From: a virus
Reading direction: 5' to 3' (one strand)
IMG/VR virus record: IMGVR_UViG_3300009180_000185
Span: 1-27,137 of that record
Length of the DNA: 27,137 bases
Shown here: one piece after another, positions 1-27,137 of the stretch
Layout of the letters: each line of letters begins with the position of its first letter
Numbering within the stretch: the stretch's first letter is position 1
Translations under genes and position numbers: made by a program
The notes under the pieces: model-generated
What the model was told of the DNA's origin: nothing
Seen by the model: only the letters and a program-made list of their open reading frames with translations
Database searches by the model: none

Positions 1-147
1 GATCCTCAGAAGTGGCAGACTTGGGCTTTGGGTGTGGTTTCTTTCTTTACAATCGGAAAGCAGAACCCGCCCAATCCCATGGAATATAACGACTGGCAAG
101 ATTGGGCTTTCGCCTTTACCCGTGCTGTAACCCTACCTGGTGGCTGA
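1..147 (+). CDS. C-terminal end of a truncated upstream gene, probably virion-related
   Basis: The frame is open from the first base and ends at TGA 145-147, giving the last 48 residues of a protein that begins outside the window. The tail is rich in tryptophan (WQTWALGVV, DWQDWAFAF) and proline (NPPNPM). I do not recognise a family. It is placed with the virion genes because it sits one base upstream of the next structural gene on the same strand. Coding use is supported by the tight junction and by the sequence not being low-complexity. Confidence 0.6.
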   Translation, partial: DPQKWQTWALGVVSFFTIGKQNPPNPMEYNDWQDWAFAFTRAVTLPGG

Positions 148-148
148 C

Positions 149-1459
149 ATGACGATCAACTATCCTGATTATCCCGCCAACTGGCAGCCTCTGGCCAACG
201 ACGCCGCTGACTCGGCTTGGCAGGGTAGCCCCATGAGCAGATTTGCCAAGGGTGGCAGGGCTGGTTGCAAGCCCTTCATGATCATCCCCCCGGCTGAAGA
301 CGTTGCAAAATACGCCAAGGGCGGCCTTGCTAGTGAGGCTAAAGATGTCGCCAATGCCGGTGTTGGCGGCGACTCGATGGTCATCCATATTAATCGAGAT
401 GAGTACAATAAGCTTTGCAAGGAGTGGGGCGAGCCCACGATCAATCCCCATACCGGGATGCCCCAGTGGACGCCGTTCTGGAAGCAGTCTTGGTTCGCGC
501 CTGTGGCTGGGCTTATCGGAACAGCGGCTATTGGCATGGGCGGCGGCGAGCTTCTCGGCGGGCTGCTTGGCTCAGCTGGGGCTTCAACGCTTGCTGGCGC
601 TACTGGTATCGGCGCCTTGGGAAGCACGACTGTTGGGACCTTGGCCGGGAATGCGGCTCTTGGCGCTGGCATTGGAGCTTTGACTGGTGGCGCAAAGGGC
701 GCTCTGACGAGTGGGCTGCTTGCTGGCGCGGGCACTGTTGGGGCGTCGGCATTGGGGAACTATTTTAGTAGCGGAACGCCAACCGATGCGCCAACTCCAA
801 TGAGGCGCCCCGATTATGAGCTTTCTGGGATGGGTGGTGAAGGGGTTTCTGGTCAAAGTTCTGGGACCTCTTCAACTGGATCTTCCGCTGGCTCCGGCCT
901 CATGAATGCAGTCAAGGGCTTTGCCACGGACCCCGGCAAGATGGCGGCTGCGGCGCTAGTTCTGGGCGATATGGCCGGTGGTAGCAGCACGTCTGCTACT
1001 GCGGCTCAGCCTACATCAACAACCACAGATACTAATCTGACCAAGCATTTGGCGATGAACCCGTTGAATCGACAGAGAACCTTGAACCTTCCCGGCTCAA
1101 ACTATTACAACTACGGGTCAATGCCGCAACAGCAGTTCTATGGTGCAGCGCCTGCTGAGCAACAGCAACAGGATCAGCCCACAGTTCAAGCTGCTCATGG
1201 TGGCCCTCTGAGTCATTACGTTCAGGGGGGAGGCACAGGCCGCTCAGACAGCATCCCGGCTAAACTATCCGACGGTGAATACGTCATAGACGCTGAGACA
1301 GTAGCTCTGCTTGGAGATGGGTCGTCTAAGGCGGGGGCTCAACGCCTTGATCAATTCCGTGCTAATATACGCAAGCAGAAGGGCAAGGCCTTGTCGCAGG
1401 GCAAGTTTAGCCCCGATGCGCGGGCTCCTGAGCAGTACTTGATGGGTGGGAGAGCATAA
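149..1459 (+). CDS. Glycine-rich virion structural protein (436 aa)
   Basis: Start ATG 149 is chosen over an in-frame GTG at 140 because it follows the upstream TGA by one base and has a GGTGG sequence before it. The middle third (residues about 115-210) is a long Gly/Ala/Leu stretch of glycine-zipper type, as in phage internal-virion or membrane-penetrating proteins. The N-terminus carries FAKGG and YAKGG (residues 32-36 and 55-59). The C-terminus carries a conserved segment, SIPAKLSDGEYVIDAETVAL, followed by a Lys/Arg-rich region and a final YLMGGRA; I recall this segment from many phage virion proteins of unknown function. It is the first of four consecutive rightward virion genes and overlaps the next by one base (TAATG). 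Its exact place in the particle is unknown. Confidence 0.75.
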   Translation: MTINYPDYPANWQPLANDAADSAWQGSPMSRFAKGGRAGCKPFMIIPPAEDVAKYAKGGLASEAKDVANAGVGGDSMVIHINRDEYNKLCKEWGEPTINPHTGMPQWTPFWKQSWFAPVAGLIGTAAIGMGGGELLGGLLGSAGASTLAGATGIGALGSTTVGTLAGNAALGAGIGALTGGAKGALTSGLLAGAGTVGASALGNYFSSGTPTDAPTPMRRPDYELSGMGGEGVSGQSSGTSSTGSSAGSGLMNAVKGFATDPGKMAAAALVLGDMAGGSSTSATAAQPTSTTTDTNLTKHLAMNPLNRQRTLNLPGSNYYNYGSMPQQQFYGAAPAEQQQQDQPTVQAAHGGPLSHYVQGGGTGRSDSIPAKLSDGEYVIDAETVALLGDGSSKAGAQRLDQFRANIRKQKGKALSQGKFSPDARAPEQYLMGGRA

Positions 1460-2625
1460 TGGCATTCCTTAACTTTCTCACGCAGGGGCAACCACTCCCC
1501 ACGACAGAGTCAAAGCTGACGACCTCTCAGGTCCCGCAGTATCTGTCGGATTACCTCTACAACCTCATGTCTGGCGCCTACAGCGCAGCACAGGAAGGCT
1601 ATCAGACATACGACGCCCCACGCATTGCTGGCTTCACACCTGAACAGCTAAATGCGATGCAAATGGTAACTGGGCAGCGTCCTAGTAACGCCCCGCCAAG
1701 CTGGTCTCCTTATGGAGATGAAATACATACGATGGTTAATGCTACGGGGGCCCCCGGCGCTGATATGATGGCGCCGCTTTCTCCCGGCGACACAGGAGAC
1801 GTTTCTACAACCGTAATGCCGTATTCTCCGTATTCCCCGCCTATGGGAGGCGCGGCTACGGCTTATCGCCCGCAGCTAACTGCTGCTGAGCAAACTGCTG
1901 CAAAAGGTGCTGGATTAGACACGCTTAGCGCTGCAAGCCCTTATTTCAAAGAGGCCAGCAAGAGCCTGCCAAGCACGATTCAAGACTACATGAACCCGTA
2001 TCAGCAGAACGTCATCAACACGATGGGTGACGAGGCACGGCGGCAGTTACAGGAGAAAATTCTTCCTGCAATTGGTGATCAGTTTACGCGCGCCGGTCAG
2101 TATGGGTCTAGCCGCCAACAGGAGATTGCCCAGCGCGGTGTTCGTGATGTCGCCAGCGATCTTGAGGCAAACATTGGCAAGCAGCTTGCAGCTGGTTATA
2201 CTACAGCCGGAACACAAGCTCAGGCTGATCTTCAGCGTCAGGCTCAGTTGGGACAGGCGGCTGGCACTCTTTCAGGAACACAGCAAACAGCTGCGGCAAA
2301 CCTTGCCAATGTTCAAGCTGGTTTAGGGGCAAAAGAACAGGCTATGGGATTGTCTGGGGCCGCTGCGATAGAGGCCGCAGGCGCTGAGCAAGCAGCTATG
2401 AACCAACGCAACCTTGATTTGAGGTATCAGGATTTTCAGAATCAGACGCAGTATCCCAAACAACAAATTAGCTTTCTCAGCGACATCGTTCGTGGGTTGC
2501 CAGCTGGCGGGAGCACGCAGGGAGTCAGCGGAACTTCATCTGGCAATCTGTATTCCGCTTCACCGCTTGCGTCGTTGGCTACTGGGCTGTCTAGCGCTGC
2601 GTCCCTCAGCAATCTTATCAAGTAA
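1459..2625 (+). CDS. Virion structural protein, Gln/Ala-rich (388 aa)
   Basis: ATG 1459 follows a GGGAG ribosome-binding site and shares its A with the previous stop. Residues 15-70 (VPQYLSDYLYNLMSGAYSAA and following) resemble the N-terminal segment often seen in a podovirus-type virion protein next to the ejection proteins. The segment around residues 170-300 is helical and rich in Gln, Ala and Arg (for example REIAQRG-like and QAQADLQRQAQLG), which suggests a long coiled coil. The C-terminus is Gly/Ser-rich. I know no enzyme motif in it. Position between two glycine-rich proteins supports a structural or internal-virion role; this is inference. Confidence 0.7.
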   Translation: MAFLNFLTQGQPLPTTESKLTTSQVPQYLSDYLYNLMSGAYSAAQEGYQTYDAPRIAGFTPEQLNAMQMVTGQRPSNAPPSWSPYGDEIHTMVNATGAPGADMMAPLSPGDTGDVSTTVMPYSPYSPPMGGAATAYRPQLTAAEQTAAKGAGLDTLSAASPYFKEASKSLPSTIQDYMNPYQQNVINTMGDEARRQLQEKILPAIGDQFTRAGQYGSSRQQEIAQRGVRDVASDLEANIGKQLAAGYTTAGTQAQADLQRQAQLGQAAGTLSGTQQTAAANLANVQAGLGAKEQAMGLSGAAAIEAAGAEQAAMNQRNLDLRYQDFQNQTQYPKQQISFLSDIVRGLPAGGSTQGVSGTSSGNLYSASPLASLATGLSSAASLSNLIK

Positions 2626-2635
2626 GGGTTGAGAT

Positions 2636-3769
2636 ATGGCCGTCAATGACGATGATGAAGCCCCAGCTGGTGGTCTTGATTCTCTCATGCCTCGATTCCA
2701 GGGGGCCTATCAAGACATCTACAAAAAGATGCAGGACAACGCTACGGCTAAGCAAGCCGCGCAGCAATCCTATCTTTCAGCGCTGCAACAGCAAGAGGGA
2801 CCGCTTAGCCAGACCGGCATGAGCGACCTCGACAAGGCGGCTATGTGGGCGCAGGCGGCTGGTGCTTTTGGAGCCCCTACTCGCTCCGGTGGGTTTACCG
2901 AGACTCTCGCCAATGTAGGAACAACTCTGTCTGGCCCGCTTTCCAAGCAGGCTGAGATTCAGCGCGCTCGTTCTCAGCAACTGCAACAGCTTCAGCTGGC
3001 CCGTCAGAAGCTGGGCATGGAGATGGCTGGGTCCGGTGGTGTGGATCCGGCACAGGCGTTGCAGCTGTTGAAGGCACAGCAGGATGCTGAGACAGGCAAG
3101 AGCGCAGAGAGCTTCAAGCTTGAGACAATAGATGACAAGCCGGTGTTGGTTGGATCGCGCGGTACGATCAAGCCATTTGACCGTCAAGCTGCGGGGATTG
3201 GGGAAACAGAAACAAAGGCAGATAGCCTGTCCATTCCTGCTGAGGTTCGTGCAGCTGGCCCCGAAGCCGTCAAGAAATACAAGGAAGCCTACGGCACAAA
3301 AATGGCAGCGGAAATGGCTACAGCGCAGACCTCTTCTGATAACTTGGCAACTGCAATCCCAGTTCTTGACCGCGCTGAAAAGGCGTACAAAGAACTTAGC
3401 AAAAGTGGGTTCTTCGGAAGTGCAATTGGCCCTGCGGCGGCAAGTGGTCCATCTCGCATGGTTCAAGGCGTTCTTGGCACCCAAAGCGAGATCCAGAGGC
3501 AGAATTTTGAGGCTGCGGCGAAAGAACTTGAGCTGCTTCAGGCGCAAATCAAAATGAAGGGGCAGGGTGCTATCACGGAAGGCGAGCGCCGCATCCTTCA
3601 AATGACGTTGCCTCGTCTTGATGCTGCTGATCCAAGCACTGGCCTTGAGACCTTGAGAACATTTAGGCAGCAGCTTCAGTCGGCCATTGAGAAGCCTGAA
3701 CGCATCCGCCAGCGTGGGGGTGAACAACAGCCGCAGGGTAAAGTCGTCAAGTGGGGGGATTTGCCGTAA
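2636..3769 (+). CDS. Internal virion or ejection-type protein (377 aa)
   Basis: The start ATG 2636 lies 10 bases after the previous stop, with a weak AAGG/GAG ribosome-binding site. The N-terminus is acidic (NDDDEAPAGG), followed by a Gln-rich helical region around residues 30-150 with many QQLQQLQLARQ-type repeats, which should form a coiled coil. Residues about 225-345 are also strongly helical. No catalytic motif is visible. Its length, composition and position just before the 666-residue ejection-like protein match a DNA-injection or internal-core protein of short-tailed phages. It shares one base with the next gene at TAATG. Confidence 0.65.
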   Translation: MAVNDDDEAPAGGLDSLMPRFQGAYQDIYKKMQDNATAKQAAQQSYLSALQQQEGPLSQTGMSDLDKAAMWAQAAGAFGAPTRSGGFTETLANVGTTLSGPLSKQAEIQRARSQQLQQLQLARQKLGMEMAGSGGVDPAQALQLLKAQQDAETGKSAESFKLETIDDKPVLVGSRGTIKPFDRQAAGIGETETKADSLSIPAEVRAAGPEAVKKYKEAYGTKMAAEMATAQTSSDNLATAIPVLDRAEKAYKELSKSGFFGSAIGPAAASGPSRMVQGVLGTQSEIQRQNFEAAAKELELLQAQIKMKGQGAITEGERRILQMTLPRLDAADPSTGLETLRTFRQQLQSAIEKPERIRQRGGEQQPQGKVVKWGDLP

Positions 3770-5769
3770 TGGACGTTCAGCTCCCCGATGGCACCATCAT
3801 TCAAGACATTCCCGAGGGAACGACTAAGGCTCAGCTGACCGCCAAGCTGAAGGCGAGCGGCTACGACACGTCTGGGCTTGAGCCCGCGCTCATGAGCGAA
3901 CGCGAGCAGCTTCGCGAAGAAGGCAGGCAGCGTATCAAGCAAGCACAAACTGCTGAGCCAGAATATGCTGAGGTTCCTGTCTATGGCCCAGATGGCACCG
4001 CCACGGGTGCAACTGAGCGCGTGATGAAGCCCAAGGCCGACCCCATCGGCGCTGGCGTTTTGTCCACCTTGCCGTTTGGCGAGGACATTGGTGCAGTTGG
4101 CCGCTCTATGGTCAGCGGTCGCACGATGTCTCAAGAAAAAGACATCGGAGAAGGCGTCAGGCAGGCCACGCAGGAAGCCTACCCTGGAGCCTACAGGGCA
4201 GGGCAGGTTGGTGGGTTCTTGCCTGCTCTGGCGCTTCCCATGGGACTTGCTGGACGTGCCACGGGCTTCGCTGGGAAGACTGCGCTAGGCGCCCTTGAAG
4301 GTGCTGGGTACGGTGGCGCCATGGGCTTTGGCGAGGGAAATACCCTTGAAGAGCGTCTTGCAGCGGCTAAGAGTGGCGCTATCGGTGGTGGCCTGCTTGG
4401 TGGCGCTCTTGGGCGCTTTGCTGCGCCCGCTGAGAAGGCAGCTGCGCCTATCGTTCCAGAATCTGTGCAAGCAGCTGAGCGTCTTGGTGTTGATCTTCCC
4501 TATTATGCTGTGACCGATTCCCCTGCACTTCAGCGCGCTACTAAGGTTTCTGAGAGCATCCCACTAGCTGGTGAGCCGGTTACTGCCGCAAGGCAGAAAG
4601 CCGTTACACAGCTTGAAGACGCTGTTGATGCGCTGGTGCCGAAGATGACCACAGAGCAAGCAGGAGAGAAGATTGGATCCGGCATTAAGGGCTGGATGAC
4701 TTCTGGCGTTCGCGAAAAGGCAAAAGCTGCTTATGACGAGGTTGCTGGCCTGTTTGAGAATCCCGGCGTCACAAAGAGCCTTGAAAATACGACAAACGCC
4801 GTTGCCGACATTATGGCCAAACGTGCAAAAACTGGGATGGAAGGTGTTCCTACCGAAATATCCTCTATTCTCGGATCTATTCAAAAGCCGGGTGGTCTTG
4901 ATTATGATAGCGCAAAATATCTGCTATCTGACTTCAGGACAAAATATGTAACGAACAATCTCAACAAAACGATTGATGAGGTTGAAGTTAATAAAATCTA
5001 TCGGGCTCTACGGAATGATGTGATGGACATAGCCGAAGAGGCTGGTGGCGCACCCGCGCGCTTCTTCCTCCAGAAGGCTGATCGTGAATATCAAAAAATG
5101 TCCGCAATGCGCGAGCAGCTTGCCAAGATTGTTGGCAAGAAAGAAGGCGCGGTTAGCGACGAACAGATTTTTAATCGCCTCTTCAACGCTTCAAAGGATG
5201 GCGGATCGGCGAATAACAAGCTGGTTCAGCGCGCTATCACCGTGATGGAACCTGAGCAGCTGAAAGCATTCCAGTCTGGAATTTTGTCCAAACTGGGCCG
5301 CGATGCGCAAGATAATTTCTCGCCTGATCGGTGGCTCGGCGCAAAGGGCATCAACGCACTGAGCCCTCGGGCCAAGGCGATGATCTTCAAAGACGAACCA
5401 AAACTTGTTCAAGCGCTTGAAGACGTTACGGCGATCTCTGAACGGTTTAAGAACCTGAATAAGTTTGGCAACCCTTCCGGCACTAGCCAAGGCATATTTG
5501 GCGGGTTGACGATCACGTCGATGATCCATAGCCCCATAAAAACACTCGCAGTTCTTGCTGGTGCAAACGGCTTCACTCGGATCATGAGCAAACCCGCCAC
5601 GGCACAGGGTTTTGCCGATTGGGCTCGCCGGTACGAAAATTTCGTCAGGTTCCCGACTGAGCAAAGCGGTAAGCTTGCCTATCGTGCGGGACAGCAGCTT
5701 AATCAGATGGTTGCAGACGAAGCAGGGAAAAAGGTAGACGTTAACGACTACCTCAACAAAGGTCCCTAA
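3769..5769 (+). CDS. Large ejection/internal virion protein (gp16-like, 666 aa)
   Basis: ATG 3769 overlaps the previous TAA and is preceded by a run of six G. The N-terminus, DVQLPDGTIIQDIPEGTTKA, is a short module I recognise from the start of many phage internal-virion or DNA-transfer proteins. A Gly/Ala-rich hydrophobic segment at about residues 140-220 is followed by a long helical middle and a second hydrophobic stretch near residues 575-605. In short-tailed phages such proteins leave the capsid with the genome and line a channel across the envelope. I see no lysozyme motif in it. Its end overlaps the convergent glycosyltransferase gene by 17 bases with no terminator between them. Confidence 0.7.
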   Translation: MDVQLPDGTIIQDIPEGTTKAQLTAKLKASGYDTSGLEPALMSEREQLREEGRQRIKQAQTAEPEYAEVPVYGPDGTATGATERVMKPKADPIGAGVLSTLPFGEDIGAVGRSMVSGRTMSQEKDIGEGVRQATQEAYPGAYRAGQVGGFLPALALPMGLAGRATGFAGKTALGALEGAGYGGAMGFGEGNTLEERLAAAKSGAIGGGLLGGALGRFAAPAEKAAAPIVPESVQAAERLGVDLPYYAVTDSPALQRATKVSESIPLAGEPVTAARQKAVTQLEDAVDALVPKMTTEQAGEKIGSGIKGWMTSGVREKAKAAYDEVAGLFENPGVTKSLENTTNAVADIMAKRAKTGMEGVPTEISSILGSIQKPGGLDYDSAKYLLSDFRTKYVTNNLNKTIDEVEVNKIYRALRNDVMDIAEEAGGAPARFFLQKADREYQKMSAMREQLAKIVGKKEGAVSDEQIFNRLFNASKDGGSANNKLVQRAITVMEPEQLKAFQSGILSKLGRDAQDNFSPDRWLGAKGINALSPRAKAMIFKDEPKLVQALEDVTAISERFKNLNKFGNPSGTSQGIFGGLTITSMIHSPIKTLAVLAGANGFTRIMSKPATAQGFADWARRYENFVRFPTEQSGKLAYRAGQQLNQMVADEAGKKVDVNDYLNKGP

Positions 5770-6475
5770 ACAGCCTCGCAAACAGCGTGTCACGGGTCCT
5801 CATGTAGGACTCGTTTACCTCGCCGATGTACCCGGCCCAATAGGTCTCATACACATGGAGCGCATAGGGATCCCCTAGACGCTTCATGTGCTCGTCTGCC
5901 CGGCCCTCATCAAACAGGTAGTTGTGGCGCAGATCGAACGGGAAAAACTCGTGCTGTGGGCGAATATCGCATGGAATTTCCTTCGAGATTTCCACAGGTA
6001 AATTTACAGCGTGGTAGGCCCAGGTGCCAACCTCTAGGGCTTTGGGGATCCGCTCAAGCCATTTCCCAATGAATTCAGACCCAGGCTTGGCGATGATCGG
6101 CGACATGGCCAATGAGTCAGGCGTCTCCCTGGCCAGCACCATATCTGGCCCTACCAAGGGGTGCAGGCCCTTCAGGAGCAGGGTGTCTGTGTCGAGGTAT
6201 ATGCCACCCAGCTTTTGAAGGATCTGAAGCCTCAGCACGTCGGCCTTGTACTGGATCGGCTCAAGCGGAACGCCGTCAATCTCGGTAGGGAGCTCCACTG
6301 GCCTTACCTCGAACAGGTCCTTCACCATGTACCAGTTTGGATTGCTCCGGGGCACCTCATTGCACCACATGATGATGGGGTCGAGGTGGTTTGAGGCAGC
6401 CGCCAGGACTGCCAATGCGTTGATGAAGCTAAAGGGCCTGCTTCCGGGCTGTGTGAGCCAGATAAAGTGTATCAA
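5753..6475 (-). CDS. GT32-like glycosyltransferase with DXD motif (240 aa)
   Basis: This is predicted to transfer a sugar from a nucleotide-sugar donor. The hallmark is the GT32/sugar-binding segment: YKADVLR (residues 76-82), then LGGIYLDTDTLLL with the metal-binding DTD at 95-97. The protein begins MIHFIW, the expected first strand of this fold, if TTG at 6475 is used. That start has GGGGAGAA about seven bases upstream and overlaps the previous gene's TGA, so I prefer it to longer extensions. It is the last gene of the long leftward operon and runs into the ejection-protein gene. Its acceptor could be DNA, a virion protein or host surface sugar; the sequence does not say which. Confidence 0.85.
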   Translation of the reverse strand: MIHFIWLTQPGSRPFSFINALAVLAAASNHLDPIIMWCNEVPRSNPNWYMVKDLFEVRPVELPTEIDGVPLEPIQYKADVLRLQILQKLGGIYLDTDTLLLKGLHPLVGPDMVLARETPDSLAMSPIIAKPGSEFIGKWLERIPKALEVGTWAYHAVNLPVEISKEIPCDIRPQHEFFPFDLRHNYLFDEGRADEHMKRLGDPYALHVYETYWAGYIGEVNESYMRTRDTLFARLFRDLC

Positions 6476-6666
6476 TTCATTCTCCCCATGGTCACGTTGC
6501 TCTCGGCTCTTATGTCTTGGTTGCGCCAAGACCAGCACTCTCGGGTTTCACTTTGAAAGCAAACCCAGATCAGATCATGCTCTAAGCCGTAGTCAATCCA
6601 TGCAATACAAACGGCCTTACCCTTTGGCGTTTCGACGGGAAGAGGAGGATTTAGTTGATGGATCAT
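6472..6666 (-). CDS. Small conserved phage protein, function unknown (64 aa)
   Basis: Residues 3-20 (HQLNPPLPVETPKGKAVC) and the later WVCFQ, CWSWRN, DIRAESN and TMGR pieces match a small protein I recall from many alphaproteobacterial phages and prophages, always without known function. It has several tryptophans and probably forms a compact beta fold. The ribosome-binding site is weak (AGGCC), and the start lies inside the end of the upstream gene, so translation is likely coupled. Its stop overlaps the TTG start of the glycosyltransferase. Confidence 0.75.
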   Translation of the reverse strand: MIHQLNPPLPVETPKGKAVCIAWIDYGLEHDLIWVCFQSETRECWSWRNQDIRAESNVTMGRMN

Positions 6667-6892
6667 AGGTCATTGGCCTTTTGGGAATTGGCGATATGGT
6701 TGTGTAGAGTTCGCCGGTTTCTGGGTCTTTTCGGCAGTCAAGATATATGGCTGTCTTGTGCGAAGGTTTGGGGCTCAAAACAAGATCCCCATCCGGTTCT
6801 TCATAACAGACCATTCCATCTTGATCGTATTCTGGCCTTCTGAGCCATCCGAAAGACCAGTGCCAGCCGTGCCTTACGATGGGATCACTCAT
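6617..6892 (-). CDS. Hypothetical protein (91 aa)
   Basis: ATG 6892 overlaps the stop of the preceding micro-gene by ATGA. The N-terminal part is rich in Trp, His and Arg (RHGWHWSFGWLRRPEYDQDG), then come a Pro/Ser region and LDCRKDPETGELYTT. The last 50 bases overlap the next gene in another frame, and the tail there (STKSSSSRRNAKG) is low-complexity, so only the first 75 or so residues look constrained. No family is recognised. Confidence 0.6.
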   Translation of the reverse strand: MSDPIVRHGWHWSFGWLRRPEYDQDGMVCYEEPDGDLVLSPKPSHKTAIYLDCRKDPETGELYTTISPIPKRPMTYDPSTKSSSSRRNAKG

Positions 6893-7014
6893 AGGAAAGT
6901 GTCCTCAATCATCTGCCAAGTCAGAAGCGCAAGAAACAGTATAGCGCTGACAGACCCTGTTGTGACAACAAGAGTGACGGCGGTGAGCATGATGGTGATT
7001 AGGGTGTCATTCAT
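6889..7014 (-). CDS. Small single-span membrane protein (41 aa)
   Basis: This tiny gene links its neighbours by overlapping stops and starts at both ends: its ATG lies in the final codons of the coiled-coil gene upstream (AATGAATGA), and its TGA lies in the ATGA that begins the next gene. After MNDT it has one continuous hydrophobic stretch (residues 5-33, ITIMLTAVTLVV and following) and a short acidic tail ending in EDTFL. This is the pattern of a one-pass inner-membrane peptide. Function is unknown; holin-like, accessory or exclusion roles are possible but unsupported. Confidence 0.6.
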   Translation of the reverse strand: MNDTLITIMLTAVTLVVTTGSVSAILFLALLTWQMIEDTFL

Positions 7015-7189
7015 TATCGTCGCCCTCTTTCAGGATTGATTGCACTACATTAACGCTCACTGAATTGATCTGTTTGTTCTTCAATAGGAATCGCAGTAGA
7101 CCTTCCAATGTGTCGATGCGTACCTTGAGCCCGTCAATTTCAGAGTTCTGCTCATTGAGCAGATTCTGGACCCGTGATGCTTCAGTCAT
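7007..7189 (-). CDS. Small coiled-coil protein, divergent last member of the tandem array (60 aa)
   Basis: The start ATG 7189 lies inside the previous gene's stop (GATGACTGA) and uses that gene's GGAGGGG as ribosome-binding site. The sequence is a heptad-rich helix (VQNLLNEQNSEIDGLKVRID, then TLEGLLRFLL). It keeps the general design of the three genes before it but not the exact RIEKLEAAL core or LEGKDD tail; its own tail is LKEGDDNE. This suggests an older or diverged copy. Function is unknown; oligomerisation through the coiled coil is likely. Confidence 0.65.
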   Translation of the reverse strand: MTEASRVQNLLNEQNSEIDGLKVRIDTLEGLLRFLLKNKQINSVSVNVVQSILKEGDDNE

Positions 7190-7215
7190 CTTTCCCCTCC
7201 AGTGCTTTGCGGGCG
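7182..7215. repeat. Direct repeat, copy A (gene-junction repeat)
   Basis: This is one of three direct repeats at the gene junctions of the coiled-coil array. On the leftward strand it encodes the (R)KALEGKDD tail of one gene and contains the ribosome-binding site and ATG of the next. This copy and the one at 7601 agree over 34 bases. The three copies are spaced about 205 and 214 bases apart. Confidence 0.9.
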
Positions 7216-7394
7216 CGCACTTCAATCTTCGCCCACTCATCATCGTAGTCACAGTGCTGACAGTGATCTCCCCAGAGCAGAAAATCCCGCAGCGCCGCCT
7301 CCAGCTTCTCAATGCGGTCGGCGGCATCTTCAAGCAAACCCCATGTACTTTCGCCGTAATCCCATTTGCGTAGCCGCTTCACAAGGTCAGTCAT
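7182..7394 (-). CDS. RIEKLEAAL-type small coiled-coil protein, copy 3 (70 aa)
   Basis: It begins MTDLVKRLRKWDYGEST, followed by AADRIEKLEAALRDFLL, a short Cys/His segment (GDHCQHCDYDDEW) and a C-terminal ARKALEGKDD. The DLVKRLR and RIEKLEAAL pieces are shared with copy 1 at 7601. Such small proteins are common in alphaproteobacterial phages and have no known function. The two Cys and one His near residues 44-48 could bind a metal, which the sister copies lack. The start overlaps copy 2 by eight bases, giving tight coupling. Confidence 0.75.
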   Translation of the reverse strand: MTDLVKRLRKWDYGESTWGLLEDAADRIEKLEAALRDFLLWGDHCQHCDYDDEWAKIEVRARKALEGKDD

Positions 7395-7413
7395 CTTTCC
7401 CCTCCAGTGCTTT
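7387..7413. repeat. Direct repeat, copy B (gene-junction repeat)
   Basis: The middle copy matches the other two over 27 bases, from the TCA of the stop through the codons for Lys-Ala-Leu. It diverges beyond, where the codons encode TAE instead of VAR or RAR. Confidence 0.9.
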
Positions 7414-7608
7414 TTCAGCCGTTTCGCGCATTCTGTCCGCAATCATGCAGCAGTCTGGATCATCCAATGCTATCTTTTTAAGCGCCGCCTCTAGCTTCTC
7501 GATGCGGTCATCGCGCTCACCAAGCACTTCGTTGTACCGCGCTAACCAATACTGCCATCGCGGCAGCGTCAGTTCGCCCACTTGAGGTAGCTTGAGATCA
7601 TCAGTCAT
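7387..7608 (-). CDS. RIEKLEAAL-type small coiled-coil protein, copy 2 (73 aa)
   Basis: It shares RIEKLEAAL (residues 35-43) and the KALEGKDD tail with its neighbours. Its N-terminal half differs (DDLKLPQVGELTLPRWQYWL), replacing the LVKRLR segment of copies 1 and 3. The middle has CC at residues 53-54. The start ATG 7608 lies within the stop of copy 1, and the GGAGGGG encoding Leu-Glu-Gly of copy 1 sits four bases before it as the ribosome-binding site. Function is unknown. Confidence 0.75.
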   Translation of the reverse strand: MTDDLKLPQVGELTLPRWQYWLARYNEVLGERDDRIEKLEAALKKIALDDPDCCMIADRMRETAEKALEGKDD

Positions 7609-7634
7609 CTTTCCCCTCCAGTGCTTTGCGGGCG
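7601..7634. repeat. Direct repeat, copy C (gene-junction repeat)
   Basis: The rightmost copy is identical to copy A over 34 bases. The RIEKLEAAL codons, also repeated (around 7291-7319, 7481-7509 and 7692-7719), provide a second set of near-identical DNA, so both ends of the duplicated unit are conserved. Confidence 0.9.
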
Positions 7635-7783
7635 ACACGCCGCATTGCTTGCGACACGGGGCAGCATTCCCACCCCTCAGACAAATCAAGCAGCGCCGCC
7701 TCCAGCTTCTCGATGCGGGCAGCGGCTTCACGGCACTCACGCAGCGGGTATTCTCGCAGCCGCTTCACAAGATCATCGCTCAT
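7601..7783 (-). CDS. RIEKLEAAL-type small coiled-coil protein, copy 1 (60 aa)
   Basis: The start is ATG 7783, which overlaps the stop of the upstream micro-gene as ATGA; a longer extension to 7807 would overlap that gene more. The protein reads MSDDLVKRLREYPLRE, then AAARIEKLEAALLDL, a short segment with CC, and RKALEGKDD. It is the most upstream member of the tandem array. A parallel coiled coil is likely from the heptads. No catalytic residues are seen. Confidence 0.75.
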   Translation of the reverse strand: MSDDLVKRLREYPLRECREAAARIEKLEAALLDLSEGWECCPVSQAMRRVARKALEGKDD

Positions 7784-7893
7784 TTGTCGCCCCCATTCAG
7801 CCACCAAGGATTGCGATCACGGAAGTACCAGTAGGCCAGCACTACTAGGATCACGATTGTCACGCATATGGAGTCGATAGCATGGTCGCTCAT
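7780..7893 (-). CDS. Small single-span membrane protein (37 aa)
   Basis: ATG 7893 has AAGGAG seven bases upstream and overlaps the stop of the upstream gene as ATGA; its own TGA overlaps the start of the coiled-coil array in the same way. After MSDHAIDSI comes a hydrophobic span (CVTIVILVVLAYWYF, residues 10-24) and a short polar tail ending NGGDK. The strong ribosome-binding site and double coupling make it a real gene. Function is unknown. Confidence 0.7.
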   Translation of the reverse strand: MSDHAIDSICVTIVILVVLAYWYFRDRNPWWLNGGDK

Positions 7894-8243
7894 AGACCGT
7901 CTCCTTCGGCAAAATCTAACTCGACCTTGATGCAGGCGATGCGGCCACAAGGAGCCCTAGACGCCCGTGAATCTGCGTGTTCTTTGCTATCCCAGATGCT
8001 GGTGGATTGTTCATACACATTTATCCACACCGTCCGCTTGTGGCGGGGGCGGACTTCAATGAGGTCAAGACGGTTTTCTTCGCCATCAAGAAAATTCCCA
8101 TCTGCAAACCAAATCCAAGATTGCCACCCATTCTCTTTGTGCTTAGCCGCTCCGTGAACCAATTCGCCATGCTCCCCATCCGTCGCATAGATGCGGACTT
8201 CACGGCCATCGCGGGTGCGGTACTTTTTGTTGATGTCGATCAT
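7890..8243 (-). CDS. Conserved phage hypothetical protein (117 aa)
   Basis: Start ATG 8243 gives MIDINKKYRTRDGREVRIYA, the start I recall for this family of small phage proteins, and is preceded by GGAG. An alternative ATG at 8273 also has a good ribosome-binding site (GGGAGG) but would add ten residues overlapping the upstream gene. The first 60 residues look like a small beta domain (YRTRDGREV, VHGAAKHKENGWQSWIW), and the C-terminal part is more variable. Function is unknown. It contains a perfect DnaA-box 9-mer in its coding DNA at 8021. Confidence 0.7.
   Translation of the reverse strand: MIDINKKYRTRDGREVRIYATDGEHGELVHGAAKHKENGWQSWIWFADGNFLDGEENRLDLIEVRPRHKRTVWINVYEQSTSIWDSKEHADSRASRAPCGRIACIKVELDFAEGDGL
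8021..8029 (+). promoter_or_regulatory. Single DnaA-box-like 9-mer
   Basis: TTATCCACA, the consensus DnaA binding sequence, lies within the coding region of the 117-aa protein and about 230 bases downstream of the gene for a protein with a DnaA DNA-binding domain. I found only one perfect copy, so a chance match is quite possible. Confidence 0.25.
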
Positions 8244-8259
8244 AATTTCTTCTCCATTC

Positions 8260-8769
8260 TTAGGCGATGCCATTGCGAGCCTCCCTCATCCGCACCCATT
8301 CAACGCAATAAACAACAGGGCGCATGTTGAACTCTTTGCATAAATCCAGCTGCTCTTGCGTCATGTTCTTTTTGATAAAACGGTTGATGCCGCTCAAAAC
8401 CGTTGTGTGATCGCGGTCTCCACACAACCGCCCAATCTGAGACAGTGACCAGCCATGTGCGTTGAGAACAGCGTAAATTTCAAATCGGCATTCGGTGTGC
8501 TTCCACTTCTGCGATTTGCCGGATGCCTCTGCCCAGTTCATGCGATGCCGCTGAAGAACCGGCAAAATCTTATGCTTCACTTCAGATATACATTTAAGCC
8601 CATGCAAAAGCACAGCTGGTTTTAGCTCAGCGGCCATCACTGTAAGAGGGGGAGGAGGGGGAGGAGGAGGGGGCGCAACAGGCTCTGGGGGCTTGGGTGG
8701 TGGCCCAGCATTCAACCGAGCCCTGACGGCCTTGTAATGGGCGTGAAGGTCCATCAAAATGTCAGACAT
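8260..8769 (-). CDS. DnaA domain IV-like DNA-binding protein with polyproline linker (169 aa)
   Basis: Residues about 80-135 match the C-terminal DNA-binding domain of the replication initiator DnaA: RFEIYAVLNAHGWSLSQIG, then the signature GDRDHTTVL (117-125) and SGINRF. The ATPase domains of DnaA are absent. The N-terminal 45 residues are a short helix and a proline-rich linker with nine consecutive prolines (33-41), a likely extended spacer. It may bind DnaA-box-like DNA to direct or block replication initiation of host or phage; this is inference. The start ATG 8769 has GGAG six bases upstream and overlaps the preceding stop by eight bases. Confidence 0.85.
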   Translation of the reverse strand: MSDILMDLHAHYKAVRARLNAGPPPKPPEPVAPPPPPPPPPLTVMAAELKPAVLLHGLKCISEVKHKILPVLQRHRMNWAEASGKSQKWKHTECRFEIYAVLNAHGWSLSQIGRLCGDRDHTTVLSGINRFIKKNMTQEQLDLCKEFNMRPVVYCVEWVRMREARNGIA

Positions 8770-8992
8770 TGGTTTCTCCTAATGCGGCAATGATGATGCC
8801 GTCGATTTGATCGCTAAATCGGTCGCGCTTGTTGTTGATCTTGGCAATTGATCGAAGGGCTCCCTTCAGAAACTCAACCTCGCTTGCCTGCTCCCATATC
8901 TTGTTCTCCAGCTGATCTAGAACCTTCTCAGCCTCAATATATTTTTCGTGCCAGCGCTGCTCTTGTGCTGCGAAATACTGCGCCATTTTCAT
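8762..8992 (-). CDS. Small coiled-coil hypothetical protein (76 aa)
   Basis: ATG 8992 is chosen because AAGGAG lies six bases upstream; an upstream in-frame ATG at 9016 has no such site. The sequence (KYIEAEKVLDQLENKIWEQA, then EVEFLKGALRSIAKINNK) is a charged amphipathic helix, probably a coiled coil, ending in IDGIIIAALGETNV. It overlaps the upstream gene by 59 bases and the DnaA-domain gene by eight. Function is unknown. Confidence 0.65.
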   Translation of the reverse strand: MKMAQYFAAQEQRWHEKYIEAEKVLDQLENKIWEQASEVEFLKGALRSIAKINNKRDRFSDQIDGIIIAALGETNV

Positions 8993-9230
8993 TTTGGACT
9001 CCTTTGATTGCTGCATAGGCGTGAGCCTCTATCTGCTTTCTGGTTTCTTCGTCATGCACATGCTCAAGGGCTATTTTAACAACATGGCCCATGTGTTCAA
9101 TCATATTCTGGATATAACCAGCCGCCTCAGGGCCGTCAGGGTTGATCAGGATCTTTTTGACTCCGGGATGATACTCCGGGTCTATTTGGTCTCTGGTTGC
9201 TGTTAGCTTTTGCTTTATCATTTTTGACAT
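8934..9230 (-). CDS. Hypothetical protein (98 aa)
   Basis: The core (residues 15-75, including EYHPGVKKILINPDGPEAAG and MIEHMGHVVKIALEHVHDEE) looks like a folded alpha/beta protein. Both ends overlap neighbours in other frames: 95 bases with the AT-hook gene and 59 with the next gene. The start is uncertain. ATG 9230 has only weak upstream signals; a downstream ATG at 9104 would remove the overlap but cut away the well-formed EYHPGVKK segment. No family is recognised. Confidence 0.55.
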   Translation of the reverse strand: MSKMIKQKLTATRDQIDPEYHPGVKKILINPDGPEAAGYIQNMIEHMGHVVKIALEHVHDEETRKQIEAHAYAAIKGVQNENGAVFRSTRAALARKIY

Positions 9231-9456
9231 CCCATCTTTTCAGTCGTTTTTTATAATTTGAACTGGTTTCATGCACTCTTCTCTTCGGACGCTTTTTCAA
9301 ATTCCAAACACTTATGCCCTTGTTTTTGCTTCCAGGTGGTCGACCACGCCTCTTCTGTTCCTTAGGTTTCCTTGGTAGTGATTCCTCAAGAGCTTCAGGT
9401 ACAACTACTACAGGGGATGTCTTAACAAACAGTTTCTTAATCCAGCTGATGATCAT
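9136..9456 (-). CDS. AT-hook-containing basic protein (106 aa)
   Basis: ATG 9456 has an excellent ribosome-binding site (AAGGAGG, six bases away). Residues 35-46 (KRRGRPPGSKNK) form an AT-hook, which binds the minor groove of AT-rich DNA, and the rest is strongly basic (LKKRPKRR, YKKRLKRW). An N-terminal hydrophobic patch (IISWIKKLF) precedes it. The final 32 residues overlap the next gene and are low-complexity, so they may be unconstrained. A DNA-binding or condensing role is likely; the target is unknown. Confidence 0.7.
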   Translation of the reverse strand: MIISWIKKLFVKTSPVVVVPEALEESLPRKPKEQKRRGRPPGSKNKGISVWNLKKRPKRRVHETSSNYKKRLKRWDVKNDKAKANSNQRPNRPGVSSRSQKDPDQP

Positions 9457-9619
9457 TTTTTGCCTCCTTGGGGGGTAGGTAACAGAGTTTTGCGTGCTTT
9501 TCGCAGTATGGCCTGCGGGTTACTATCTCGCAGCAATATTCGGGCCGCGATGTGTCTTTGTTGATGATATAGCGGCATGTTCTCAAATTGAGATCCATGA
9601 TGCCGTTCTTTTTCTCCAT
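9437..9619 (-). CDS. Small zinc-binding protein resembling the GcrA C-terminal module (60 aa)
   Basis: Cysteines at 15, 29, 30 and 39 and His42 (CRYIIN, YCCEIV, PYCEKHAKLCY) make a compact metal site. The ending YCEKHAKLCYLPP closely resembles the C-terminal end of the alphaproteobacterial cell-cycle regulator GcrA (YC, then His, then a YxP segment). The N-terminal DNA-binding part of GcrA is missing. Many alphaproteobacterial phages carry such short zinc proteins. ATG 9619 follows GAGCCCAAC, the same leader seen at two other small genes (21205 and 21441). It overlaps the AT-hook gene by 20 bases. Confidence 0.6.
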   Translation of the reverse strand: MEKKNGIMDLNLRTCRYIINKDTSRPEYCCEIVTRRPYCEKHAKLCYLPPKEAKNDHQLD

Positions 9620-9637
9620 GTTGGGCTCGTTGGGTTG

Positions 9638-9657
9638 GGGGGAGCCGAAGCTCCCCC
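9638..9657 (-). other. GC-rich stem-loop with UUCG tetraloop
   Basis: Read leftward, GGGGGAGC-TTCG-GCTCCCCC is a perfect 8-bp stem closed by a TTCG (UUCG) tetraloop, among the most stable RNA hairpins. It occupies the 41-base gap between the lytic transglycosylase and the zinc-protein gene. No U-tract follows it, so it is more likely a transcript-stabilising or processing hairpin than a standard terminator. Confidence 0.85.
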
Positions 9658-9660
9658 TCG

Positions 9661-10200
9661 CTAGGCTGCCGCCATGTTGATGTAGCGTTGCTTGTATCTT
9701 TCATGCTGTTTGGCAAGCTTCACATTCCAACGGTTCCAGCCTGCAACGTGACAAGCCGCCATGCCCCTAGGGTCCTTCACGCCATACTTGATGCAGACCT
9801 TCATGTGGGCGACACCTGCCGCGATGTTCTCATTACAATCGTACATTTTGCCGGGGTCAAAACCCAGAGTTCGCGCAGACGAGTCAATCAATTGAAAGAC
9901 ACCCTTTGCGCGGCCATGGCGAGTCTTTGGACCCGTTACATGACACTGATAGCCACTCTCAACCTTCGCGATCTTGAGAGCGCTTGCAACCCACTCTTCT
10001 CCGAGCTCTTTCCTCACCACCGTGGTGATCCTGTCAATCACAACCCTCTTTTTCTGAGATGCAATGACCTTTTCAGGTTTCACAAACTCTGTCTTCATGG
10101 CCTCTTCGCGCCAGAAAGAACCAGAGTCTTCTTCAGTGGCTAGGACTGGCGATGACAGAAGTGCTAACCCCGTCAAAGTGTACGCTGATCTCTTGAGCAT
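9661..10200 (-). CDS. Secreted lytic transglycosylase (SLT family, 179 aa)
   Basis: It cleaves peptidoglycan glycan strands with formation of anhydromuramic ends. The N-terminus is a signal peptide (MLKRSAYTLTGLALLSSPVLA, cleavage likely after residue 21). The catalytic domain follows at about 60-165. It has the glutamate E81 in AKVESGY, the family motif GVFQL at 100-104, NENIAAGVAHMK, and ACHVAGWN near the end. Translation starts at ATG 10200 with AAGGA seven bases upstream, inside the previous gene. Its place in the leftward operon, away from the virion genes, is unusual. It could serve as an exported endolysin, with export driven by the host Sec system, or act in host-wall remodelling. No holin or spanin is evident nearby, although tiny membrane proteins exist in the same operon. 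Confidence 0.88.
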   Translation of the reverse strand: MLKRSAYTLTGLALLSSPVLATEEDSGSFWREEAMKTEFVKPEKVIASQKKRVVIDRITTVVRKELGEEWVASALKIAKVESGYQCHVTGPKTRHGRAKGVFQLIDSSARTLGFDPGKMYDCNENIAAGVAHMKVCIKYGVKDPRGMAACHVAGWNRWNVKLAKQHERYKQRYINMAAA

Positions 10201-10519
10201 ATGCTATTCCTTCGTCTTCAGGCTGCGTTGCCACGGCAGCGGGTTTCTCTCCTTCAATATCGTTCATGGCAAACTGCGCCGAGAACGCAGTGTAGTTTAC
10301 ATTGTCGATGTAGTTGTCCGCAAGCTTAGGGTTTGCCCTGCGTCTCGCTAGTTTTATTGCCTCCATCACCACAGAAATGTCGTATTCTGTGTAATCTTTG
10401 CCACTGATTAATGACGCCATCTGTGCAGCATGACTAAAAACATCTTTGATGTCGCCATACATAGCGCCACGATCATTAAGGACAGCTGCGGCTTTGTAGA
10501 GTACGTCTTTGTGGTTCAT
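10133..10519 (-). CDS. DUF6378-like phage protein (128 aa)
   Basis: The core at residues 10-90 has the features I associate with DUF6378: RGAMYGDIKDVFSHAAQMAS, then a central YDISVVMEAIKLARRRANP and DNYIDNVNYTAFSAQFA. Function is not known; the fold is mostly helical. ATG 10519 overlaps the upstream stop as ATGA. The C-terminal 20 residues overlap the start of the transglycosylase in another frame and look unconstrained. It belongs to the leftward operon after the nuclease gene. Confidence 0.75.
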   Translation of the reverse strand: MNHKDVLYKAAAVLNDRGAMYGDIKDVFSHAAQMASLISGKDYTEYDISVVMEAIKLARRRANPKLADNYIDNVNYTAFSAQFAMNDIEGEKPAAVATQPEDEGIAYAQEISVHFDGVSTSVIASPSH

Positions 10520-10767
10520 TTTCGTTCCCATTGTTTGATCTTTCCGATGTATCGGCGGTTGAGGGCTACAAGCCCATGCGACTCGTACTCTTTACTGAAC
10601 TTTCCGGGGTAAAACTCCTCCACAATGATGAAGTCATCATCAATTGTTTCGTTCAAAAACTCCACCAAATCACTGCATGGATATTCAATGATGATTCTAT
10701 GAATCAGGGCCGGAGGTTGCGCGTCATTACCCCTTACGGGCATGTTCATTATGATTTCAAAACGCAT
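10516..10767 (-). CDS. Hypothetical protein (83 aa)
   Basis: ATG 10767 is chosen because GGAGG lies seven bases upstream, although the frame is open for another 13 codons. The sequence MRFEIIMNMPVRG, PALIHRIIIEYPCSDLVEF and DDFIIVEEFYPG alternates hydrophobic and polar residues as in a small alpha/beta sandwich, with a basic C-terminus. No family is recognised. It is coupled to the next gene by ATGA. Confidence 0.65.
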   Translation of the reverse strand: MRFEIIMNMPVRGNDAQPPALIHRIIIEYPCSDLVEFLNETIDDDFIIVEEFYPGKFSKEYESHGLVALNRRYIGKIKQWERK

Positions 10768-11020
10768 TTCGTAACCTCCATATGCGCCAAATTTCCTGTT
10801 CAACATGAGGTTGAATCAAAACTGGCAACGCTTCTAACGCTTGTTTGCGAACCTCCTTTTTCATGTTGAGTATTTCACACGCCGCCTCATAAAAATGAAG
10901 CGAACAAGCAGATTGAATAGCCCGTGGCTGTTTTTCCAACGAAGCATACCCACTGAAAACTGAAAAGATGTATTCACTTGGTTTTTTCCAAGTACTCGTT
11001 AAAGGCTGATTCGGCTGCAT
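10757..11020 (-). CDS. Hypothetical helical protein, start uncertain (up to 87 aa)
   Basis: The second half (AACEILNMKKEVRKQALEAL, then PVLIQPHVEQEIWRIW) resembles a small helical protein seen in other alphaproteobacterial phages in my memory, without known function. The frame is open from ATG 11020, but this would overlap the nuclease gene by 47 bases and its GGAG is only three bases from the ATG. An in-frame TTG at 10939 or ATG at 10864 are alternatives. The last codons overlap the next start. Confidence 0.5.
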   Translation of the reverse strand: MQPNQPLTSTWKKPSEYIFSVFSGYASLEKQPRAIQSACSLHFYEAACEILNMKKEVRKQALEALPVLIQPHVEQEIWRIWRLRNAF

Positions 11021-11381
11021 CTACTCCCAACGCGATACACGCGAAGGCTCCCATTGTTTGAGCTGTACGAAGGTAATCCTGTTGGCCTTTTTGCCAGATT
11101 GATTGCGTATGGTCTCTTCGTTTGAGCTCGCATACAAAAGCAGGCGCCCCGGGAATAACAACATCAGGTGTGCCGCTTGTCATCCCCTCTGAAGCTTGAT
11201 GTGCCGCTTGAAAATGAGTACGCTTTCCCTCATTGCGAGGATGAAACGCAATCTTCCCCCATGTCTCTGGGTACCTTTTTCTGATTCGTGCGAAAAAAGT
11301 AACCTGTTCAGCATTTTCGGTAGGGCACTGCCCTCGATAAGTCTGATCGCCGTAGACTGGAATGTCACTTGGGAGCTTCAT
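10974..11381 (-). CDS. VRR-NUC family nuclease (135 aa)
   Basis: VRR-NUC is the stand-alone PD-(D/E)XK nuclease domain found in phages and in the Fan1 and Holliday-junction nuclease families. Visible here are GMTSGTPDVVIPG with D73, FVCELKRRD with E85 and K87, and the typical WQKGQQDYLRTAQTMGAFAC tail. It probably cuts branched or flapped DNA made during recombination. ATG 11381 has GAGG six bases upstream and overlaps the helicase by 17 bases. Its placement directly behind the helicase and YqaJ exonuclease supports a role in phage recombination or repair. Confidence 0.85.
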   Translation of the reverse strand: MKLPSDIPVYGDQTYRGQCPTENAEQVTFFARIRKRYPETWGKIAFHPRNEGKRTHFQAAHQASEGMTSGTPDVVIPGAPAFVCELKRRDHTQSIWQKGQQDYLRTAQTMGAFACIALGVDAAESAFNEYLEKTK

Positions 11382-13113
11382 CTTTGGCCTCGTTGTAGGC
11401 ATATACCTTGAAGTATTCGCCCTGCTTTTGATACGTTATGGTTTGCGGTGTTTCTCCCTTCAACATAGCAAACATATTATAAGATGCAACCTCATTCGCC
11501 CATTTTGGATTGCGTGATACCCAAAAAGTAAACCGTCTGTGTGGAGTGATTACAAAAATGCTGTACTGGTCTCTTCCTGCTCGACTGATTGTAGGGCGAA
11601 CAATGAACTTTATCACCTCGTCGCATTGCCTGCGGTACGGATCATTCTTTTTTTCTTTGTAAGCAAGTCGCAGCTTTTGGTTAGGGTCAACCAATTCGGC
11701 TTTGCATTTCATGCAGTAGCGCGCTGCAATGTCGTTCAGTTCTTCACAGTACGGGCATTTTTTGCTGGTCCATCTATATAAACACCTACGAAGTTCACCT
11801 CCGTAAACGTGCTCCGCGGTGCAGCGACGACCAAAGTGCGCGGGAATAGGGCCGTATTCTCCATCAACTGTATCGCCGTCTAGATCGCAAAAATATCCAG
11901 CTTGATTGATTGCAAATCTGGTTGGATTGGGCCTTGCTCTGAAGCAATTTAGCGCGCTGCAATCTGGGCAAATGCAATCAACTCTCTCTTCTCCAGATTC
12001 GTCTTTAGCCTTTATATTTGGGTCAAAAATGTCTCCGTCTGGGCAATGCCGATCTGTGTTCTCGGCATAGTCTAAAACCAAACAATCTTTTTTACCATCA
12101 TGAAGGCGCAACCCCCTTCCGATGATCTGTTGCATAAGGCCTACCGACTCGGTAGCGCGCATCATAGCGATAACGTCAACATGCGTTGCATCAAACCCTG
12201 TGGTCAAAACAGCAACGTTAACAATGTATTTTATTTTCTGAGCTTTGAACGCTTCAAGGATGCGTTCGCGTTCAGTCTTGTGGGTTTCTCCAGTTACGAT
12301 AGCCGATATCTCTGGTGGCAGGCTAGCCAACACTTCACGCGCATGGCGAACAGTTGCGGCAAAAATTAGAACACCTCGCCGATCTTTCGATTGTTCCACA
12401 ATATCGTCAACGATGTTTGCTGTCTTGCGCCCCTGCCCATGATACGCGCGGTCAATGTCTTCTTTTGAAAATTGACCCTTTCGATCCAATTTCATCTGCT
12501 TCGTTTCGTAGGATTTCACTCCAATTTCGCCAAGCACTGGAGGGGTAAGATAGCCTTGTTTGATCAGTTCTTGGGCCGTTATGCGATACACACACCGAGT
12601 AAAATATGGTTCTACAGCTGGTGTTATTGCGCCTCCATCCGCGCGCTGCGCATATATGTAGCCGGTGTTCATTCGGTATGGAGTAGCAGACATGCCCACA
12701 ACCCTTAAATTGGGATTGGGAATACTGCTGATTATTTTTTTAATTGTAGGGGTAATTCCATGACATTCGTCAATGATCACCATTGCAATTTCGCTACCAA
12801 ATTGGTCAATGCTGTTCAGCACTGTCATTGGCGTTCCAAAAACAACAGGATGCTCAAGGCTTTTTTCTCCGACGCTCGCCGAAAAGAAAGACGCATCGCC
12901 GGGGTACTTGGCGTGGTTCTGCTCTACAAGCTCTTTTGATGGAGCAATACACAGAACCTTTTTTCCGCTCATGCCAAGAACGGTTTCTGCAAGCGCCGAA
13001 ATGATATGACTCTTTCCGGCGCCTGTCGCTGCCTCAATCATGCAAGGTTTGGTAATCTTGCAGATCCAGTTGACGATTGCATCGTGCGCTAATTGCTGGT
13101 AAGGCCTAAGCAT
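11365..13113 (-). CDS. RadD-like superfamily 2 helicase with zinc fingers (582 aa)
   Basis: This ATP-driven DNA translocase or helicase shows all the main motifs in order: RPYQ (3-6), Walker A ATGAGKS (29-35), DECH (115-118), SATPYR (142-147), TTGFD (304-308) and QIIGRGLRL (329-337). Two cysteine clusters follow, C380/C382/C385/C390 and C453/C456/C467/C470 (CPYCEELN, YCMKCKAELVDP), each able to bind zinc. The length (582) and this arrangement match E. coli RadD, which acts in recombination repair together with single-strand-binding protein. It shares one base with the YqaJ gene (TAATG) and overlaps the VRR-NUC gene. It probably processes recombination intermediates with those partners. Confidence 0.88.
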   Translation of the reverse strand: MLRPYQQLAHDAIVNWICKITKPCMIEAATGAGKSHIISALAETVLGMSGKKVLCIAPSKELVEQNHAKYPGDASFFSASVGEKSLEHPVVFGTPMTVLNSIDQFGSEIAMVIIDECHGITPTIKKIISSIPNPNLRVVGMSATPYRMNTGYIYAQRADGGAITPAVEPYFTRCVYRITAQELIKQGYLTPPVLGEIGVKSYETKQMKLDRKGQFSKEDIDRAYHGQGRKTANIVDDIVEQSKDRRGVLIFAATVRHAREVLASLPPEISAIVTGETHKTERERILEAFKAQKIKYIVNVAVLTTGFDATHVDVIAMMRATESVGLMQQIIGRGLRLHDGKKDCLVLDYAENTDRHCPDGDIFDPNIKAKDESGEERVDCICPDCSALNCFRARPNPTRFAINQAGYFCDLDGDTVDGEYGPIPAHFGRRCTAEHVYGGELRRCLYRWTSKKCPYCEELNDIAARYCMKCKAELVDPNQKLRLAYKEKKNDPYRRQCDEVIKFIVRPTISRAGRDQYSIFVITPHRRFTFWVSRNPKWANEVASYNMFAMLKGETPQTITYQKQGEYFKVYAYNEAKDEAPK

Positions 13114-13964
13114 TACGAAAGCTTCCAGTAGCTGCTTTTTTCCCCTCGATATGGCTCTAAATCGAGATGAGGAAGGTACTGTTTTACTACTTTCGCATAG
13201 CTAACAGAACCTTCTCGCTCAACATGTGTCAGCTTGCGCCCATTGAACGATGCGTTTTTGCTTCCAGCTATTTCAACCAGCTTTTCCAAGAGCTCTTTCT
13301 TGCGTTCTTCGTAAAGTTTGATCGCATTGGTTGCATCATCGTATTCCGCAAGGATTTGGGAAGCATTGAACTCTGGTCTTTTTGGCAAAAGATGCCGTTC
13401 TGGGTTTTTGATTTCCTCAAGGTAGTCAGCGTAGAACAAGCGAAGCTTCGAAATGGCGTCATCGACAAATTCCTTATCGTAGACAACTGTTTCTAGATAT
13501 GTTTCTTTGGGGCTCCATTGATAAAAGCTACACCATCTACGCTCCGTAACATGAAGCTGAAACTGCATCTGTGCGTAATAGTGCATTTGTTCAAGAGCTG
13601 TCTTAAATACGCCCTCACCTTTGCGCATACTGAAAGGGCACTTTACTTCTACAAGACCAAACTCTCCAACAAGCCCATCAGGAGACGCGCCAAGCCAATC
13701 CCCAACTCTGAAGAAACCGCATGGTTGAACAATGTGACCCGTTTCCATTTCGTATTCAACGATCGCGCCTGCTTCGTTCGCAACCCCCCATTCTGTTGCT
13801 ACGTTTCCCTTAAACTCTGACTCTTCACCATGATATTCGCGCACCATGCGGCGCATTACATCATCGGCGGTCATGAATGGAGAGTAACCCAAGATCGCCC
13901 CAACTGATGATCCTGTTATTCTACCCTTTCGGGCTTTAAACCATTCTGCGCTGCGCTGTTCCAT
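13113..13964 (-). CDS. YqaJ-family viral recombinase/exonuclease (283 aa)
   Basis: This is a lambda-exonuclease-like 5'-3' nuclease that resects double-stranded ends to provide single strands for annealing. The start RSAEWFKARKGRITGSSVGA is the family N-terminus. Active-site residues lie in GASPDGLVGEFGLVEVKCPF, with D96, E106 and K108, followed by the Gln-rich helix MHYYAQMQFQLHVT. E64 probably also belongs to the active site. ATG 13964 has AAGGAG six bases upstream. Its neighbours are the RadD-like helicase and, upstream, the DUF669-like protein and Sak4-like ATPase, a standard two-component recombination layout. Confidence 0.92.
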   Translation of the reverse strand: MEQRSAEWFKARKGRITGSSVGAILGYSPFMTADDVMRRMVREYHGEESEFKGNVATEWGVANEAGAIVEYEMETGHIVQPCGFFRVGDWLGASPDGLVGEFGLVEVKCPFSMRKGEGVFKTALEQMHYYAQMQFQLHVTERRWCSFYQWSPKETYLETVVYDKEFVDDAISKLRLFYADYLEEIKNPERHLLPKRPEFNASQILAEYDDATNAIKLYEERKKELLEKLVEIAGSKNASFNGRKLTHVEREGSVSYAKVVKQYLPHLDLEPYRGEKSSYWKLS

Positions 13965-13984
13965 TTTGTGCTCCTTGATGTTGA

Positions 13985-14006
13985 AGGGGCCCCTTTCGAG
14001 GCCCCT
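13985..14006 (-). other. GC-rich intergenic stem-loop
   Basis: AGGGGCC and GGCCCCT form a 7-bp stem with an 8-base loop in the 50-base gap between the ssDNA-binding-protein and YqaJ genes. In the leftward transcript no U-tract follows, so it may shield the upstream message or act as a processing site. Read rightward, a T-run does follow, so it could also stop antisense transcription. Confidence 0.7.
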
Positions 14007-14014
14007 GTTTTTGA

Positions 14015-14521
14015 TTAGAAAGGTACATCAGCCATGGGCTTTTGTTGAGCTTTGCGCTCGACACCCATGACCCAATTACCCTCTTTGGTTTCTCCGGTAG
14101 ATTCGTCTTTCATCTTCCAGACCATCACTTTTATAAGCATCTGCTTACCGCCAATGCACTGCTGCATTACCTCATCAGTCGGCTCAAGTTTCTGTGCAGC
14201 CATTTTTCCACCAGCATACGCATCAATGGCAAACAGCATCCGCTTGGCCTTGTCGCGCTTCTTTTCAGGGTCTTTGGCCTGCGGGTTATCATCCGCCACC
14301 CAAAGCTTCTGGAAAATTTTGCGGTTCTTGTATTCAACCGGACCGAGAATGGTCCAACGAAGAGAAATAAACCTGTTCTGATCACGGTCTTGGTCCCATT
14401 TCGCTTCGTCGATATACGCAAGACATTGCGTGTTGCTTGGAATGGGAGTGATCTCTCCCCCTCCGATCTCAAACTTTTCCGATACTTCGAAGTCGCCTTC
14501 ACTAAGATTCCAAAAGCTCAT
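14015..14521 (-). CDS. DUF669-like phage single-stranded DNA-binding protein (168 aa)
   Basis: The protein starts MSFWNLSEGDFEVSEKFEIG and contains CLAYIDEAKWDQDRDQNRFI, RWTILGPVEYKNRKIFQKLW and NPQAKDPEKKRDKAKRMLFA, which I recognise from DUF669-type phage proteins that behave as single-strand-binding proteins. The C-terminus ends ADVPF, the acidic-phenylalanine tail type used by such proteins to contact partner enzymes. It is placed between the Sak4-like ATPase and the YqaJ exonuclease, and its start overlaps the stop of the ATPase as ATGA. A role coating single strands during annealing is likely. Confidence 0.82.
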   Translation of the reverse strand: MSFWNLSEGDFEVSEKFEIGGGEITPIPSNTQCLAYIDEAKWDQDRDQNRFISLRWTILGPVEYKNRKIFQKLWVADDNPQAKDPEKKRDKAKRMLFAIDAYAGGKMAAQKLEPTDEVMQQCIGGKQMLIKVMVWKMKDESTGETKEGNWVMGVERKAQQKPMADVPF

Positions 14522-15273
14522 TTTAGTGCTCCAATGTAGGCTGAGAGGGGGTTAATACCGGTTTCAACGGTCAAGGGTTCAGTGATGCCGTAGCGGTTCT
14601 TGCTGACATTTGCAGCTGTCGCATGAGTGATCAGAATACGAGTCCCGTCCGAGATCGCTTTCTTTTTGTCACCGTCGCCAGTTGTAAAAGTTTCAAGCTT
14701 CAAAAACCCCACGATATCTACGTCATCAACGTAAGCTGGCATGGACTTTTCGTGAAGCCTAAGCGTGTAGCGCATATAAGCATCATCGTCTGGTGGCTCG
14801 ACGCGGCTTGTGTCCGCATGAGCAACGAAGACGGTGTTCATGCCACGCTTTTCAGCGAGAAGGCCCGCTGCTTTACGAACCCTTGCGTGCATCGCCGCGA
14901 CTGCATCGCGACCAGCACCATATCCCCCTAAAGCCTGTTGGATACCGCGAGGCTTCTTTGGGTCTGTCTCTACAACATGCAAGGAAAACATGCGCTCTAA
15001 AGCGGTCACGCTATCGACCACTAAAGTTCTGTATTGATGTTCTTCGTGCATGAGACCTTTCAGTTGGTCCCAAAGCATGTCAACCCCGGTCAAAACCGGA
15101 AATGCGTCGGGGCGACGGTCTACAGGAATAGCCTGCAATCCGTCTTCGGCGCGTATGACGATTGGCTTTGGAAATGTGCAAGCAAGGGTCGTTTTACCCA
15201 AGCCGCTATCACCACATACCGTGATGAGTACAGGTCGGTCAGCGGGTTTGCTGACCGTTGATAGGATGCTCAT
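14518..15273 (-). CDS. Sak4-like RecA-fold ATPase (AAA_24, 251 aa)
   Basis: This is a phage single-strand-annealing or strand-exchange ATPase of the Sak4 type. Walker A is GDSGLGKT (residues 21-28) and Walker B is LVVD (84-87) in YRTLVVDSVTALERM. Further elements are GYGAGRDAV, NTVFVAHADTSRV and the late ATAANVSKNRYG. ATG 15273 is chosen because GAGGAG lies seven bases upstream; an ATG two codons earlier is too close to that site. It is the first gene of the long leftward operon, behind a promoter at 15303-15331, and is followed by its DUF669-like partner. Confidence 0.88.
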   Translation of the reverse strand: MSILSTVSKPADRPVLITVCGDSGLGKTTLACTFPKPIVIRAEDGLQAIPVDRRPDAFPVLTGVDMLWDQLKGLMHEEHQYRTLVVDSVTALERMFSLHVVETDPKKPRGIQQALGGYGAGRDAVAAMHARVRKAAGLLAEKRGMNTVFVAHADTSRVEPPDDDAYMRYTLRLHEKSMPAYVDDVDIVGFLKLETFTTGDGDKKKAISDGTRILITHATAANVSKNRYGITEPLTVETGINPLSAYIGALK

Positions 15274-15302
15274 TGGCATTCTCCTCTTTTCTCAACCCAT
15301 TG

Positions 15303-15331
15303 ACCTTATCGCCGACTTGTGTGAGAGTCAA
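15303..15331 (-). promoter_or_regulatory. Leftward sigma-70-type promoter of the recombination operon
   Basis: On the leftward strand TTGACT (15331-15326) and TAAGGT (15308-15303) are separated by 17 bases. They lie about 30 bases before the Sak4-like start codon. An imperfect dyad (TTGTGTGA / TCAACAA, 15317-15334) overlaps the -35 region and is a candidate operator for the divergent helix-turn-helix regulator. Confidence 0.6.
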
Positions 15332-15360
15332 CAACGGAATATAGAAAAAGGTACATCCTG

Positions 15361-15567
15361 ATGAAAGAAATGCGTAGAGCCTATGAGGATACCCTGCGAC
15401 AAGTTGTCACAGCGCTGGCCGACAGAAATCTATCAAAGGTTTCTAGAATCGTTGGTCTACACGAAAACACAGTGCGGGCTATAGCTTCTGGAAAGAACAC
15501 AAACCCTGCCTTGGAAACACTCGACAAGTTGGCTGATCATCTGTTTGGAGGCAGCCATGTATCGTGA
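15361..15567 (+). CDS. Small helix-turn-helix regulator (68 aa)
   Basis: Residues 25-50 (LSKVSRIVGLHENTVRAIAS, then GKNTNPALETLDKLADHL) fit a Cro/XRE-like helix-turn-helix. The protein consists of little else. It is divergently arranged with the Sak4 operon and overlaps the PrimPol start by 11 bases, so it is probably co-transcribed with the primase and may control the shared intergenic region. ATG 15361 has AAGG nine bases upstream. A role as an early-late switch or operon repressor is inference. Confidence 0.75.
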   Translation: MKEMRRAYEDTLRQVVTALADRNLSKVSRIVGLHENTVRAIASGKNTNPALETLDKLADHLFGGSHVS

Positions 15568-17797
15568 TTTTTGGGAAGCTAAATATAGAATCTTTGGCCT
15601 GCACACGATCAAAAAAGGAAAATGCGGATGCGGAAATGATGACTGCAAAGCAGTAGGAAAGCACCCACTTGCTTCAAATTGGCAGCACACGCCAATGTGG
15701 GACGATGAACAGATCGAGACGATGGAAGTCGCTGATCAGTTCATAACAGGATACGGAGTGCTGGTTCGGGGTCTGCTCGTGATCGACGTCGACGCACGAA
15801 ATGGTGGAGTCATATCGTACGAGCGACTCAAATCTGATTTCCCCATCATCGAAAAAGCAGGATTGATCGTCAGCACAGGATCAGGCGGCGGGTCAAAGCA
15901 TGTCTATTTTTCTGTTCCTGATGATCTAGCTCTTGTGCAAAAACACGCCGACTATCCCGGTATTGACTTCAAATCGTCTGGTTATGTGGTAGGTCCTGAA
16001 TCGCAGCACGTTTCTGGCGCCCGGTATATCGTTGAATACGGATCCCCTGAAGACATCGACGCCGCTCCTGCCGGGTTGATCTCCCTATTAAAGAAGCCCG
16101 ATCGGCATCGCGCAGAAATAGCTGGTCAGCCAGTCGATGTTTCACATGCAGACATTTCCGAAATGCTTGAAGTCATCAACCCCGACAGCGATCACGAAAC
16201 ATGGGTGCGCTGCGGTATGGCTGTGCATCACGCATCCGCTGGAACAGCCTTTGCCGTTTGGGATAAATGGTCAGCACAAGGAAGCAAATACCCAGGTTCT
16301 GACGTTCTTTCTAAGCGCTGGCACAGCTTTGGAAAAGCCGCGAATCCTGTCACGCTTGGTACGCTTACACATTATGCTGAGACGAACGGCTGGAAACAGT
16401 CCGTCACGTTTGAAGCTGAGCTTCCTGCTGATGTCGGTCTTGATATTACAAACGTGAACCTTAAGCGCCCTCCAGGCTTCGTAGGGCTTGTAACGGAATG
16501 GATCGAGGATCAATGCCGCAGACCTCGAGAACATCTGTCGGTAGCAGGAGCTCTCACCGCAATCGGAAACATTGTTGGTCTTAAGTACACAGACGATCTT
16601 GATTCGATCACATCGAACCTGTTTTCGTTCTGCGTTGCAGGATCAGCGACGGGAAAAGATAGCATCCTGTCAGCCGTTACGGAGATACATCTTGCAGCGG
16701 GTATTCATCCCGCAACGCATGGGTCTATCAAGTCAGAGCAAGAGATCATTAGAAACCTTGTCGATCATCAGGCCTCGTTCTACGCAATTGACGAGATTGG
16801 TATTTTTCTCGGCAAGGTTAAGAACGCACAAGCGAAAGGCGGCGCACCATATCTCGACGGCATCATTGGTGTGCTCATGTCGATCTACAGCAAAGCGAAC
16901 GGATACTTGCTCCTTACCGGCGATATGAAAAAAGAAGTACGCAAAGCCATGCGCGCCGAATGTGTTCAGATTGAAAAGCAGATTGAAGAAGAGCCGTCAC
17001 CCGCGCTCGATAAAAAGCTAGCTGAGATCAAAGTGCAAATGCAAAACCTTTCACACGGATTGACGAAGCCTTTTCTGTCGCTGATCGGTTTTACAACAAA
17101 TGTTACCTTTGACAGTCTTGTTGATTTTCAGAACGCGACGAACGGATTCGTAGGTAGGTCCGTTCTATTTACAGAATGGAATACGTCTCCTGCTCGCAAG
17201 AGAAACTTTCGCGCTCGCAAGATGCCCGACAGCTTGAGGTATGCTTTATCTCAGCTTTATAGCGGCGACAGCTATGATTCAGTTGCGGATCGGCGCATCG
17301 AACACTACAGCGACCGAATCAAGATTCCGACAACTCCCGGCGCCGCTGAGCTTCTGGAAAAGGTCGCTGATATTTTTGACGAGATGGCCGAAGATCACAA
17401 ATCAAAGACCGGACTGGAAGCTATCGCCCTGCGGGCCTACGAGCAGGTAGCTAAGGTTTCTCTGATCCTTGCAGTACCTGAAGGGCTACGCACTGAAGAG
17501 CATGTACGGTGGTCCTACGCCCTGATCATTCGCGACATCAAACAGAAGATGGATCTCGTAACCGGCAACGAGCGCGCAAAAGACGATCCGGGCTCAGCGC
17601 TGCAAGCGAAGTTGCGCAATATGATCCGCGACGAAGACGGCGAGACGCTTGGAGTCATCGTCAATCGGTTGCGGCAATACAAGAAAGCAGACATCGAGCG
17701 CTGCTTAAATGAGATGATTCGAGTGGGGTCAGCGGTCGTGATTGAGTCGCAGCACAAATACAATAAGGCTATGGTCAAGCGGTACAGGGGTGCTTAG
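15557..17797 (+). CDS. Bifunctional primase-polymerase fused to a helicase-like ATPase (746 aa)
   Basis: ATG 15557 has GGAGG five bases upstream. The first 180 residues are a PrimPol domain (PF09250 type): a small Cys/His cluster (C23, C25, C30, H36), GLLVIDVDARNGG with the catalytic DVD at 77-79, STGSGGGSKHVYF with H115, and GIDFKSSGYVVGP. Residues about 195-280 (MLEVINPD, WVRCGMAVHHAS, RWHSFGKAANP) match the PriCT-2 linker domain. The C-terminal half holds a DUF3987-like ATPase with Walker A GSATGKDS (362-369) and Walker B FYAIDEIG. It should prime and unwind phage DNA at the origin. No replicative DNA polymerase is in this window. The stop codon lies within the stem of a terminator. Confidence 0.9.
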   Translation: MYRDFWEAKYRIFGLHTIKKGKCGCGNDDCKAVGKHPLASNWQHTPMWDDEQIETMEVADQFITGYGVLVRGLLVIDVDARNGGVISYERLKSDFPIIEKAGLIVSTGSGGGSKHVYFSVPDDLALVQKHADYPGIDFKSSGYVVGPESQHVSGARYIVEYGSPEDIDAAPAGLISLLKKPDRHRAEIAGQPVDVSHADISEMLEVINPDSDHETWVRCGMAVHHASAGTAFAVWDKWSAQGSKYPGSDVLSKRWHSFGKAANPVTLGTLTHYAETNGWKQSVTFEAELPADVGLDITNVNLKRPPGFVGLVTEWIEDQCRRPREHLSVAGALTAIGNIVGLKYTDDLDSITSNLFSFCVAGSATGKDSILSAVTEIHLAAGIHPATHGSIKSEQEIIRNLVDHQASFYAIDEIGIFLGKVKNAQAKGGAPYLDGIIGVLMSIYSKANGYLLLTGDMKKEVRKAMRAECVQIEKQIEEEPSPALDKKLAEIKVQMQNLSHGLTKPFLSLIGFTTNVTFDSLVDFQNATNGFVGRSVLFTEWNTSPARKRNFRARKMPDSLRYALSQLYSGDSYDSVADRRIEHYSDRIKIPTTPGAAELLEKVADIFDEMAEDHKSKTGLEAIALRAYEQVAKVSLILAVPEGLRTEEHVRWSYALIIRDIKQKMDLVTGNERAKDDPGSALQAKLRNMIRDEDGETLGVIVNRLRQYKKADIERCLNEMIRVGSAVVIESQHKYNKAMVKRYRGA

Positions 17798-17816
17798 CAA
17801 ACTAAGCACTTTTTTT
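17790..17816 (+). terminator. Rho-independent terminator of the primase gene
   Basis: GTGCTTAG-CAAA-CTAAGCAC forms a perfect 8-bp stem with a four-base loop and is followed directly by seven T. The primase TAG stop (17795-17797) is part of the left arm. Confidence 0.9.
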
Positions 17817-17851
17817 CGCTAATCTCTTTTTGTATTGAAAATCAACGGCTT

Positions 17852-17883
17852 AGGGGGTGCTTAGTAGATAGTGCATCCCCTAG
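17852..17883. other. Second inverted repeat in the convergent gap
   Basis: TAGGGGGTGC and GCATCCCCTA form a 10-bp stem (with one G-U pair when read as RNA) around a loop of about 12 bases. The loop and flanks repeat GTGCTTAG from the terminator just upstream, which looks like a degenerate copy of the same element. Confidence 0.7.
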
Positions 17884-17899
17884 AGATATAAACACAGAT

Positions 17900-17981
17900 A
17901 AAGACACAGAAAAAGAGAGAGAAATATATATATATAGAGATATATATATATATACTACTAACTACTTTTTTCTGTGTCTTT
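17900..17981. terminator. Long inverted repeat, likely bidirectional terminator, with TA tracts
   Basis: AAAGACACAGAAAAA (17900-17914) is perfectly complementary to TTTTTCTGTGTCTTT (17967-17981). Between them lie two alternating TA tracts (about 17923-17936 and 17940-17954) that could fold on each other. The element sits between the rightward primase and the leftward early block, so a transcript from either side could fold it, with T-rich ends on both sides. The whole 17798-17996 gap is AT-rich and shows no credible gene. Confidence 0.7.
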
Positions 17982-17996
17982 TCAATGGGTTAGTCG

Positions 17997-18203
17997 TTAG
18001 AGGTGCTTCGCTAACTTCTCAGCTAACCACTTTTCGTCAATTTTGCCTTCGTCGAGGGCTTCAAGGACAAGCTCAGTCGATCTAGGAAGGGGGCGCGCGC
18101 CAGTTATCCAGTTGAATACAGATCTGGTCGTACAGCCGGTGATGAAGGCCAAATCTTTTTGCCGAATGTTGTGACGGTCAAGTGTTGTTTGTAAGTTGTC
18201 CAT
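17997..18203 (-). CDS. Small XRE/Cro-like helix-turn-helix protein (68 aa)
   Basis: ATG 18203 has AAGGA about seven bases upstream. The body contains a helix-turn-helix: IRQKDLAFITGCTTRSVFNW, then ITGARPLPRSTELVLEAL, with the Gln, Ala, Gly-Cys and Trp spacing of XRE family regulators. The C-terminus is helical and charged. It is the last gene of the leftward early block and precedes the convergent terminator. It probably represses one of the phage promoters; which one is unknown. Confidence 0.78.
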   Translation of the reverse strand: MDNLQTTLDRHNIRQKDLAFITGCTTRSVFNWITGARPLPRSTELVLEALDEGKIDEKWLAEKLAKHL

Positions 18204-18384
18204 TGCGGTGTCCTTTGTGTGTGCAGGCATAGGTGTCGCCCTGTCGCAGTCTCTTGCCTGTTGTGATGCGGGTCTTGCCGCAGGCACAGACGCACAGGAA
18301 GGCTGCGCGGCCATTGGGCGCCTTGCCTACATGCTCAAGCACGGTCAGGAGGCCATAGGTCTTGCCGATCTCGTCAATGCTCAT
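18178..18384 (-). CDS. Small zinc-ribbon-like phage protein (68 aa)
   Basis: Cys31, Cys33, Cys35, Cys54 and His56 (LCVCACGKTRITTGKRLRQG, then YACTHK) resemble the compact Cys-x-Cys-x-Cys-Gly ... SCGC module common in phage proteins next to homing or DNA-binding domains; the C-terminal pair here is Cys-Thr-His. The N-terminus IGKTYGLLTVLEHVGKAPNG is the typical lead-in. ATG 18384 overlaps the upstream stop as ATGA. A DNA-binding role is plausible but not shown. Confidence 0.65.
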   Translation of the reverse strand: MSIDEIGKTYGLLTVLEHVGKAPNGRAAFLCVCACGKTRITTGKRLRQGDTYACTHKGHRNGQLTNNT

Positions 18385-18497
18385 TGGTCCCCCCAATGGT
18401 CAGGGTTGTCGTAGGTGTCATCGGGCACTGAATCAGGCCAGAGCCAGAGGACTACAAACACAATTGGAGTTGCAATGATCAGAGCGTCTAGGAGCAT
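18381..18497 (-). CDS. Small membrane protein (38 aa)
   Basis: The protein reads MLLDALIIATPIVFVVLWLW followed by an acidic tail (PDSVPDDTYDNPDHWGDQ). One hydrophobic span (residues 2-20) and a negatively charged C-terminus suggest a one-pass inner-membrane peptide. The start lies within the last codons of the upstream gene. Function is unknown. Confidence 0.6.
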   Translation of the reverse strand: MLLDALIIATPIVFVVLWLWPDSVPDDTYDNPDHWGDQ

Positions 18498-18640
18498 AGG
18501 AGAGCCTCTCGGGCTTGTTGGCGGGTAGGGTGATGGGTAAGAGCTCCAGAGATAGAAAGCGCCCTCCACCCCCCGGCTGGGCGCTTTTGCACCCAGCCCA
18601 TCAGTTTGCCGTTGAGAAGAACTCCATCAATCGGGTTCAT
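18488..18640 (-). CDS. Hypothetical small protein (50 aa)
   Basis: ATG 18640 overlaps the upstream TGA as ATGA. The sequence (MNPIDGVLLNGKLMGWVQKR, then GGWRALSISGALTHHPTRQQ and AREALLCS) looks like a small beta-hairpin domain with a helical end. No family is recognised with confidence. Confidence 0.6.
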   Translation of the reverse strand: MNPIDGVLLNGKLMGWVQKRPAGGWRALSISGALTHHPTRQQAREALLCS

Positions 18641-18936
18641 GCGAGCACCTTTGCGCGAATCTTTACAGACAGGTTCTGACGGGTTGAACCGACTTTGCAT
18701 TCGTCGGCTTGCGCTTTGGTAATGTACCCAAGCTCTATGGCGCGCTCTAATTTGAAGCTGTTCGTAGCTGTCAGGCTGAAATCGAGAAAGAACTGATCTC
18801 CGTTCACGATGGCTTTCATGTCATCGCCCGCAGCGTTCATGCAGGCGGTAAGAGCTTCTTCTTTTAGAGCTTCGTACTGTTTCTTCATTGCTTTGTATTC
18901 GGCTTCGATGAGGGCGAATCTGTCGGCGATGTTCAT
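18637..18936 (-). CDS. Hypothetical helical protein (99 aa)
   Basis: The first 35 residues form a charged helix (RFALIEAEYKAMKKQYEALK), followed by a compact region (DDMKAIVNGDQFFLDFSL) and a basic end (KVGSTRQNLSVKIRAKVLA). It follows the 25-residue membrane peptide and has a weak AGGAA ribosome-binding site. Function is unknown; the helix could form a coiled coil. Confidence 0.65.
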   Translation of the reverse strand: MNIADRFALIEAEYKAMKKQYEALKEEALTACMNAAGDDMKAIVNGDQFFLDFSLTATNSFKLERAIELGYITKAQADECKVGSTRQNLSVKIRAKVLA

Positions 18937-18952
18937 TGGTCTGGTTCCTGAG

Positions 18953-19030
18953 TTAGATGAAAGCGATGGCTGTAACCATTCCGAAGATGGTGAAGCAAAT
19001 TAGAGCGAGGATGGCTTCGATGATTTTCAT
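18953..19030 (-). CDS. Very small membrane peptide (25 aa)
   Basis: MKIIEAILALICFTIFGMVT plus AIAFI is almost entirely one hydrophobic span. ATG 19030 follows CCGGAG, and this is the first gene after promoter P1 (19058-19097), with a 27-base leader. Promoter, ribosome-binding site and clear stop support translation, although a peptide this short needs direct proof. Confidence 0.5.
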   Translation of the reverse strand: MKIIEAILALICFTIFGMVTAIAFI

Positions 19031-19055
19031 TGGGCTAAGCTCCGGTTGATGTTGA

Positions 19056-19250
19056 TCAGAATAATGGTTCCGGGCGGGCAGTCAAGAACTTTTTTCCGGT
19101 TTTATGCTGTTCGATTGCTTTTTTCAATTCGATGTTGTCTTCGGCTTTAAGAAAGCACGAGGCCATCGGGTGATTTCTGTCGTATTTGGCGAGCTTTTCA
19201 GCGTTCGCATCGGATGGATCGGCGCGGTAGGATTCAATAAGCTTGATCAT
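19056..19250 (-). CDS. Hypothetical small protein (64 aa)
   Basis: ATG 19250 follows CCGGAGACCAAAAC, a leader shared by several genes in this block. The body (LIESYRADPSDANAEKLAKY, DRNHPMASCFLKAEDNIELK) is helical and polar. The last residues (GKKFLTARPEPLF) are encoded by promoter P1 DNA, so the C-terminus may be shaped by the promoter rather than by protein function. Confidence 0.6.
   Translation of the reverse strand: MIKLIESYRADPSDANAEKLAKYDRNHPMASCFLKAEDNIELKKAIEQHKTGKKFLTARPEPLF
19058..19097 (-). promoter_or_regulatory. Repeated early promoter P1
   Basis: On the leftward strand: an A-tract plus GTTC, then TTGACT (-35, 19085-19080), a 16-base spacer with ACCAT next to the -10, and TATTCT (-10, 19063-19058). 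It matches P2 and P3 over the A-tract/-35 block and the ACCATTA block. It lies across the 3' end of the 64-aa gene and drives the 25-aa peptide and the genes after it. Confidence 0.8.
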
Positions 19251-19269
19251 GTTTTGGTCTCCGGTTGAT

Positions 19270-19295
19270 AACCGCCCCTGTTTTGAGGGGCGGTT
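19270..19295 (-). other. Perfect 10-bp GC-rich stem-loop
   Basis: AACCGCCCCT and AGGGGCGGTT enclose a six-base loop in the gap between the genes ending at 19302 and starting at 19250. No U-tract follows in the leftward direction. It may end or protect the upstream messages. Confidence 0.85.
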
Positions 19296-19301
19296 GTTGT
19301 T

Positions 19302-19484
19302 TCAGGCTTCGACCTCTTGAGGTGCGTAAACTTCTTCAATCTTAACCACCACCCAGCGCTGGCCGGTTGTGTCGGTGCGGCGGTCTGCCTGCTGCTTAGC
19401 TTGGCTCAACCAGCAATAAGTGTCGGCGATGGCGATCTGCTGGGCGAAGGTGAGGTCAGAGTCGTTGTTGATCAGGTAATACAT
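19302..19484 (-). CDS. Hypothetical small protein (60 aa)
   Basis: The sequence begins MYYLINNDSDLTFAQQIAIA and continues DTYCWLSQAKQQADRRTDTT and RWVVVKIEEVYAPQEVEA. A helical first half and a short beta C-terminus are likely. The start lies three bases after the upstream stop. I recall no function. Confidence 0.6.
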   Translation of the reverse strand: MYYLINNDSDLTFAQQIAIADTYCWLSQAKQQADRRTDTTGQRWVVVKIEEVYAPQEVEA

Positions 19485-19487
19485 GGC

Positions 19488-19661
19488 TCAGTTCTCCAGA
19501 ATGTAAGCTGCGATCTCGTCGCGGATGTTTTGGGGAAGGTCGAGAACAGGCTTGCGATACCAGTCGTAGGCAAGATCCATGAACTGCTGAATGTCAGATT
19601 GAGTGGGTTCGCGGGTCCCGATTGCGCGGGCATAGTCAAAGGCATCAATGAGGTCTTGCAT
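19488..19661 (-). CDS. Hypothetical small helical protein (57 aa)
   Basis: ATG 19661 follows CGGAGACCAAGCAA, the recurring leader of this block, and is the first gene after promoter P2; longer readings of the frame run through the promoter and are rejected. The protein (DLIDAFDYARAIGTREPTQS, then MDLAYDWYRKPVLDLPQNIR) is acidic and helical. Function is unknown. Confidence 0.65.
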   Translation of the reverse strand: MQDLIDAFDYARAIGTREPTQSDIQQFMDLAYDWYRKPVLDLPQNIRDEIAAYILEN

Positions 19662-19702
19662 TTGCTTGGTCTCCGTTGGGCTGGTCTGCTTCGATGTTTT
19701 TG

Positions 19703-19742
19703 ACTTTAATGGTATTTCTAAGGCAGTCAAGAACTTTTTTCC
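19703..19742 (-). promoter_or_regulatory. Repeated early promoter P2
   Basis: The same layout as P1: A-tract, GTTC, TTGACT (19730-19725), 16-base spacer ending ACCAT, and TAAAGT (19708-19703). The TGA inside the -35 is also the stop codon of the preceding 156-aa gene, so promoter and gene end share DNA. Confidence 0.75.
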
Positions 19743-20197
19743 ATAAAAGTAGGTTTTTGTCGATTTTTCCAAGTAGCAATGGAGTGCTTCTCGTTTATGT
19801 AATAATTTCTGTAAGCTTGAACGGTGTTTGGGTTTTTGTATTGATCAGGCATGGCTTGAGGCGCTGGGGTAAACCCGATGTCAGGTATTTTAGCTGGTGG
19901 AAATCTGACCGATTCAAGAATCTTTTGGCAGGCGTGTGTTTTGCCGTAGCGGTGCGTGTACTCTTCGCACAGCGCCATACCATGCTCCCATAACCAGCGG
20001 TAGTTCTCGGCAGAATCCCCCGCCCAGCGGGTTGAGGGATGATTGGCATGGGTCAGCTTGTAAGGCGCTGGCTCATTGTAGCGGTGGTAAACCGCGCATA
20101 ACATCTGCGCGGTCTCTAATGGCATCTTTACGATGTGCTTGTCGCACTGCATCACAGCAGCTGTTTCAGGATTTGTGTCGAGGAAAAAGATGTTCAT
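19727..20197 (-). CDS. Conserved phage protein with CDKHIVKM motif (156 aa)
   Basis: The N-terminus (MNIFFLDTNPETAAVMQCDK, then HIVKMPLETAQMLCAVYHRY) belongs to a small protein family I recall from many phages; its function is not established in my memory. Also visible are HPSTRWAGDSAENYRWLWEH, EEYTHRYGK and a late KNPNTVQAYRNYYINEK, with several His, Asp and Cys positions that might form an active site. The stop is embedded in promoter P2. The start immediately follows the previous stop and has no clear ribosome-binding site, so translation is probably coupled. Confidence 0.75.
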   Translation of the reverse strand: MNIFFLDTNPETAAVMQCDKHIVKMPLETAQMLCAVYHRYNEPAPYKLTHANHPSTRWAGDSAENYRWLWEHGMALCEEYTHRYGKTHACQKILESVRFPPAKIPDIGFTPAPQAMPDQYKNPNTVQAYRNYYINEKHSIATWKNRQKPTFMEKSS

Positions 20198-20458
20198 TTA
20201 GATGATCGCTTTCTGTTGAAGAGCTTCGTGAAAGGCTACCAAAGCTCCGGCGTTGAGCTCCCGCTTGATCTTCAATGGGCCGCTGAAGATCACACCAAGC
20301 TGGCGCCCGCGCTCGTAGTCCCACTGTAGCGCGCCCTCAAGGTATGCGTCTGGGTCAAAAGCTTTGCCCTTCTGGGCGTCTTTGAACCCCCTAATGAAGG
20401 GGGCTCGTTTCATGAGGTACACAAGTCGTACCTTTTTGGTGCGAACTTGCCGGATCAT
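20198..20458 (-). CDS. Hypothetical protein (86 aa)
   Basis: ATG 20458 overlaps the upstream stop as ATGA. The sequence has MIRQVRTKKVRLVYLMKRAP, then FIRGFKDAQKGKAFDPDAYL and EGALQWDYERGRQLGVIFSG, the last resembling a short conserved helix (WDYERGRQ) found in other small phage proteins. Function is unknown. Confidence 0.65.
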   Translation of the reverse strand: MIRQVRTKKVRLVYLMKRAPFIRGFKDAQKGKAFDPDAYLEGALQWDYERGRQLGVIFSGPLKIKRELNAGALVAFHEALQQKAII

Positions 20459-20844
20459 GAGCGCACCTCGTAAGGCTTGTCCCAGCTGCCGATGTTGATG
20501 TAGCAGTACCAACCCACGTCGAAGTAATCGGATTGGCTGTCGCTGTTATCCCAGTTGCCTTCCATCAGAACCGGCCAGATCTCGTTCATGAAGTCGAGGG
20601 CTTCACCGCTGAAAGATTCTGACCAGTGATGGCGGCTAACAGTGATGTTATTTTTAGCAGGCTCCCAAAGCGGGTTGCTCCAAGACTTAGCTTGAATGGT
20701 CTCGTTATGGTTGTTGAGCATGTCGAGCTTGCCCGCGCTGAGCTTTAGAGTCAGAGTGCCGCGAGGTGCGCTGAGGCTTCCCTTGAAGCCGTACTTCTGA
20801 AGGATGGGCTTGGCTTTGGCTGCGATCTTGGCTTTGTCTAGCAT
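20455..20844 (-). CDS. LPD29-like domain protein (129 aa)
   Basis: The C-terminal segment SDSQSDYFDVGWYCYINIGS followed by WDKPYEV is characteristic of the LPD29 domain, which otherwise occurs in large polyvalent proteins of mobile elements. The N-terminus (MLDKAKIAAKAKPILQKYGF, then KGSLSAPRGTLTLKL) matches the start of small stand-alone versions in my memory. It is the first gene after promoter P3 and has the leader CCGGAGACCAAGCC. Function is unknown. Confidence 0.7.
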   Translation of the reverse strand: MLDKAKIAAKAKPILQKYGFKGSLSAPRGTLTLKLSAGKLDMLNNHNETIQAKSWSNPLWEPAKNNITVSRHHWSESFSGEALDFMNEIWPVLMEGNWDNSDSQSDYFDVGWYCYINIGSWDKPYEVRS

Positions 20845-20869
20845 TGGCTTGGTCTCCGGTTACATGTTC

Positions 20870-20908
20870 ACAATAATGGTATTGCTCAGTCAGTCAAGAA
20901 CTTTTTTC
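20870..20908 (-). promoter_or_regulatory. Repeated early promoter P3
   Basis: TTGACT (20897-20892) and TATTGT (20875-20870) are separated by 16 bases, with A-tract and GTTC upstream and ACCAT next to the -10. It shares with P2 the longer AATACCATTA block. It lies in the gap between the 97-aa and LPD29-like genes. Confidence 0.8.
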
Positions 20909-20911
20909 CGA

Positions 20912-21205
20912 TTATTGTAGATTTTTTGCACGATCGCAAATTGCGCCTGCGATCTGTTCGAATCCAATGAAGTCCAGTGCGGAGAATGTAAAGAGCTCTC
21001 GGGCAGCGCCTTGGTACTCTGAATTCGATATGACCATGACGTGAGTAAAACCATTGGTCTTATAGGTAGCCCCGTTCGATTTGATGTATTTCTTTACTAA
21101 GCCGTCTCGGCTAACGCTCGTGGCTTTGGCTAGGAAGTAGTGGTATTCATTTCCGTAGTTCAATTGAACAGCTATGATGTCGTTTCGTTTGGCTCTGGGG
21201 TTCAT
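20912..21205 (-). CDS. Hypothetical protein (97 aa)
   Basis: ATG 21205 has AAGGAG followed by CCCAAC, the same leader as the next gene upstream. The sequence (KRNDIIAVQLNYGNEYHYFL, AKATSVSRDGLVKKYIKSNG) looks like a small SH3-like or Tudor-like beta barrel, and the C-terminus is helical. This fold guess is only from residue pattern. Function is unknown. Confidence 0.65.
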   Translation of the reverse strand: MNPRAKRNDIIAVQLNYGNEYHYFLAKATSVSRDGLVKKYIKSNGATYKTNGFTHVMVISNSEYQGAARELFTFSALDFIGFEQIAGAICDRAKNLQ

Positions 21206-21228
21206 GTTGGGCTCCTTAGGGGAAATAG

Positions 21229-21247
21229 AGGGGGGTAATCCCCCCTC
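21229..21247 (-). other. G/C stem-loop between early genes
   Basis: GAGGGGG and CCCCCTC enclose a five-base loop in the 50-base gap between the 61-aa and 97-aa genes. No U-tract follows leftward, so it resembles the other non-terminator hairpins of this genome. Confidence 0.75.
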
Positions 21248-21255
21248 CGGTTGGT

Positions 21256-21441
21256 TTACTGTGCGAGGATGGCGTCAACAGTTTTGAAGTTAAGGTAAAT
21301 TGTTTCGCCGTTTTTCCTGTAGACGATGCCGAAATTTCCGGTAGCGCCGCCATCGTGCATAATGCTGCAAGCTTTGGTCCAACCATTCTTGGCAAGGAGG
21401 GTCTGGGCTTGAGCGATTTGGGTGCGAAGGGTGTTGGTCAT
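21256..21441 (-). CDS. Hypothetical small protein (61 aa)
   Basis: ATG 21441 has AGGAG followed by CCCAAC and is the first gene after promoter P4, so it is expected to be the earliest in the block. The sequence MTNTLRTQIAQAQTLLAKNG is a helix, then GGATGNFGIVYRKNGETIYL a beta hairpin. No family is recognised. Confidence 0.65.
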   Translation of the reverse strand: MTNTLRTQIAQAQTLLAKNGWTKACSIMHDGGATGNFGIVYRKNGETIYLNFKTVDAILAQ

Positions 21442-21473
21442 GTTGGGCTCCTGTTTGGCTAGTTGATGATTTG

Positions 21474-21511
21474 ACTATAATCGTGCCTTTAGGCCAATCA
21501 AGAACTTTTTT
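21474..21511 (-). promoter_or_regulatory. Repeated early promoter P4
   Basis: TTGATT (21501-21496) and TATAGT (21479-21474), 16-base spacer, with A-tract and GTTC upstream and further A-tracts to about 21534 that could act as an UP element. It is the most diverged in sequence of the four and lies at the head of the block, divergent from the rightward GapR-like gene. Confidence 0.75.
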
Positions 21512-21534
21512 CATCTTTTTTACTTTTTTTTTTG

Positions 21535-21543
21535 TGCTATCGT
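21535..21543 (+). promoter_or_regulatory. Possible rightward extended -10 promoter
   Basis: TGCTATCGT (21535-21543) resembles an extended -10 and lies 22 bases before the GapR-like start codon. No matching -35 is evident, because the upstream DNA is a run of T. This is a weak call supported mainly by position at the start of a rightward gene series. Confidence 0.25.
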
Positions 21544-21565
21544 AGCCGCGCAATGGGAGATGCAC

Positions 21566-21784
21566 ATGGAAAACAACCGACTGAAGGCGTTTGTTGAGCG
21601 AATTGAAAAGCTTAACGAAGAACGAGATGCTATCAACGTGGACATCAAGGAAGTCATCTCGGAAGCAAAGTCCGATGGCTTCGATGCTAAAATACTCAAG
21701 AAAGTCATAGCGTTGCGCAAAATGGATCCGGCCGAACGCGAGCGAATCGGTGTTCTGGTCGAGACCTACATGGCAGCGCTCTAA
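21566..21784 (+). CDS. GapR/DUF2312 family nucleoid-associated protein (72 aa)
   Basis: The sequence FVERIEKLNEERDAINVDIK, then EVISEAKSDGFDAKILKKVI and ALRKMDPAERE, is the DUF2312/GapR pattern, a small coiled-coil protein of alphaproteobacteria that binds AT-rich, overtwisted DNA around replication and transcription. ATG 21566 is used because GGGAG lies six bases upstream; an ATG two codons earlier touches that site. A phage copy could help its own replication or compete with host GapR. It overlaps the ParB-like gene by one base. Confidence 0.85.
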   Translation: MENNRLKAFVERIEKLNEERDAINVDIKEVISEAKSDGFDAKILKKVIALRKMDPAERERIGVLVETYMAAL

Positions 21785-22446
21785 TGTCGAAAATTGGCAG
21801 TATAAAGGACTGGCCGGCCGATAAGGTCGAGCGTCGAGCAGTCGAGGCTCTAATCCCCTACGCACGAAATGCCCGCACCCATTCGGACTCGCAGGTGGCA
21901 CAGCTGGCAGCCTCGATCAAGGAATGGGGCTGGACAACTCCCGTGCTGGTAGACGAAGAGGGCGGGATTATCGCTGGTCACGGCCGAGTCATGGCCGCGC
22001 GCAAGCTGGGAATCGAGGAGGTTCCCGTGATGGTTGCCAAAGGATGGACGGAGGCTCAAAAAAAGGCCTACGTCCTCGCTGACAACCAACTGGCGCTCAA
22101 CTCTGGGTGGGACATGGACTTTCTCAGGGTGGAGCTTCAGGAGCTTCAGGAAATTGACTTCAATCTCGACCTTACCGGTTTCGATGCTGGCCAGCTTGCT
22201 AACATCTTTCTCGATGTTGAAGAGGGCCAGACAGACGCCTCAGAAGAATGGAAAGGGATGCCTGAATACGAAGGCCTCGATCCATGCTACAAAAAGGTGG
22301 TGGTCAACTTCGACAATGAAGAGGACTTTCAGGCCTTCTTTCGCCTGATCGCTCAAAAGTGCACCGATAAGACAAAGTCCGTCTGGTATCCCGAGAAGGA
22401 GCGCCGCGAGCTTGAGGCGGTGCGCTGGGCCGAAGACGATGAGTAA
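21784..22446 (+). CDS. ParB/Srx-fold protein (220 aa)
   Basis: Residues 18-110 form a ParB N-terminal-type domain: VEALIPYARNARTHSDSQVA, AASIKEWGWTTPVLVDEEGG, GIIAGHGR (61-68) and a helical KKAYVLADNQLALNSGW. This fold binds nucleotides or DNA, and in phages such genes often sit next to DNA-modification enzymes or terminases. The C-terminal half (FDNEEDFQAFFRLIAQK) has no recognised catalytic motif. It is placed directly before the TAGT gene, which overlaps it by eight bases, suggesting a shared job. Confidence 0.85.
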   Translation: MSKIGSIKDWPADKVERRAVEALIPYARNARTHSDSQVAQLAASIKEWGWTTPVLVDEEGGIIAGHGRVMAARKLGIEEVPVMVAKGWTEAQKKAYVLADNQLALNSGWDMDFLRVELQELQEIDFNLDLTGFDAGQLANIFLDVEEGQTDASEEWKGMPEYEGLDPCYKKVVVNFDNEEDFQAFFRLIAQKCTDKTKSVWYPEKERRELEAVRWAEDDE

Positions 22447-23311
22447 CCAGTTCCCGCTCTACATCCCTAGCAAGGGGCGCAGCGAGTATATGCTGACCTC
22501 GCGGGCACTCGATGCTATGGGTGTCGATCACAAGATCGTAGTCGAGGAACCTGAATACAAAAAGTACCTTGAAGCGGTCGGGGGCAAGAAGGACAAGCTT
22601 CTTGTTCTCGACCTGTCTTACAAAGATAAATACGAGCTGTGCGACAAGCTGGGGCTTACCAAAAGCACCGGCCCGGGGCCCGCTCGCAACTTCGCTTGGG
22701 ACCATTCTATATCCGAGGGCCATAAATGGCACTGGGTTATGGATGACAACATCAAATGCTTCCGCCGCATGACCCGCAACGAGCGAGTCAAGGTCACGTC
22801 AGGCGCCTTCTGGGAGGCCATGGAAGACTTCGTGCTGCGCTACAAGAACGTGGCAATGGCGGGGCCCAACTACTCTATGTTCGCCTTTGGCGCCAGCAAG
22901 CTTCCGCCGTTCATCACCAACACGCGCATCTACTCCTGCAACCTGATCCGCAATGATGTGCCGTTCAGATGGCGCGGCCGTTATAACGAAGACACCATTC
23001 TGTCCCTCGACATGCTCAAGGCCGGATGGTGTACCGTTCAGTTCAACGCCTTTCTGCAAGAGAAGATCCGCACCCAAACCATCGGCGGGGGCAATACGGC
23101 GGAGTTCTATGCTAAAGAAGGAACTTTTGCCAAGAGCAAGATGCAAATCGACGTGCATCCAGATGTTTCCAAGATGGTCTGGAAGTTTGGGCGCTGTCAT
23201 CATCATGTCGACTACACGCCGTTCAAGAAACAGAAGCTGATCAAGAAGGAAGGGCTTGAAATTGAGCCCGTTGTGAAGGATTATGGTATGAAGCTGGTTA
23301 GGGTGAAATAA
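22439..23311 (+). CDS. TET-associated glycosyltransferase (TAGT, 290 aa)
   Basis: I recognise the TAGT family from IPSKGRSEYMLT, VVEEPEYKKYLE, GPGPARNFAWDHSI, WHWVMDDNIKCF (MDDN 101-104), AMAGPNYSMFAFG, TRIYSCNLIRNDVPFRWRGR and YNEDTILSLDMLKAGWCTVQ. This GT-A fold family was predicted to add sugars to oxidised or hydroxymethylated bases in phage DNA. MDDN is the likely metal/donor site and ED in RYNEDT a second acidic site. The start ATG 22439 lies in the end of the ParB-like gene. No TET/JBP dioxygenase or hydroxymethylase gene is in the window, so the acceptor base is unknown. Confidence 0.88.
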   Translation: MSNQFPLYIPSKGRSEYMLTSRALDAMGVDHKIVVEEPEYKKYLEAVGGKKDKLLVLDLSYKDKYELCDKLGLTKSTGPGPARNFAWDHSISEGHKWHWVMDDNIKCFRRMTRNERVKVTSGAFWEAMEDFVLRYKNVAMAGPNYSMFAFGASKLPPFITNTRIYSCNLIRNDVPFRWRGRYNEDTILSLDMLKAGWCTVQFNAFLQEKIRTQTIGGGNTAEFYAKEGTFAKSKMQIDVHPDVSKMVWKFGRCHHHVDYTPFKKQKLIKKEGLEIEPVVKDYGMKLVRVK

Positions 23312-23671
23312 ATGCCCCGCAAACCTCACGAACCCACCGATAAAGATCGCAAGCAAGTCATGGTCATGGCAGGCATCGGCTTGACGCATGACCAAATTGG
23401 CAAGGTGCTTAGCATCTCGGACGAAACGCTGCGTAAATACTACAGCCATGAGCTCGACACAGCCGAATCCCTCATGAACGCTCAGGTAGCCCAGAATTTG
23501 TTCTCCATCGCGACCAGCAAGGGTAGCGGCTCCGTTGCCGCAGCCATCTTCTGGATGAAAACCCGCGCTGGTTGGCGAGAGACCATCAAGGCCGAGGTCG
23601 AAGTTAAAAATGAGCCGAGCGCCAACCTATTCAACTTTCTAGAGCTAATCGAGAAATCGAAAAGCCATTGA
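23312..23671 (+). CDS. Likely small terminase subunit (119 aa)
   Basis: The N-terminal half is a helix-turn-helix of terminase-small type: VMAGIGLTHDQIGKVLSISD, then ETLRKYYSHELDTAESLMNA. The middle AVAQNLF-like VAQNLFSIAT and AAAIFWMKTRAGWRE are features I recall from small proteins preceding phage large terminases. It would recognise the packaging start on phage DNA and recruit the large subunit. It begins immediately after the TAGT stop and lies 265 bases before the large subunit. Confidence 0.75.
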   Translation: MPRKPHEPTDKDRKQVMVMAGIGLTHDQIGKVLSISDETLRKYYSHELDTAESLMNAQVAQNLFSIATSKGSGSVAAAIFWMKTRAGWRETIKAEVEVKNEPSANLFNFLELIEKSKSH

Positions 23672-23675
23672 GCTT

Positions 23676-23689
23676 GGCGGATCCCCGCC
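23676..23689 (+). other. Small GC hairpin after the small terminase gene
   Basis: GGCGG-ATCC-CCGCC, extendable by one or two weak pairs, lies five bases after the stop of the small terminase gene. No T-run follows. It may slow or protect the transcript; weakly supported. Confidence 0.4.
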
Positions 23690-23724
23690 GAGGCCCGAGA
23701 GGGCATAGCAGCAGGAGCAGTAGC

Positions 23725-23937
23725 ATGTTTACAGTTTTGCACTTTGAAGATGGCGACCTTGAAGGAACGCAGCAACTTTACGAAACGGAACAGCCGATCT
23801 ATTGGAAGACCAAAAATGCTTTTGGGTTTCTTGAAATGTCTACCAATGAGAAAGGCAAAGTCCACTTGCTAGAACAAGGACTTGCTATTGTTATGAACAC
23901 CAATGGTAAGACCGTCGCCAAATACAAGCTGGGCTGA
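23725..23937 (+). CDS. Hypothetical small protein between the terminase genes (70 aa)
   Basis: ATG 23725 has GGAG seven bases upstream; earlier in-frame starts would cover low-complexity DNA after the previous stop. The protein (MFTVLHFEDGDLEGTQQLYE, then PIYWKTKNAFGFLEMSTNEK) should be a small beta fold. It shares one base with the large terminase gene. It is absent from many phages at this position as far as I recall, and its role is unknown. Confidence 0.6.
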   Translation: MFTVLHFEDGDLEGTQQLYETEQPIYWKTKNAFGFLEMSTNEKGKVHLLEQGLAIVMNTNGKTVAKYKLG

Positions 23938-25385
23938 TGGACGATCTTCGACAGGCATGGCAGAAGCTCACCCCGTTAGAGCGCGCCATTGCCGATTGGC
24001 AGATGGGGTGGATGGTCAAACGCCTGCCCCATCAAGTGCCCCCCCGTGGCGTTGACTGGACCATCTGGCTGCTGCTGGCAGGGCGTGGCGCTGGCAAGAC
24101 CCGCACCGCTGCCGAGGTGCTGGGCATGTGGGCCGTTATGCAACCCAATACCCGCTGGCTTGTGTCCGCACCTACCTATGGCGATCTGACAGGCGTTTGC
24201 TTTGAAGGCGAATCCGGGCTGATCAACTGTCTTCCTCAAGAAGTGGTCGAGACCTACAACCGATCAGAGGTCGAACTGAAGCTGGTCAACGGCTCCACAA
24301 TAAAAGGAATTACCGCCGAGAAGCCAGAGCGCTTTCGTGGACCGCAGTTTCATGGAGGCTGGCTGGACGAGCTCGCCGCCTGGCAGCGCGCCGATGAAGC
24401 TTTTGACCTTCTCATGTTCGGTATGCGCTTGGGCGACAGGCCGCGCATCATTGCGACCACAACTCCTAAGCCCAACAACATCATCCGCAACCTTCTGAAG
24501 CGCGAAGGCAAGGACGTAATCATCACCCGCGCCAGCACCTATGCGAACCTTGAGAATCTAGCGCCGACATTCAAAGACCAGATCCTACGCTACGAAGGCA
24601 CAACCATAGGGCGCCAAGAGATTCATGCCGAGGTCATTAACCCAGAAGAGATGGGCGTTGTTCGCCGCAGCTGGATCAAGCTTTGGCCAAACGGCAAGCC
24701 CCTGCCCGAGCTTGAGTTCATCGTGATGTCGCTCGACACCGCCTTTACCGAAGAGACTGGCAGCACCACCAAGGGCGACCCAGACTACAGCGCCTGCGCT
24801 GTCTGGGGCGTGTTTAGCATGGGAAAAGACCGCCGCGACATCATCTTGCTCGACTGCTGGCAGGATCGGCTAGGCTTCCCCGACCTGATCCGCAGGGTGA
24901 AGACCGAATTCAAGGCAGAGTACGCCCCTCGGGAAAAGGCTATTATGAAGCCCATGTTTGGACCCGCCCACATGGAGAACTCAGGCCGCACCGCCGACGT
25001 GCTGCTTATAGAAGACAAGGGGTCGGGGATCAGCCTGCGCCAGACCCTCGGGCGGGAGGGGATCATCTCGGCGCCGTACAACCCAGGCAGGGCAAGGAAG
25101 CTCGACCGCCTCCATGCCGTCTCGCCCCTTTTCGCGGCAGGCCGAATTTGGGTGCCCGAGAGCACCAAGATGCCGGGCAGCCCGATTAGCTGGAGTCAAA
25201 TCATGGTCGAGCAGCTGTGCACCTTCAGCGGCGAGGGATCCATCCCGCATGACGACATGATGGATGCCGGAGTGCAGGGCTTACGATACCTCGCCGACCG
25301 TGATATGATCCGTGTCACCCGCCCTGAGGCGCCAGAGCCGCGCGAACGTGACGACCGACCGAAGGTGAACCCCTATGCCGTCTAG
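23937..25385 (+). CDS. Large terminase subunit (482 aa)
   Basis: This is the ATP-driven DNA packaging motor with a headful or site-specific nuclease. The ATPase shows Walker A GRGAGKT (49-55), Walker B WLDEL (142-146) and a coupling region IIATTTPKPN. The RNase H-like nuclease has acidic residues in SLDTAF (D267), LLIEDKG (E359, D360) and HDDMMDAG (D439, D440, D443). The full set of motifs is present, so the gene should be active. It overlaps the upstream gene as TGATG and the downstream polyvalent protein by 11 bases. Confidence 0.95.
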   Translation: MDDLRQAWQKLTPLERAIADWQMGWMVKRLPHQVPPRGVDWTIWLLLAGRGAGKTRTAAEVLGMWAVMQPNTRWLVSAPTYGDLTGVCFEGESGLINCLPQEVVETYNRSEVELKLVNGSTIKGITAEKPERFRGPQFHGGWLDELAAWQRADEAFDLLMFGMRLGDRPRIIATTTPKPNNIIRNLLKREGKDVIITRASTYANLENLAPTFKDQILRYEGTTIGRQEIHAEVINPEEMGVVRRSWIKLWPNGKPLPELEFIVMSLDTAFTEETGSTTKGDPDYSACAVWGVFSMGKDRRDIILLDCWQDRLGFPDLIRRVKTEFKAEYAPREKAIMKPMFGPAHMENSGRTADVLLIEDKGSGISLRQTLGREGIISAPYNPGRARKLDRLHAVSPLFAAGRIWVPESTKMPGSPISWSQIMVEQLCTFSGEGSIPHDDMMDAGVQGLRYLADRDMIRVTRPEAPEPRERDDRPKVNPYAV

Positions 25386-27137
25386 CCCTCTTGCTTCGCT
25401 CATGCGTCAGATTGAGTCAGACTTGAGCGCGCCCAGATTTAATTCTGAGCAGTATTTCGCCACGGGCGGCGCTGCGTCTTCTGACCAATTGAGCGGTCTT
25501 TACAAAGACCTTCTGGGGCGTGAAGGCGATGAGTCAGGCATCAAGTATTGGTCTGATCAGTTGGCCGGTGGCATGTCTCTCGACGACATTTCAAACGCCT
25601 TTCGCTCCTCGTCTGAGTATAAGGCTCATGAACAAGCAAATCCCATCGTGCAGGCGTCCCTAGACAACATGCAAATTCCTGCTTCGACAGGAGCGGCTGC
25701 GCCCACCACCATCGACCCCAACAACCCGCCTACGCCGCCTGAGAAACCAATCTATCTCAGGGCGTTTGATTACGGCCAGTATGAAGACCCGCTTGAGGCG
25801 AGGTATAAGTATCTGTCGCAGGCGCTGAATCCCACCATTGCCGCCGCAGCGATGGGAAACTTTCAGACCGAGTCATGGAACAACCCTAACCAGCTTCAGA
25901 CAAGGACAGGAGCCCCTACAGGAGACCCTATCTTTGATAAGAACAACATGCCGACAGGTTTTGGGTCGGCAATGTGGGGGCGTGAGCGCCTGACCAATCC
26001 GGCAAATGATCCAAACAAAATGGGGTTGTTTGATTTCGCTGAGGCGTATGGATACAACCCGAATTCATTTGAGGGGCAAGACCGCTTTTCAGTTTACGAG
26101 CTGACGCAGAACCCAGAGTACCGCAATCTCTACGCCAATCTTAAGAAAGCTGGTGAAGACGTAAACAAGGCCACGGCTCTGTTCGGTGATGTTTACGAGA
26201 ACCCCGCTGATCTCAGTGCATCACTGACTGATAGGCAGAAGCAGGCGAACCTTTTCGCCTCGCGATATGGCACGTCTAATGTGCCAACGGCAGATCAGAT
26301 GGCGCAAGTTCAGGCACAGCAGCAGGCTACAGACCGAAGCGTTAACAATACAGGTGGCTGGAATACCGGAACCACCGTGGCTCAAAATGTCCCTCTATCA
26401 ACGCCTGATGACGTAGGCTTCAACCCGGTTGTGGACACGTCAGTCAATGACCGCATCATGGAGGATGCCAACAACTGGCAGAACCAGCAGCTTCAGAACA
26501 GCCTGAATTACAATTTTTCAGACCCCAACGCGGTGTTCAACAACTACATGCCCCTGTCCTCTATGAGCTTCAGTAGCAGCGGCGTTCCTGGCGGGTTTGG
26601 CGGGATGGACAATTCAGGCTTCACTCTTTTTTCGTCTCCTGAGCTTCCCAGCTGGTATACGCCGTCTTATGAATCCCCTTACGCCGAGGGTGGATCCGTT
26701 GGGTTCAAGCCCATGTTTGAGGGCGACTCTCCGGAAATGCAGGCACGGGCCAAGCAGCTGGCAAGGCTGGCTTATAGCAATCCCCGTGGCATGAGCCCCG
26801 CAGATCGGCGCGACTGGAACTCATTGGCTGGCCGCTACAATCTACCGCCGTCATCGGGAAGCCAGAACACATATGAGGAGCAGACCGAGGAGTCGATGTC
26901 TGCGTTACAGAATGGCCCAAGCGCCAGTCAAAAGGCAGGCAATTATGCCACGGGAGGCCGCGCAGTCGTAGGCCACACCAATGCTGCGGGCGTTCCTGTC
27001 TCTCTTGAGGAGCACAAGGGCGAGATGCGCCACCGGCAGGACAGCGGAGTATCCCGCATGGCCGCCGACTACGGCTACATTGACAACTCAAAGCCTGACG
27101 CTGATCATATGAAGGTTGACGCCTATGTCGGCCCTCA
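25375..27137 (+). CDS. Polyvalent virion protein: DUF4214, tail lysozyme and inorganic-pyrophosphatase-like start (partial)
   Basis: The frame is open from ATG 25375 to the window end (587 complete codons). In order: FATGG (28-32); a DUF4214-like segment at 38-85 (LYKDLLGREGDESGIKYWSD); a proline linker; a phage tail-lysozyme-like domain at about 128-305 (ALNPTIAAAAMGNFQTESWN, with E166 the likely catalytic acid, and FGSAMWGRERL); a Gln/Asn/Gly-rich linker; YAEGG (436-440); YATGG (524-528); and the start of an InPase-type polyvalent domain from about 525 (YGYIDNS, DADHMKVDAYVGP). It begins inside the terminase stop. Such proteins are thought to be packaged and delivered into the host, so a peptidoglycan-cutting head and a downstream effector would fit. 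The C-terminus lies outside the window. Confidence 0.8.
   Translation, partial: MPSSPLASLMRQIESDLSAPRFNSEQYFATGGAASSDQLSGLYKDLLGREGDESGIKYWSDQLAGGMSLDDISNAFRSSSEYKAHEQANPIVQASLDNMQIPASTGAAAPTTIDPNNPPTPPEKPIYLRAFDYGQYEDPLEARYKYLSQALNPTIAAAAMGNFQTESWNNPNQLQTRTGAPTGDPIFDKNNMPTGFGSAMWGRERLTNPANDPNKMGLFDFAEAYGYNPNSFEGQDRFSVYELTQNPEYRNLYANLKKAGEDVNKATALFGDVYENPADLSASLTDRQKQANLFASRYGTSNVPTADQMAQVQAQQQATDRSVNNTGGWNTGTTVAQNVPLSTPDDVGFNPVVDTSVNDRIMEDANNWQNQQLQNSLNYNFSDPNAVFNNYMPLSSMSFSSSGVPGGFGGMDNSGFTLFSSPELPSWYTPSYESPYAEGGSVGFKPMFEGDSPEMQARAKQLARLAYSNPRGMSPADRRDWNSLAGRYNLPPSSGSQNTYEEQTEESMSALQNGPSASQKAGNYATGGRAVVGHTNAAGVPVSLEEHKGEMRHRQDSGVSRMAADYGYIDNSKPDADHMKVDAYVGP

Follow-up and report, generated by a model that had tools for sequence, protein, structure and literature searches.

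Promoter-early stem-loops (PeSLs) are reportedly known from the phages RB49 and phi1, through Arbiol in 2010 and Comeau in 2014. These elements of T4-type phages are reported to unite a promoter with a terminator, and to mediate shuffling (PMC4503421). The early promoters of T4 have been described as a combined UP/-35/TGn/-10 arrangement (PMC2988021), and among T4-like phages the early consensus is particular to each phage and often includes an A-rich region at -40 to -44 (PMC1524935). In the Methylophilales phage Melnitz (PMC9004378), early promoters also form an array of alike copies, one of which lies before the phrog_10415 gene.

The viral DNA analyzed here (the window, a stretch of 27137 bases that may be a fragment) carries on its minus strand four copies, P1 to P4, of the pattern GGAAAAAAGTTC-TTGAYT-N16-TANNNT, the first G being absent from P4 (Table 1). 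A sequence-only reading had described four such elements, and all were found with the A-tract, the -35 box (TTGACT in three and TTGATT in one, near TTGACA) and, after exactly 16 bases, the TANNNT box. The -10 boxes (TATTCT, TAAAGT, TATTGT and TATAGT) match TATAAT at 4–5 of 6 positions and lack a TGn. AAAAAA stands 4 bases ahead of TTGAYT in every copy, and is UP-like by position, not by polymerase contact. The motif ACCATTA was seen in P1–P3, as that reading had it; P4 differs, with ACGATTA.

In a listing of direct repeats in the window, the P1–P4 family (49 nt) came first. The sequence-only reading had named the frequency in random DNA as a test; the chance expectation for the pattern was 0.32 in dinucleotide shuffles (largest count 2, four never reached), against four observed. 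The shorter sequence AAAAAAGTTCTTGAYT occurred four times in the record, always in this block, and not at all in the reversed control, which bears out the claim that the copies are limited to this block. A scan with the plain sigma70 consensus gave no excess of sites in the window (16 found, 16.0 expected), and the signal therefore lies in the repetition and in the wider match.

The elements divide a leftward block of small genes into units. P4 is followed by the 61-aa and 97-aa ORFs; P3 by the phrog_10415 gene, a further ORF and the glycosylase-like gene; P2 by the 57-, 60- and 64-aa ORFs; and P1 by the 25-aa and 99-aa ORFs and on. Each element is followed, 53–69 nt downstream, by an ATG that has a ribosome-binding site (GGAG). 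Positions across or against gene ends, as previously noticed, were observed for three of them: P1 lies wholly within its upstream ORF, the Pyr_excise-like ORF upstream of P2 takes its stop codon from the TGA of the P2 -35 box, and P3 begins about 2 nt after the stop of the 97-aa ORF; P4 is intergenic. The fold model of the phrog_10415 protein was good (pLDDT 86.6), and no solved structural relative of it was found (best E 0.5).

Table 1. Features of the leftward block and related genes in the window (for P1–P4, the core is TTGAYT-N16-TANNNT).
Feature	Position	Strand	Remarks
RecE-like exonuclease	13113-13964	-	phrog_434, TIGR03033; proposed recombination machinery
Single-strand DNA-binding protein	14015-14521	-	phrog_9002
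Sak4-like ssDNA annealing protein	14518-15279	-	phrog_124
HTH protein	17997-18248		encoded in same block as P1–P4; weak match to phrog_2328
99-aa ORF of P1 unit	18637-18936	-	identity to L420 79%
25-aa hydrophobic peptide MKIIEAILALICFTIFGMVTAIAFI	18953-19030	-	first ORF behind P1
64-aa ORF of P2 unit	19056-19250	-	P1 within its 3' end
P1 promoter element	19058-19097	-	core 19058-19085; -35 TTGACT 19080-19085; -10 TATTCT 19058-19063; A-tract/GTTC 19086-19097
Hairpin between ORFs	19262-19297	-	minus strand without T tract; missing in L056
60-aa ORF of P2 unit	19302-19484	-	identity to L420 78%
57-aa ORF	19488-19661	-	first behind P2; ATG 19661; 39% homologue behind e2 in L420
P2 promoter element	19703-19742	-	core 19703-19730
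156-aa pyrimidine dimer glycosylase-like protein	19727-20197	-	phrog_624, PF03013; last ORF of P3 unit
ORF of P3 unit	20198-20452	-	start provisional; listed TTG ORF 20198-20512
129-aa phrog_10415 gene	20455-20844	-	first ORF behind P3
P3 promoter element	20870-20909	-	core 20870-20897; heads phrog_10415 unit
97-aa ORF	20912-21205	-	GGAGCCCAACATGA, repeated in its leader, forms the right joint of the swap
Hairpin between ORFs	21228-21247	-	different G+C-rich stretch in L056
61-aa ORF behind P4	21256-21441	-	in L056 replaced by an unrelated ORF (about 72 aa)
P4 leader	21442-21473	-	ribosome-binding site CAGGAGCCCAAC; left joint of ORF swap
P4 promoter element	21474-21512	-	core 21474-21501; in divergent intergenic region
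GapR-like gene	21560-21784		

As in PeSLs, strong sigma70-like promoters are repeated among small accessory genes, and genes may likewise be exchanged at the repeats. In contrast to PeSLs, the elements of the window have no stem-loop terminator: no hairpin with a T tract was found in the leaders of P1–P4 or in the 88 nt upstream, and both G+C-rich hairpins of the block lie inside units, between ORFs, with no T tracts on the transcribed strand. In addition, P1 and P2 overlap upstream ORFs, the swap in the window (see below) was joined in a leader, and the recombinase would here be RecE/Sak4-like. PeSLs come from T4-type phages, and the phage of the window is not classed as one. The proposed likeness to promoter-plus-stem-loop elements thus holds in part for the way of working and fails for the terminator; since the latter is missing, P1–P4 were not filed as PeSLs. 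They appear to be a terminator-less variant of the idea known from T4-type phages, and seem to work similarly.

With the early promoters of T4 and T4-like phages, P1–P4 share the many near-alike host-polymerase promoters, the A-rich UP-like region, the phage-particular consensus and the frequent position before novel ORFs (PMC2988021, PMC1524935). They differ in having only four copies in one block, a 16-bp spacing, no TGn and a variable spacer. The array of Melnitz is similar in its promoter before the phrog_10415 gene, but its element has another sequence, and Melnitz is a large T4-like phage. Literature searches on GTTCTTGAC returned nothing relevant.

The A-tract of P1–P4 is in the position of the proximal UP element, the part that touches the alpha subunit of the polymerase. 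Because it occupies this position, the elements are read as putative strong promoters of the host polymerase (sigma70 type). That they head the leftward block is well supported by anatomy and conservation, and the co-ordinately fired early regulon suggested before is plausible, the early timing being presumed. The match had also been called wider than a sigma70 promoter needs. It is indeed wider, yet this is largely explained by the A-tract at the UP position and by the common GTTC. Among the matches listed for A6-N4-TTGAC-N17/19-TATAAT in viral contigs, chosen regardless of the tetramer, GTTC was the commonest tetramer, with 9 of 136 loci where its columns would predict 3.6, indicating that many phages have arrived at the upstream half as a generic arrangement of strong promoters. 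Other contigs contain arrays with the same upstream half but unlike downstream halves. The idea that GTTC is peculiar to this phage was rejected, because other phages also carry the joint A6-GTTC-TTGAC.

The near twin L056 (91–95% nucleotide identity) retains all four elements in their places. When it was compared with the window, sites invariant among P1–P4 were unchanged (0 of 104), against 6 changes at 88 variable sites (Fisher p 0.008). In the 25-aa peptide, 7 codon changes are synonymous and 4 are not. Behind P4, L056 has an entirely different ORF, and P4 and its leader are unmoved, with a single difference in the 128 nt that span the promoter, the leader and the first codons. Homology restarts at the next leader, and GGAGCCCAACATGA is common to both leaders; the joint of the window's own swap lies in the leader, not in the promoter. 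The incoming ORF of L056 is 92.3% identical in nucleotides, over 248 nt, to an ORF of the relative L420, compared with about 75–84% for the shared backbone. This likeness begins at the SD/ATG, suggesting that the swapped ORF moved without its promoter.

L420 is a MAG contig whose terminase is 91% identical to that of the window in amino acids (83% in nucleotides). The assembly that contains it bears the label Opitutae, perhaps through a binning error. The same block is present with three elements of its own, e1–e3, of the form GGAGAAAATAGTTCTTGC; in the whole 1.5-Mb assembly AAAAWAGTTCTTGM matched three times, at e1–e3, and the reversed control gave no match. The element e1 is located ahead of the swapped ORF, e2 ahead of the homologue of the 57-aa gene, with the leader of P2 kept, and e3 ahead of a unit with the 99-aa homologue, like P1; the P3-led unit is absent. 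Over 74 nt, e1 and e2 agree at 73, including a leader that resembles that of P2, which suggests that one promoter-leader block was copied over another site. The identity of the cores is 17–20 of 20 within a phage and 13 of 20 between the window and L420, so that the copies appear to evolve in concert. Both e1 and e2 match the -35 and -10 boxes poorly (TTGCGA, TAAGGT) and are weak by sigma70 rules, so that AAAAWAGTTCTTG, and not a full sigma70 promoter, is the part that the phages have in common.

A wider survey covered 80 contigs fetched only by homology to phrog_10415. A sigma70-like promoter was located shortly upstream of the homologue in 53 of these, with further copies in 44 of the 53. 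Families with at least three promoter copies numbered 42 including the window, some of them from contigs that overlap or duplicate one another, and reversed sequence yielded no such family. Two contigs whose terminases match a different family, phrog_38 (L125 and L126), carry arrays of four copies whose spacer contains a palindrome. In the arrays of L011 and L071 conserved palindromes also lie within the promoter or close to it, and a conserved palindrome was found in the array of L006 as well. Among four named phages with phrog_10415, only Melnitz had an array, and no repeated promoter cassette was seen in the terminase relatives L505, L506 and L421. An association of the arrays with a ParB-like gene was rejected, since, leaving the near twin aside, no array was found in the 79 contigs fetched by that gene.

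Two promoters of L153 are chimeras, each of which unites the left flank of a promoter of L140 with the right side of its neighbour, and each chimeric joint lacks one gene unit relative to L140. Misassembly behind the second joint is unlikely, as L152, L154, L156 and L157, which come from other samples, have the identical promoter there. Among related array-bearing contigs, breakpoints fell at promoters in both partners in 16 of 104 cases (3.5 expected), a figure kept as support only, because the pairs are related and cannot count as independent, and alignments tend to end at promoters that are alike. The earlier proposal of mobile cassettes is partly supported: such movement was not seen between the window and L056, where promoters stay and the ORF is swapped, and in relatives it is supported by the copied block of L420 and the chimeras of L140 and L153.

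Taken together, P1–P4 are probably strong promoters whose promoter-leader copies also serve as homology boxes for the exchange of ORFs. They would represent one strong promoter for the housekeeping polymerase in four copies, each with a short leader and a ribosome-binding site, distributed over a single leftward block of small genes that are probably early. As there is no terminator in front of P3, P2 and P1, each of these would boost transcription to which read-through from upstream also contributes. The likeness of the copies could let promoter and leader act as short homology boxes as well. Recombination between the copies, for which the exonuclease and Sak4-like protein of the phage are the probable agents, would swap, delete or add small ORFs. 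Each exchanged ORF would stay behind a promoter and a start site, and the copies in one phage would be kept alike. Annealing proteins of the Sak4-like kind are reported to recombine short, rather divergent sequences and to add to phage mosaicism (PMC8093625, PMC5499656). Given this tolerance, the RecE- and Sak4-like proteins of the window are likely agents, and the recombination seen in relatives may also act in the window.

Part of these data would equally be expected of ordinary early promoters only, with near-identity arising from selection for strong binding of the host polymerase, and with ORF exchange at unit borders being what selection leaves, the promoters themselves not being recombination joints. 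The constraint at polymerase-contact positions beside a drifting spacer, the same promoter places in the window and L056, and the joint found again in other phages all fit such an explanation. It is nevertheless rather unlikely, as e1 and e2 of L420 are alike into the leader, beyond what a polymerase needs, the promoters of L153 are chimeric, and the copies of the window and L420 differ in concert.

That last pattern, a core that differs between phages and not within them, would also result if the repeated core were the binding site of a phage regulator that controls the block, with co-evolution keeping the copies alike. A candidate is the HTH protein, which weakly matches a repressor family (phrog_2328) and whose region is conserved in the window, L125, L126 and L420; the palindromes of the L125/L126 and L011/L071 arrays point in the same direction. 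On the other hand, no conserved palindrome of at least 6 bp was found in the array of the window, and polymerase contacts explain the A-tract and the -35 box. A regulator site is thus considered unlikely here, and it need not exclude homology boxes. Chance or low-complexity similarity, to which the scan without excess might point, is counted as already refuted by the shuffles, the uniqueness in the record, the retention in L056 and the separate family in L420.

Megablast of 12.5 kb against named phages gave no match, a short-query search with the 40-mer in named phages gave chance-level matches only, and a primase search of bacterial genomes found no prophage. The nearest terminases in named phages include those of Caulobacter phages (about 50%), and the GapR-like gene hints at an alphaproteobacterial host.

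Beyond this phage, it is tentatively proposed that such loci form a plug-in array, in which phage annealing recombinases would dock at promoter-leader boxes, small early ORFs would pass from phage to phage without their promoters, and gene conversion would keep the boxes within a phage alike. Such an arrangement may be general across many phage groups, often near the widespread gene phrog_10415, and independent of terminators and T4-type biology. Repeated promoter-leader boxes would link the switching-on of small early phage genes with their gain and loss. If the boxes are the joints, the turnover of tiny phage genes would be predictable, with new genes arriving between boxes, behind a ready promoter and start site.

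Promoter arrays built on A-tract-GTTC-TTGAC were seen in other contigs (L006, L011, L053, L071 and L086), where a perfect palindrome, ATGATC-T-GATCAT, spans the -10 and start and resembles an operator. In the four-copy arrays of contigs L125 and L126, a palindrome, e.g. ATACGAAG-AAA-CTTCGCAT, fills the promoter spacer.

The phrog_10415 protein, whose promoter link was regular among the contigs searched, has the conserved motif DYFDVGWY. Its predicted fold was modelled confidently, with no solved relative found.

The extended -10-like site TGC-TATCGT stands back to back with P4, the rightmost promoter element, and is a possible divergent promoter directed rightward. A long AT-rich palindrome follows the intrinsic terminator where rightward and leftward units converge. 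Elsewhere, related small ORFs lie in tandem and share coding repeats, each present three times: a RIEKLEAAL... segment and an ALEGKDD ending.

One protein matched the beta-glucosyl-HMC-alpha-glucosyltransferase family (phrog_842), which suggests a candidate glycosyltransferase that possibly modifies DNA.

Coordinates of the features described
Feature	Location	Strand	Position
Four-copy array	L125 2750-4720		
Four-copy array	L126 1714-4355		
Tandem ORFs	window 7007-7807	-	
Terminator	window 17797-17817		downstream of primase-polymerase gene
AT-rich palindrome	window 17896-17983		
phrog_10415 gene	window 20455-20844	-	
TGC-TATCGT	window 21535-21543	+	~17 nt upstream of GapR-like gene (start 21560)
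phrog_842 match	window 22412-23311
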